The notes under the pieces: generated by a model
Databases searched by the model: none
What the model saw: the letters and a program-made list of their open reading frames with translations, nothing else
What the model was told of the DNA's origin: nothing
Origin: Floccularia luteovirens
Taxonomy: Eukaryota; Basidiomycota; Agaricomycetes; Agaricales; Squamanitaceae
DNA: 64,000 nt
Direction: 5' to 3'
Assembly: GCA_009739215.1 (NCBI GenBank)
Contig: VSJF01000003.1
Location: forward strand, 744,001-808,000
Part shown: one piece after another, positions 1 to 64,000 of the stretch
Position numbering within the stretch: position 1 is the stretch's first letter
How the letters are laid out: every line of letters starts with the position of its first letter
Translations under genes and position numbers: made by a program

Positions 1-2828
1 TCTTGCTCAATCTTTTACTCAAAGAAAAGCTTCAGAAAACTGTAGAGACTCTCATGTGCTACTTGGGGATCGGTGACACCTTTACACCCTGCCATAAGGA
101 TCTTTGCGCCTCCTCGGGTCAAAATCTCATGTGCTACACAGAAAACGGAGGATCTTCATTCTGGTTCATGACCGATAGCTCTAGCGCATTGGAAACATCA
201 GACTACTTTCGGAGCTTGAAACAAGAACTAGATCACGAAACCCATGTCATTACCTTGGAAGAGTTATCTCGAGCACCATTCAAGGTTTACATAACGGAAC
301 AGAAGCTAGGGGATTTAGTTTTGGTTCCTCCAAGGAGCTGTCATCAAGTTGTGAATTACGGCGGAATCACAATCAAAACATCTTGGTCCAGGATGACTTT
401 GCAAGGTACGGCAACGGCATATTATCATGAACTACCAATATATAGGCGGTTTGTCATTTTTATAAGCATATAGTCGATATCGCTTATGTCAAGGTTTAGG
501 GTCTGCCGTCCAGAAACGTACCAGGTCAAGAATACGATATATCATGCTCTTGTTAGAATGACTCAAGACTTGAAGGCGCCGAAACGGTCTTCTACCTCGA
601 TCCCTATTGAATCAATAAATCTCCGAGAGTCAATTGTTAAAGATTTGAACATTGTTCTTGATTTGTTCGAAAACATACTAATCGATGAATATTCTCCCAA
701 ATACCATCAAATGGCCTGTCTACTCCCAGAAAAATCAACAGATGACATTCACACTAGACGTTCAACTCGATACTCTCTACTAGATACCTTTCATCCCGCA
801 CAAAATGATGTTGGCTACCTGTCATGTGACTTCTGTGGTGCAGACATCTTCCAGAGCTTTTTTGAATGCAAAACTTGCGTCCACGCGCGAAAGGATGAAA
901 CCACACATGGAGATGGCTATATTATATGCGCAGGATGTTATGTGGAAGGGAGGAGTTGTCGATGTGAAATCATGGAGGCGATGCAATACTATTCTTTCAA
1001 CAATTTACTACGAGACCGCCAATCAACTGTACAAGAACTCCAAGCATTCCAGAATATTTACATGCCAGCGAACCAATTTCAATATAAATCAGATAGGTCA
1101 GATGGTGTGCTTCCTTATTCACAAATAAGAAGAATATTGATAATATGTAATGCTAGCGAACTTCTTTCTAACATTCAACTGGGCACTTTTCAAGCAGCTT
1201 GTGTGTTGCTGGATAGGCGTAAGAATAAAAAAGTAAAGTTTCCAATGAGTATTTCCATATACTTCATATTGATCAAGATGCATCTAGAGCACTGAAGTCA
1301 GAGTCTGCAGTGGATGGAAGAAAGAGGATTTACATCGTGTACCACAAATATCTGCAATATCCTGCAAGTTTTGCCACCGTTCAAGATGCATTCTGCATCA
1401 TCTAACGGAACAGAGAACGCATTGCATTGAAGTCTTCCTGGCGCAAGAGGCAGACAGCTCTGATCAAACTCTTCATCGATGCCACGTGGGTGGTACCTCA
1501 CGTTTCCTCGCTGGGATGTCAGATTTTTTGGTCTCTCATAAGACAGGATCCCGTCCGAATCTAGCATTTCAATTGGTCTACAATGCAATGAAATATGATG
1601 TCTGCAAGCCAGTAAATCCGAAATTCGTGCGAGTAGGTTGGTATGACGTTGAGACGCAGATTATAGATGTGAGCCCCTCCAATGCTCAAACGTATTTAAT
1701 TCAAGCAAATTTTCAAGCTACGTAGTGATGCTAAAATGGCTATATACTCACCATGGGCTTCCGAGTACCCTATAATAGCTGGTTCTGCCCTAGGCTCGCC
1801 AGAGCTCGCAATAAGTGACTACAACCTGTCTACTAGCACAGAGACTGAGTCGGTTGGTAGTGAGGCAAGCAATTACTCCGATAGGATTAGGAAGCAACGA
1901 AAACGAAAACGTAGTCAACGGACCGAAACGCCACAACCTTCAGAAACTGCTGTCACAAGGTCTAGTCGGTCCAAGAAGGCCCCCCGAAAGCCGAGAGTGT
2001 CTAAGAAAAAGAAAAAGGTGATCTCTCCATAAACATAGAGTGACATGCTGTTTATTTGTTAGATTGTTGTTACTGTAGAGTCGTCTGGACCTACATCGCA
2101 GGACGAGTGTGCCTCTGGGTCACAACTCACCCAGGTTATTAGTGGTGCTCATTCTGAGAATTCCCTGCATGCCAATGTCCAGGATGGGCTTGATGGTCCA
2201 CCCTGCCGAAAAATGCCCTCAAGTACAAATTTTGAAAAACGCCAGAGGAAGATATCAAAGCATTCTGACAGACGGAAATCCGAGGGGGCACCACAGGAAA
2301 CTGGCGCAATACAAATCTGCGAGGATCCACCGGAATCCCATCATCCATCGAATTTTAGTTTGCCCTATCATGATGCTGCACCTATTTCGGCACCACCGTT
2401 AGTCTCTCTTGTCAATCAAGCCGAGTCCACAACAAATACTTCTGTAAGTGAATGTCTCTCCTCTCATTTCTTTTTTGGCTTATTCCTGTTTTCAAGGTGG
2501 GACAAAATGATAACAACAAAAATTTGGGCAACGGAATACCAACAATCCGTCGAATGGGTAATCTTTCAGCACGTCTTCTGACATCATCATCTCATGAAAC
2601 TCCCCAGGTCCTATTTACAACCCACCCAGAAGGAGTACCTTGCCTAGACCTCTTGATAATGTTTGGCGAGATAGCAATATCCTAACCAATCAGATCAACC
2701 AACTCAATCAGCCGCGTGTTGATCGAATCGCCCCTACAAAGCCGCATGAACGAAGATATAGTCCCGATGTAGACGAGACTGTACCAGAAAGTGTTGATGG
2801 CGATATGGATATTGACAATGGTGCATAG
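1..2828 (+). CDS. JmjC-domain protein, KDM3/JMJD1-like, 5' partial
   Basis: The gene is already open at base 1, so its N-terminus lies outside the window. The first exon holds the core of a JmjC dioxygenase fold. An iron-binding H-x-D is seen in CHKDLC (codons at 93-101). The distal His lies in SCHQVVNYGG (His codon 342-344), preceded by GDLVLVPPR, the usual strand before it. A helical region follows, then a Cys-rich zinc-binding module at about 820-970 (CDFCGADIF, FECKTC, IICAGC, CRC) and a second Cys/His cluster at about 1360-1400. The tail to 2828 is low complexity and basic (KRKRS, KKAPRKPR) and probably nuclear. Such proteins use iron and 2-oxoglutarate to demethylate histone lysines; the substrate is not shown here. 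At least five introns are needed. The last exons (1736-2828) are the least certain and the stop at 2826-2828 is my best choice. Confidence 0.75.
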
Positions 2829-3278
2829 TGTCTCTGTGATGGTGTATCACTTGTTTACAAGAAATATCCAGATATATGATATTGTGGCGAAAGCAACCTT
2901 ATCTTTTATGTCTTGGGTCTAATAGGAAGTTTAGGAGGGAGATTATAATAGTTTGCAGTTATCTAATTCTTACGAATTATACGTTCATTGTACCAACCAG
3001 TTTTAGCTGCAACTGTTGTTGTGGCTTTATTTTTTAAACCAAGTCAGGGGTACCAGATAATATGTGTTCCGGAGAACGATTGTGTAGTTTATGGCGCAAA
3101 GGCCTACCTAGGGCTAAGCAAGAGAACGGGATTATGAAAGTGGTAAATAAAGGGTATAGCAAAGGACATAAACGAGCGATTAATATGCTTGAAGAAAAGT
3201 CGTGATAATTGCATGATATTCAAGACAGAGCAGATGAATAGAAAAAGTAACGGAGGAAGCAAGCAGACAGCAACATGT
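2829..3278. other. intergenic, convergent 3' ends
   Basis: About 450 bases lie between the JmjC gene (+) and casein kinase I (-). They are AT-rich with AATAAA-like stretches (for example near 3145) and no coding signal that I can support. They most likely hold the two 3' UTRs. Confidence 0.6.
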
Positions 3279-5230
3279 TCAGCATCGACAGGTTAAGATC
3301 CTCATCAAGCCTGGTTTCGGTGAAGCATCGTCGTGATCGTGTCCATCATATTCAGCGCCATGCGATACCCCAGTATCTCCACCTCTGGCACGCACATTAC
3401 TGAGTGCGGGTGGTGCTGCACCCACACTTGATACCATAGGCGAAGCGCGCCCATATGGCTGTGCTGCATAGCTATCTTCTGCACCCTCTCGGCCATAGTC
3501 ATAGCCGCTACCCGGGGTAGCATTCGCATATGGATGTTGTGCACTGGTGCGATGCTGTCCGCCGACGGGTACGTTGACTTGGGCTGCACCAGAGAGGGGT
3601 GTAAGTTGGCCGGTGGCAGTGCCCCCAGGAGTGAGAGCATTGGGGACCTTACGTTGCTTTGAACCGTGACGAACGAGTGCTGGTGATGGAGGTATAATAT
3701 TTCCGCCAGCTTGTGACCTTCTTCTTTCTTCACGTTGGTCTTTTCTCCTGTCAGGTGCAAGGCCGGTGTTTTGCATTTGCGCTAAGATCTGGCTTTGTCC
3801 CTGATACAACGATAAGATCAGGTAAAATGTGGATATAATGAAAATTGCAAAGGACTGACAACAGAAGCTTCCCAACCTTTTCCACCTGATGAATAATGAG
3901 ATCAAATTGAATTTGAAGTTGCTACAATATGATTATACCATTCAATGTGTTCCAATCAAAAATTCCATCATCTATATCGTTGTTACTCTTCATGACTTTG
4001 GAAAAAAGTTCCCGGAGAAAGTCGTAATCTGGCGTTTCTTCGAATCCAAGTTTACGGACATAATTCAGGTATATGCCAAATTCCTCTGTAATGACGGAAT
4101 AAGTGTCTCTGGTAGTTGTGTCTAGCAGATAATATGTTACCAGGGAAACCCTCGCATAGCTCCTTAATAGGAGTCGTTTGTTTCTTCTCGCCGATCTTTT
4201 CATATTTCTGCTTGTTCGTAGCAGCCTTCAGTCCTTGCCAGGGCAGACTTCCCCGGAGGAAGTACATAAAGACGTGGCCTAAAGCCTCTAGGTCATCTCT
4301 ACGGGATTGTTCTGGATGAAAAAGTAGTCTCCAACAAAGTGTTCAAATATGGTCACAATGATTTACGTACCTCTGCCCAGATGGGTATTTATGCTCATGT
4401 AGCGCGCAGTACCACTTAAACTCTTTCGTTCTCGATATGGGATATGCTGCTTAGTTTTCGGATCACGGTATTGCTTTGCCATACCAAAATCCACCACGTG
4501 CACGACTGCGCGCAAAGAGCTGTCAGTGTTAGACGAGCTAAAAAGAAAGGAATGACACACCATTGGCCCCTTTAGTCCCTGGTCGACCAATCAAGAAATT
4601 GTCAGGTTTGATATCGCGATAGATAAGGTTCTTCTCGTGAATCGTTTGTACTCGTGTAAGCTGCAATTGGATATTGGTATACCGACGAAAGGATTAGAGC
4701 ATCAAACCGACCATCTGCTTTGCTGCCATGCAGACAGTCTTTATTGTAAACTTGCGACCGCACATGTCGAACAAATCCTCAAGACTGGGACCTAACAAGT
4801 CGATGACAAGTATGTTGTGTAGACCTTCCTGACCAAAGTGATATATTTGGGGTATGCCGGCTAGGGGAGTATTGAGAAAGATGAGAGAAAAAGGGGATGA
4901 ATGGACATACGACAGCCGGCAAGAATGCGGTAAGAGCGACATTCATCACGGAGTTGAGGGGCTTCAGCCTTTCTGGGTTCCTGGAACAGAGAGATCAATC
5001 AGGAGACAGCTTGGAGAGTTGGAGGTGGTGACGCACAAACTTGATGGCAACAGTTTGAGAGTTGAGTAAATTTGAACCTAGGAAGGTGAGTGAGTGAGAG
5101 AGTGAGTTATACGGAAGTAGAGCAGACCCTCGAAAATGACACCAAAGGAGCCTTCACCAATTTTCTTGCCTACACGATAGTGAACACCGACGATGTTTGC
5201 GGTTGAAGAAGAGTGAGGATGAGAAGCCAT
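3279..5230 (-). CDS. casein kinase I (Cki1/Yck-type)
   Basis: A CK1-family Ser/Thr kinase. The start at 5230 gives [20 protein letters not shown], then the glycine loop [11 protein letters not shown]. Later exons show the catalytic loop [11 protein letters not shown], the Mg-binding DFG in [12 protein letters not shown] and the CK1 hallmark [14 protein letters not shown]. The substrate-lobe sequence [16 protein letters not shown] also fits CK1. The coding sequence is split into about eight exons. After the kinase domain comes a roughly 200-residue Gln/Gly/Ser-rich tail (3279-3770) ending ILTCRC. Plasma-membrane CK1s of the yeast Yck type end in palmitoylated cysteines, and the two terminal cysteines here would suit that, which is an inference. 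All catalytic motifs are present, so it is probably active. It converges with the JmjC gene and lies 114 bp from the stop codon of the monooxygenase gene. Confidence 0.93.
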
Positions 5231-5344
5231 AGGTGCGGGTAAGGATTAGGGCCTTTGCAGGCCTATTAGGATTGAACGTTGAACAAGGAAACGAAAGACA
5301 GAAGGAAACAGTAAACACCCGTAACAACCTATATATTTAGTTAT

Positions 5345-7688
5345 TTATTTATTTATTTTACTGCTAATCATTACTCCTATAATTATCAGCATCCCTGCCA
5401 CAATATTCCTTATCCTTTTACCTCCGTCTACCTTCCGTTGCTTCTCCCATCCTTCGGCTCCCACACCTGAAAACTTTTCCCAGTCCGGTGCTCGTGTTAT
5501 CCACCAGAATAACGTAACAGGCCCAGGAAATGTCGCAGTCAGCTTCGTCTTGCTATTTCCGCCGACTTGATAGTATGAGTTACAGTCCTTCCAAACTGAT
5601 GTCGATAGTCGACCTTGCAACCATTCGTTGTACTCATCCGTTGCCTTCTCTGTAACTTCAAAAGAGCTCGCCTGTCCGTCGATAACTGGCTTGACAAGCT
5701 GCATAGCAAATGATATCTATTTTTGTTAACAACAGGTCCCGTATCTTAAAACAATATGCAGTCCAGCTCACCTGCGCCTCTTGGCTGAAAATAACGGATG
5801 CATGACCTGTAGCAACATTCGGGCCTAATCCCGGCCGAAATGATATTCAGAACGTGCACAGGTGTCAAAAAAACGAGGCGCTTACCTAGAAGGGTAAATA
5901 AGTTAGGAAATCCAGGCATACAGGTGCCAACGTATCCGGTTGGTCCTCCTTTGCTTGCAAAGTATTCATTTATCGTGCCTCCCTTGCTTCCAGTTACAAC
6001 CAAATCATCTGGTGCCTGTGGATACATATTGATACACAGCATTGGGAAATCACATAAACACATACTACGGAGTAACCCGTCCCAAATATGATGACATCTA
6101 GTGGGATCACTTTTCCTGTCTTCAATTTGATGCCTTCTTCGACAACGCTATCAATAGCCTCCCATTCAATGTGTACATTTGGCTTGTTCAATGCATCCAA
6201 GTATCCTGGATCTAGAATAATTCTCTTGCATCCAGGTGCTATTATCGTCTGTCACTTTCAAGGAAACACGACGATGGCAAAATTACGAACAATATTTGGG
6301 AATGAGATTCGCCAATTGGTCCTTTGGGACTTTGCTTTTAATGTAAGCAGTGAAAAACTGGGGTTTCCTTGGTAAATAATAGACAACCTCTGGATCAAGA
6401 AGAAAATTTAGCACCTTTCTCACTATTTTCAACAACCAAGTATTCGATTTACGAAAGATAGGGAATGTAATATCCGACTAGGCAAATGCATTGTTAGCTG
6501 TAAAGAGAAATAAAATTAGGCTAGTATGGCGTACTCTTGCCATTATAAAATTACGGTAAAAGCGCATGATAAAAGGTATATTTCCGAAAACCCATCTTAG
6601 CCACCTGGGATAACCATAATTATTCTAAGTATTCAAATACAAAACGTCAAATATGCAAATGGAATCTGATATGAAATGACTTACACGTGGGACATACCAC
6701 TGTGGTGTTCGACAAAAGTTTATCAGTTCCACAGAAGGGTCTTCTGCAATTTTGGGAATGAATTGTGCGCTAAACTGCTCGTTTAGGGTGTCGTTGCAAA
6801 AAAAACCTTTACGACTCACGCAGAACACCCATTCCCGATTACACCAACTCGCTTTCCTGCCAACGGTACATCGTGTCTCCATCGAGCAGAATGGAAAAGG
6901 TCTCCATGGAAAGTATCAATACCACTAATATCTTTGGGATAAAGGGGACCTTGGAACCCTCCTATCGCATAGAACAAAATTTCGGCCTCCGTTGTACTCT
7001 GCTTGCCCGTTTGCGAATCCTCTAGTGTCACGCGGTACCGTTGCAAAGGAACATCCCATGCAGAAGACTTGACAAACGTATGTAGTTTAGTGTGTTTGAC
7101 CAAATCGTACTTGTGCCACAAATTTTCCCAGTATGCACGGAGTTGGGGTTGATCTACATAGTATGTCTCCCAGTTGGGGTTAAGATCTGTTGAGAGGCTG
7201 TACCAGTGTGCAGGAACGTCTGAACCACAACCCTTGATAGACTACTTTTAGTACCCTTTTAATAATAGCAAAACGTTGTAGGGGGAATAAGGAATGGTAT
7301 CTATGATATAGATCACTCACCAGATACGTGTTGTCCTATTCACAAAGTCACATCGTTATAACGACACCCTTAGTTGCAAAAACTCACCCTCCAGGTTCCA
7401 CCAATCGCATCCGACTTCTCATAAATCTGTTAAATACATGCTCCTAAGAAGGTGAAATTGAAAATGTGTTGTATAAGATTTATTACCGTAAAATTCTGGA
7501 AGTTGTATTGTGCTTTGAGACGAATGGCAGTAGCGATACCAGCAATGCTGTGTCGGATAAAACAGGAATCATGATTAGCGGTCAAACCACAGCCCTTTGG
7601 TCATAAATAGATTCATTTACCCCGCCCCAACAATGCCTATGTGTGGGGAATGCGGTTTTTCATCACTTAGTTTGACCTTTGTGGACAT
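5345..7688 (-). CDS. FAD-dependent monooxygenase, Baeyer-Villiger/FMO type
   Basis: The start at 7688 gives MSTKVKLSDEKPHSP followed by the FAD-binding GIVGAGIAGI; the glycine motif is split by an intron. Next comes EKSDAIGGTWR and the family signature GCGSDVPAHWYS. The Baeyer-Villiger fingerprint F-x-G-x3-H-x3-W is present as FHGDLFHSARW at about 6890-6930. The NADPH-binding GVIGNGCSA follows at about 6830. Conserved C-terminal motifs are FGTGYS and PNVATGHASVIF. The protein ends with a hydrophobic stretch (IVAGMLIIIGVMI), a possible membrane anchor. About twelve short exons can be spliced in frame and I found no premature stop. Such enzymes oxidise ketones to esters or hydroxylate amines; the substrate cannot be told. 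A transposon is inserted 30 bp upstream of the start codon (duplicated target at 7718-7723), so expression may be changed. Confidence 0.9.
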
Positions 7689-7717
7689 GACAGTTTGAGT
7701 TGAGGAACAATTTGAGG

Positions 7718-7723
7718 AGTTTC
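7718..7723. repeat. left 6-bp target site duplication (AGTTTC)
   Basis: AGTTTC directly abuts the left inverted repeat, and the same six bases follow the right inverted repeat at 12492-12497. This pair defines the exact insertion site of the transposon. Confidence 0.93.
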
Positions 7724-7837
7724 TACGGCTGGCGAGAAGTCTCAGCTTCGTTTTGATGTTGTTACTCACACTTTCCCTTTTCGGGTCACCGTGACACTAC
7801 CGTGTGACAACAACTCTGCGCTATCATCGTGGCATCT
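7724..7837 (+). repeat. left terminal inverted repeat (114 bp)
   Basis: It begins TACGGCTGGCGAGAAG and ends GTGGCATCT. The reverse complement equals 12378-12491. After a 9-base extra stretch in the left copy the match resumes, imperfectly, with AATGCCCAA to about 7860, so the integrase start codon at 7848 lies inside the extended repeat. An 11-bp palindrome with a one-base centre, GTCACCGTGAC (7785-7795), could be a transposase contact site. Confidence 0.95.
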
Positions 7838-7847
7838 ATTCAACACA

Positions 7848-9450
7848 ATGCCCAAATCTTCAGGCAGTAACCAGTGGGGCGAGAAAAACTGTACGTGAAA
7901 AGTTTCCTTATACATGCTATTGTACTTATTATGCAATGTAGACCCTTCCGATGAGGAGCTTCAAGTGGCCTTCAATCAATATGCAAAGGAAAACAATGGC
8001 TCCGGTCTCACTGCAGAACAACAACTTGCAAGATTGGAGCGTGAATTCGGCCTATACATTAAGTTTGTATTCCTGTGCATGGTGTTGCTATTGATGTAAA
8101 CTTCTCCCTCAGACGAGCAGGGCTATATCGGTTGCGCAAAAGACTAGGGATAAAAAGCATTCGAAAAAATCAAGAAACATCTTTGCAAGATACCATCCAG
8201 TTAGTTGTTGACATCAAGGCTGATGATACAGCTGGGAAATGGGGTGTTGCACAGGTTTGACAACGCCTTGCGAATACGGGCATCCTGTTGAAGCGGTATG
8301 TTAGTTTGCTACGATGTTTTCATTAAACTTTCTTATATTGTGTTAGCGATGATTTGCGACAGATTCTCCATGACAATTTTGAACCTGAATTCAATCTACG
8401 CCTTTGTTTTTCTAACCGTAACATGATCAAGCGTGTCCCACTCGATTGCCTGGGACCCTGGCATCAGTTGCACTCTGATGGGCATGAGAAGCTTGCAGAA
8501 CAAGCACTCCGAATGGGTCATGGTCTCTCACTTCCACTCTATGCATTTAAAGATGAATTCTCATCTTTTGTACCCTATTTGCGCGTTCTTCCTAATGTCC
8601 GCACATCAAGAGCTATTGGACATGCTTTTCTAGACTTCGTTGAACTATATAAATGTAAGTACTTTATCTCCAGCTTCTATGATACTTGTTAATATAGTGC
8701 AAATCAGGTATTCCAATTCAACTTACAACAGATAAAGGTTCTGAAATTTCAGACATGATCCGCTGTCATGAAACACTCCGGTAAGCCAACTTAAATCATT
8801 ATTTGTATTTTCACTTTATTAATCGAGAATTTAGGCTTCATGCTGCCCCCGATTTCATGGTTGAAAAATGGCCAACTGCTATTCAAGTTCAAAGCAAACA
8901 TAACACCCCAATTGAGTCATTTTGGAGGTGGAAACGTCAAGGTGAAGGTCATAGCATCAAGGAAGTGCTCTTCACTGGAAAAGAGGCGGGTATACTCAAT
9001 CCAAATAACTGGTTGCATGTGTATGTTACTATATTCTAGTTTCTTCCGGTTCTTTACTGAGATCTTTTTAGTCAGGTTTTTAAGTGGCTGTGGCCACCTC
9101 TCGTACAGCAGCGTTTGGATGAATTCCGTGAATATTGGAATAATCATTCTCTGAAGCGGCAAAAAGAGAAATTGTTGCCAAGTGGAATGCCACCTCGCCA
9201 TGTCTGGATGGTTCCAGAAAATGCACGCGCTAATGCACGAGACTGTTCAATAACAGTCAGTCTTGATCTTGTTAAACAACTTCGTGAAGAACTAGGTGGT
9301 ATGGAAGGTCGTGCTGAAGTACTTGATTTTGTTGATGATGAATTTCGGGCACAAGCAGATAATGCCTTAGCACAGTTGGGATTTCCGATTATCACACTTT
9401 TAAATGCATGGGATATTTTCGAAGCTATAGTAGAGATTCTATCACTATAA
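7848..9450 (+). pseudogene. integrase/transposase (rve-like DDE), one premature TGA
   Basis: Seven exons splice cleanly: 7848-7890, 7942-8062, 8113-8295, 8347-8654, 8708-8780, 8835-9020 and 9072-9450, with introns of 50-54 nt. The protein starts MPKSSGSNQWGEKN and has an N-terminal helix-turn-helix-like part (RLEREFGLYIKRAGLYRLRK). An integrase core follows. Candidate catalytic residues are D in HSDGHEKL, D in LTTDKGSE and E in HNTPIESFW. A conserved end follows (WLWPPLV, EYWNNH). Basidiomycete genomes hold many proteins of this kind, usually annotated only as integrase-core proteins. In exon 3 a TGA at 8258-8260 interrupts the frame between GKWGVAQV and QRLANTGILLKR. Both sides match the family and no alternative splice stays in frame, so I read it as a nonsense mutation; CGA to TGA by CpG decay is the simplest route. 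Otherwise the gene looks complete. Confidence 0.88.
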
Positions 9451-9584
9451 TAACGTAGTCAGTAGTACATTGAAATATGAAGTTTTTTTGGTGCTTGCAT
9501 AATCTATCAAACTCAAACACACATAAAATCTGAATTTTCCATCAGGCTGAGACCTTCAGCAGAACTCTTGCCACCTCAACAATC

Positions 9585-12104
9585 ATGTCGCAGTCTCAGA
9601 GAAACATTCAACCTTGTGGTGGACCCGATAATGATGCAAATGGATGTGGAACAGTCTTTCCACGTATGCAAATGGATGCAATCCTCTGTCAGCTTTGTAA
9701 AAAGCTGAATAAGAATAGCATTACTGATGCTGAGATTGCTTTTATCAAGGTTCGCACTCTGTCACCTGTCCATTTACTATGTTGAGCTCACAAATGGAAT
9801 CTAAAGGAAAAATTCAAACAATGTTTCGAATGTGGGCTTAGTGGAACCAATGTTAGCAACCCTTGTGGAACCTGTAAAAGACTTGGTACGTACTATTCAA
9901 TTATGATATTTGCATCAGGCTCAGATGTAATCAACTATTTATAATATTAGCACATCAAGAGAATGGCGTAATAGACGAACCTACTTTAGCAGGGCAAACT
10001 CGCCGAAAAGAACTTTTGGACTGCCGTTTGAACCGGCAAGTTGGCCCAGCAACACCAGCCACAGAGCTTGAGAGCCTGCGAGGGCGAAAATATATCAGCA
10101 CCTACATTTGCAGTTGGCTATGAATGTCGAAGAAGTAATGCACCAAATTCAGTTGATCGGATTCTAGGAAAATGCTGCCAGCCATTTGCTGAGTCTATGA
10201 CACTCTTAGGCAAGTTCAAGTTCTACAATTTAGTATATAAATGATCAACTTACTTCTTATCTGCAGAACTGAAAGAATATATTGTGCGAAGCATTAATCC
10301 ACGATGGACTGAAACTCATGCTGCAGACTTGAAACCGTATGTCAAAACCATCCAATTTTATAATTTCAAATCTCACTTTTCACATAAAATAGAAGTGAGA
10401 CTGAACTGCGCATGTGCAAAAATCTAGCCTTGCCACTTGGGGATGAAACTCTAACATTGCGTCAGTTTTACAATAAGTATAATCAACATGGATTACGGGA
10501 CATGTACCTTGTTCCTCCCTCAGGAATGTCAAAGGGAAACCGAGGATCATCATTTTCAGTTGAGCTATTTATCCATGTGGACCGGGTAAGCATATTTCAC
10601 TTCTAAGTTTCAGGAATATAAGTTTAATATTATTGAACCGAAGTTTATGCAAAGAACTGGCGAAGGGGAAGATGATGAGTCATCCATGCTAGAATCAACT
10701 ATGAGTATCAGTAATAGTAACGGAAAACGCAAGCGTCAAGTAACCTCTTCTAAACGTGGGACCCGAACATCAATGTCAGGTAAAGGTGGCCGAAGCAGTA
10801 ACAAACGATTTTGCAGCAGTAAGTTTATGAGTTGTGACTGCATTGCCTATATACTCATTCCGACATTAATCTCTAAATAGATAGAGAGAACTTCACACCA
10901 CTTACAAGTACTTTTGAGCGAGATAGAGGATTGGAATCTATAGCTGTGACGCAACCACAGCCTCAAGATCTGAAATTGGTGAAATTCACACGTCTCTCAT
11001 GTGAAATCAACCATACCAATGGCACACCTATCTTTTCGGATGCATCTACAGTAGAATATGGGTATATTGACCAGATACCCATAGTTCTGTCATCTTCGGA
11101 TCGCGGAAAGACAAAAGATGTGTTTGCAGTCAGTGTTACTGTTATATAATCACAACGTTACTCACCCAGAGACATAGTTTGTAATGGATGACAAATCCTA
11201 TGTTGCGAAGAAACTAGTCAACATTGGAAAGGGACAAGGCATTGGGATTACACTTAAAGCCTCCTTTGAATGCCTCAAGAATGACCTAATCCGTCTGAAG
11301 CGAATGGAATACTTCTCTACTTTATTTACTAAAAAAGCAGAGGTTAAAGGTGTAGAGATAGCAGGTAAGCTTTACATTATGTTTCCTGTATCGTTATCAT
11401 TAACTCCATAATTTTCTTCTAGACTTCCAAATCTCTGATGGATTCATCATAAAAGTTCTTGATGAACCCGAGGCTGCTGCTGTTAATGATGAAGAAGTGA
11501 GGGATGCCAATCCTTGCAATTCTGAAGATGAATTGGAGGCACCAGTCAGCATAGCAACACGACGCAAACACGATGAATTACATAACGTTACTGCAGTTTA
11601 TCTTGTTGAACCTCGTCGTCTCTCATCTGCTGTCAACAAATACTCTGGAACTTTTGGAATGCGAAATTGTTCAGATAAACTGGGCGCAACTATAATGGCA
11701 TTTAGCCATTTTGTCATTGAAAGTTCAGCTTGTGAATACATGTTTGCAGATATTCAAGGTAATTTCGGTACTAGTAGTGCAATTTAGGTCATACTAAAAA
11801 GATTTATTAGGCTCATTGGACCGTAATCCTAATGGTAGTCATGAGACTATCATGACACTTTTTGATCCAATGACACATACACCACTTGGGTAAGCGATTG
11901 ATACTTTCTACTGAGTTAACTTGCTAATCAAACTTGTTATGACCTAGTAAATCTGGTCTTGGTGACCATGGACTAGCAGGATTCAGAGATTTCATTGAAC
12001 AACACAAATGTTCAGCAGTCTGCAGTAAACTCCGCCATTACTCATTAAATGAAATCAATAAACAACTCGAAAAACTTGACAACGACATAAACAACACTGC
12101 CTAG
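9585..12104 (+). CDS. alpha-type protein kinase carried by the transposon
   Basis: The start at 9585 gives MSQSQRNIQPCGGPD. The N-terminal third has Cys pairs (CQLC, CFECG, CGTC), likely zinc ribbons. A Lys/Arg/Ser-rich stretch at about 10720-10810 (GKRKRQ, SSKRG) may be a nuclear signal. The C-terminal half is an alpha-kinase (MHCK/eEF2K/TRPM7) catalytic domain: nucleotide-binding Lys in SYVAKKL (about 11200), VYLVEPRR, catalytic Asp in YMFADIQG, FDPMTH, the Gly-rich GLGDHGLAGF, and the zinc-binding end HKCSAVC (H, C-x3-C). The stop is at 12102-12104. About eleven exons are needed; one intron (10210-10266) appears to be GC-AG. Near 10087-10090 the frame must shift by one base to join LESLRG to the conserved PTFAVGYECR, so this copy may carry a one-base insertion in an A-run, or an unusual intron. 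The catalytic half is uninterrupted. The kinase substrate and its role in transposition are unknown. Confidence 0.85.
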
Positions 12105-12377
12105 ATGTCACATTTTCCACACACATATCCTCAGCACTTTCGCACTGCTATGTCAGTGTGTTTTCTATTGCTATACGCTCATTTTCTGCTCATAGTTTAG
12201 TTTTTTCGTACAGTATTCCGTACAGTATTCTACTTTTTACATCATTTAGTTCCTTGATTTGACAAAAAATTCTGAATTCTCTATACTACCCATTTGATAT
12301 GTCCCCTACTATTACTTTATCCTAACATATCATGAAATCTAATGTTTTCATCGCTACCGCGCAAAGAATTGGGCATT
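12105..12377. other. non-coding right subterminal region of the transposon
   Basis: About 270 AT-rich bases lie between the kinase stop and the right inverted repeat. The 3' UTR of the kinase must lie here. A perfect 12-bp tandem duplication is annotated separately. Bases 12361-12377 are the imperfect inner extension of the right inverted repeat. Confidence 0.8.
12207..12230 (+). repeat. 12-bp tandem duplication CGTACAGTATTC x2
   Basis: Two perfect adjacent copies occur (12207-12218 and 12219-12230) in the right subterminal part of the transposon. Subterminal repeats often serve as transposase binding sites, but two copies alone could also be replication slippage. Confidence 0.8.
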
Positions 12378-12491
12378 AGATGCCACGATGATAGCGCAGA
12401 GTTGTTGTCACACGGTAGTGTCACGGTGACCCGAAAAGGGAAAGTGTGAGTAACAACATCAAAACGAAGCTGAGACTTCTCGCCAGCCGTA
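12378..12491 (-). repeat. right terminal inverted repeat (114 bp)
   Basis: The exact reverse complement of 7724-7837, ending GCCAGCCGTA. The GTCACGGTGAC palindrome lies at 12420-12430. Inward, the bases to 12361 continue the match imperfectly and carry a minus-strand ATG equivalent to the integrase start on the left side. Confidence 0.95.
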
Positions 12492-12497
12492 AGTTTC
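12492..12497. repeat. right 6-bp target site duplication (AGTTTC)
   Basis: Second copy of the target sequence, directly after the right inverted repeat. Confidence 0.93.
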
Positions 12498-12854
12498 CCT
12501 GCAAACCAAACCATCACATCATGTTTCATATAAGTGCAGTTTTGGCTCTCATGGCTTCATTTTCCCTGTTTACCGGCGAACTTTGCATATGATTCTTTTA
12601 AACATATGTAAGAGCTATTGACTAATGGTTCTTTCTGCCGGTGCGGCAAATGTCCAGCGTCAACAATGTTCTCATAGAAGTTGACAAAAAAAGATATGTT
12701 ATTGAGGGGAGAATGTTAATCGAGTGGTACAGAGAGGTAAAGGTATCGTATGCATGGAAGAGAACAATACGAGCGTGTGATTCTGCCATATTTTGTTGAT
12801 GGCGATAAACAGCACGAAAGAACTAAAATAATCTTAATACATTGGAATGCAGTA
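12498..12854. other. displaced upstream region of the monooxygenase gene
   Basis: About 357 bases lie between the transposon and the GID4 stop codon. Before the insertion this would have been the whole interval upstream of the monooxygenase gene (its start was 30 bp from the target site), so its native promoter probably lies here, next to the GID4 3' UTR. I see no gene in it. Confidence 0.6.
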
Positions 12855-14308
12855 CTAACGGAACTCGAAACTGGAGCTTGATCGCTCCGGAACATGGCAC
12901 AGTGAGAGTTGTTGATAACTATCCAGTCCAAATGTGAGCGATATGCAGCATACATAGAATGACTAGCAACTCACGGTTCAGAATTTTGGTGATAATAGAA
13001 TCCACTCATTGTGGCAACTGGTGCACTCAATGGGACGACGGATGGCAGGCGTCGTCGCACACTTGAATCTCGGCGAGTTCGGATGGGTGCCTCAGATTTT
13101 ACACCGTTCGCCTCCGGCTCCATATCAATAGATTCATTGGCAAATGGCTGTAAATTCTGTGACGTTGATCGTGTTGTGGATGAAGAAGCCTGGGAGTTGA
13201 ACTCTACGCAAACATAGTAAAATCCTTTTTACAGCATGATTAGTGGGCTGTGAATATATGCTGTAATCATTCTCCTGCTTCTTACCTGCAAAGCTCGCCC
13301 CATTGATGTCTTGCACCCGGTGGTCAGGTACCAAGAACCGCTCCTTCCACCTCATGAATATGGCACCACGCTCCCGATCATCAATAGTCATATGGGGCTT
13401 CCTAGCTTCCTGTTTGACATGCTTGAACGCTGGGAAACGAGACCAGTGAACCAGGTCTTCATGCTCTGTAGCACCCCAGTTCCGCGTGAGGAACCCATAA
13501 CGACTCCCAATGATTTCAGCGTCAAAATATGTCGTAAGTTCAGGCCAATCATCCGTTAAGCCCCGGATTCGTAGATACCCACACAGGAAAGATGATGCGA
13601 AATCGATGTCCTACAAACATGTTTGAAAAAAAATAATTGAGAGGAAGTGAATTATTATATTGAATGCTAACGCACTACTATTGTGACATTCACGTCATAA
13701 CTATTCCTACCACTTTTTTGGGTCCCTTGGAACGAAGCCCCGGGATATAGACAATGGTGGCCTTGCGAACGTACTCGTAAATGAGTTATGTCGGTCAGTG
13801 GATCGGGAAACGTCGTCGATGCCGTTTTCCATCGGGGAGGATGTGTGATGGAAGATAAAGAATTTTGGTGTTGAGGTAGGGAAAATGAAGAAGTGGTACA
13901 TGTTATAGGCAACAGGGGTGGTTTAATTACATAGGTGGGTGTGATTGTTAATGTTTGTTGGTGTGAAATGGAAGTGTCGGTGGAAGGTGAAGACAGGATA
14001 GGAGTGATATTTTGCGAGGAAACTTGTATGCGCCTCGTGCTTTGGATTACGGTAGGCGTATCGTGCCGCATGGTGAAATCACCATCTACGTCGAGATGAA
14101 ATGGATGGCCCTCTGGAGAAGCGGTAGGCGAGCGTGCCGAGAGAATGCGTTCGCGACATAGAGCACAGACAATGGCATCGGCCTCTGGGAGATAAAGCAA
14201 GTTTGCTTGGTCGACTGGGGATTGACATGATGAGCAGAGTTTGATCTGAGACTGTTGCTGTTCCTGAGGAGGAGGATCACAACGAGAGGTATCCTGACCA
14301 GTAGGCAT
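12855..14308 (-). CDS. GID4/Vid24 substrate receptor of the GID E3 ligase
   Basis: The conserved core is very close to GID4: LYPGASFQGTQKSGRNSYDV, DIDFASSFLCGYLRIRGLTD, DWPELTTYFDAEIIG, HWSRFPAF, IFMRWKERFLVPDH and DINGASFAGFYYVCVEF. It ends MSGFYYHQNSEPYQQLSLCH, then VPERSSSSFEFR and the stop at 12857-12855. In yeast and animals GID4 recognises N-terminal proline degrons on gluconeogenic and other enzymes for ubiquitination. The N-terminus (about 200 residues) is long, poorly conserved and Ser/Thr-rich, with a CxxC...CxxC pair (CSSCQ, CALCRER) that could bind zinc. An insert of about 70 residues rich in Ser and Arg splits the C-terminal core. The first in-frame ATG is at 14308. Four exons; no breaks seen. 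Confidence 0.93.
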
Positions 14309-16644
14309 GAAGGAGGTATGAGCGCTTAGAGAAAGAGAAAGATGTGGGAGGAACAGAAGGGACGAAGGATGGCTTGAGTCTGGTAAGATGGGCACGTGGT
14401 TATGGCTTCGTCAGACACAGTCTCTCTCTCTCTCTGTCGGTCTCTCTGTTTTTCATACAATGTTCTTCCTATTTCACTTCAATAATACTTTTTATCTACT
14501 TCTTCAGTCCTCAACGTCCTACTTACTCACTCATTCCTCCTCCTAGGCGCTCAATCCATTTCCGGGCCCTGCGCTCTTTTCCTTATCGGTCTGCATAATC
14601 GGGGCTCTAATCTAGGTTACTCAATTTATCCCACATCGGTCTACATACTTGGTTTGCCATGTAAATGAGGCTATGCCTTATACAGCCATCAATCACCATA
14701 GCCTCGTCTACAGTCAACGTGATTGCTATCAATGTGGTTGACTAAACATTTCCTTCTCCGTGTAAGAATCTACCGAAGCGACCCGAAGCTGTTCTTAAAG
14801 AAGATGTCACTGACCCAACTTGCTATTCTCGGTCTGGGAGCTTGCAGGCTACCTTGGGAACTACGTCGGCCAAACTATGAACCTAGGTACTGTCCGCCGA
14901 AATATGCGACCTAATTGAAGAATACGAAAAGTGATCCTATCAAACACCCACAACCATCCCGAACAAACAGCGAAAGTCTTTACTCCCATAAGTTCGTCCA
15001 CAAACATTTGCTTCATTGTGACTGCATCTACAGGTTCGTCGCAATTTATTATGTTAACAATATCAATTCAGCCCTTTATACAAACACAAAGTATAACTCC
15101 GGTCAGGAGTATTGTTCCACCTTAGTTAATTAAAACTTTTAACGGAACTTATATTCAATGCTGACTTTTCTAAACAGAAATTCGTATTTATACATTGATA
15201 GACTTCAGGCGCTGACGATTAGCGACCGCAGACGAGCGCCCATGTGCAGAGTCAAAATGATGCATGCAGTGCTTTTCCATAACCAAGTCAACCTAGGCGG
15301 CAAATTTCCGCCTACATGCACCTTAAAGCTGTTGACACAGAGCTAATACCAATGATACAAGCCCAAGCCCAACATCTTCCGAATGAACACAAAGTCTCAA
15401 CGCATCTATCCCCTTTACATAGACCTTGATTGAACTCAAAAACTCTCTGAAATGTTAAGCAGCGTAAAGGGGATCAAAAATAAGCCACACCGAATAACAG
15501 GCTTTTATCCAACCCCTCCTAAGTATTATATGGGGTGTACTATACTGTCCGATCATGTTGCCATAAATGAATATACTGTGATCAAAGAATCAGGATCAGC
15601 CCACGTTCACAGGCGTCTTTCCACACAAGATGCGCTTCTGTGCGGGAATAAAGGGTGCAAACAGAGAAATGGTTTTAACGAACATCTACTGCCATCAGTA
15701 TTCGTGTCGTGGCATTGGGAATCATGATGCATAACCCTGCAACGTGGAGGGGCAGTTCCCGAGTATCTGGTAAATTACATATACTCTCCTCTGCATATGT
15801 GCTAGCCTACAAATATATCTGATGCACTAACGTCAGTACCAGAATGAGTGTTATTAAAAATTTGCTTCTAATAACTACAATCAAGGTACTTAATCTATCG
15901 AAACACTTGATGTGAGTACTTATGTGAAACACTACGCGGTGACAGCAGGTACTGTATTCCATGACAAAGAGGCGCCAATTGGTGACAATGTGCTTGAAAA
16001 AGCATCAGGCTGTGGTCGTACGGTGCGACTATCGGATATCCGCGCAGGTTTTAGAATTTGTTTTGGGAACGTCGGATTTTGGCGCCTCGAGAGAGACAGT
16101 TAAGACCTAATTAAATTAATAGATCTCTTTTTGCGCATCAAAGAGCTGTTAAATGCGACATGATCAAATTTAACCAGATTTATGTTTCTCTCTCATGAGC
16201 TGTTCAAGTGTTCTCAAAACAGTACAGCCCTTACTATTTGCTGGAGCGATCGTGACCGAGATGGTACTATCTTAGTCTACGGGAAGGAACAAAGCTATGA
16301 TGCCTACGTATACCCGGCAACACATGTCAAGTTTCAGCTGTATATTTCTAGATTGGGAGCTGTAAAACTATTAATTGTAGGAAACATCAAATCGCTAGTA
16401 TTGGACAGTCCATTAGAGCCGTTCCGAGCGCTGATATATTTATGGGAGGCAGATATGGGAGGTAGAAAAGCTGGAAAGACAACACCACATACATTTTTGA
16501 ATCTTTCCACCCTGTCAAACGCCATTAAAATCTCCTGCTTTATTGCAACGACAATTACCCAATGATATAGATCCAAACTACATCTATGGAAATGGAAAGG
16601 TTCCGAAAGACAATGCTTAACAGTCGTTATAACAGAAGGTTACT
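14309..16644. other. 2.3-kb region without a supported gene
   Basis: This holds the GID4 promoter, with a short TC microsatellite at 14421-14435 and a CACGTG at 14393-14398. The rest is AT-rich sequence with only short open frames (the longest about 127 codons at 16182-16565, hydrophilic and with no family resemblance). I see no transposon ends or RNA genes. It may contain decayed sequence. Confidence 0.5.
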
Positions 16645-19600
16645 TCATGTTTGGTTGTCGCCAGTTGTCGTATTCTTCTTTGGACTTGTGACTTCATCGA
16701 AGCTTGATTTCTTGGTAGAATCTACATATTTGGTATCGTGACCTATCTTTTCGTCTTCTCCATCATTAGCTTGCTTCTCTATATCATTTGATTCAGATTC
16801 TTTCGTGTCTGGAGTTTGGGGGTTCTCCGATTGTGCGGCGTTTTCGTTCTTGTCACTATCCCGGATAATATTACGTTGGAGAGTGTACTTTTTGATGAAA
16901 AGAACTGTATAAACCGTCAACTCCCAACTGGTACGTGTCACACAAACAACCACTTACCCATAACAAAGCTCACGAATAAGAATGGAGTCATTACCAACCA
17001 CACCATACTGATTGAGCGTGCATACGCTTGAATAACTTCAGCACGTTGAATAGGGTCCTATATATAAGGATCAGATATATTTATGTGGTAGGTAATAACA
17101 ACACAAACAGGTATCATGTTTAAGTGCCTAACACTTTGGCTCAGGCTGGCAGGGCTTGTGTCAAAGTTCACACCAGGTATTTTCTCAATTTTCTTTTTGA
17201 GAACCTAAGATGAATGAAATTTTCGGATTAGTGGATCCGATTTCAATGACCAACAACAAAGAACACACGCTAGAGAAGATAGCTTGTCCAATGGAAATTC
17301 CGACTGTGCCGCCTAGAGTTCTGCACTGGATTTAATAAAACCAGCTAAACTAATATAGTCACAGGGACTGTACCGTAGAAAACCAAGCGTGGATGTGCTT
17401 GTGGCCATGTCCTTAAGAGGCATAGCTGCTTGCAAACCTATCAGGGGTGTCTATAACGGTGGTTTAGCCGTTTTTATAAATTATGTCACAGTTGACAAAT
17501 ACCTGGAACAGGCATCCAAGCCCTATTGCTGCGATTAATGGATATATAACCTTGACAGCGCTGAGTGCATAGATCAGTTAGAGAAAGGGTTCTGTAGATT
17601 ATTCTGACATACGTTGACGAGTGGGAGTCAAGCATTATCATCAAACCCATCCCTAATGTGAAGATACTAAACCCTACCCACATCACTGGTCGGTACTGAC
17701 CTGTGCGAGATACTATCATTCCGGAAAGCGCAGACAAGACGGCAGAACCCAGAGAGTACGACAGCATTCTTTATACGTTGACTAAGTAATTACTACATCC
17801 CATATGAAAGCCATGATACTCACTGTATACCCGCCCTAGTTGCCGAAGCCCCCAAAACTTGGAAGTAAAGTGGTAGATAGTAAGCACCTAGACCAGAATT
17901 AGATCATTCCAAATCAAAAGACGTTATTGTTACCGGCAAAAAATCCCAACGCATGGAAGAATGTAGTTATCAAAAGAATGCCCGTTGTTCTTGTCTAGAA
18001 TACAAGGTCAGGGATGCACACGATATACATGATGTTTTTCACCTTGAAAAGGCGAGGAGGTACGATTGGTGACCTTTTAGTGTACATTTCGTTGATAGCA
18101 CCTGCTACCAGCAACACGCAACCAACGGTCAGGAGAGCAATGGTTGGTTTCGAAGACCCTTAGTTATCCAAAAAGTAAGCCCATTTATATCGTATAGGCG
18201 AAAGAAATGCCATACAACTAGTCTCGCCTTCATTGAATCCCAACAATAGGCAGACGACACCTCCTACGATAAGGACCAATCCAACGAAGTCGAATGTTGC
18301 GATATGCTCCCTAAACGAACGTCCTTGGTGTGGGTTCAGGTTCAGGAAGAAAAACAGAATGGCAGCAGATATGCCGCCTGTTGGCCTGCAAAATACAGTG
18401 AGCAGCTACACACAAAATCCCAAAGGTCTATAGTCGTACAGATTGATGAAAAAACACCTATCACAGATTCTTGTTAGTGGATAAAACACGAATTCAATGA
18501 TTGCCTCACCATCTCCAAGTCACGTGGTCCGTAAATACCTTACGCAAAGAGATTAGATTATATTCGTCTTACGGCAGATTAAAAAAAGCTAACTCCACCG
18601 ATAAGAGGGCCGACAACGCTGGTAAATGATGTACGATGAGAAGATTAGGTATTTCAGACATGGAATCGAGAACAAACCTGGCTATGCCCCAAGTGGCTCC
18701 AAGTAAGCCAGCATATTTTCCCCGCCTTGAATGGGATCAATGATAATTCTCTACAGACCGAAATTTACTCACTCCCGTAAAGGAACAATATCACCAATCG
18801 TGATGTTCACCTTTGTCATAAATCAGTGTCATCGAACATTAATACCAGAAAGGACCCTAACCAACTGTAAAATACCACCACCACCTATCCCCTGAATAGC
18901 TCTCGATACAATCAGCCATGTCTGGTGATAGAATTATATTCAGTTGAGCAATGTGCCTTTTGCAAATAACAAACCATGTTCTGTGCAGCACCACATAATG
19001 CAGACCCAATCTACACCCAGGTAAGGAAATGGATAAACAGGAGCAGTGAAGGTGACTCACAAGGAAAACGATAATGGCTGTATATAGTATGGGTTTTCTT
19101 CCAATCAGATCCGATAGCTTTCCATACGCTGGTGATAATCTGTTCGGACAAAAATTATTTAGAATCAATACTTGACCAGTTGGAATAGATCCGGACCCTG
19201 CTGCCGCAAGTAAGTAAGCACTGGATGACGGCTGTGTGAATATTTCTTCATTTATTGATGACGGAACGACGACTAACCTTCCCACCCAGCTGTACTGACT
19301 TCCACCACCAAGTTTGCCAACAATCGTTGGTAGCGCAGTTGCAACTATAGTCTGCAGCTCATTTATATATCAACATGTTTCCAGACAGATGGATGATAAT
19401 AGAACGCACTTGATCAATTGCAGCCAAGAAAGTACAGAGCATTAAACCAATAAAGACCTAAAAACGAGATAAAACGGGGGGTAAGAGCTTTTCTGAGCGG
19501 CCAAAAGAGACTCCTCACAATGGAAAGACGATTTTTTGGGAGGACATGGGTTTCCTTTTCCTTCCAAGATGCCCCTGGCTCGGCCTTGCCTGGATTTGAC

Positions 19601-19659
19601 CCTTCCTTCGCAACATCCCCTTGAATTTGTGGATCTTTATGAGCCTCGCGTGACGACAT
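16645..19659 (-). CDS. MFS transporter, DHA2-like 14-TM drug/H+ antiporter
   Basis: The start at 19659 gives a hydrophilic N-terminus (MSSREAHKDPQIQG). The first membrane span FIGLMLCTFLAAIDQ has the typical acidic residue. Next are TALPTIVGKLGGGSQYSW and motif A as YGKLSDLIGRKPIL. The antiporter motif C is VVGPLIGGV (about 18600), followed by VTWRWCFFINLP. These are the hallmarks of the 14-span drug/H+ antiporter branch. The C-terminus is an acidic hydrophilic tail (KNENAAQSENPQTPDTKESE) ending at 16645. The gene is cut into about fifteen small exons; I traced the diagnostic ones and saw no stop that forces a pseudogene. The substrate cannot be told from sequence; relatives export toxins, drugs or siderophores at the plasma or vacuolar membrane. 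Confidence 0.88.
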
Positions 19660-21081
19660 TATACGGGGGGATGGTTTGGTGTGAGAGTGAAGAGAATCCC
19701 ACAGTTGTTAAACGTTAAATACCTGACCAAATTTCGAGTTGCGCAGAAAGTAGTCGATCGGATGAAGTCACTTGCCGAGATGCCGGTCAAACTGTTCCTT
19801 ATGCTGCCTGCTACCGGTTAGTTCTTTCCGGTGATTATCTCATCTTCAAGGACATTCTGTCGTGAAACAGAAAAAATTTACATTTACAGGTCCACGACTA
19901 GTATACATACACACCTAATAATTGAGTTCCCTCGATTCTTCACCATAGATGTAGTATGCCATGTCGATATCGATATTAATTGTAGGACAACTTATCGATG
20001 CAACATGAAAATAATAAAAGTTTGCCGCTTCGTGCCGATGGTACATGTGGTTGTAATTCTCCTAAAATAACGGCAACATGTAATTAATTTTTCAATGTGA
20101 TCAAATACTATGTTGTTCGTTCACCTACTACCATGATGCAAAGTGCCCACGCATTTAGACTACTTATCACTTTTACATAACTAGGCTGTGAGGACACACG
20201 CCAAAATCAAGCGCTGAGAAGCTCTGGCCCTTCTCACTGCCTCGTTCAAACCAATTTATTCTAGTGTTTATTATTTTAAATGCCACAACCACATTTCACA
20301 ATAACGATTTGATCCATGGTGTTCTATATATAAGTATCGTAAGGCCGTGCTCTGTACGTACCCGTAGTACCACTAACGTTCGGTTTGATATCAAGTGGTG
20401 CATAGAAAGTTTGATTCAAAGCATGTGTGTTTGTAAATTGGTATAGTACTTGGTACAGTATTTGTGGGGTCGGGTGTTGGGGGCATGGTGGTAGTTGCTG
20501 TTTTATATGCAAATTTCATGCGATTAGGCGGCAGACAACCTGATTCGTAGTTCTCTCAGTAGGTGAACATCTCGGAGTGGGATGTAGTCATGTTGTAGGT
20601 TGTTTACATCTAATCTTTTATGAACTATTAAAATGACCAGGAGTAACATGATTTGTCGCTGATAATTTCAACAAATCAACCACTAGAGCAAACCAAAGGT
20701 CACAAAGCTTTTGTTTATGAGCAACTATTGTGTATTGTACCTATATAACTTGGAGTAAAAGTGTGGAGCAATCACAAGATCCACTAAGCTCAAGCGCCTT
20801 GCAAAAACAACAGAAAACGCGAAAATTCATGGACTCCAAGACCCGCTACTAAGGTAGTACGAAATTATAGTCTAAGTAACTTCCAGAAATTCATTCACAA
20901 AGAGATTCTATCGGATTTACTCTGTAAAGACATAAGAAACAGTTGTTTGTGATAGAAATTGTGGTCGGAGCCTTTCTTTCGGGAATAGCCAGTGTCAAAC
21001 CTTATCTGACTCAAAGATTTACTTGATTTCTGCTTTCAACCCGTTCTTTCTTCCTCACCGCATCGCATTGGATCTTCAATC
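19660..21081. other. 1.4-kb intergenic region upstream of the MFS and Ran genes
   Basis: The two flanking genes diverge, so both promoters lie here. The sequence is AT-rich with no open frame that I can support. A pyrimidine-rich stretch (about 20985-21080) leads into the Ran start codon, as is usual for highly expressed fungal genes. Confidence 0.55.
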
Positions 21082-22184
21082 ATGACTGAACAAACCCCCA
21101 ATATCCCGACCTTCAAACTTGTTCTTGGTAAGTGTGTCCCCGTCGTGTGTGTATTTAGTCGCTCATATTGCTTGAATTCCTCCTTGTTCTTTATCGATGC
21201 TTGATTTCTTCATCGATGTCCCTTTCATACTCACACCCTTTTAATGCGCTTCATTCTTATTTGCGCACCCTTTTATATATACTGTACAGTCGGAGATGGA
21301 GGAACAGGAAAGACCACTTTTGTCAAGGTGATTGGCCCTCAACAGACGACTTCTGTAGTTCAAGATCGCGTACTGATCTGTGAAAATGTATAGCGTCATT
21401 TGACTGGTGAATTTGAGAAGAAGTACATCGGTACGTTTTCAGCTTCCATCACACCTTCCCTAATATCATCTATAATTTATTTCTATTAGCTACTCTGGGG
21501 GTTGAAGTCCACCCTCTCAAATTCTCCACGAACTTTGGGACAATTTGCTTCAATGTCTGGGACACCGCCGGTCAGGAGAAATTCGGCGGTCTGCGAGATG
21601 GATACTACATCCAAGGCCAGTGTGGAATTATCATGTTTGACGTCACATCGCGTATTACCTACAAAAACGTTCCAAATTGGCATCGCGACCTTGAAAGAGT
21701 GTGTGAAAATATTCCAATCGTCCTTTGTGGAAACAAAGTCGATGTAAAAGTGGGTCTCGGTTCTGTTGCTTATCAGGAGTTGTCACAAATATTCTTCAAA
21801 TTCTAGGAAAGAAAAGTCAAAACTGGCGCTGTGACGTTCCACAGAAAGAAAAATCTGCAATATTTCGAGATCTCAGCGAAGTCTAACTATAACTTCGAAA
21901 AACCATTCCTATGGCTGGCCAGGAAACTCGTCGGGTATATATTATAAATTATCTTGCTTTGTATGATGAACTCATCTTATGTGTTATCTTAGAAATGCCA
22001 CCTTAGAATTCGTGGCTGCTCCCGCTCTGGCCCCCGCTGAAGTCGTCGTTGATGCGGAGCTGATGAAACAGTATGCTGACGAACTGAAGCGGGTATGAAC
22101 TTTTACTAGATCATATATTTTTATCTGACCATTGCATCACAGGCGGAAGCAGTTCCACTTCCAGAGGATGATGAAGATTTGTGA
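21082..22184 (+). CDS. Ran GTPase (Gsp1/Spi1 orthologue)
   Basis: Seven exons (21082-21127, 21290-21327, 21394-21430, 21490-21749, 21807-21934, 21993-22092, 22143-22184) encode a complete Ran. Visible motifs are the P-loop GDGGTGKT, the effector region [29 protein letters not shown], the guanine-specificity [17 protein letters not shown] and the acidic end PEDDEDL. There is no C-terminal prenylation cysteine, as expected for Ran. It drives nucleocytoplasmic transport and spindle assembly. The start ATG directly gives [19 protein letters not shown], matching fungal Ran starts. The first intron (162 nt) is longer than the rest, which is common in highly expressed fungal genes. Confidence 0.98.
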
Positions 22185-23022
22185 TTTATTCCTGATCCCC
22201 ACATTTTACTTCTCTGTGATAGTATCGAGACAAATACATTTACAACACGCATACATCGACACGTAGCAACCACGTTTCCATTTGTTAATTGAAACTTCTT
22301 TTCCATCTATCGTTCACTTTGCGTTCGGACCATTAACATCTTCAGGTTATGAGAGCTTCTACCGTATATGCATTTTCGCCTGGAAAACTTTTTGTACAAA
22401 TCAGTTCGAGCACGGAGACTATACAAGCATTCGTCAGTCAGTGGAAACGAAAATGCGTTGAGTATGATTGAGCAGTTTGGAGGATAGTCTTTGAGCTTGG
22501 CTTTTCACTAACTTGGACTTGGTCAATAGTATCTAGCCACCCGACAAACTGAAGAAGAGAGTCGTGTCGCCCTCCAGTATAACGGCATTGGATGCTTTGC
22601 GAAATTTTCAAGCCATCGTACAGAATCGGTAGCTGTTTCCATCTTCATTTTTAATATTGCTATTTTTTTTGTCGCTCTTCATAATGGTCTTGGCGCTTTG
22701 ACTAGAATACTATGGTTGGAAATGGTTTGACTAAGGACCAGTAATACTAGAACAATACACCACGTTAATTACAGGACAGGACCATTTCATAGAGCCAATC
22801 CCTAAACACATTAACATGCAATGAAGCAGGTCCAGTTAGACGTAACGGACGTGTCACACAAACAACCAATCCTGAAGCTCCCACCATATTGCGTATTGAG
22901 TGTGGCAGCAAGTGGATCTGTCGTGGGAATGGCTATAACATAAACTGATGGGCAGACAGCGCATACTTGATTCAAGCCTTGAGAGTTTCCGAGGGATAAC
23001 AAGACGTAGAGTTACTGGCTTT
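22185..23022. other. 838-bp convergent intergenic region
   Basis: Lies between the 3' ends of the Ran and FRG1 genes. I see no coding or RNA gene; short open frames lack any family signal. Confidence 0.55.
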
Positions 23023-24036
23023 TCAGCAGAAGCGATCGCTTGGGTAACAAACAGAGATGTAAAGAAATGCTCCAGAAGAACGAGAATGAACCAACCTCTT
23101 CAGTTTTGCGCGACGATCTAGCATGGCTTCTGCTAGACGGCCTTCTTTTCTTGCCTTTTTCAACTGTAAATGTATTTATTCAGTAAAATAATCGCGGACT
23201 GGAGAAACGGTTCACCTCTTTTTTGTCTTGTGTTGAGACAACACTGCGACCAGCACCCCAGGCTTGGTATAAATGGCTACACGGACTAGTATAAGCAGAC
23301 AAGAGGAACAGAAACTTAAAATTACCCACTTGCTACTGGTCTCATTTATCTTAGGAGTACCCGTTTGTCCATCCTTCTTCTTTTTCTCCTCCTCGTTTGC
23401 CTCTCTCTTATACTTTTGCTGGACCTTGACCCAGAATCTCTCCCCAAACCCTACTCGCTCACTGTCACCTCTTAGTTGTAGTGAACCACCCGCCACTTCG
23501 TCGACACTCAAGTATTTCTCGTACACATTCGTAAAGGCGACCATACCATCTGGGAGGATTTCTACCGTCCATTCTTCTTGTGGACCCCGAGCGTCACGAT
23601 CGGCAGAAACTAGGCCATGAGCGTCACAGGACAAAAATTTGCCTTCTCCTGTCCCTGTACGAATATTGATTGTAGGCGATCCAGCGACCCAGGTAGTGAC
23701 CCAAACTTGGGAAACATCCGTTGGAACACGGTCAAGTAGTTTAGGAATTTCTGCATCATCTTCAGATTTGTCTTTATTAAGAGCAACCAGCGCCAGACGG
23801 TTTGTGGTGGAATTGAATGATACACAGATGGGTGAAGGGTCAGAAGGGTGTATAATAAATGTCGGTCCGCGTATTTCATTGGGGTTTTCGGGAAAAACCC
23901 AGGTCTCTGGATCCTCATCTTCCTTGCGTTTACTGTTACTAGCTCTTCCTTCATCGTCAGGATCTCTCTTCCGTTTCTTTTTGGTCTTTTCCCCTTTGAA
24001 TTTCAATTTGGTTGATCTCACTTTGTCGGTTGACAT
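23023..24036 (-). CDS. FRG1-like protein (fascin-fold, splicing-associated)
   Basis: The start at 24036 gives MSTDKVRSTKLKFKGEKTKK followed by a basic stretch (KKRKRD), a likely nuclear or nucleolar signal. The middle holds the FRG1 beta-trefoil region: GTGEGKFLSCDAHGLVSADR, ARGPQEEWTVEIL, YEKYLSVDE and GERFWVKVQQKYK. The end, read across three short introns, is YQAWGAGRSVVSTQDKKE, then LKKARKEGRLAEAMLDRRAK, then LKSDRFC and stop, a close fit to the FRG1 family C-terminus. FRG1 proteins associate with spliceosomes and bind RNA and actin; the role in fungi is little known. The first exon (24036 to about 23320) carries most of the protein. The gene is head-to-head with RPL26, 188 bp between starts. 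Confidence 0.93.
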
Positions 24037-24224
24037 GATTGGTGCAAATGAGGGCGAGTTTATGAGATTGATGTGAAATTAATTATTGAAACAGAAAAAT
24101 ATTAATTTAACTTTAGCTGCTTCACGTGATTGAAAATAATAAAGCGTGGGAACACTTGTACAAGATATCACTCTCAAGCCATCCCTCGTCGTCGTTGACG
24201 TCCTCAAGAATCAATCGCTCGAAA
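24037..24224. promoter_or_regulatory. bidirectional promoter FRG1/RPL26 with TCACGTGA
   Basis: Only 188 bp separate the two start codons, so both promoters overlap. A palindromic CACGTG core (24123-24128, in TTCACGTGAT) is the typical site of bHLH factors such as Cbf1. Binding is an inference. Confidence 0.5.
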
Positions 24225-24940
24225 ATGAAGTTCAACGCCGGTATGTGACATTCAGATCCCACCTGTCCTGACTGTACCTTCAATTTCCTGCCGAGTGCAT
24301 TCTTGGATACGAAGATATTCGCTGGATGTTACCCCTCATTTGTGGATGACCTTATTCCTCAGGTGCTAAGAGTGTCATTATCTTACAGACGTCTCATCTT
24401 CTCGCCGCAAGTCGCGCAAGGCCCATTTCTCGGCGCCTTCATCCATTCGCCGCAAGATTATGTCTTCTGCTCTTTCCAAAGAGCTCCGCGGTAAACACAA
24501 CGTATGACAGTTTTTTGTTGGGCGCGGTGATGCATAGTTGATAAATCCCACAGTGCCGTTCGTTACCAATCCGCAAAGATGATGAGGTTAGGATTGTGCG
24601 AGGAAAGTACAAGGGACGTGAAGGCAAAGTTACACAAGTTTATCGTAAAAAATGGGTGATTCATGTCGACCGTGTGCAACGCGATAAGTCAAATGGTGCC
24701 ACCGTTCCGATTGGTATCCATCCCAGTAATGTTGTGATAACCACAATCAAGTTGGATAAAGACAGGTACGCATTTGCGCAATTTCATATTTATGATCTCA
24801 ACATCGTTGAATTTCCAGACGAGCAATCATGGATAGAAAAGATAGGAAGAAAACTGCAAATGCTGGTGATGTCGAGATGGTCGATGTAGGTGCTCAACTG
24901 TTGAAACTTGCCCTTGATATTAAATCCTTTCATGCAGTGA
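24225..24940 (+). CDS. 60S ribosomal protein L26 (uL24)
   Basis: Exon 1 (24225-24240) encodes only MKFNA. Later exons give [38 protein letters not shown], the KOW region [36 protein letters not shown] and [18 protein letters not shown]. It is part of the large subunit near the exit tunnel. The last coding intron is most likely 24886-24937, giving the end GDVEMVD and a stop at 24938-24940. Without that splice the frame would run on about 20 residues that do not resemble L26. The tiny first exon followed by a roughly 150-nt intron is usual for fungal ribosomal protein genes. Confidence 0.96.
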
Positions 24941-25129
24941 TACTTTACCTCTAGTTACAGAGACCAAAATACATATGTATCTATGCATACTGCAATGATA
25001 TGCGACATGATTCCATAATTCCTCTTGCGACAACTGTGCAACACCAGGTTCATTTTATATGTCATTGTGAATACTGTAAATCTTCATGCAACTCAGCAAA
25101 TGATTATGGGTAATATACATGTTGGAATA

Positions 25130-26041
25130 TCAAAAAATCACGTCTTCATCTTTGCTGCTCAGGAGATTTGTGGTGTCAGCCTCGTCAGATGTATCCTCCA
25201 CCACCTCCCCCTTAAGAGCCTGTTCTGCTTCTCTGGCAGCCGTGTCTCGTTTCTTTTTCCCCTGAACTTTTTTCAACCTGTGTCACGCATGTTCATATTA
25301 AGTGATCATAAATGCTGATAACATTCAAATACCTGAAAAATTCTTCTCTGTCCATTTCATCCAGCTCGCTCATTATATACTTGATAGTGTTGTCTAGTCT
25401 TGGAATAACAACATGTTCGATTGCGTTGACTCGTCGGTTAGTTGCTCGGATGACTTCGTCTAAGATAGTGAAAGCTGTTTGCAATGATGCAAGTTCAACA
25501 AGAGTTTCGATTGCTTTTGCATAAACCTCCTTTGCTTTCATGATCTGTTGCCCACCCCGTCCCAATCCTGTCAGATTGAAATCTGCATATATTCAGTGTA
25601 ATAAGTGACTACAAAAGAGCTTGAGATAAATACCTGATCCTTGAACGCGATCGACTTCGAAAGCGGGGAGAACAACTCCTGACACATTTTCCTGCTTAGC
25701 CTTGACTCTGAAAGTCGCAAGTTTTGCTTGTTCCTGCACAAGGTATGCGATGTCTCCCGTAGCATACGTAACCTCTGCCATGGAAAATGAAGCCAATTGC
25801 ATCACTCGTCCCATTTTTCGTTTTGCCTATCCACAATGAGTTATATCAGAGCTTGTATTAGAGATAGTCTGAAGCGTACCTCGTCTACTTTCTTTAATAT
25901 GGCACGAAACCTTGTCGTAAGTGCATCTCGTTTCTTTGCCAGGAGTGAGTGCCCCGTTTGTGCACCTTTCAAGCGAAGTTTTGTGTTCGTGAGCGCCATA
26001 CGGGTGGCGAATACATTTTCGCGTGGTCCTGTGCCAGACAT
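25130..26041 (-). CDS. V-type ATPase subunit D
   Basis: The start at 26041 gives [20 protein letters not shown], then [20 protein letters not shown], the classic subunit D N-terminus. Later exons give [48 protein letters not shown], and [20 protein letters not shown] with [20 protein letters not shown]. Subunit D forms the central rotor stalk of the V1 sector that acidifies vacuoles. The C-terminus is Glu/Asp-rich ([12 protein letters not shown]) and ends DEDVIF at 25130. Five exons, all in frame. Confidence 0.97.
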
Positions 26042-26157
26042 GGTTGCGTCCTGACAATGTACCAGCGAAGAGAGCTGGAATTGCCCGAGCTGATCAATTC
26101 ATAATACTATCAATATGCTGATTATACTTATTGTAAACTTTCCTTATTGAAACATAT

Positions 26158-26239
26158 GGGGGCATAGCTCAGTTGGGAGAGCAGTAGACTGAAGTAAAAA
26201 GTATTCTAAAGGTCCCGCGTTCGATCCGCGGTGCCCCCA
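26158..26239 (+). tRNA. tRNA-Phe(GAA) with 9-nt intron
   Basis: The acceptor arms GGGGGCA (26158-26164) and TGCCCCC (26232-26238) pair, with discriminator A at 26239. The D arm is GCTCAGTTGGGAGAGC. The anticodon loop reads CTGAAG, so the anticodon is GAA, as in tRNA-Phe. The T arm is CCGCGTTCGATCCGCGG. Length 82 minus the 73 expected leaves a 9-nt intron (TAAAAAGTA) directly after position 37, the canonical site. A second gene with identical mature sequence lies at 55565. Confidence 0.96.
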
Positions 26240-26363
26240 TTTTTTGGCTCCTCTCTTAATTAAGGAAGCAATTCTCAACCATTTTACTATGTTTTGCACC
26301 CGTACATGGTACATAAGTTACGGGAAAAAAAGAATGTTCGCATTGTGAATAATAATAGTAATG

Positions 26364-27638
26364 CTATGCGATTGTGTATTGTCCATAATTTTTTTCTGGA
26401 TCGAAAACCTAAGCAGAAAATGTTATGACAAGTACATATCAAGGTGAAAGCTTTCTTACCTCCCATCTTGAAGCCGGAAAGATATGCTTATTCCTCTGAT
26501 AATAACTCCTTTCCACAACTTTTCCAGCATGAGACTCATCCTTCTCTTTGGTAGCATCGGCTAGCAAGCGAACATCATCATGAACATCGAAATTGAAAAG
26601 AGGACCAGATTTGCCACGCGCTTTATTAACGATGAAATCATAGAAGGTATAATGCTGTTCAAAGAGGTAAGTTATGCTCAGGACGGGCATACAGTGAGAG
26701 TTTACATGAGGTATGATCAAATCTTCCTAGGGGTGAATGAACAAAATGCTCGAGATTGATTCAATTGAACGGCACACACCTTGATATACATCAAATTATC
26801 GACGCTGACACCTCTGAGTTCAGGAAACTGCTGCCTACACTTCTCTAAGAAACTTGCAATGTCATCTCCCTTTTTGCACTAAATAATTTAGCAGGATTAG
26901 GAAGGATATCCATGTCCATCGAAAGAATAACTTGATGTACCATTACGCTTTTTCTGTGACCACTACCATCCCAATAGGAATATACAATCTCTATATCCTC
27001 TTTCTTCATCTGTTCCTGTTTTTCTAGCCACTCAATCCGCAGTCTTTCTCGTTCTTTCCGTTCAGCCTCTTCGCGTTCTCTGTCGGGAAGAAAAGAAGTA
27101 TCAACATTAGGATTCTTGCGAAATTTGCTTCGTTTTGCAGGATATCCATCGTTGTCGTTTTCCTTTTTCATAATGGCGGTGGTTTCGTTCGACTCATCAT
27201 CATCACCCTCCTCGTCTAATTCGAATGATAGAGTAGCTTTTGCAGTCTTTTTACGTTTCTTTGCTTTCCTTGCATCATCTCTAAACAAATTCTCCACATG
27301 CTATAAGTCATCTAAACTTCGAAAACACAAGAGAATGACATGTTGACTAGAATGAGAACGTACTTCAGTTCATTGGAGCGAGCAGCTTCTCTAGCTTTAG
27401 CCTCTTCAAGTTCTTTTCGTCTCTGTTGAAAGTCTTCCAGCCGGACTAGTCCCACAGTACTATTTTTGAGTGAGTCCTCCATGGAATCATTTTGTCCAAC
27501 AAATCTATTACTTGAAGGTCGAGCTTTCTCCGTTTCGTTGATCAAAGTCTGCTTCTGACGTTCGAATTCTTCTCTCATTTGATTACGCTGTTTAGCCAAG
27601 ATATCCTCGCGACGACCCTCTGCTTTATTGGTAGACAT
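26364..27638 (-). CDS. XAP5/FAM50 family protein
   Basis: The start at 27638 gives [20 protein letters not shown] and a long charged coiled-coil N-terminus. The conserved XAP5 C-terminal domain follows: [13 protein letters not shown], a KKGD motif, [78 protein letters not shown] and [18 protein letters not shown], ending at 26364. A basic nuclear-type sequence ([10 protein letters not shown]) is present. In animals FAM50A is linked to mRNA splicing, and in fission yeast Xap5 represses cryptic transcription; the family is nuclear. About six exons, intact. It shares a 128-bp promoter interval with the divergent mitochondrial uS13 gene. Confidence 0.95.
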
Positions 27639-27766
27639 TGTTGAAGGATGTTGTCGGAAAGAACAAACCTGTGCTTCATACAAACACCTCCGTTGGTCCC
27701 GTGATCGTCCAAATTTTAGTGAAACTTGAGCTTGAAGTTGCCACTTCATTTAAGGGCCTACACATC

Positions 27767-28360
27767 ATGGTTCATATCCTTGGTATAAACTTGCGAGATA
27801 GTTTTACGACGCGGGTGAGCCGCAAAAACTTGTTTGAAATATTTACACAATACTGATTTGGGTTACAGTTTGCATTGACCAAATTCTATGGAGTTGGTCC
27901 ACATATAGCTCACCGCCTCTGCGCACGCTTACAAGTTCATGACAATTGCAAAGTCAAAGATTTATCACCATTCCAAATGACGGCACTTGCATCTTTCCTC
28001 TCATCTCCTGCAACTTCACCGGTACCGCCTCGATACCCACTTGCTGAACCAGATTATGTTCCACCCCCACCTAACACCCCAGTCCAGTCACTTCAATCAC
28101 ATTTTAGCGAAATGAGGGCGAAACGCGAAGAAAAGAAATCAAAGAAAAAGGTGCCTGAAAGAGGAGCATATATGGACCCCTTGAAGAAAATAAAGGTTGA
28201 ATCCGAATTGAGAAGAGAGATTCGTGAAAACATTGCCCATCAACGCATGATTGGAAGTTACGTCGGGAAAAGACATGCAATGCATTTACCTGTCAGAGGT
28301 CAAAATACCCAGAACAATGCGAAGACCGCGAAGAAACTCAATAGGCTGGATCGGTATTAG
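27767..28360 (+). CDS. mitochondrial small-subunit ribosomal protein uS13m
   Basis: Two exons (27767-27814, 27869-28360). The N-terminus [37 protein letters not shown] is the S13 helix-two-turns-helix start. The end [51 protein letters not shown] matches the S13 tail with the RG-x-R-T-like motif changed to VRGQNTQ, typical of mitochondrial forms. Between them is an insert of about 80 residues rich in Pro and Lys, again seen in fungal mitochondrial versions. It should be imported into mitochondria; no classical presequence is evident. Confidence 0.92.
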
Positions 28361-28643
28361 ACTATTTGCAGCAGCATTACTAGTTCTCTGTTATCTTAGC
28401 AATATCAAAATTTGCATTACAGGCGGTGCTACTTTGGTATCCGCTGCCGTGGCTGATCTATAATCAGTCTGCTATCGGGGAGAGACACGCTCCATGTACG
28501 TTCTACTTGCATGCTTCATACTCGGAATGCTAGAAAAATATATTATATACTGACCATCATTGGGTCAAAGAATACCCTATTCCTGTTCATGCATCAAGTT
28601 TAAATTTTAGCATGTACTGTAGGTTGATAAGCCATGCCTTGAT

Positions 28644-29426
28644 CTAATCGTCTCCTACCGGCACCTCCTCTTCCAGATATTTCACTAGTCTTACGCGGAT
28701 TTCGGTACTTTCATCTCCGCGCAAGACATCAGATACAAATTCAGCTTGTACTTGCATCTGCACCTGTGATACATATCATGTAAGTGCAGTAGTGAGATAG
28801 TAAGGAATGCTTTTATGTGTACCATCTCTAAAGATCCTCTGATAACTCCACATAACACATTACTGAACCACAATCCCCCCTCAAGAACTTCATCTGGGAG
28901 TTCAACAAATTCTGCGAGAGGGTTCTCATCAAGAGTCAGGGTGAAATATGCGCCGGTATTTGATTGAGGGATTGAACCAGTGCTATTGGTCTTATTTTGT
29001 GGGGTAATGCCATGTGTAACCGCAGGCGAGATATTGAGAAATGATTTGAATCCGACCTTCAAAGATCAGGTTTTTAGCTACGACTCATCCGAGCGTAAAA
29101 CCGGTTACTTTAGAGATGACTTCCCCAACCTCTCTGAAATCCGAACATCTCCCAAGATTAGACTTTGCAAGGAAGTCCTCTATCAGACGTGTGCCAATAT
29201 TATAGCCCATTTTTTCCAACTGCTGGTTGACCTCGTCGTAGTCCTCATAATCTTGAATGAGCTGAACTACAAGTGCGCCATAAGTCAACGCAAAAAGCTC
29301 TGCATTCTGTAAATGTCAGTCCGAAGAAAGAAAACTCCAGACAGGATATCTTACGATCTTTTCTGTTCTGCCTTTCCATAGATCCTCACCGATAGCCTTA
29401 TATTGTTTGCTTGTTGTTGTCGCCAT
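28644..29426 (-). CDS. TRAPP complex subunit 3 (Bet3/TRAPPC3)
   Basis: The start at 29426 gives [20 protein letters not shown] and [20 protein letters not shown]. The Bet3 core continues [20 protein letters not shown] and [20 protein letters not shown]; the Cys in LGRCSDF corresponds to the residue that is acylated in known Bet3. Later are [49 protein letters not shown] and [16 protein letters not shown]. Bet3 is the central subunit of TRAPP tethering complexes that activate Ypt1/Rab1. Five exons or so, intact. A roughly 20-residue polar loop ([12 protein letters not shown]) is longer than in animals. Confidence 0.94.
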
Positions 29427-29559
29427 GTCTATGAACTGGAAAACAGTACTTAAGAAGCAAAACTTAGTTTGTGTGGTCGATCACTTATAATGTGCCATAC
29501 AAAGACCATGATCAGCTGTGATTCAAATTTATGATTTGTTGACTGCCACAATTATATTG

Positions 29560-30685
29560 ATGTCAAGACCAGAATTACAAGCTCCTCCTGAGATAGTACG
29601 CTTCATCTCTATCTATGAATGATCATTGAAATGAATTTCTTCACAGTATTATGGCGATGCAGAAGCTAAAAAATATACCCAAAAGTCTGCAGTAAAAAGT
29701 TTTTACACCCAACTTAACAATTGATTTCTGGATAGCACTCGAAATCAACAAATCCAAGCTGATATGACGTATAGAGCACTTGAACTGCTCAACTTACCAC
29801 CAGACGAGCCAGCTTTTCTGCTAGATATTGGCTGTGGTTCTGGTCTGTCCGGAGAAATATTGGAAGAAGAGGGTTATATTTGGGCTGGAGTTGATATCGC
29901 CCCTAGCATGCTTGGTAGGTTAAGACTTTTTTTATTCCAAGACAGCACTTGAATACACTCAGAAATTGCGCTGGAAAGGGAAGTTGAAGGTGATCTGTTC
30001 CTTCAAGACATTGGGCAAGGTCTAGGATTCAGGCCGGGCAGCTTTGATGGTGCAATCAGGTCTGTAATCTACAAAATTTGAAAACTAAGAAAGAGTGGTC
30101 ATACTTAATAAACACTCTTAATAGTATTTCCGTATTGCAGTGGTTACTCAATGCAGAAACTTCTCATCCAACATCCTCGCCTCCTCACCGTTTAAATCGT
30201 TTTTTTACCACTCTACATTCTGCACTGCGTAATCCGTCTCGAGCTGTATTCCAATTTTATCCTTCCTCAGATGACCAAATACAGCTAATCACATCGAGTG
30301 CACAAAAGGCTGGTTTCGGAGGTGGAATAGTGGTTGACTACCCAAACTCCAATAAAGCTAAAAAAATATTCCTATGCTTATTTGTTGGAGGTGGAACCTC
30401 ACAACAACAAATTCCGAGGGGACTAGAGGGTAATGATGAACACCACGAGAAGGTGAGATTCGAAAAAAGGCGGGAACGGGAACACAGAAAGGAAAAATCC
30501 GGAAAGCGGATAAATGTGAAAGACCGCGATTGGATTTTGCAGAAGAAGGAGGTGTGTAGTTTACATGCTGCAGTAATTCTAAATAACCTAATATGTCCAT
30601 TCATTAGCTGTATCGTAAAAGAGGAAAAGAGGGCGTTCCACGAGACTCCAAATTTACAGGGCGGAAGCGTAAAGCCATTTTCTGA
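29560..30685 (+). CDS. BUD23 18S rRNA (guanine-N7) methyltransferase
   Basis: Exon 1 (29560-29595) gives [12 protein letters not shown], then [23 protein letters not shown]-binding motif I is [15 protein letters not shown], followed by [73 protein letters not shown] and LCLFVGG. The C-terminal tail is highly basic (ending TGRKRKAIF), as in BUD23. The enzyme methylates one guanosine of 18S rRNA with Trm112 as partner and supports small-subunit export. Six exons, intact. The stop at 30683-30685 is only 24 bp from the stop of the convergent BCS1 gene, so their 3' UTRs must overlap. Confidence 0.95.
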
Positions 30686-30709
30686 GGTTTGGATATCGAT
30701 TGTCTCTAC

Positions 30710-32408
30710 TTAGAGTTTTTCAGCTTGACCACCTGTATGTGGAAGTGTTTGATATGCATGGATAGCATCCGCGGCACCGTGTTGAATAAATAGTCCCTGT
30801 AGTGTAGCCATACTGATCCGGTTGCCATTCTGCATTGACTGCTCAACGAGTATCTCTAGTTTTTGCCCATAAATTTCAACCTGCGCATCTGAAAAGCCTG
30901 TAACATTTTCATCCCCTCCGTAAAACGACGTATAGAGAGCTTTTGCTTGTGCAGGACTTGCGTCGCCAATGAACTCGATCATATCAACGCGACCTGGTCG
31001 AATGAGAGCAGGATCTAATTTTTCAATGTGATTAGTTGTCATGAAAATAATACGCTCTTCTCCCGAAGCAACACCATCCAAGGCATTCAGAAAACCAGAG
31101 AAAGTGACTGATGATTGATATCTACATCGACGAATGTGAGTCATCAATGTTAATCTTTCTTATTAAAGGATACTGACCCATCCTCGGATGTTTGAACACG
31201 CTTATTAAAAGCGGCATCAATGTCCTCAATAAGTACAAAACTTCTTTCAGGTGCATTTGACAGTAGATGAAACAGTTTATCATCAGCCAATCCTCTTTCG
31301 GATAGATTGAGGATGCATATGTCATATGACATAGATCCAGCCAGTGCCTGGATGTAAGATGTTTTACCAGAGCCTGGGGGGCCATGTAGTAAATATCCTC
31401 TGCGGTAAGGTATGCCTAGGTAGATTAATAATCTGGGAAATGGGATTATAAGAAGGGACCAACCTCGATTTGCATACCATTCACGCCGTTTGAGGAATGT
31501 TAATACATCTTTTTCAATCCTTTCTGAGACTCCAGGTTCAAGCACAACACTTTGTAGAGGTCTTTTTCTCCGTGGTTGACCAAACGGCTTCCATTCAATT
31601 CCCCAAGCAGTGTGAATGACGAGTTTGCCCTCTTGTCCACGGATAGCAAGGTCCCGTGCCTCAGCCAATAGGTGAGGAAACAGCTCCCTGTCTCGTGATA
31701 GTGTGGTTAGTGTCACCGTCTCCCAAGGTATGCCAGACATCAACTGCATGGATTTTGTCTCTCGTTCACGCTTGACCTTATGATGGTGTCATTTACAGCC
31801 ATTTTCAACGGAGTTCCCAGAAAACGAACCTGCATCCATGCTCCTTCATACTTGAAATAATGCGTCCCAGGTCCTGCAACAAGCTGGAAAAGAGCAGAAG
31901 AGCTGCCGTTCTTACGCTGTTCCACGATCGTCTCAACACTGAGTTGGTGGCTTCTTGTCCAGGATGCTGAGTATAGGGACTTCTGGGTTCTATGGGATTG
32001 ATGTGCCATCCAAGCAAGGAACCAGTCATAGGCTCGATCTTTATTATTGATTTCTAAGGACACGAGCATCCGCCGACGAAGTGCAGTTTGTCCAAGGACG
32101 ACACCATGGCGTAGAATAGTTAGTCCAACACCCATAGCCTGAGATTTTATTGTATCAGCTGGGCTTCATTTTGGATCAGAAACAATTCTAACCATGAGAC
32201 CAAAGCCTGCCTGGAAATATGGGCTACATTTTACACCATTATTTTGTCAGTTCAAATGGTTGTGTTTGGAAACGCACTTTCCACTCAACAGTCCACCCAA
32301 AACAGACTCATTTGCATCGACGTTGGCGGTGCCATTCCCTGTTAAAGTTGATGCAGGAATAGAAATGCTTCCTTCTGGGACATTCTGCGTGACCGTGTTG
32401 GCAGACAT
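30710..32408 (-). CDS. mitochondrial AAA chaperone BCS1
   Basis: The start at 32408 gives [20 protein letters not shown]. Across two introns the protein continues [20 protein letters not shown] (a membrane span) and [20 protein letters not shown]. The BCS1 N-domain follows ([37 protein letters not shown]), then the AAA module: Walker [17 protein letters not shown], Walker [56 protein letters not shown] and RVDMIEFIG. It sits in the mitochondrial inner membrane and inserts the folded Rieske protein into complex III. About six exons; all key motifs are intact. Confidence 0.96.
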
Positions 32409-33566
32409 CAAAAATTTAAAAAATAGCCAAACTGGGCGTGTCAACTAATTAGGTTATGACTTCATGCTTTGATTACAACCCTGCAAACTTACTACCACTT
32501 ACAGCTGGTAGTATCGAACCAAACTACACTTGTGTGGAACTCAAGAACTGAAGCACAACCGGTCGGCCCTTTGTGCTACAATATTCATTTGGTCAACATA
32601 TCCACTGTCGCGTACGGCGCCCAGTTTTCTGTCAACTTCCTAGTGAACCTATATTCTCATCCTCATTCATATCGTCAGTGACACCCCTTCCCCCGACAAC
32701 TTATGACCGGCAAGATCGAGCAAATAGAAGAAGCTTACAGCATCCTTGGTTTGGTGGGGGTATGATTTCAATTTATGTTGACTTGCGTCAGAGCATGGTT
32801 GTTAATTATGTTTGCGTATGCAGGGATCTTCTTTGGGGTCCGTAAAAAGTGCATATATGTAGGCAAACAATGAATCACACCTCTACACATGTAGTAGGTT
32901 GATTGTACTTCTTTCGGATTACGTTGCGAACCCATCCAGGCAAAAATACAGACAACTATAGCGCCACCACTAAGTTCTAACAGGTTAACGAAGCATATCT
33001 TGGACAGAAAAATAGCCTCTCAGGAATCTATCAATCGGGCCTACGCCTAGGTCGTATCTAACGAGGGCGTCAAAGCAACGAAGAATAGTCTGACTCGAGT
33101 CGGTACGAAAAGTTCCCATCTCCCACTTGTGAGAAAAAGGTTAAACTTCAGACCAAAGGCAACCTGTCCAGAAAAACCGAAGCAGTAAATGCAAGGGCTG
33201 ATTCTACAAGCACAGAACAATATTATCGGAATACAAACCCAACTTTTCGCAATCTTGGTCATGGTCGTCGTCTAGGTCGTAGTAGGGGGGTGTTCACACG
33301 ACTCGTTAAGCCGTAGACTACTACTGTAAATTGATGTTACATTCTTCAATTTTTGTGTATTAAAAATTTATCACACTCTCTTGATTCCACACCTGCAATT
33401 TACAATATGGTGTGGAGGTGTAATACCACTTTTACAGCGCTGCACTGTAACTTGAGGTATAACATTGTTTATTTAGCAAGTTATTTGTTCGGGAAGGAGG
33501 TAATAAACACAAGCAAACTTGTACTCTTCAACTAACAGTCATCCAATTTACGGAGTTGACAACAAA
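32409..33566. other. 1.16-kb intergenic region, divergent promoters
   Basis: Lies upstream of both BCS1 (-) and LUC7 (+). Only short open frames without family resemblance are present. The two sequences GCCTAGGTCGTA-like (near 33045) and GTCTAGGTCGTAG (near 33270) are similar, but I can assign no function. Confidence 0.5.
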
Positions 33567-34924
33567 ATGGGCCGGCTCGCAGAGATGCAGCGTAAGCTCT
33601 TGGAGGTGTGTCTTTTGTATATCCAGTGTGTCAGTTACTGACTTACGTGACAGCAAATGATGGGGCCTGAGGCGATGGGTGTAGCAAATGCTAATCTTGT
33701 GTGGTCAGACGAAAAGGTCTGCAGGAATTTTCTCTGTGGGACGTGTCCACATGCTCTTTTCACGAATACAGTACGTAGTTCAAACCCGGAAACATTGTCA
33801 ATAAGAAGTACTGACCTGATATCTAACTTACGTGTAGAAAATGGATCTTGGCGCTTGTCCCAAGTCTCATACAGAACGGCTGAAAACTGAGTTTTTAGCA
33901 GCAAAAGAGGCAAACCCGAATGACCCCATTTTCAATCGTTTTCAGATGGAATATGAGTCAAATATATTTGCCTTCGTGGATGAATGTGATCGAAGAATTC
34001 GAGCTGCACATCGCCGGCTCGAGAAGACTCCAGAAGAGAATGCAAAGACAACAAATCTGGTATGTATTGAAGGTTAACCCATCAGAAGCCTCGGATTTAG
34101 CCTCTCGTTTACAGATGAGAGAAATTGCAGAAATCGAACTTGCTATTCAAGGAGGCACGGAAAAGATCGAAACGTTGGGTAAGTACTTCTATCGCTATCA
34201 ATAGCGGCTCTTTTGTCTTAAGCTTGAAACAGGTGAACAAGGAAAGGTGGATGAGTCTATGCGTGAGATGGCTGCTATTGAAGCTCTAAAAAGCGAAAAG
34301 TCTGAAAAGGAGGTGAGTATTATGTCATTCACTATGGCCAAAGTCTACAGCTCTGAATCAAAATATATAACTAGCGCGAGTTGCAACAACTTACCGATAC
34401 CTCGGGTGCCTCGGGACACCAAAAATTGCGTGTGTGTGATGTATGCGGTGCATACCTCTCAGTACTCGATTCTGATCGACGCCTTGCTGATCACTTCGGT
34501 GGAAAGGTGTGTTTTTAGTTGCCGCTTCTTCTCACTGTGTTATGTATGCAGTAATTAATTCGCATTAACTAGATGCACCTGGGGTATCACGAGCTTCGAA
34601 ACATGCTTTCCAAGTTTAGAGAGGAGCGTGAGAAGCGGAAGATGGGACCTCCAAGCTCAACACCGTCAGGACCTCCTGGGTCATCTGGTCCACCTCCGGG
34701 ACCCCCTGCGCGGTCGGGCGGTGATTACCGGTCCTCGCGTGGTGGTGATGACTCCCGCGACCGGGAAAGGGGCGAACGCAGTTATGAGAGGCATTCCTCT
34801 TCACGATATGAGTTGAGTGATATACTACAAAGAAACGTGAACCAAACTGATTTGGTATTGTCATTGTGGTGATAGACGAAGGGACAGAGAGCGGTCAAGA
34901 AGCCCGGGAAGGCGGAGATTCTGA
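33567..34924 (+). CDS. LUC7-like U1 snRNP protein
   Basis: The start at 33567 gives MGRLAEMQRKLLEQMMGPEA and MGVANANLVWSDEKVCRNFL. The CCCH zinc finger is CRNFLCGTCPHALFTNTKMD, LGACPKSH. A coiled coil follows (IRAAHRRLEKTPEENAKTT). The second finger is C2H2: CDVCGAYLSVLDSDRRLADH, FGGKMHLGYHELR. The C-terminus is Pro/Gly and then Arg/Ser-rich, ending DRERSRSPGRRRF at 34924, an RS-like tail. LUC7 proteins belong to the U1 snRNP and set 5' splice site choice. About seven exons, intact. This is relevant here because the genome is so rich in short introns. Confidence 0.96.
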
Positions 34925-35814
34925 TCACAGAGCTTGGGTGTTTGCGTATATGTGTGCCACCGAATTTAAAAAGATTTGTGTTGTAAGTCGCCATGTGTGC
35001 TTATTAGGTTTCCAGGACCACATGCGGTTCCTGGAATGTTTTGGACACCCTAATGAGGGATTGAGTGATGCATCTGAGCAGCCGAGGTGACTGGAGAATA
35101 TGGTTAGGACGTATATAGGGAATGATACATGCATGTTTCCTGTGATTTGTCTGTGCTTATGAGATTCGTATCTGCGGAAGAGAGCAATATCGGAGTTGGT
35201 GAGTAATAAATGAGTGAATAATTATTAATAGTAAAATCTATTTTATTTAATATTAGATATGTGACGAGCGTGACTACGGAGAGGAATTTGTTGAGCGAAG
35301 CACAGCTGAGTCCGACTCTGACGACGTCCTCATCGCCGCCCTCCACTTCCACTTCATCCCTTCCTTCTCATCACTGTCTCCTACGGCCCCAACGTCTCTT
35401 CTTTGCCTTTATCTTCCTTTCCATTGTTTTCACTCATATCCTGCTACTTTGCTACTCATTGTTCCACTCGCTGTCTGTCTCTGTCATTCATTCAGTTCGG
35501 ACTCCCCTAAGCGAGTTCGTCCGAATACAAGGTCATCTGTTAAGTCTCCAACCCGCTACCTCCTCCGTCTCTAGTCTTCACAACCCCTTTTATACGCCGT
35601 TTATACCGCATATACTACCTTTCGCGTCCTGTATCCCACCATCTCAAGGCGTCATCACCTTCACACCCACGTGCTCACAAATCGATCGCTTTGATCTTAG
35701 TTGGTGACTTGCTTTAGCGCCCTCACGGCAGGCCCTGATTTCGTTCTATTTAACTGCTGCAACATCTTTCTGCCAATTGTTTTGCAAACGATTATAAGAT
35801 CGTTGTCTAAGTCC
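34925..35814. other. 890-bp leader/promoter region, pyrimidine-rich
   Basis: Contains the LUC7 3' UTR and the upstream region of the next gene. From about 35320 to 35650 the + strand is strongly C/T-rich, typical of fungal promoters and 5' UTRs. No ATG-started reading frame of note is supported; the first good start for the next gene is 35815. Confidence 0.55.
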
Positions 35815-38800
35815 ATGTCTGCAATGACTGTCGCTCAGTATGAGCAGGACATTCAGAATACAGTGACTACCCCAATGGACACTACTCCAATCGCTCAATC
35901 ACAACCAGCAGATTTATCCCCTCCTTTTCTAACTACAATACCACCCACACAATTAGATTCATCCCTACAAAACCAGTTGCTTCAGGACTCTACAGCTGTC
36001 TTCCTGAATAAGGCTGATCATCCCAATACCGTTGCCCCAATGCACGTGTCAATGCCTGACCTTTCATCCTCTGTGTTCATGTCGTCGATGGAGACTGTAG
36101 ACCCTGCCTCCCATCTGCATACCTCGTCTCCTGGATTTATATCCGAGTTTGCGACAGACCCTTTTGCTGTGGTGACTCCAATCGAAAACGCAATGAATCA
36201 AGAAGTGTCGACATTGTCTCAATCCCAAATTCCCTCTCCTTCAATACACGGCTCTGCTTCTTCATATTCTGCAGGCGTGACCTCTTCGCTTGAGTCCGCA
36301 CTTGATCCGGTTGGCGTTTCAGGGGGACGTAGCCGCGCTAATACGTCTGTCTCCCCTCCATCAATATCCAGCAGCACGTTTTCTTCCTTGTCCCCTACAA
36401 CCCAGCAACCAATGGTCATTTCTTTTCCCGCTACGGACGCTTTGTCAGGAAAACAGGAAGAATTGCCCCCTCCTGCGGAAGCTCATGTCATCTTAGGAGA
36501 GATGTTAAAGGAGTACTGATTCGAATTTTTTTTTTTTTGCAATCCAAGTTAATCATCAATTTTTAGTATCGCAAAAACTGCTTCTTCTGCAGAAGATGCT
36601 TGCCGCATGCGGGATAGCTTTGAAACAACGTCGAAAGTAGATGAGCTCAAGGAACGTATTTCCCAAGTATCCAAGATGATTGCAATGCTTTCTGTGTCCA
36701 GACCAGATTCTAGTTACACTAATCCGCCCGTTGTGCCACATCAAATACCCATGGTACCCATACCTGAACAACATCCGATTGGGTTTACATCCCTCCCAGC
36801 TTCAACCCCACCTGATATAGCGTCCCACCTCAATGTTTCCGATCAATCCCGCAAGAGATGTGCTTCAGAACTTGAGGAACGTCGAACTGTAAAATCGCTG
36901 AAACGGGAGCCTCAAGAGGACATTCCCCTAACATTGCCACCCACAGTCGAGGCTCCAGTGACGTTACCAATAGAAACATCACCAGTGTTCTCTACCCAAG
37001 AGGTGCCACTTCCTCAGAGTTCCGGAGCTCCATTGAGTGTGTTGCCACAATCACAACCATCTTCTCGGCCTCCTACGCCACCGGTTCTGTTTTCTGCAAA
37101 TGGTCCGTTCAGTCCCGTCAAAATGCAAACTCCCATACTTCCACCTTTCCCTTCTTTCATTCCCGGCGCTCCGATCGAGTTTTCAACACCAGTCGTAGCT
37201 GGTTCGCCTACATTTCCTGGTCTACATACCGCATGGTCTGACTCAGTCGTACCAACATCACGACACCATCATTCATTATCAACTGGGTCATTAAATCGCC
37301 CCATGCAATCATTACCACAGGGGTTGTCAATGGTGCAAAACCAAAACATAATATCTACCCCTTTTCCATCTCCTCCAGTTCAGCAAATCCCACCTCAATC
37401 TCCTAGCGCTATTTCATCTATTAGCTCCCCTATAGGCAGAATGTCCCGCTCTGGATCCATCACCGGACCCTTATTCAACAACTCGTTTGGTTACTTTATG
37501 GAACCATTCCCAGAGTCGACGACCAATTGGCCTGGAATTAACAAAATCGCAGAACCAGGACCACCAGTGCCGGCCACATCTGTCCCACAACCGACTCCGT
37601 CTACTTGGTACGTGGGTCCGGGAGAGGCATCCGCAACATCAGGATCCCCCTCCACTGCTTCTGATTCACCAAGCACCAGGCCAAGCACGAACCGTAACTC
37701 TCCAACGGACGACGAAGATGAAGATGATGCTGATCACTCTGACGAGAATGAGCACAAAGAGAGCAAGCCCTCGATACGTGTCGTAAGTTTTTCTACCCAT
37801 GACCACTTATCCCGAAATATTTAGTTGCTTGTTCAGTCTTCAGGTGACGGACCAACTAACTCCGCGTCGGGGTCAGATGTACCACAGGAATATCGCGAAG
37901 CAGTTGACCGCATCTTCTTTGAGTATCTAAACAAAATATGCTCAAATCGTAAGTCTGGTATAGTCCTAAACAGGGTCTTACTAACTTCTGCGCTACTAAA
38001 CTTAGTGGATGCAACGGATTCTAAGGGAGAACACATACATCAGACGTTGATGGCCAAGAAAATGCAGCGTCTGGATGAGTCTCCAGACTTCCGTCCGTTT
38101 AAATTCAGGATCCAAGCATTTACGCTTGGTTTTCTCGAAGAAGTACGTCTGTTCTCTTTTGCATTCCTGAAATGGATACTAAAATGGCTTATTTTTTTCC
38201 AGCTTGCCCGACAAGGATATCCAGAAGAAAAAATTCCCATGAAGAAGGTTAGCCGTATGATGGATTACAAGTTGATCCGATTTAATTTGCTCCCCAGATT
38301 CGTAACTACCTCTGGCGCCAGCAATATATTTTGAGATTCAATGAAGACGGGAAGAAAGCCAAATCAAAAGGAAACCACATCTGGAATATCGAAGCTAAAA
38401 AAGCTGGTGATGGAAAATGGGAATTTAGACCATTCCATCGAAAACTGGCTGGTACACCCCCAGGAGTTGCCTATTGTGGCCTAAAGTGGTCTTGGACACC
38501 TCGTATATGGGATCCACAAGCATCGTGGCAGAACGTACCAGTTCTTTATAGCTCACCCAATCTCCCATCATGGCTTTCTTGGAAAGATGACGTCCTTTCA
38601 GGGATACCTCCTCCCGAAGCAGAAAGTTGCCAGATTACTGTAGTAGCCAAGGTAAACACTGACTAGTATTCTATTCATAAGAATTTGTCTGACATTTACC
38701 ATTACGACAGTTCCATCTAGATGGTCATGAAGGACAGCTATCACACACATTTAACCTGACGATAGCCCCCGTTTCCACTATTGACGCTACCAATTTTTCG

Positions 38801-39535
38801 CGTTCTCGACGGCCATCGTTGGCAGGTGAACTCCCACGCAGGAGCACTAGCGATTCTGCATTATTTCAAGCTCCTCAACGGTTGGCTCATTTCCCCCTTT
38901 CTTAAATTTGTCTAATAATATTCATTAGGTCCAAACCTCGCGCTGTGATTGAGTCACCTAATACACGTGTTATACGCGTGCTACAAAGCGTTGCACAGCG
39001 TGTTACAGAAGAAGCGGAGTCGCAATTCGTTTCAGTATCCCCTCCAAAACAAGCTGAGATTGAGGATCTTGTTAAACAAAAACATGTGCTTGAGCAAACT
39101 GTTAACGCCTACGACAAAGAAATTTCTGGTCGTGGACACTCGGAAACACGACAGCTTGCTGTCGCTGCCCAAAACGTTGTTGTACAAGCCGCACATTCAG
39201 TGATTGCTGACCGTACAGCAGCAAGTGGCGGTGTTCCTGTGCAACAATCAGAGACGAAGGCAATCCAAAGCGTTACCGTTCATGAATTAACCGATGCGAC
39301 GCAGGATGCCATCGCAAAGGCCGTTAAAAGGAACGGCACTGCCTCCACAGAGGTCGATATTATTGTCGCTGCTACCTCGATATTGAAAGCCAGGACGCCA
39401 ATTACAGAAAACACTCCAACAACTATCACCTCTCCGTCTGGTTGTTCACAATCTTCGGGGACAGTTCCCTCCAGACTAAATCCCAACATGCCCCCCGGCT
39501 TCACTGAACTTTCACCTTTGCCTGAATATGTTTAA
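35815..39535 (+). CDS. large conserved fungal protein of unknown function
   Basis: I do not recognise a named family. The start at 35815 gives MSAMTVAQYEQDIQNTVTTP. The first roughly 650 residues are low complexity, rich in Ser/Pro/Thr/Gln, and end in an acidic patch (DDEDEDDADHSDENEHKES, near 37710-37760). The conserved part begins QEYREAVDRIFFEYLNKICS, with DESPDFRPFKFRIQAFTLGF and MKKIRNYLWRQQYILRFNED, suggesting a helical DNA- or protein-binding module. A beta-rich part follows: WEFRPFHRKLAGTPPGVAYC, GLKWSWTPRIWDPQASW, ITVVAKFHLDGHEGQLSHTF. A predicted coiled coil (EIEDLVKQKHVLEQTVNAYD) and an Ala-rich tail finish at 39535. Introns at about 36514-36566, 37784-37843, 37949-38005, 38142-38202, 38248-38298 and others splice in frame. 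The architecture resembles a transcriptional regulator, which is only an inference. Confidence 0.8.
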
Positions 39536-39742
39536 ATGTATTCGTGATCAAACACTTTTTGAGCAGTGCTATGTAATATACTTTTCTGGGTATCATGGGA
39601 CTTGGGTCTGTTTGTTACTTTTTGAACTCGTTAGTTTCTTTTTGTCTCTTTTTGGCTCGATTAGGTTAGACAAGGGTTTGAGGCGTAGTAGGTTTGTCCT
39701 TAGTATAGGGTTTCAGGTCACCGATTTTGTGCGTCACTTTAT

Positions 39743-42700
39743 CTATTTGAAGGTTGTATTGCATACAGTACATGTAAGAGCATCATAGGTATTGAAGAAA
39801 GTACACATTGAGCACGGCTTCTGGTGAGGTATGGATGCGTGCGAGTTGTTCTCTCGGAGAACTGTAGGTGTATCCATGTTTTCGCCCAGTAATGTTCCAC
39901 AGAAACCCATGCCCTCTTTCCGACGCTTAGTGGGTGGTGTAACATCATCCTCAGAGTCAAGTCCAATAGTCTCGGGTTCTTCTTGTAAATGAAGTATATC
40001 TCCTGCGAGAATTTCGAGCATCTCAATTGTTGCCGCATTGTCCTCGATTACCTGATCGTGGTGCGATAAGCGTTGACATATTGTCGGTATATTAAACAGA
40101 TCCTGTATCTGTTCCAATTTTAGTCAGAGCAGGGGACAATATAAATCTTAATACCATAATTTTGATTTCCTTCACAGAGGTAGACTTCGTTACCGTTAAC
40201 CGACGTCTTTCACTACTCATATTTGATTGCCGCAAACGCTTCGAATGACGTCCACCGATTTTACGAGAGCATGTCACAGGTGCTTTCTGAGGTTTCAAAA
40301 AGCGGCTAGTGTTCAATGATGAGCGACTGCAAAGCTGAACAACTATCTCAGCAGTAGTCCAGTTCATTCGTCTGTTGAACATAAGATGGCTTCACTATAA
40401 TTGTGACATGAATCGACAATGTTGATATACCTTTTAAAGCGACAATCTGCGCATACAGGAATCTCATGCTCAAGTTTCGTTTTTCCACTTTCAATATAAC
40501 AGCGCTCGAGACTGATAAGAGGTCCAGCTGAATAACTACCCTTGCATCAAACCATGGGTTTTAATCAGGAAAGATTGAGTTACTCACAAGGATTCCAAAG
40601 TATCCCAATCTTTTCTGCTGACAATGCATAGAGCCGATCCGACGTCTGACTTGTCATTTGGATCGAAAATGAGCTTATTGTGTTCACATAACAATGTCGC
40701 ATTATCCAGTTTTTCAGGCCGTTGGTTTCCAGAAGGGTTGTTTAGCCATTGCCTCCATACTCTAACAAATTGCACCGGAAGGATCGCATAAGAATCATCG
40801 TCGTTCCTTTCAAAGCCGTCCTCTGTCATGTCATCATATAATTGCCTTAGCATCGCCTGTCTCCGGAATTACAAAAGACGATATGAGAATTACAGCAGCA
40901 CGAATTTTACCTTTTCTTCCTCTGACTGCTTACGAATTCCTCTTTTAGTTTCTTTGGAAACATGGATGAGAGTTTCGCAAACTGCGCACACTTCTGAGTT
41001 AGTCGGAATAGGGTTCCAAGAAGGAAATAACTCTTTCAGAATGACTGTGCTCTTGGATTCCACAAATCAGATATCGAGTATTTTATCAAATAGGAGGACT
41101 AACCGTTTGAGAAATTCGACAGCGGTTCGTCGTAATGTGTGAAAGATTGCCATGTTCACAGCGAACATGATGACCAAATTCATCCGAGTCAGGTGCGGGG
41201 TCTCCTTCTGATGGTATATGCATTTTAGGCTTTAACAACCGCCAATCTGAAAACTGTTTAGTGTTCCTGCCAATGAGAAAATATTACCATGCAACCTTTG
41301 AACCACTTTTTAGATATCCAATAGCCTTCGCAATCTCCCATAGAACTGCATAACGAATCGATGGTCTTGACAAGTTTCGGGTGTGCATAATCGTAAAGGC
41401 GTTCTACCGCCAGAGAGTATAAATTATACAAGATAATGAAAGATTCGGTTTACCTTTAAAAATTGCCTTAACACAATCGCCACACACGTCCGATGGCTCC
41501 AATACTGGGCTGAATATACAGTTCGTGTCATGGACAATCCTCTCATACATTTGCTAGAGTCAGGGTATAAGTGACACATTTTATTAAACATATGATGCAA
41601 ACCTTATTCATAATTTTCATGTTTTCGGCCTTCATTGGGTCGAGCTTTCGATGAACACACACGATTTCATCATTGGGAATGCACTGTTGGGAGCTCATCA
41701 ACAATTCTTGGCCGTGTATTCCAGACTGTCCACTTGTCATAGGCGTCTCCAATGTCATTAAAGGAACTTCTGTACAATGGCGAGACAGCCAGTCTTTTAA
41801 TGATTGTTGGCTGATGACAACAGAATTCTGTAAGAACTATAATCTTGTTAGGGGTGCAGATAGTCCAGCTTTAAGTCTCACTTTGGTTGGAGGTAATATA
41901 TTCCAAGATCTATATATTTCCATAACCTTTTTCCGTGTGTTTTTCATGATAATTTTGATGTCCTTTCGCCTGTGAAGATTCTATATTAACCTATTCGAGA
42001 GTATTATCACACTTACTTTTTTTCATAGGCCTCACAAGTTTCATCATGAGCACTGTTTGAACGAGAAACTATTTCCAAAGCTAATGTGGGAGGACAAGGA
42101 GCGGTTTTAATATCTACATTTAGATTGGCCGAGGATGAGGCTGGAGGCGGTGGCACAGCGGTGCTTTTTCGAGCATATATAAGCATATAAGCATCCTTAG
42201 ATGTAACTGTCCCGCTAGGAGAAGTCAATATATATATATATTAGAAAATAACAAACAAGAAACATTACTTTGTGGTAAGTGAAACTGTGCTTCCTTTAAT
42301 GTTCTCCTGACTGGATAAACATTAGGAATGTGGTAGTAACCCCCTAAAAGTTCACACATACACTAGAAGAACATCATCATCACTATCGTCGATTCTCTGC
42401 CGTGTCCTTACTTTGGCACGTTTTCTGACTTGTTTGTTCGGCAAACTGCAAGAACATTAACCGGGTTGAAAATATAATAATGCAGATGCTTACTCTTCAT
42501 TCTCGATATTTGTGTTAACCACCCTTCTTTCCGTTGTTTTATCACCCAATTGCGTGATATTGGTGACAATGTCATCATTGAACTGAAACCAGGAGCATTT
42601 TCTGAAATACAGGATCAGCATAGTACAGCTGAGGCTTTAAGGGAGCCGTACTCATCATCGTATACTTGGGCCTCATAGTGACCATGATATGCACTTATAC

Positions 42701-44371
42701 CTTTATGAAGGAGGATGCCACGTAATTCGTACAAATTTTCTTGGACACCGATTTCTCCAGATCTTGCACGCTGTTCAGAAGTTCCCAAAAATCGGTCCAT
42801 ATTGAGTATTCTAGGAAATGTTATGGCATGTTTTGATTTCTTGCGCTCCATTTTAGAAACGTCAAAAACAAAACGGAGTAAAGAGAAATGTAGTACGGGC
42901 GGAAGTTGTTTAAATTCGGTGTAACGAGTGGCATCTTGAAGACTGTGACAGTGAGGGCATAAGTATCTATGCTTCAAGTCAGCCAAATATCCAGTCTCTT
43001 GGCAAAGACACAGACTTGTTGTCACCAGATAATGTTTCTTTCTCCAATAAAGCAGCTAGTCGACCTTGGAGTGAGCAATTTTTCTAGTATACTTCCTGTA
43101 AGTACTATACTACACTATAAAATAAGACACTTACTTCGAAGCTAACTTCAATTTCCAGAAAATGAGCTTGCCGCTCAGATCTAGATTGACAGGTGTGACA
43201 AATGGTTCCATATATCTGGCTCCCTTGAAACTTTAAATGAAGTTATATTATGTTAAGTGGCGTGAGTAGAAGTAATTCTATGGGTACCTGGTCCGTAATT
43301 AGTGATTTAACTGCTGGTGATGATTGCTTTTGAAACTCGGCGTCAAGATGGGACATGAATAACTTCGAGAACCTATGATGCCTTCAGTGGGGACACTTAT
43401 TTTAAGATTCAGTGCTTACTCTTGGGCATCTTGTTGTTCGGATTTGCGCAGCTGTAAGCTTTCAACTAACTTTATTGGATTATACACATTTTGATTGCTG
43501 TATTGTAAAGCCGCGAAAGTGACTTGCAGCTGGAAAATGGGTGATTCCTACATGCAAAGTGTTACCTCATCTATAGCTTTAGCTTACCGTTTGAAGAATA
43601 AATCAAACCTTGAATTTACCCCCCATCGCATCAGTAGGTTGGCAATCGTAAACTCCAGCTCTAAACGCAACATCTCGAAACCAGACCTTTAGAGTTGTTG
43701 TTAATGAATGTTCAGTGGTAACGAATATTCTGACGCACTTGAAGAGAAGCGTTTGCATAGCATGTAGCCCCAAGGTTCTGGTCACGGATTAGACAGGTGG
43801 GGAAATGAAACCTATAGTAGTGCGCACCTTTAGCCCAACTGGTATATCCTGTTTGCGAGATAAAAAATTAGGATCTTTTCCCAGCTTGGCGGCTTCAAGG
43901 AAGGTTCTTTCTAATTTTTCTATAGGACCGGTGATAATAATAAGAAAAGCTACGACCAAGTTTGTAAAGCTCACCTTCGTTTTCCCAGTTCTCTTGGCCG
44001 AGGTAATTCAGACAATTCGGGTTACTTTCACATGTCTTTTTGTTACATGAAATTTTATCCTCTTCGTCGTCTGAAATGACAATTAATTCATCTTGAAGTT
44101 CACCGTTCTTTACAACGACTTCATCTGGAATATCCGAGGATTTTGACCTGACTTCGTCTTGACTCGGGGCATATCTGTTCGGGTGACTGTTCAAAGTGAA
44201 GCCGCAAGTTTGCAAAAGATGTTTCAAGGTTATATTCGAGGGGTCAGAAACCTCTGAACCCACCCAATGCCATGAGGAAGAATGGCTGGGAAGTGAGCCT
44301 CGTTTGAGAGATTCGCCAGCTGCTAAGCCTTGGGGGGATGAGGCGACGCGTCGTTTACGCTTCGCTAACAT
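39743..44371 (-). CDS. ubiquitin-specific protease, USP48-like, with C-terminal zinc finger
   Basis: The first in-frame ATG is 44371 (MLAKRKRRVASSPQGLA). The USP48-type lead NPNCLNYLGQENWE is followed by PVGLKNLGATCYANASLQVW, the Cys box with the catalytic Cys codon near 43760-43762. The His box region reads HKGISAYHGHYEAQVYDDE (about 42660-42710), preceded by LPPVLHFSLLRFVFD. A long C-terminal part has a DUSP-like segment (FVRVWRQWLNNPSGNQRPEK with LDNATLLCEHNKLIFDP near 40650-40760). The last residues hold CSMCTFFNTYDALTCTVCNT, a C-x2-C...C-x2-C finger of RanBP2/NZF type that may bind ubiquitin. The gene is cut into about twenty exons; I traced the diagnostic ones only. It removes ubiquitin from unknown targets, probably in the nucleus. 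Confidence 0.88.
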
Positions 44372-44524
44372 GCAGTAAGTAAAAGACAAGGTTGGTTCAA
44401 TAGAACCATGAAATGGTCGAGCGCGTCACTTTTAGACAGCTTATGTAATCCTGGATGGAACTCATACATTGCTTTTAGTCCAGGCTTCATATTTCACGGC
44501 ATGGAGACCCAAACAGATGCGAAA

Positions 44525-46929
44525 ATGTCAATATTGAAGAGACTCAAATCAGGAATGTGGATTAAATTCAATAGCACCCAAAATGCTGCGAACGAAGCAC
44601 GACTTCGACGACGAAGAAAGTTGGCTGGGCTTTTTACACGTAGATTGACATTGTTAAAGTCAGTCGGGTGCCCTACAAAGACTCTATACTGACCTTACTC
44701 TAGATACCTACTTCTCTTCATTGGATATGGATGGATGATTATAATTCCTTCATCAAGGCTGGGAAGGACAACTTATATCGACGAAAATGCGCTTCAACCA
44801 AGTCAGGTATTTGAAACGATTTGATAGCATGATAATATTGTTAACTACCAACACAGGTTAACACACACTGGAATTGGGAAGATGTTCACACAGCAGACTT
44901 ATACCTAGAGCAGCTGGAAGCCCTGCGGGATCAAAACGCTACCAGTCAGCTGTAAAAGACTAATATGTCTGTTCCTCGCCTGTGCTAATATAATACTCTA
45001 CACCAGGCGTGCACAATTCCTGATGACGGAGTTCCAGAAGTTGGGGCTATCTTCATCTACACAAAATTACAAGGTGAAGTCATGGAATAAGGTTTGTCGC
45101 TACCTTCGAGTGACATTCCCCGATCTCAAGTCACTTCATGTTAGTCTTTGGAGGGAACAAACACTTATGCTGTACTTGCCTCTCCCCGTGGTCCCGGAAC
45201 TGAAGCAATGGTCATCAGTGCATCTTGGCTTAGTAGGACCTGCGATGGGGATGGAACACTAAATTTGCGTGGTGTATCCACTGTGCTTTCACTGTCTGCC
45301 TTTTTAAAGCGTCAGAAGGTCCATTGTTATGCAAATTAAATATTCAACTGAATAAAGATTACCAGGATATTCACTATGGGCCAAAGATATTATTTTTGTC
45401 ATTAGTGACGGTTATCTAGATGGAATGCATGCTTGGTTGAGCGCATACCATGGTACAAGACATACAAGTAAATACCTCCTCGCAGTTATCATGCACTACA
45501 TCACTCATGCTACCAGATTTACAGACAGACGACCTAGAGTTATCTTCAGGAGTGATATGGACTGCTCTCAATATTGATTATCCGGGTCATTCGTTTTCGC
45601 ATCTTGGAATATTCCATGGTAATTAGAGTTATACACATTTTGTATCTTTACTCATATCAGAACAGAAGGTCTTAATGGCCGACTCCCTAATCAGGATCTC
45701 CTGAATTCATTTCAAAGAATATCATTGTACACAGGAGGAGTCCCGGTGACAGTTTACGATCATATTGACCCTCAGGAAAACGGGGGCAGCCGTTCAGAAG
45801 ACTTTCTTTCTCAATGGCTACCCGAGTCCATCCGGAATAATCATGAAGTGAAAGACTATTTATATAGGGCCAAGAATGTCCTCCGACATATTGGATACCA
45901 ATCGCGAGGCCGCGCAAGTGGTGTTCACGGTCTTTTTCACCAGTATGCCATTTGTTCTGATCAGAAGCATTTCGAATAAATCTTATATAGATTTCGCATT
46001 GACGCGTTCACCCTTTATGCCGTTCCCGCTGTCGGACCACATGGCTTCCATGCTATTGGACGGTAAGTCTAGAGAGTTCATGTAAACAGTTCTAACTTCA
46101 TTTATTCTAGCATTGCTGAGTCAACCCTAAGAACTATGAACAACCTGCTAGAACGCCTTCACGCCTCCTTCTTCTTTTACATGCTGACGGGCCCCAATAC
46201 GTTTCTCAAGATAGGAAGTTATATTCCCAGTGCAATATTGGTCAGCATAGCTATGATGATACAAGGGTTAAAGACCTGGGCGGATGCAGCTCCAGAGTTA
46301 GATGGGACCAAACAAAACTCTGGAATACAAAACATTTTACCAAGTCAAACAAAACGACCTGTCCTTGAAGCATTGGCTATCATGTTTGCCACGCATATAC
46401 TCGGAGCGTGCTTATTTGTATCCTTGAATATTTCTTGGTTTATAAATAAATTTGAGGTAGCTTTCCATTTTCATTTTTAATGTATTGCTACCCAGATTAT
46501 GTCTAACAGGTTATATCCTCCATCGCGTTCATTCTATTTGCCAGTATTCCCCTAACTTTTCCTTTGATCACACGTGGTACTAGCGGGAAAGCTAAAACAG
46601 CTGCTGTCATGAAGGCTTTCAACCTTTGCCTTGCATCCTCCGTTGTGTCCGCTATGACGATACTCAACTTCTCCCTGGCTGCCGTACTTGCTGTATTTCT
46701 CGGAATCCCACTTATTCTAGCCCATCCATCAACCCAAATCCCCACAGCACTAGTAAAGTATTTGTTTTACGTGACTTTATCTCTCAGTTGGCTGTTGTTT
46801 TTTCCTGAAGACACGTTTAGAGCTGTCTGGGAGTGGTATGTTCTATCAGTATGGTTTGCACCATTTGTCTGCATAGTTTATGCTCCATTGGTACTTCAGG
46901 CCGCACTTGTATGTCTCGCCCAACCTTGA
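44525..46929 (+). CDS. GPI transamidase subunit GAA1
   Basis: I chose the ATG at 44525 (MSILKRLKSGMWIKF); in-frame ATGs at 44501 and 44408 are possible. A basic stretch ARLRRRRKLAGLFTRRL leads to the first membrane span YLLLFIGYGWMIIIP and the GAA1 hallmark TYIDENALQPSQV. The luminal domain has NTYAVLASPRGPGTEAMVIS, WAKDIIFVISDGYLDGMHAW and ASGVHGLFHQYRIDAFTLYA. The C-terminal half has several spans (GSYIPSAILVSIAMMI, LEALAIMFATHILGACLFV, ISSIAFILFASIPLTFPL, and others). GAA1 links proteins to GPI anchors in the ER together with Gpi8. About nine exons, no break seen. It diverges from USP48 with a roughly 150-bp gap. Confidence 0.94.
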
Positions 46930-47047
46930 CGTATAAAATAATATAACCTATGTCGGAGCTGCCGTCGCGTCATGAAGATTATAGTTATGATAATTTTTGG
47001 ATATTAGGTTAGATAATTTACAGGAGAATAGGAAAAATCATGGGAAG

Positions 47048-48749
47048 TTAGCCAACATCCATGTTAACTGGATCTTCTGTTCCAAAAAGATCATTGTCTT
47101 CTTCATCAACATCAGCTCCAGTCTCATCATTACCAACGGTGTCAGGATCTGTATCATCCGCAACATCTGCCACAATACCCTCCTTTTTAAGCCTTTGCAT
47201 TTCTTTCATCTCGTCGCGCTGTGATAATTTCATTTCCAAATCAACTGTTAACTTCTTCAAAGCATCCTCGAAGCGTTTCTACCACATGAGTGAGTAAAAA
47301 ATTTCGATAGCACTTGAAGTCTTGTACCTTTATGAGTGGATTTGCTGAGCTTGCAATTTCGTTTCGTTTTTTTGCTACTGCAGCTTCCAGGTCTCGAATC
47401 TCTTCATTAAGTAGTTTCCTGGCTTGAACCATATCATCGTCATCGTCATCGTCATCATCCTCGTCACTGTCATCATCATCATCATCCTCTTCCTCATCAC
47501 CATCAGCTTCTTCATCTTCTTCATCACCCAATGCCAGATCCAACTCGGCAGCCAGTTCTTCGTCAATGTCTCCATTACCCTCGACATCGTCGTTTTCATC
47601 GTCACCTTCATCATCCATGTCACCTCCAGGAGTTGGCGCATCTCCTATATCAGAAATAGCTGGTGTTGGCGCATCAAGAGGGTCTTCACGATCAATAAAT
47701 TCCGAATCCGACACATCCGGATTCACATTCTCGAGAATATCTAGATAGTGGCGCTGAATAAACAGAATTTAAATGATTCAGTTGGAAATACCATATTTAA
47801 CCTCCGTAGCAAGGGCGTCTTCGTCCAACAGTCTCTCTACTTCCTGTTCCACGCTCTCAATAGTCTACAACATATATGAGTTTGAGAAACGCTGCAGAAT
47901 TGAAATAATTCACACGTCTATTGACACGCTTACGAAACCTACGTTTCCGTACATGGTGTAGAGGGGGCGTAATACCATGTGGCCAGATGAATTCATCAAT
48001 GTTAAAATTCCTTTGGTTGACCACATGTTCGTCGCTCTGAATTTTGCCATCAACGACAAGCATCTACACAAGCTGATATGAGTAAGATGAGGTCGCAACG
48101 GGTATAAAATTACTGGACCTGACATATATCTGCTACTTTGAACATTTGCTTGTTATCTAGAGTCTTTTGAGATTCAATAATACAGGGAAGATCCACAAGT
48201 TTTGCATTATAGGTGTTTGATCCTATGTGAAATACAGCCCGTCGAGAATCTGAAAGATGATCTAAATTTTCGTCTCTGGTAGACTTATATTCTGACCTTA
48301 TTACCTTTGAATTTGAACCAAACATCATGAGATATTTCTCTTGAGGCAACCATTTTCCTCATCTTCTCCAAATCCTCTCCGGGAGGCATACGTAGTATGA
48401 ACTGCTCTTCGAATGCCAAATCTTCGTCGTCTGAGTCCAGTTCTCGGTCATATTGACCCAAAAATGACATTCCTGGAGCTTGTGCGGCTGCCTTTTCGCT
48501 TAGCTTTAGCTTCAGCTTAGGCTGCAATTTTGGCCTCGCTGTTGAAGATCTCGTAGTACGTTCTGTAGCCTCCATTGCGTTGTGAGTTATAGTGTGGCTA
48601 GAGCTTCTCAAACGGGAAGACGAGGCGATGGAATTGTTTTGGACAGATTTAGGTTGTGAGTAACGCGAACTAGTAACACCATTCGTCGATGAGCCACGCT
48701 GAAATTCAATAGCTTCTGTGTCATCAACGACTATAAGGTCGTCGTCCAT
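47048..48749 (-). CDS. TFIID subunit TAF7
   Basis: The first in-frame ATG is 48749 (MDDDLIVVDDTEAIEF). The TAFII55 N-terminal domain follows: FEEQFILRMPPGEDLEKMRK, SHDVWFKFKDSRRAVFHIGS, NTYNAKLVDLPCIIESQKTL, DNKQMFKVADICQMLVV and EFIWPHGITPPLHHVRKRRF. The middle carries an extreme acidic tract of Asp/Glu (about 47430-47600) encoded by CAT/CTT-type trinucleotide runs on the + strand. A coiled coil follows (ARKLLNEEIRDLEAAVAKKR) and the protein ends DPVNMDVG at 47048. TAF7 is part of TFIID and inhibits the TAF1 acetyltransferase until initiation. About six exons; intact. Confidence 0.95.
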
Positions 48750-48820
48750 CTGAGAGGTCGTATTCAAAGTTGTATTTACGGATTAAAGATGTCACGCATA
48801 GTGTCACATGTTTTAGATAT

Positions 48821-50097
48821 TTATGAAGGCTGGAATTGTATTCTAATCGGACTTCCCACTATTGCAAAGTATGCAGTAATAGAACCAAGCGCTAAACCAA
48901 AGAAACCCCAGCGCATTCTGTCATATTCGACATCTTCGGGTGTCCTCAGACTTTTTCTACTGCTCATCGAATGCAGGTCTGACCAAGTCACTGGCAATAG
49001 GGCACGATAAAACTTAGTAGAATTACTAGACTTGACCACCTGACTAGAGCTATTGGCAGTTTCGAACACCCTTCGCGCATGAGATACGAGAGATGGATAA
49101 GATTGTGATACATGAGTTTTCAAAAACGAGTTTGGGTATGGAGGATCGACCAGGAGGAGTATATGTGCAGCCAGCAGAATATCCAAGGACGTCAACCTTC
49201 AAAACTATAATTCAGATTGTCACATAGAACTAGAAGGTATCATGTTTACCTGTTTTGGTAGAATTGTGTACCACCGCCCAGAAGGCGTGAAAATACAGCA
49301 AAAGTTGCGTTAGCTTTTTCCAAAACCTAAAAAGCAAGGCGGTTATTATAATATTCTGCGGAAGCATCCTATATAGCTACCTTTTCCCGTTCAAAGGCTT
49401 GTAAAAAAGTCGGTTTTGGGTTTTCTTTCTTTTTATGATGCCACAATCCGTTAGGCTTTTCCTTCTTTTTTTCATTCTCCATTTCAACAGTAGCGAGACT
49501 CCAGAGTCCTGCAGCTTCAAGGCGAGGCCGGTACAGTTCACGTATTTTACCAGGAACATAATACCTTTGTGGGATAGGCATTAGTGACACCAATGTTGAA
49601 TGTGTAATGCTTTCCCAGTTCATTTGGTTTGAATATAACGTATAGGACTAGTACATTGAGCAGTCATTCAAAATGAATATTTTGCACCCACCACTAGATT
49701 GCCCACATTGGAGCTAACATGTGCACACCAAGCAGTATTTTGGGCAGCCTCTTTAGGGGTTAACGCAGAGTCGGGATTTGAACTCTCCTCAGTTTTGTTG
49801 AGGCCAGCAACATATTTGACAATAGATGCAAAAGATGAAATTTGTTGTTGGCCATGTTCAAGACAAGGTAATTGACCTAGTTTTAAGTTTAACGAGGGAT
49901 TTATACAACACCATATTCCACTTACCAGAAACAGACGAGTCTAGGTCAACACATTCCACAACAGTAAATGCTCCTGGAATAGTGATCTGCAGATACAGAA
50001 CTGTGGCGAGACACTGAGGGTCAAATGAAGAGAGACCCCATTGCCCTGGCCAAATGTGGAGAACAATGTCTGAAGCCCCAAGTTGTTTGTCGTTCAT
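48821..50097 (-). CDS. metaxin/SAM37-like mitochondrial outer-membrane protein
   Basis: The start at 50097 gives MNDKQLGASDIVLHIWPGQW and GLSSFDPQCLATVLYLQITI, the thioredoxin-like N-terminal domain of metaxin/Sam37. Next is PCLEHGQQQISSFASIVKYV, then AAQNTAWCAHVSSNVGNLV. A GST-like C-terminal domain follows: WESITHSTLVSLMPIPQRYY with VPGKIRELYRPRLEAAGLWS, an unusual Lys-rich insert (ENEKKKEKPNG), then SLDILLAAHILLLVDPPYPN and YPSLVSHARRVF. Near the end is a hydrophobic span WGFFGLALGSITAYFAIVG, a likely outer-membrane anchor. The SAM complex inserts beta-barrel proteins. Five or six exons. The TAF7 start codon is about 70 bp from this stop, in tandem. Confidence 0.88.
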
Positions 50098-50787
50098 TTT
50101 AATGAAGAACCGTGTTCTATATACAGCTTGGTGAGTCCATGGTGATAAGCAAAAACTTTGATTTAAAACACAACCAAGCAACCGTAAATACTACATTGTT
50201 CCGTTTACATAATGCCAATAACATATTGAAGTCCTTAAGCTGCTTTCAGACCAATGACTATCATGAAGCTCAGCTACCAACTTCTTGAATTCCACTGACA
50301 GCCGTTTTATATTATTATAAACATGTGATACAGCGGAACATGTTGGACGTGGACCGCCGGGCCGTAAGAACTTAGAAGGATGTCATGCAGTTGTCATGCA
50401 GCGTCGTGCGTAAACTCCAGGCCATACATTTGTGTGACGCACAAAGGTGCATAGTTACCTAATGGGCTGGGTAAATCCATGTAGGCATTTGATCAGATTA
50501 CATCCTTGGTTCAGGACTTTTTACCGACTCAGGTGCTTCACATTCACACTCTAGGCAGAGTCTTCATAGAAAATGCTCGTCATCGGTTTAGCTTTTATGA
50601 TGTTACTCTGGGGACTTCTGACGGGCCGATAATTCAATACTGGAAAAATTTCGGCGAGGAAACAGCTCCCAAGCTGACACCACAATACAGTTTATGTTTC
50701 AAGCCATGAAAAGCTATCATTAGCGCATTGGTTAAATATGTGGGACCAGAGACACGTAGCTGAAGATCACCTACGTACTCTTTTGAC
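50098..50787. other. 690-bp divergent intergenic region
   Basis: Lies upstream of metaxin (-) and pectate lyase (+). An open frame at 50506-50709 has no family resemblance. I see nothing else that can be supported. Confidence 0.5.
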
Positions 50788-52467
50788 ATGAAGTTGTTAT
50801 CTTGGCTTGTTGTTGCGTCCTGCACGTTAGTTCATTGTTGTTCTGCGTTGCTCGCCTTTCCTGGCGCTGAAGGTAATCCCAGTCGTTGCAATTACTAAAT
50901 AACTTAGGTACAATTATCATTCAATAGGATTCGGCGCCCAAGCAACAGGTGGTAGGGGTGGTTCAGTCTACATCGTTACCAACCTCAATGACTCTGGCGC
51001 TGGGAGTTTCCGTGATGCGGTCTCGCAATCTAATCGAGTAAGTCTGCGTTTCCCTTTAGGTACCTGTATAATAACGCCCATTTCAGATCGTTGTTTTTGC
51101 AGTCGGTGGAATAATTAACATAACTAGTAGGATTGTCGTCAGCAGCCACGTTACAATAGCTGGCCAAACCGCCCCAGGACAAGGCATCACCGTCTATGGA
51201 AACGGTATTTCTTACTCCTCGGCCAGCAATACTATCACCCGATATATTCGTTACAGGATGGGAAAGAATGGTCTGGGCCATTTAGTCATCCGATTGCGCA
51301 TTGCTGAAACAGTGTATCCATAGGAGACTCTGGAAAAGATACTATCACTATCGCTAATGGTGATAACATGATTTTTGATCATGTCAGTGTTTCTTGGGGG
51401 AGAGACGAGACCTTCTCTATAAACGGAGATGTATCCAACGTTACCATATCCGACTCAATCATTGCGCAAGGCCTCGAAACCCATTCATGTGGAGGTCTTA
51501 TCCAGACAGATGGAGGTGTTAGTATCATCCGCACTCTATATATCGATAATCAGACACGGAATCCTAAAGTCAAAGGAGTGAACGAATTTATTAACAACGT
51601 GGTAAGTTTGAAGTATCCCACACTGAACGTATATCTTAGCCTACCGGTTCTTCGTAGGTCTACAATTGGGGTGGCGGAGGTGGCTACATCGCAGGAGATT
51701 CCGCCGGACCGTCTGAGGCAAATATTATCAACAATATTTTCATCAGGTCAGAGTCAGCCAATCTTTCATAGAATCGAAAGGCTGACAATGAATTTTTGGC
51801 AGTGGTCCATCTACCACGATTCATCCATGTAAGTCCTTGAATTATAGGACGCACATGTACGTTGGAACGTTTTTTTTTACAGTTACGCGCGGAAATGCCA
51901 ACTTCCATACATTCGTATCAAACAACTACTATGATCCGGACCAAGACGGAACACTCAATGGCTTTGTCCTCTCCTCGACAACAGAGAATTATTCCGATGT
52001 TGACTTCCAATCTGTGAAATATAATTATCCCACAGTCAAAACGCTACTCAGTCCAGTCGACGCGTTAGCTAAAGTGAAGGCATCTGCTGGAGCAAGCAAA
52101 TCAAGGGATCGTGTCGACTCTTATCTCATTAATACTGAGCTTGGTTCTCTTGGTAAAGTGGGTGCCTTGATTACCGATCCATCGGCAGCCCCAATGAATG
52201 GTCCAGGGCCTATCACTGGAGGAACTGTAAGGACCTTGTCTTTGAATAAGACACTAGAAACTGATGACCATCTCTAGGCGCCTGTAGATACCGATAAGGA
52301 TGGAATACCAGATGCGTATGAAAGCGCTCATGGTACAAATCCCAATGTCAATGATTCTGCGAACATTTCCTCAAACGGATATGCTAGTGAGTTGTCACCT
52401 CCCTTAAATTAGTTGTGGCTTAGACATTATGATAGACATAGAAAACTATATCAACTCATTGGTATAA
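50788..52467 (+). CDS. secreted pectate lyase (beta-helix, PL1-like)
   Basis: The start at 50788 gives a signal peptide MKLLSWLVVASCTLVHCCSA, then LLAFPGAEGFGAQATGGRGG and VYIVTNLNDSGAGSFRDAVS, the usual pectate-lyase N-terminus. The beta-helix repeats show RIVVSSHVTIAGQTAPGQGI, RYIRYRMGKNG, NMIFDHVSVSWGRDETFSIN and HSCGGLIQTDGG. The C-terminus is TDKDGIPDAYESAHGTNPNV followed by GYANIENYINSLV. Asp-rich loops like this are common in bacterial pectate lyases and may bind calcium. Eight or so exons, all in frame, with stop at 52465-52467. The enzyme would cleave polygalacturonate in plant cell walls by beta-elimination. The presence of introns shows it is settled in the fungal genome even if the family came from bacteria. 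Confidence 0.92.
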
Positions 52468-52580
52468 ATACTGTGTATCCACGACATAACTACGACAAGA
52501 AAGCAATTGGATAACAACTACATAACCATATATCAGAGCAACAATAAAAATTTTACATGATTAACAACATAACAGTAGGA

Positions 52581-53848
52581 TCAAGACTTGTTTTGTTTGG
52601 TCTTATCTTCAAGATCTTCTCTTGAGTTGTCGGAGCTCTGCTCCGTGTCGGTATGGGCAAACGTCGCGGGGTCATACCAGCTGATGCTTTCTGGAACTGG
52701 AGTTTGGGTGACAACCTTCAAACTGACAGCTCTACGCTTGTCAATTCGGGGGCGGGTTGGCTTGTGCTGTTCCTATATTGCGTGCCACTAATCACTATGG
52801 GAGAATTCAACTGTGCAAAAATACAAACCGTCGATAATGCAGTAGAAGGTGGTTCCATTAATCTTTGTTTTTTTGCAGGGCTCTCTTCAGATTCCTCACG
52901 GAGGACCGCAACAGACATGCTAAGGGGAAGGCTAGCAGTCCTACGAGCCAGAGGTTTCTTTGCTGGTGGCTTTGGAAGTTGGATATGCTCTTCAGTTAGT
53001 ATGCCTTGTGATTCCAGAAACTCTGAATGACAGCAATAAGCGAAAAATAATGAGGCCACATAGATATAAAACATACCGCGCGTGCGGTATCTGAAGACGA
53101 AAGTTACGAAAGTACTCGGTGTATCATTCTGCTGGCTTCCTCCATAATCCTGCAAGTTCCATGTTGCTGGGTATTGCTCGACTGCGTTTGTTTCGTCTCC
53201 AAATCTGACGATAAATGTGAGCTGAAATCATAAGAAGAATATGGAAATTTCCAACCCTATGGAAAGTTCACCGAATTTGCGCTTTCCAAGTATCACGTCT
53301 GGTACTTTATTTGGAGGGTTTGGTGTTTTGCTTGTAAGACGTTCAACTCTCTTGATACGCAAAATGATCATCCCAATATCTTTACTGGAACCTTGTTCTG
53401 TAGCACTAATGACCACTTCTCCTTCAAAGGTATGTTAACAGAACATTTCTGCAGACCAGACATTCACATACCATCATCTGGAGCCCTTTTAAACATAAAT
53501 GGTCTCTCTGTGTTGTGTGACGTCCTAACACCAGATCTTGAGGCAATGCCCTCACCGAAGAGAAAACGACCAGGAACGACGTATCCATCAAGCGTAATGT
53601 AAGCACAGGAATCTACATTACCTCCATGGTCCCTCCAGTATACGGTGAAAGGCTGTAAAGTGCATCACATTAATTACGATGATGGAAGTGGCTAATGGTG
53701 AATTGAGTGGCGTAAGACTCACCTGGCCTTCCTCGCTAGGTATCCAGCACGATACACGATGGGCCCTTGAGTCTTCAGCAACCAAATACTCTGGAACCGC
53801 TTTGCCATTGATGACAATCCATGCGGAGAACCCACGGTGGGTAAGCAT
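52581..53848 (-). CDS. DUF7918-type conserved fungal protein
   Basis: The start at 53848 gives MLTHRGFSAWIVINGKAVPE and YLVAEDSRAHRVSCWIPSEE, then PFTVYWRDHGGNVDSCAYIT with LDGYVVPGRFLFGEGIASRS, VRTSHNTERPFMFKR and DIGMIILRIKRVERLTSKTP. This matches a family of agaricomycete proteins with one conserved N-terminal beta-rich domain and a variable tail. The function is unknown. A short segment with FVTFVFRYRTR follows. The tail carries basic/Pro motifs (LPKPPAKKPLARRT, SPAKKQRLM) that could be nuclear signals and ends EDLEDKTKQNKS at 52581. Six exons in frame. Mushroom genomes often hold many copies; here there is one. Confidence 0.8.
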
Positions 53849-54172
53849 AAATTTTTTAAGTTGTTGCCGCCCAGGCGGGGGTCACCAGGATAGTTGTTCC
53901 TTCAAAATCGATACTGTAAAGGGTCGAAAGGCCTTATATGCAACTCAATGAAGTGAAGTCACTCACCAAATGGAAGTAGAAACTAATTGAAAAGTTATGA
54001 AAGGTAGCTGTAGAGTTTTGAAGTTTGATTTTGATACTTATAAGTAACTGCACCCGGATGTTCGAAATGATCTGCAGTTTCGATCGCGTTTGGTCACGTG
54101 AACCTTTATTCACCATTTATACGTGAACGCGTAAATCATACTTTACCATCAAATTCAACTACAAAACTAAAG
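53849..54172. other. 324-bp divergent promoter region
   Basis: Lies between DUF7918 (-) and the AP endonuclease (+). GTCACGTGAA with a CACGTG core sits at 54095-54100, about 75 bp upstream of the AP endonuclease start. Confidence 0.5.
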
Positions 54173-55514
54173 ATGCCACCAGCAAAATCCTCTTCGAAGA
54201 GGAGCATCGACAATGAAGCCGACACGAACACCTCAGCGCCATTACAGAAGAAAGTCAAGATAGGAAAAGAACTGAAGTTAGATGCCCAACCCACCAACAA
54301 AGTCCTACCTTCTCAAATTGTATTCCCACCGCGCATACCAAATACTTTTCGGTTGGCGACTTGGAACATATGTAGTTTGGCTTCAAGTCAGAAAAAGGTG
54401 TCCCTTACAGCATGTTGAAAATGACCTTTCCGGCTAAACAACAGTTATGTAGGGATTCAAATACTACATAGAAGCGGAGGATCCAGATATCCTGGTTCTC
54501 ACAGAGACAAAGGTATTATATCAATCTGTCACGTTAGTATCTTGAACAGCTTACATCTTGTTAGGTCAATGATATCCCTAGTGACCAGCTGTTGATAGAA
54601 CGTTTTCCATTTTCGTATTGGTCCATTTCTGATAAGAAATCTTATGGTAAGAAGCTTTTGGTTAAGTTTTTACATCCACAAACCTTTTTTTCCCAGCTGG
54701 CACTGCCGTGTTATCTAAGTACAAGCCACTTTCTGTAACCCAGGAACTCCCAGGACACCCAGATCCATCTTCTGTAAAGGGAAGGATCATCACCTTAGAA
54801 TTCGAAACTTGCTACGTAATTGGGACATATGTCATAAATGCAGGGGTGGAATTAAAGGCAAGCATCTTGGTTGCTGTGATAAGTGTATAAAACTAAGTGA
54901 TATGCTATAGACCCTGGATGAGAAAAAGGTGTGGAACTTGCATTTTGAAGCTTACATTCGAGAGCTCGACAAAAAGAAACCTGTTATCTGGACTGGAGAT
55001 TTAAACGTTGCTCCTTCTGAAATGGGTCAGCTGACTCTCCCAAACCTGGCCCCTCGTTATTAACATGTTTCAGATTTAACAAACGCCAAGAAGAATTGGA
55101 ACAAGACCCCAGGGTATACGGAAGCTGAGACAACTGCCTTTCGAAATATTTTAGATCCACCAGCAGAATCAGGTGCTAATAATTTGGTTGACATTTGGCG
55201 TCATCTGCATCCGACAAGTAGACATTATACATACTTTTCATACAGATTTAACTGCAGAATGAAAGGTATTGGCTGGAGGCTAGATATATGTGAGTACCTA
55301 CCTCATAACTTTTAATAATCGTATTTCCGCTGATTCAAATTTAGTTGTGTTGAGTGAGCGATTGATAGGACGTGTAAAGATGGTGAACCAATTACAGTAT
55401 TCTTTTGATCCACAAGCCTTCTGATATTGATTACAACAGTGCGAAATTCGTAGCGAAATATACGGCGCCTCAGATCACTGTCCGGTTGTGATGGAAATAG
55501 AGGGCACTCTTTGA
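54173..55514 (+). CDS. AP endonuclease, exonuclease III/APE1 family
   Basis: The start at 54173 gives MPPAKSSSKRSIDNEADTNT and a Lys-rich nuclear-type N-terminus. The catalytic domain shows the metal and active-site residues of the family: N in RLATWNIC, E in ILVLTETKV, D and N in WTGDLNVAP, and D-H in GASDHCPVVMEI. Other landmarks are GTAVLSKYKPL, KVWNLHFEAYIRELDKKKPV, NNLVDIWRHLHP, YTYFSYRFNCRMKGIGWRLD. It nicks DNA 5' of abasic sites in base excision repair. Seven or eight exons; intact. The last residues are EIEGTL with the stop at 55512-55514. Confidence 0.95.
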
Positions 55515-55564
55515 ATATTAGAAGCTATACAGAAATGATGCTGCACAAATAGTTCCAAGTACAT

Positions 55565-55647
55565 GGGGGCATAGCTCAGTTGGGAGAGCAGTAGACTGAA
55601 GTTCGCATGTATTCTAAAGGTCCCGCGTTCGATCCGCGGTGCCCCCA
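55565..55647 (+). tRNA. tRNA-Phe(GAA) with 10-nt intron
   Basis: The mature sequence is identical to the gene at 26158 (acceptor GGGGGCA/TGCCCCC, loop CTGAAG, discriminator A). Only the intron differs: 10 nt (TTCGCATGTA) instead of 9. A T-run (about 55649-55656) just after the gene is a good RNA polymerase III terminator. Confidence 0.96.
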
Positions 55648-55827
55648 TTTTTTTTTCTGTCTGGATAATTATTCTGTTAATATACTGGGTCTTTATATTT
55701 TGGATGATTGATCATCTCATAGAAATCATGTGGGTGAATGAGATATAGCCGGAGTGGGGAGAACAATGGGTGCAGCAAATACAAATTGCGGGTACAGACA
55801 GTGTGTAACTCAGAATCATTATATATT

Positions 55828-57127
55828 TCAATACTCTCCAAAACGAACATGCCCCGTCCGTTCCGCGTGTTCACGGGCACCTTTTTCTCCCTTGAGACCT
55901 TGTCCACAATCCTGAAAAAAAACTTAGTTATTGGCTATTAACATGAAATAACTGAGGTTATAATCACTTCGCATTTTAAATCAAAAGTTGAGGTGTTGGT
56001 ATAAGCCTTTTTCGCACGTAGAATATCCGCCAGCTTAGTAGCTGCTAGAATAATGGGGTCTGAATCATCATCAAGTGAATCCTTCTGAGGCTGTCAGAAA
56101 TGATATAATGGCACCAGCGGAAGGTATTTTACCACGGGGAATAATGTCTGGTGCCACTCCGGCGGAGCTTCCGGCATTGGTGCGAGGGATGCTGCGTCGT
56201 AATGGATCCCGGAATAAACCAGAATACACCGCATACCAGTGGTCGCATCAGCGCCCATTGGGGTGTAGTGATCGATACGACCCGTCTCGACATCAACGCT
56301 TGCAATTTCTGTGCGATAATGCGTTGCTAAAATCGACAATTCGATTGCTCCACCCCAAGAGTTGGGTTTTGTGATAGTAGCAATATATTGGGTAGGAGGC
56401 ATTCTTACTCATAACAGCAGTCAAGTTGACGAACGTATATCACGCTGCTGTAAGCTCGCTTACCCAAGGATAGCTTCATTGAATGTCACTGGATCATTCC
56501 TTATCCCATCTGCTACGACTGGGGGCTAAAGATTAGAATTGATATGACATTTACGGACATTTAACGCTTACTCTTGCGCATCTCTGAAGCTTTTGACATG
56601 CTTTGCGCAAAGACAAGAGCAACGGAAGAAAAAAGACATGAATTATCATCTGGTGTGGTCTATCACAGGATATAACTCTAGAAATTATGGGTGTGAAGAC
56701 CATCAACTTACCCTATGGATAAGAACGCCTCCATCAGTTTCAACGTAGTCTGGACCATCTGCTGTTGGAGGAGCTAAGGGTACGGTGTTTGTATTTGCAC
56801 TTGGAGAGGAGGTTGGTTGTAGTGATACATGGGGTTCAGATGATTCATTGACAATGATCTGCTCAGAAGTTTTCAGGCCTAGGCTGGTTAGAGGTAATTC
56901 CGGTACAATGATGAGAGGTCGAGGAGGATAACCTGATTTGACTAAGACAGATGTCAGAATTATGAATGGAGTGAGATAAGATGAGACACACGGATCTGCC
57001 GGGAAGGCAAGATGCCAGTCGCGGAGTGAATCTCACGCAGCAGGTCTTGGACAGTAAGATCATCTTGATCTGTGGCAAGATGAATGGTAGACACGCCATT
57101 CGGGTGACGCAAACGAACGGACGCCAT
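55828..57127 (-). CDS. OTU1/YOD1 deubiquitinase
   Basis: The start at 57127 gives MASVRLRHPNGVSTIHLATD, a UBX-like beta-grasp domain. The OTU domain has the Cys box VVPDDNSCLFSSVALVFAQS, then NSWGGAIELSILATHYRTEI and IASVDVETGRIDHYT, with the His box LVYSGIHYDAASLAP. The C-terminus is a zinc-finger end DCGQGLKGEKGAREHAERTG, HVRFGEY and the stop at 55830-55828, as in yeast Otu1. Otu1 trims ubiquitin chains on clients of the Cdc48/p97 ATPase and acts in ER-associated degradation. About six exons; intact. Confidence 0.95.
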
Positions 57128-57286
57128 CACTGTTATTGCAGTCCAATTTCAAATCAGATCAATCCACTTCTCGCTCTTTTCATATAACGTCATCTGTTGC
57201 CCTTTGCTTGTCCTCTCTATGTCATTCCTTCTCCTGTGCGTCAGACCTACGTCATTCCATTCATGGTAAAACCACTTCAAAACATC

Positions 57287-57304
57287 TATATAAACCCCCC
57301 TTTT
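57287..57304 (+). promoter_or_regulatory. TATA box and STRE-like site of the HSP12-type gene
   Basis: TATATAAA (57287-57294) is followed by CCCCCCTTTT, which holds a CCCCT stress-response element (57297-57301). They lie about 140-155 bp upstream of the start codon at 57441. In yeast HSP12 is driven by STREs through Msn2/4; the same logic here is an inference. A pyrimidine-rich leader follows. Confidence 0.55.
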
Positions 57305-57440
57305 CCTCTCAAAACTTATCGTTACTTCTCTTCCACAACCCACAACCACTTTTAACAACCAAAGTGCGTGTCTTAGCATTTTTGCCCTGCTCAACTACTC
57401 ATTCTCAATTTCTTTTAGCCTTCTTCACAACTTTATCAAT

Positions 57441-57865
57441 ATGTCCGACGCCGGTCGCCAATCTTTCACCGACAAAGCTGGCTCTGCCATGAAGGTTTGT
57501 TCACCCGCATGCCTGGTTTTGTCATTGTACTAATGACTTGCTTACTTGGCACAGCCCGATTCGCAGAAGGGCACCATGGAACAAACCACTGACTATGTCA
57601 AAGGCACCGCGGATTCCGCGACATCTACTTTGCAACCTAATGTATTTATTTTCTCAAGTTGTGTAGGTGTTTTATCTCACCATTTTCTTTAGAGTCAGAA
57701 ATCTGGTACTCAAAGAGCTGGAGATGCCGTAAGTGGCAACTCCAACGAAAATCAGGTAAGTTTTGGACCGTCTGACTGATCTCATCCATACTTATATGTT
57801 CTTGCCAGGGTTCAATGATGGACAAAGTCAAGGACACCATCGGTATGGGAAAGAACAACAACTAA
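57441..57865 (+). CDS. HSP12/HSP9-type stress protein
   Basis: A small hydrophilic protein of about 90 residues: MSDAGRQSFTDKAGSAMKPD, SQKGTMEQTTDYVKGTADSA, TSTLQPN, SQKSGTQRAGDAVSGNSNEN, QGSMMDKVKDTIGMGKNNN. It matches the fungal Hsp9/Hsp12/WH11 family, which is disordered in solution, folds into amphipathic helices on membranes and protects them under stress. Four exons separated by about 50-60 nt introns. Start and stop codons are clear. A TATA box and an STRE-like site upstream fit stress control. Confidence 0.94.
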
Positions 57866-57994
57866 ATGTTTAACTTTACCAGATGTGTGTAGTTCCAGCG
57901 ATTGTATATTTGTATAATTACATCAATTATTATTGTTTCCTTAAGAAAATATAATCAGGTGCAACAGCATAGGTGCTCAACAACTATCACATTG

Positions 57995-59663
57995 TTATTG
58001 TGGAAGTATCACGGGCTCTTTAGTCGTCCTTTTTGTCGCAATGTCTATGATAGTAGCAGGGGCTTTCATGTCAGTCCCTTCTAAGCGCCTTTGTAAGTCG
58101 TTCGCATTTTTCGTTCCACCGGTTTTAGCCTCTTCAACTTCTTCAACCAATGCGCGCAATTCGGCTTCGATATCGTCGTCATCTATGTTGTTCCCTACTC
58201 TAAGCGCAGCATCTCCACTAATTCTGACGGCCTCATCAATTTCCTGTGCATCCGCATTTGCATCTGCCAGAGCATCCATTGTTGTCTCAATAGCATCGCG
58301 TTGTAGTGACGGATGTGCTAGAATAGCACGAAGTGTTGTTGTTGATGATTCGTAGGCTCTGACAATCTGAATGTGGAACTTGTATCAGAACGTATCTTCT
58401 GATATGTTAGAACATACCTCAATGTCTCCAGCAGCAGTCTCCACGGCCAAAAGTGTAGATTCTAAAGTGGTTAGTGAGCCAAGCCGCTTTTCTACTAAAT
58501 CTTGTAATTGCTTTCGAGAACGAAGATAGCTTAACGCGAATGATTTCTGTTTCTGCTGTAGTGCAAGTGAAGCCTTCTGTGTACACCTACAATGAAACCG
58601 GTAAAAGAGTAAGGGAACGGAAGTAAATAATTCATTCAGAGACCTACATCTCTACCTTATCTTGCAGGTTTTTCACCTGCGACCGTAGGTTGACCACTGC
58701 ATCCTTGAGTTCCAGAATACTACGGTCAACTGCGGTAATGAGACGGTCATCTAAAGAAGCATCACTCTCTACGAATTTGATGACCTGAGTTAGAGACGGT
58801 CTCAGATTTCAGATGGCGAAGTGGAGCAAGGGTTACTCACATCCTTGTCAACAACAACGACTTGTCTATCCCTTTCGAGGTATTTAACAAGAACCTTTAT
58901 ATCCGCATCTTTTGGCGTATGATATTTGCCGCTTAAACAGCATTCAGAAAATGTAGCTCTGAAACCTTGCCACGAATATATTCTGTCTGCAGGTCCAGTT
59001 ATAATACCCCGTTCCTTGTTGATTACAGCATTCGCTGCGCGTTCCACAAGAGGGACAACGACATAGTCACCCCACCAGCTTGTATCTTTATGCCGGTTGT
59101 TACTATTCGATGTAAGAAAACCCTCTTCACCTACTACTCCTGCCTGTTCGAGAGTCCACCACAATGGACGACCGATTACATAAGAAACAATCCTTGTGGG
59201 GAGCCATCCGGGGTAATATATCGACGCTTCTGAGTTAAGAAAGTCGGAAAGTGGCAGTAATGTTTTGGAGGCACGTAGTTCAGCCTTTACAGTAGATATT
59301 AGCATTAGAACTAGGTAGGGGGGAAAATTTAGGACAAACAACGACAGCACCGAGCGCTATTGGCTTTCCAACGCGGTCGACTTTGAAACGGTCAATGAGG
59401 TCACGCGAAGCATGCAAGACCAGACGAGAGCCACCAGAAGTGGTATCTCCCGAGCTGTTATTAGCGGAATCACCACCCCGGGACGACTGTAGACCAGCAG
59501 AAACAACGAGCTCAAAAGCCTTGCGCCACCATTCTACATTAGCTTGAAATGCCGCAGGATTAGAAGAGCGCTGTCGAGAAAAGTCTGAGTAAAGTGCTTG
59601 CAAACGAATAAAAGATGTAGATGAGAAGGGCTGCGCAGCCAGCAAAGCGCTTTGCGCCTGCAT
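57995..59663 (-). CDS. CHMP7-like ESCRT-III protein
   Basis: The start at 59663 gives MQAQSALLAAQPFSSTSFIR and a winged-helix N-terminal half (LQALYSDFSRQRSSNPAAFQ, NVEWWRKAFELVVSAGLQSS, LVLHASRDLIDRFKVDRVGK, PLSDFLNSEASIYYPGWLPT). The C-terminal half is Snf7-like: basic helices KASLALQQKQKSFALSYLRS with RKQLQDLVEKRLGSLTTLES and SLQRDAIETTMDALADANAD, then the acidic DDIEAELRALVEEVEEA. The extreme end KEPVILPQ is at 57995. CHMP7/Cmp7 recruits ESCRT-III to the inner nuclear membrane for envelope sealing. Several exons; intact. Confidence 0.92.
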
Positions 59664-60415
59664 TTGTGGCTGAATGGACTGCTAATAAACTATGTGTCGG
59701 GTTCTCTAACGGTTGGCATGTGTCACGTGTTAAAACAGCAAATCATTATTCAATTGAATAATATCATCTGGACTTACTTATCACTTGATGGAGCGTGTTG
59801 ATGAAAGTCTCATTCCGCAGCGGGATGTACTTAAGGTGGAGAACAATCCAACAAATTGATTGATTCTAACACTAGAGATAAGTACGAATATATTAATTGA
59901 TGAACTGTCACAAGCTTTTGAATCTATTTCTGCATGAGAGAGCTTCCCTTTTCCTTGATGAACGACGAACAAAAGCCACGCCAATGTCCCGAAACTTGCT
60001 ATATCATTCTGACAGGTAGAGTTACCCGGGATAGGTATCAGATCTAATTGCTGATCCCTATGAATTGGTGCGTGTATGTCGCGATTACAATGGATCACAT
60101 TGGTATTTGGGGTGTTTACTTCCGTCTGGTTCCTGGTATTCTTATCAAATAATTTCGCCTGTTTTGTAGTACAGGCAGAATGTTTTCGTATAGTGTCTAA
60201 TAAATTAGCTTGAATTTAACACGAGAATGATAAGTACTAGGAGCGGTCGTATGTATCTACAATTCAATTGATCTTTGGATATTTTTTGCATGTTGAGAAT
60301 TGGTTGCATACGAAAGACTGACAGAGGGGTTGCTCGATGATGTAGTAGGGTATATAGCAGAAAATGATCCTGAACGGAGGTCTCTATAAGAATACTACAT
60401 GAATCGAGATTCGTA
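59664..60415. other. 752-bp intergenic region
   Basis: CHMP7 promoter (TGTCACGTGT with CACGTG at 59724-59729) and the 3' region of the next gene. The minus-strand open frame 60098-59781 has no family resemblance. No gene supported. Confidence 0.5.
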
Positions 60416-61588
60416 TTAGTCTTGGCGTAATACACATAAAAAATTCGGCATTTTGCTCACGAGAGAATATGATTGTGCACTCGAATCAAAAATTGACGAG
60501 AACCTCCTTGGACGTCTCGAGCCCAAGAATGGCGCATTGGTGTTGGTCGTCCGTACATAGGCGTTAGTGAGTTGTGACTGTGAAGTTGGCCGTCGGTTCC
60601 TGGTAAAGTAATATAGTATCAAAAGTCCCACAAGACAAATGAATGTGATAGCTCCGACCACGCCTCCAACAATGGCACCTGCATGAGATGAAGAGGAAGT
60701 GTTTCCAGCTATGTTAGGTATAGAAGACGGCTGGATTGAGGTTGTTGTCGGTGCTGGTGCCGATGTGGTTTGGGGTATTGTGGAAGTTGGGGTTGGAGAT
60801 TTTGAAGTGGATTCGCCGAGGACTGAGAATGTTTTTCATCGACTTACCGAAGGAATCTGAGAATGGACAGGCTACTTACGCATGCGTACGGCTGCCAGTG
60901 GATCGAATGTATTGTTTGTCTTTGGTAGCAATTACTTGAGCAACGAAGCGGCAAGAGCTTGTAACACTCACTAGACTGATATTAAGAAATGCCCATGGTA
61001 GTACCTCTACTGCATCTGAGACTGTTGCAGGAAATCTGGAGAGTAAAATTCTCAGCTCAGTGAAGTTGAAGGACTAAATCTGATCCTCCTACGTTTCTAA
61101 ATGCACTTGGGCTGTAGAACAGTTAGAGCTCCATGTATCCCAGTTTATAAAGGTACGATTTTGACAGCCCGCGCACGCGCTGATCATAACATAAGACAGA
61201 GTGCTGCATGTACAATTATCGGCAGTTGAGTGATTTGGACCTTGGTAGTGCGTCTTTGGAGGTAGAGCATCGATAACAACCGCTGCTCGTATAATACCCA
61301 AAGATCATATTAGCCTTGATATTCGATATCATAGAAGAAGACTACGAACGTCTTTGGCTACAAGCAGATTCTAGATACGCACCAACTAAACAGGGTGTCT
61401 GCTGGCGGGAATTGATCGACTGAATAGTATTGTGGTCAGTGACACAAACTGACATGTTTGGTTGGTACACTGACCCAGGAGTAATCGGGTATACACTGGA
61501 GGACATTTGAAGACTGAGCATCCACACCATCTATAACAGCTATTGAAAGCAGCGCAAGTCCCACATTTGTCTTGTGGCAAACCCTCAT
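60416..61588 (-). CDS. single-pass membrane protein A, Cys-rich ectodomain
   Basis: I chose the ATG at 61588, which gives a signal peptide MRVCHKTNVGLALLSIAVID followed by GVDAQ. The ectodomain contains QQTPCLVA, DNCTCSTLSYVMISACAGCQ and NRTFINWDTWSSNCSTAQVH. After a Thr/Ser-rich stalk a membrane span AIVGGVVGAITFICLVGLLI leads to LYYFTRNRR and a Ser/Arg-rich tail ending at 60416. The same pattern occurs in the next gene: a PC-x-VA site, an NxCxCS-x3-Y-x-M-x-SACAxCQ site, a Ser/Thr stalk, one TM and a cytosolic tail. Function unknown; a surface sensor or wall-linked protein is one guess. About seven exons. Confidence 0.75.
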
Positions 61589-61994
61589 GATGATGAACAG
61601 GCTTGTAGCAAAAGCGGCATGTTCTGAAATCACTGAAGGTTCTATGAAGGCTTCGAATCAAATAGTACAACAGTTTTGATTGATATGTTTATAATAAATA
61701 TTAACATCCACATGTACATGAGAGAGTCGCTATGCTGGCATGCACAGCCTTTCTTTGCACAGCCGTTACTCATCTTCTTGTGACACTGATGTCTGTACAT
61801 CGCAAGCGAGCGCGAATGAGACATTAACACATAATATAGAGGATATATATCGCGATAGCACGTCAAAACGGATGGTAGAAATGATATAGAAAAAAGGCTG
61901 GGGCTGAGCAAAGAGGTGCAATACTAGTGACATATAGCTGAAACAACTACTTTCCAGGCTGACTCAAAAGAAAGATAACAGGGGTAAGATGTAA
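61589..61994. other. 406-bp intergenic region in the membrane-protein cluster
   Basis: Promoter of gene A and 3' region of gene B. No coding signal is supported. Confidence 0.5.
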
Positions 61995-63273
61995 TTACAA
62001 TTCAGGAGCACCGGTATAGCGAGGACCTGGTCCTTGCAAATTATGCATACTTGAGGAGTAGATTGTCGGTTCGTTCGTTTGGGTCGTGTACTCTGTTGCG
62101 ACAGGAGAAGTCGGGAAAGTACTGGGATCCGCAGGGTCCTGATTCAAAGGTTAGAGTTAGCTGACATTTAGAAAAATCTATGCCTTACGTAGAGTTTGGG
62201 TGTAACCATCGGTGAAAAAGCGTTTCGACTGTCATTATAGGCCATTGGTGTTATCTTCGCAGGAACAGACTCATAAGCGGTAGTAGGTTCCGGCTTTGGG
62301 GTTCGTTTGCGTCTGAACAACAGAAATACTATTCCAGCCAGTAGTGCAAGTCCCACAACACCTCCAATCACACCGCCCGCAATTGGGCCGGCCTTAATTT
62401 TACTTGAGTGGGTGTTAGCTGTTGAAGTTGGAGTACCTGGATTGGTATTTGTGGCGGATGGAACGTTCGTGGACTCAAGACCCTCTAGAAGACACTGATC
62501 AACATCTCACAATTTCAATCATACTGGAAAGCACTTACTGTCGACTGCAGCCAGTGTGGTATTGAAAGCGTCGCCTATCTATAATATCATGAGTATGTCA
62601 AGTAGTGATTTTGCATCTTGTGAACTGTACCGTGACGTTCTGATAAGCGTAGTCTGGGACCCTTGTGCCAGGGGGTATGTCACCGAAGAACCTGTGATGC
62701 TCGATAAGGAAAAGTAGGGGGAAGCGAAAAAAAGTTAAACGTACACAGTAACATATGCTGTGGTACAGTTCGTGCTATAGAATGACCACCTAAAAGTGTG
62801 TTATTGCCTGCTGATTGATCAAGATCAGGTGTACAAAATTAAAAACGTACCGAGCAACGTCTCTTCCTTGACACACAGCACAAGCACTCAGCATGGAATA
62901 GTAGACAGAGCTACATCTGCATGAGTTAGCGTTGTCCAAGTCGGGACCCCCATACAAGAAGTCAGGTTGCAAAGGCTGTATGGTAAATTCTAATATTTGA
63001 GGTAAAAATGGAATGGCAGTCGTTGATACATATACTACTAACCTCCACCTGTGCACACCCCTCCCAGATCTGCGGCAACATCACATGGGCTTTGACCAAC
63101 AGAATTGAAGGTCTGGGATGTGAGTGGGATGTAAGCGTATGATTGCTGTAGAGAATGATGGTAGAACTTACCCATTCAACGGATGTGTCGTTGGCACAGT
63201 GTGCATTTGATATTGTCTGAGCAACAACAGGAGAAACGGCGGCGAGCAGGGGGATTGAAACAATGAACCACAT
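61995..63273 (-). CDS. single-pass membrane protein B, Cys-rich ectodomain
   Basis: The start at 63273 gives a signal peptide MWFIVSIPLLAAVSPVVAQ. The ectodomain follows: ANDTSVEW, FNSVGQSPCDVAADLGGVCT, YGGPDLDNANSCRCSSVYYS, MLSACAVCQGRDVARW, SFYSTNCTTAYVTVFFGDIP. A Thr/Ser stalk (TNTNPGTPTSTANTHSS) and a membrane span IAGGVIGGVVGLALLAGIVF with LLFRRKRT come next. The cytosolic tail ends NLQGPGPRYTGAPEL at 61995. It is a paralogue of gene A by its Cys pattern and exon order. About seven exons. Function unknown. Confidence 0.8.
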
Positions 63274-63569
63274 TTTGTTGAGCCCAACGAGCGCGGACGT
63301 CTGGAATGGATGGATAGACGCCGTTTGGGGAGGCCCTTAAAAAGGGAGCTTGCGCACAGCCCATGTGTCTGTACAGGGATGGACAGATTGCTATTTACAA
63401 ACCGCAACAAACAAACTATTATTACAAAGTCCATTCCGTCGTTCACATGTACGATCACGTGAGAGCAATTTAAATTTAGGCATGAACTGGTATTATAGAC
63501 ACTAGATTAGACGAGTTCGAAGCGCTATACACGTTCAGTGATGATAGCACTGAATTATTCTGTAACACA
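63274..63569. other. intergenic region with TCACGTGA
   Basis: Upstream of gene B; ATCACGTGAG holds a CACGTG core at 63456-63461. No gene is supported in this interval. Confidence 0.5.
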
Positions 63570-64000
63570 TTAAGATACTCTCTTTTCAGGAGTACAGTTA
63601 AAGACAGGACGTACAGCAGGAACAGTATTTGCAATATATTTTTCCAAATCATGTGTCTGGTCCCCTTGTGCCAAGCTTTCAACATCTGGAGGGGTTACAG
63701 TAACGTTCAGTTTACGATTTTGCCGCCGCCACCGCCGGATAAAATAGAATAATGCCCCTAGTATGATGAATGCGCCTAGCACGGAACCAACAACAGCACC
63801 CCCTACAACATTTGGGGAGACACGCATTTGTGGTACAGTTACCTGCGTAACATATACTTGGATAGTCGTTGTCACAATTCCTGCCAGCGAGCTCATGGCA
63901 GAAGCTTTTGACGGCTTTGAGGTAGTGGTACTGGCGTGCGCAGAACTTGATGATGTAGCACTGCTGTCTGGGAAACTGTTAGCTCCTTGTATACGAACTT
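63570..64000 (-). CDS. single-pass membrane protein C, C-terminal part only
   Basis: The gene runs off the window end, so the ectodomain is missing. Visible are a Ser/Thr stalk (SATSSSSAHASTTTSKPSK), a membrane span VVGGAVVGSVLGAFIILGAL followed by FYFIRRWRRQNRK, and a short cytosolic tail ending FNCTPEKRVS at 63570. Position, orientation and topology suggest a third member of the local family, but the diagnostic Cys motif is not visible. Confidence 0.65.
   Translation of the reverse strand, partial: VRIQGANSFPDSSATSSSSAHASTTTSKPSKASAMSSLAGIVTTTIQVYVTQVTVPQMRVSPNVVGGAVVGSVLGAFIILGALFYFIRRWRRQNRKLNVTVTPPDVESLAQGDQTHDLEKYIANTVPAVRPVFNCTPEKRVS

What the first reader, a model, noticed from the sequence alone, without database searches (positions are those of the whole stretch)
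7724..12491. A DNA transposon that pairs an integrase with an alpha-kinase gene
Seen: identical 114-bp inverted repeats, a 6-bp target duplication, and exactly two co-oriented genes between them, an rve/DDE integrase and an alpha-type protein kinase. Known: alpha-kinases (MHCK, eEF2K, TRPM7 type) are rare atypical kinases, yet mushroom genomes hold unexplained expansions of them. Inference: such transposons may be the vehicle that spread these kinases, and the kinase may regulate transposition or the host. I know of no described transposon with this gene pair.
Basis: partly seen in the sequence, partly recalled or inferred. Interest (0 to 1): 0.9.

Follow-up and report, generated by a model that had tools for sequence, protein, structure and literature searches.

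The report
Mobile DNA element carrying a kinase
This stretch is a recently active jumping gene of a fungus, probably a mushroom-former, that carries a rare type of protein kinase beside the enzyme that moves it; the two genes have evolved together, and a similar pairing was mentioned in print for rust and truffle fungi in late 2025.

Summary
Window 7724-12491 is a 4,768-bp DNA transposon: 115-bp perfect inverted repeats (TACGG..CCGTA), a 6-bp target duplication and two co-oriented, intron-rich genes, a 430-aa DDE integrase and a 648-aa alpha-kinase. The genome holds six copies, 99.5-99.96% identical over aligned bases, each with its own duplication. The window copy is broken in both genes; four copies are open in both. 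A second family (C19) and a degraded third (C22) carry the same pair. The kinase is no chance capture: between the two intact families both genes have similar dS (0.91, 0.85) and dN/dS well under 1 (0.08, 0.19), and protein trees over six elements agree. In this genome 8 of 9 alpha-kinase places lie beside an integrase. Ends, duplication and transposase fit the IS3EU superfamily. The pairing is already in print: Kojima (Dec 2025, PMC12730594) says in two sentences that IS3EU families bearing a TET gene (rusts, a truffle) also have an alpha-kinase gene, in opposite orientation. New here: a TET-less, co-oriented form, evidence of co-evolution, and a tentative ubiquitin-like domain in the kinase. 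What the kinase does is unproven; I favour action on host silencing, closely followed by action on the transposase.

The parts
7718..7723 (.). left target-site duplication AGTTTC
7724..7838 (+). left terminal inverted repeat, begins TACGGCTGGCGAG
   Evidence: 115 nt, 100% complementary; ends at six full copies
7848..9450 (+). integrase/transposase gene, 7 exons: 7848-7890, 7942-8062, 8113-8295, 8347-8654, 8708-8780, 8835-9020, 9072-9450; 430 aa in intact copies; DDE = D160, D227, E270; TGA at 8258-8260 in this copy
   Evidence: gene model; Pfam rva_4; triad invariant in 51 of 51 aligned relatives
9585..12104 (+). alpha-kinase gene, 11 exons: 9585-9749, 9807-9885, 9951-10209, 10267-10336, 10393-10585, 10644-10818, 10881-11128, 11178-11364, 11423-11758, 11811-11889, 11948-12104; 648 aa in intact copies; one extra base in exon 3 (near 10087) shifts the frame in this copy
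   Evidence: model (exon 6 start corrected after comparison with relatives); PF02816
9585..9885 (+). Cys-rich, zinc-ribbon-like N-terminus of the kinase (CxxC pairs)
   Evidence: read from the sequence and alignment A1; no Pfam match
9951..10585 (+). kinase middle region; the matching part of relative P0002 (137-263) is predicted as a ubiquitin-like fold
   Evidence: low-confidence model
10881..12104 (+). alpha-kinase catalytic domain, DIQG / FDP / HKCSAVC motifs
12377..12491 (-). right terminal inverted repeat, ends CTCGCCAGCCGTA
12492..12497 (.). right target-site duplication AGTTTC

Best explanation
The element is a recently active DNA transposon that works like, and very probably belongs to, the IS3EU superfamily. 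Its integrase binds the 115-bp inverted ends, cuts the element out or copies its ends, and joins them to target DNA across a 6-bp stagger (ends, duplications and triad shown; chemistry inferred from the family). The second gene is a standing part of the element, not a passenger: an alpha-kinase with a Cys-rich N-terminus and a tentatively ubiquitin-like middle domain. Most likely (about 0.4) it acts in trans on host proteins that silence or repair transposons; next (about 0.35) it phosphorylates the transposase and sets its activity; other roles 0.25. The mechanism of the kinase is inferred, not shown.
For: Six copies with six different perfect 6-bp duplications. Uninterrupted site: joined flanks of copy L013, which sits in copia-like DNA, match 11 places over their full 240 nt at 87-96%. 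Termini TACGG..CCGTA, 6-bp duplication and TIR over 30 bp are those reported for IS3EU with TET. DDE invariant in 51 of 51 aligned relatives; integrase model (pLDDT 88.8) matches IstA, TnsB and retroviral intasomes. Both genes under purifying selection with similar dS between family A and C19: integrase dS 0.913, dN/dS 0.081; kinase dS 0.851, dN/dS 0.19. Same supported topology for both proteins over six elements, Mantel r 0.87, 7 of 720 permutations as high. Kinase beside integrase in 8 of 9 kinase places and 8 of 9 integrase places of this genome. Four of five kinase relatives elsewhere have an integrase relative on a contig of the same length, with adjacent or near tags. Hint for silencing: 18 of 24 C>T/G>A changes between copies are at CpG against 13.9% of C/G sites, as expected from methylation, and in the IS3EU families of PMC12730594 the kinase sits beside a TET dioxygenase.
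Against: Seven integrase relatives nearer to or about as near as the linked ones (P0007, P0008, P0009, P0010, P0012, P0013, P0014; 57-66% identity) have no kinase partner that my searches saw; the kinase searches scored only the about 8,000 candidates sharing most words and returned five proteins. One integrase remnant (L078) has no kinase within the 7 kb fetched and one kinase remnant (L077) no integrase within 6.5 kb. C22 ends TATC..AGTA are TA..TA but not TAYGG..CCRTA. Kinase structure model is poor (mean pLDDT 40.9). 17 of the 24 C>T/G>A changes come from one copy. Nothing shows what the kinase phosphorylates or that it is active.
Confidence: 0.86

Rival explanations
1. Chance capture: a host alpha-kinase gene fell into one transposon and hitch-hikes as a passenger.
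For: Five close integrase families in other fungi show no kinase partner in my limited searches.
Against: dN/dS 0.19 for the kinase and matching dS of the two genes; same tree; three families in one genome; no alpha-kinase place outside such elements or remnants in this genome, so no host donor seen.
Confidence: 0.04
2. The kinase regulates the transposase itself (direct phosphorylation, copy-number control), not host silencing.
For: Strict pairing and co-divergence with the transposase; genes only 134 bp apart here and 143 bp apart in C19, fitting joint expression.
Against: No evidence of contact between the two proteins; the kinase has extra N-terminal domains that could equally aim it at host proteins.
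Confidence: 0.35
3. The kinase serves the host (domesticated or beneficial cargo).
For: Purifying selection alone does not say whose fitness is served.
Against: No single-copy kinase outside elements in this genome: 9 of 9 places are the element, relatives or a remnant; broken copies are tolerated (window copy, L013, C22).
Confidence: 0.05
4. The transposon is not IS3EU but another rve-type group (Ginger1/2, Polinton-like) or a new superfamily.
For: Integrase Pfam match is to rva_4, shared by many lineages; no direct tree with IS3EU was possible.
Against: TAYGG..CCRTA termini, TIR over 30 bp and 6-bp duplication as described for fungal IS3EU, and the alpha-kinase itself as in PMC12730594. IS3EU is reported from Ganoderma leucocontextum, where close relatives of this integrase occur (P0021, P0059).
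Confidence: 0.08

Closest known systems
IS3EU transposons with TET/JBP and alpha-kinase genes, from seven rust species and Tuber indicum (Kojima 2025, PMC12730594; outline, 12 of 18 passages and part 1 of the Discussion seen)
   Same: 6-bp duplications, TIR over 30 bp, TAYGG..CCRTA ends, transposase plus alpha-kinase gene
   Different: There a TET/JBP gene lies between them and the two genes are in opposite orientation; here there is no TET gene and both genes point the same way. Relation of the kinases not tested (no sequences held).
IS3EU/GingerRoot superfamily in general (PMC10045372, passages seen)
   Same: TA..TA termini, usually 6-bp duplications, IS3/IS481-like DDE transposase without an HHCC domain
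   Different: The word kinase does not occur in that paper's main text; the kinase is an addition of the fungal branch as far as I saw.
Alpha-kinases: MHCK A (3lkm), eEF2K (7shq), ALPK1 (9j4p), TRPM7/ChaK (1ia9)
   Same: Catalytic domain with DIQG, DP and HxCxxxC motifs; best by sequence MHCK A, E 6.8e-11 with the six-sequence profile
   Different: Cys-rich N-terminus and ubiquitin-like middle domain (tentative), transposon-borne.
KDZ and other fungal transposons with TET/JBP (PMC12730594)
   Same: DNA transposon with a second, enzyme-coding accessory gene
   Different: Accessory enzyme is a dioxygenase, transposase of other superfamilies.

Membership tests
IS3EU superfamily | termini TA..TA; in fungal families with TET, TAYGG..CCRTA | tested here: met
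   TACGG..CCGTA in 5 of 6 copies, TATGG..CCGTA in L013; C22 relative only TA..TA
IS3EU superfamily | 6-bp target duplication | tested here: met
   6 of 6 copies perfect; also C22 CTTCTC, the 162-bp C14 element GACGTC and C19 TCTGGA if its left end is read as TACGATACGG
IS3EU superfamily | TIR longer than 30 bp | tested here: met
   115 bp
IS3EU superfamily | rve-type DDE transposase without an HHCC domain ahead of the core | tested here: met
   rva_4, DDE invariant in 51 of 51, integrase fold; no HHCC arrangement seen when reading residues 1-159
IS3EU superfamily | transposase falls inside the IS3EU/GingerRoot clade | not testable with these tools
   Repbase proteins and paper supplements not available
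IS3EU of rusts/Tuber with TET | TET/JBP gene between transposase and alpha-kinase; the two in opposite orientation | tested here: not met
   134 bp between the genes, both on +
Alpha-kinase family (PF02816) | Pfam match over the curated cut-off | tested here: met
   78.4 bits against 21.3
Alpha-kinase family (PF02816) | conserved catalytic and zinc-site residues (residue roles recalled) | tested here: met
   DIQG, FDP and HKCSAVC align with MHCK A; invariant VAKKL, ADIQG and FD over the six aligned kinases, HxCxxxC in 5 of 6, P0003 gene model lacking that end
Alpha-kinase family (PF02816) | kinase activity | not testable with these tools
   needs the protein
Ubiquitin-like fold (kinase middle region) | beta-grasp fold | tested here: inconclusive

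The most novel reading that the evidence does not exclude
Alpha-kinases of basidiomycetes are, in the main, a transposon gene family: IS3EU elements took up an alpha-kinase before mushrooms and rusts parted and have needed it since, so that reported kinase expansions (for example in rusts) are largely element copies; the kinase, with its Cys-rich and ubiquitin-like parts, is an element-encoded signalling enzyme that disarms host silencing, as TET does in other families.
Probability: 0.35. Interest if true: 0.78.

Novelty: new variant of a known kind. Interest (0 to 1): 0.55.

Why it matters
A protein kinase kept under selection by a DNA transposon is a rare kind of accessory gene, and here its linkage to the transposase is shown by selection, co-divergence and recurrence, not by one copy. 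It makes a concrete question testable: are the alpha-kinase expansions of rusts (called highly expanded in PMC4469406; one alpha-kinase, PGTG_17927, among 46 proteins under diversifying selection in PMC4150398) host genes or transposon copies? If transposon copies, they should be masked before candidate-effector lists are drawn up. It also offers intact copies of one family in one genome for an ordinary transposition assay with and without the kinase.

Tried and rejected
Kinase structure: AlphaFold2 on P0002 with five sequences gave mean pLDDT 40.9; I use only the ubiquitin-like part of it, as tentative. Relatives in viral contigs: 43 and 69 pattern matches, none confirmed. Own-genome search with Pfam rva_4 found nothing (7 candidates) although integrase copies are there, split by introns, so it is uninformative. 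A second kinase search with a six-sequence profile returned the same five proteins. A divergent integrase (P0093) and kinase (P0002) as queries in the own genome found no further loci. The 658-aa kinase model had a wrong exon-6 start; corrected to 648 aa (searches used the longer one). Integrase hits in the solved-structure sequence search: 0; the fold search did match. Considered and rejected: chance capture; assembly duplication (six different target sites); kinase-less multicopy relatives (only one 162-bp element).

Literature: ten searches. For alpha-kinase with transposon, transposase or DNA transposon and fungi, the one on-topic paper was PMC12730594. Passages only were seen of PMC10045372, PMC5295586, PMC4150398, PMC4469406, PMC8955403 and PMC12411881. 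The library holds open-licence papers only, so absence elsewhere is not shown.
Full report
What is there. The window holds a complete-ended transposon, 7724-12491, 4,768 bp, with 115-bp perfect inverted repeats and the duplication AGTTTC. It is the only inverted pair of 60 nt or more found in the window. A search of the assembly (27.0 Mb, 22 contigs, unnamed) with the end found 14 matches: both ends of six full copies, plus one match each on C14 and C19. The six copies are 4,766 (four), 4,768 (window) and 5,147 bp, with six different perfect 6-bp duplications. Over the 4,766 aligned bases they differ by 2 to 22 substitutions pairwise (99.54-99.96% identity). Joined flanks of copy L013, which lies in copia-like DNA, match 11 uninterrupted places over the full 240 nt at 87-96%. 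So the element is mobile and was active recently.

Genes. Splicing the intact copies gives an integrase of 430 aa in 7 exons and a kinase of 648 aa in 11 exons, both on the + strand, 134 bp apart. Pfam: rva_4 integrase core, and Alpha_kinase at 78.4 bits against a cut-off of 21.3. Introns were placed by reading frame, splice signals and comparison with relatives; no transcript was seen. L009-L012 (4 of 6) are open in both genes. The window copy has TGA at 8258-8260 in the integrase and a one-base insertion near 10087 in the kinase; the insertion is in a run of A and could be a sequencing error. L013 has 381 extra bases in the kinase, which read as a solo-LTR-like insert (TGTTG..CAACA) flanked by AGTAT.

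Relatives in the same genome. C19 (L015, 269-4937, on the other strand) is a second family: 73.9% identical DNA, both genes open, same order, 143 bp between them. Its duplication is TCTGGA if the left end is read as TACGATACGG. C22 (L076, 78-6183) is a third: ends TATC..AGTA, duplication CTTCTC, integrase 23% identical and kinase piece 36% identical to the query, both on the same strand; it is degraded, and the motif of the second catalytic aspartate is not seen. C14 has one 162-bp element with the same kind of ends, no genes and duplication GACGTC. L077 (C2) is a kinase remnant akin to C22's (65% over 71 aa), with no integrase in 6.5 kb; L078 (C2) is an integrase remnant with no kinase in 7 kb. 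The alpha-kinase profile gave 9 places in the genome (16 candidates scored): six copies, C19, C22 and L077. Thus 8 of 9 kinase places have an integrase and 8 of 9 integrase places a kinase. The search is exon by exon and may miss distant genes.

Selection and co-divergence. Between family A (L011) and C19, integrase: 429 codons, 86.7% aa identity, dS 0.913, dN/dS 0.081; kinase: 635 codons, 74.3%, dS 0.851, dN/dS 0.19, and by part 0.13 (N-terminus), 0.13 (middle), 0.23 (linker), 0.22 (kinase domain). The kinase is less constrained than the integrase but well below 1 in every part; the similar dS argues that neither gene was swapped since the families parted. These are pairwise estimates by one simple method.

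Other fungi. The kinase search returned five proteins, the integrase search 185 (120 listed). The fifth kinase relative, P0005 of Mycena, has no Pfam domain and no listed integrase on a contig of its length. P0117 of Mycena maculata is one gene model that holds kinase and integrase pieces, kinase first. Trees of the four outside pairs plus the two families here have the same three supported splits in both proteins; Mantel r 0.87, reached by 7 of 720 permutations. Against this, seven close integrases (P0007-P0010, P0012-P0014) have no partner that I saw. No fungal DNA outside this genome could be read.

Mutation pattern. Of 27 substitutions counted against the majority base, 24 are C>T or G>A, and 18 of these 24 lie at CpG, while 13.9% of C/G sites do. 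17 of the 24 are in L013 (13 at CpG), 7 in the other five copies (5 at CpG). This is the mark expected if copies are CpG-methylated; the window's TGA (8258) is one such change.

What it is. Fungal IS3EU families with TET are described with 6-bp duplications, TIR over 30 bp and TAYGG..CCRTA ends, and with transposase, TET/JBP and alpha-kinase genes (PMC12730594; passages and part 1 of the Discussion). This element meets those features except that it has no TET gene and its two genes point the same way. I therefore file it as very probably IS3EU, a new variant of a known kind. The one missing test is a tree with IS3EU transposases. IS3EU has been reported from Ganoderma leucocontextum and Phlebopus (passages), genera in which relatives of this integrase occur.

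How it works. Shown: ends, duplications, intact copies, selection, pairing. Inferred: the integrase joins the ends across a 6-bp stagger; the kinase acts for the element. I put 0.4 on host silencing or repair factors as its target, 0.35 on the transposase, 0.25 on something else. The CpG pattern and the company of TET in related elements lean to the first; the tight pairing with the transposase leans to the second.

The pair as a vehicle for alpha-kinases fits this genome. The claim of novelty does not hold: the pair was mentioned in print in December 2025, though without study of the kinase in the parts I saw.

Noticed in passing
L013:500-5647 (copy on C1:21614-26760): A 381-bp insert in the kinase gene of this copy, TGTTG..CAACA with AGTAT on both sides, looks like a solo LTR; the copy itself sits in copia-like coding DNA present at 11 or more uninterrupted places.
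   Followed up: partly
window 7724-12491 and L009-L013: Differences between copies are mostly C>T/G>A at CpG (18 of 24), a sign of methylation of the copies; 17 of the 24 are in L013.
   Followed up: yes
L014:4786-4947 (C14): A single 162-bp element with matching ends and duplication GACGTC, without genes.
   Followed up: yes
L015:269-4937 (C19): One end carries five extra bases (TACGA) ahead of TACGG, inside the duplication TCTGGA: an end shift at insertion or a small duplication.
   Followed up: partly
P0117 (Mycena maculata): One gene model holds alpha-kinase pieces followed by integrase pieces, so the gene order seems reversed there.
   Followed up: no
literature, PMC4150398: An alpha-kinase protein (PGTG_17927) is among 46 wheat stem rust proteins under diversifying selection discussed as candidate effectors; it may be a transposon gene. 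Not checked.
   Followed up: no
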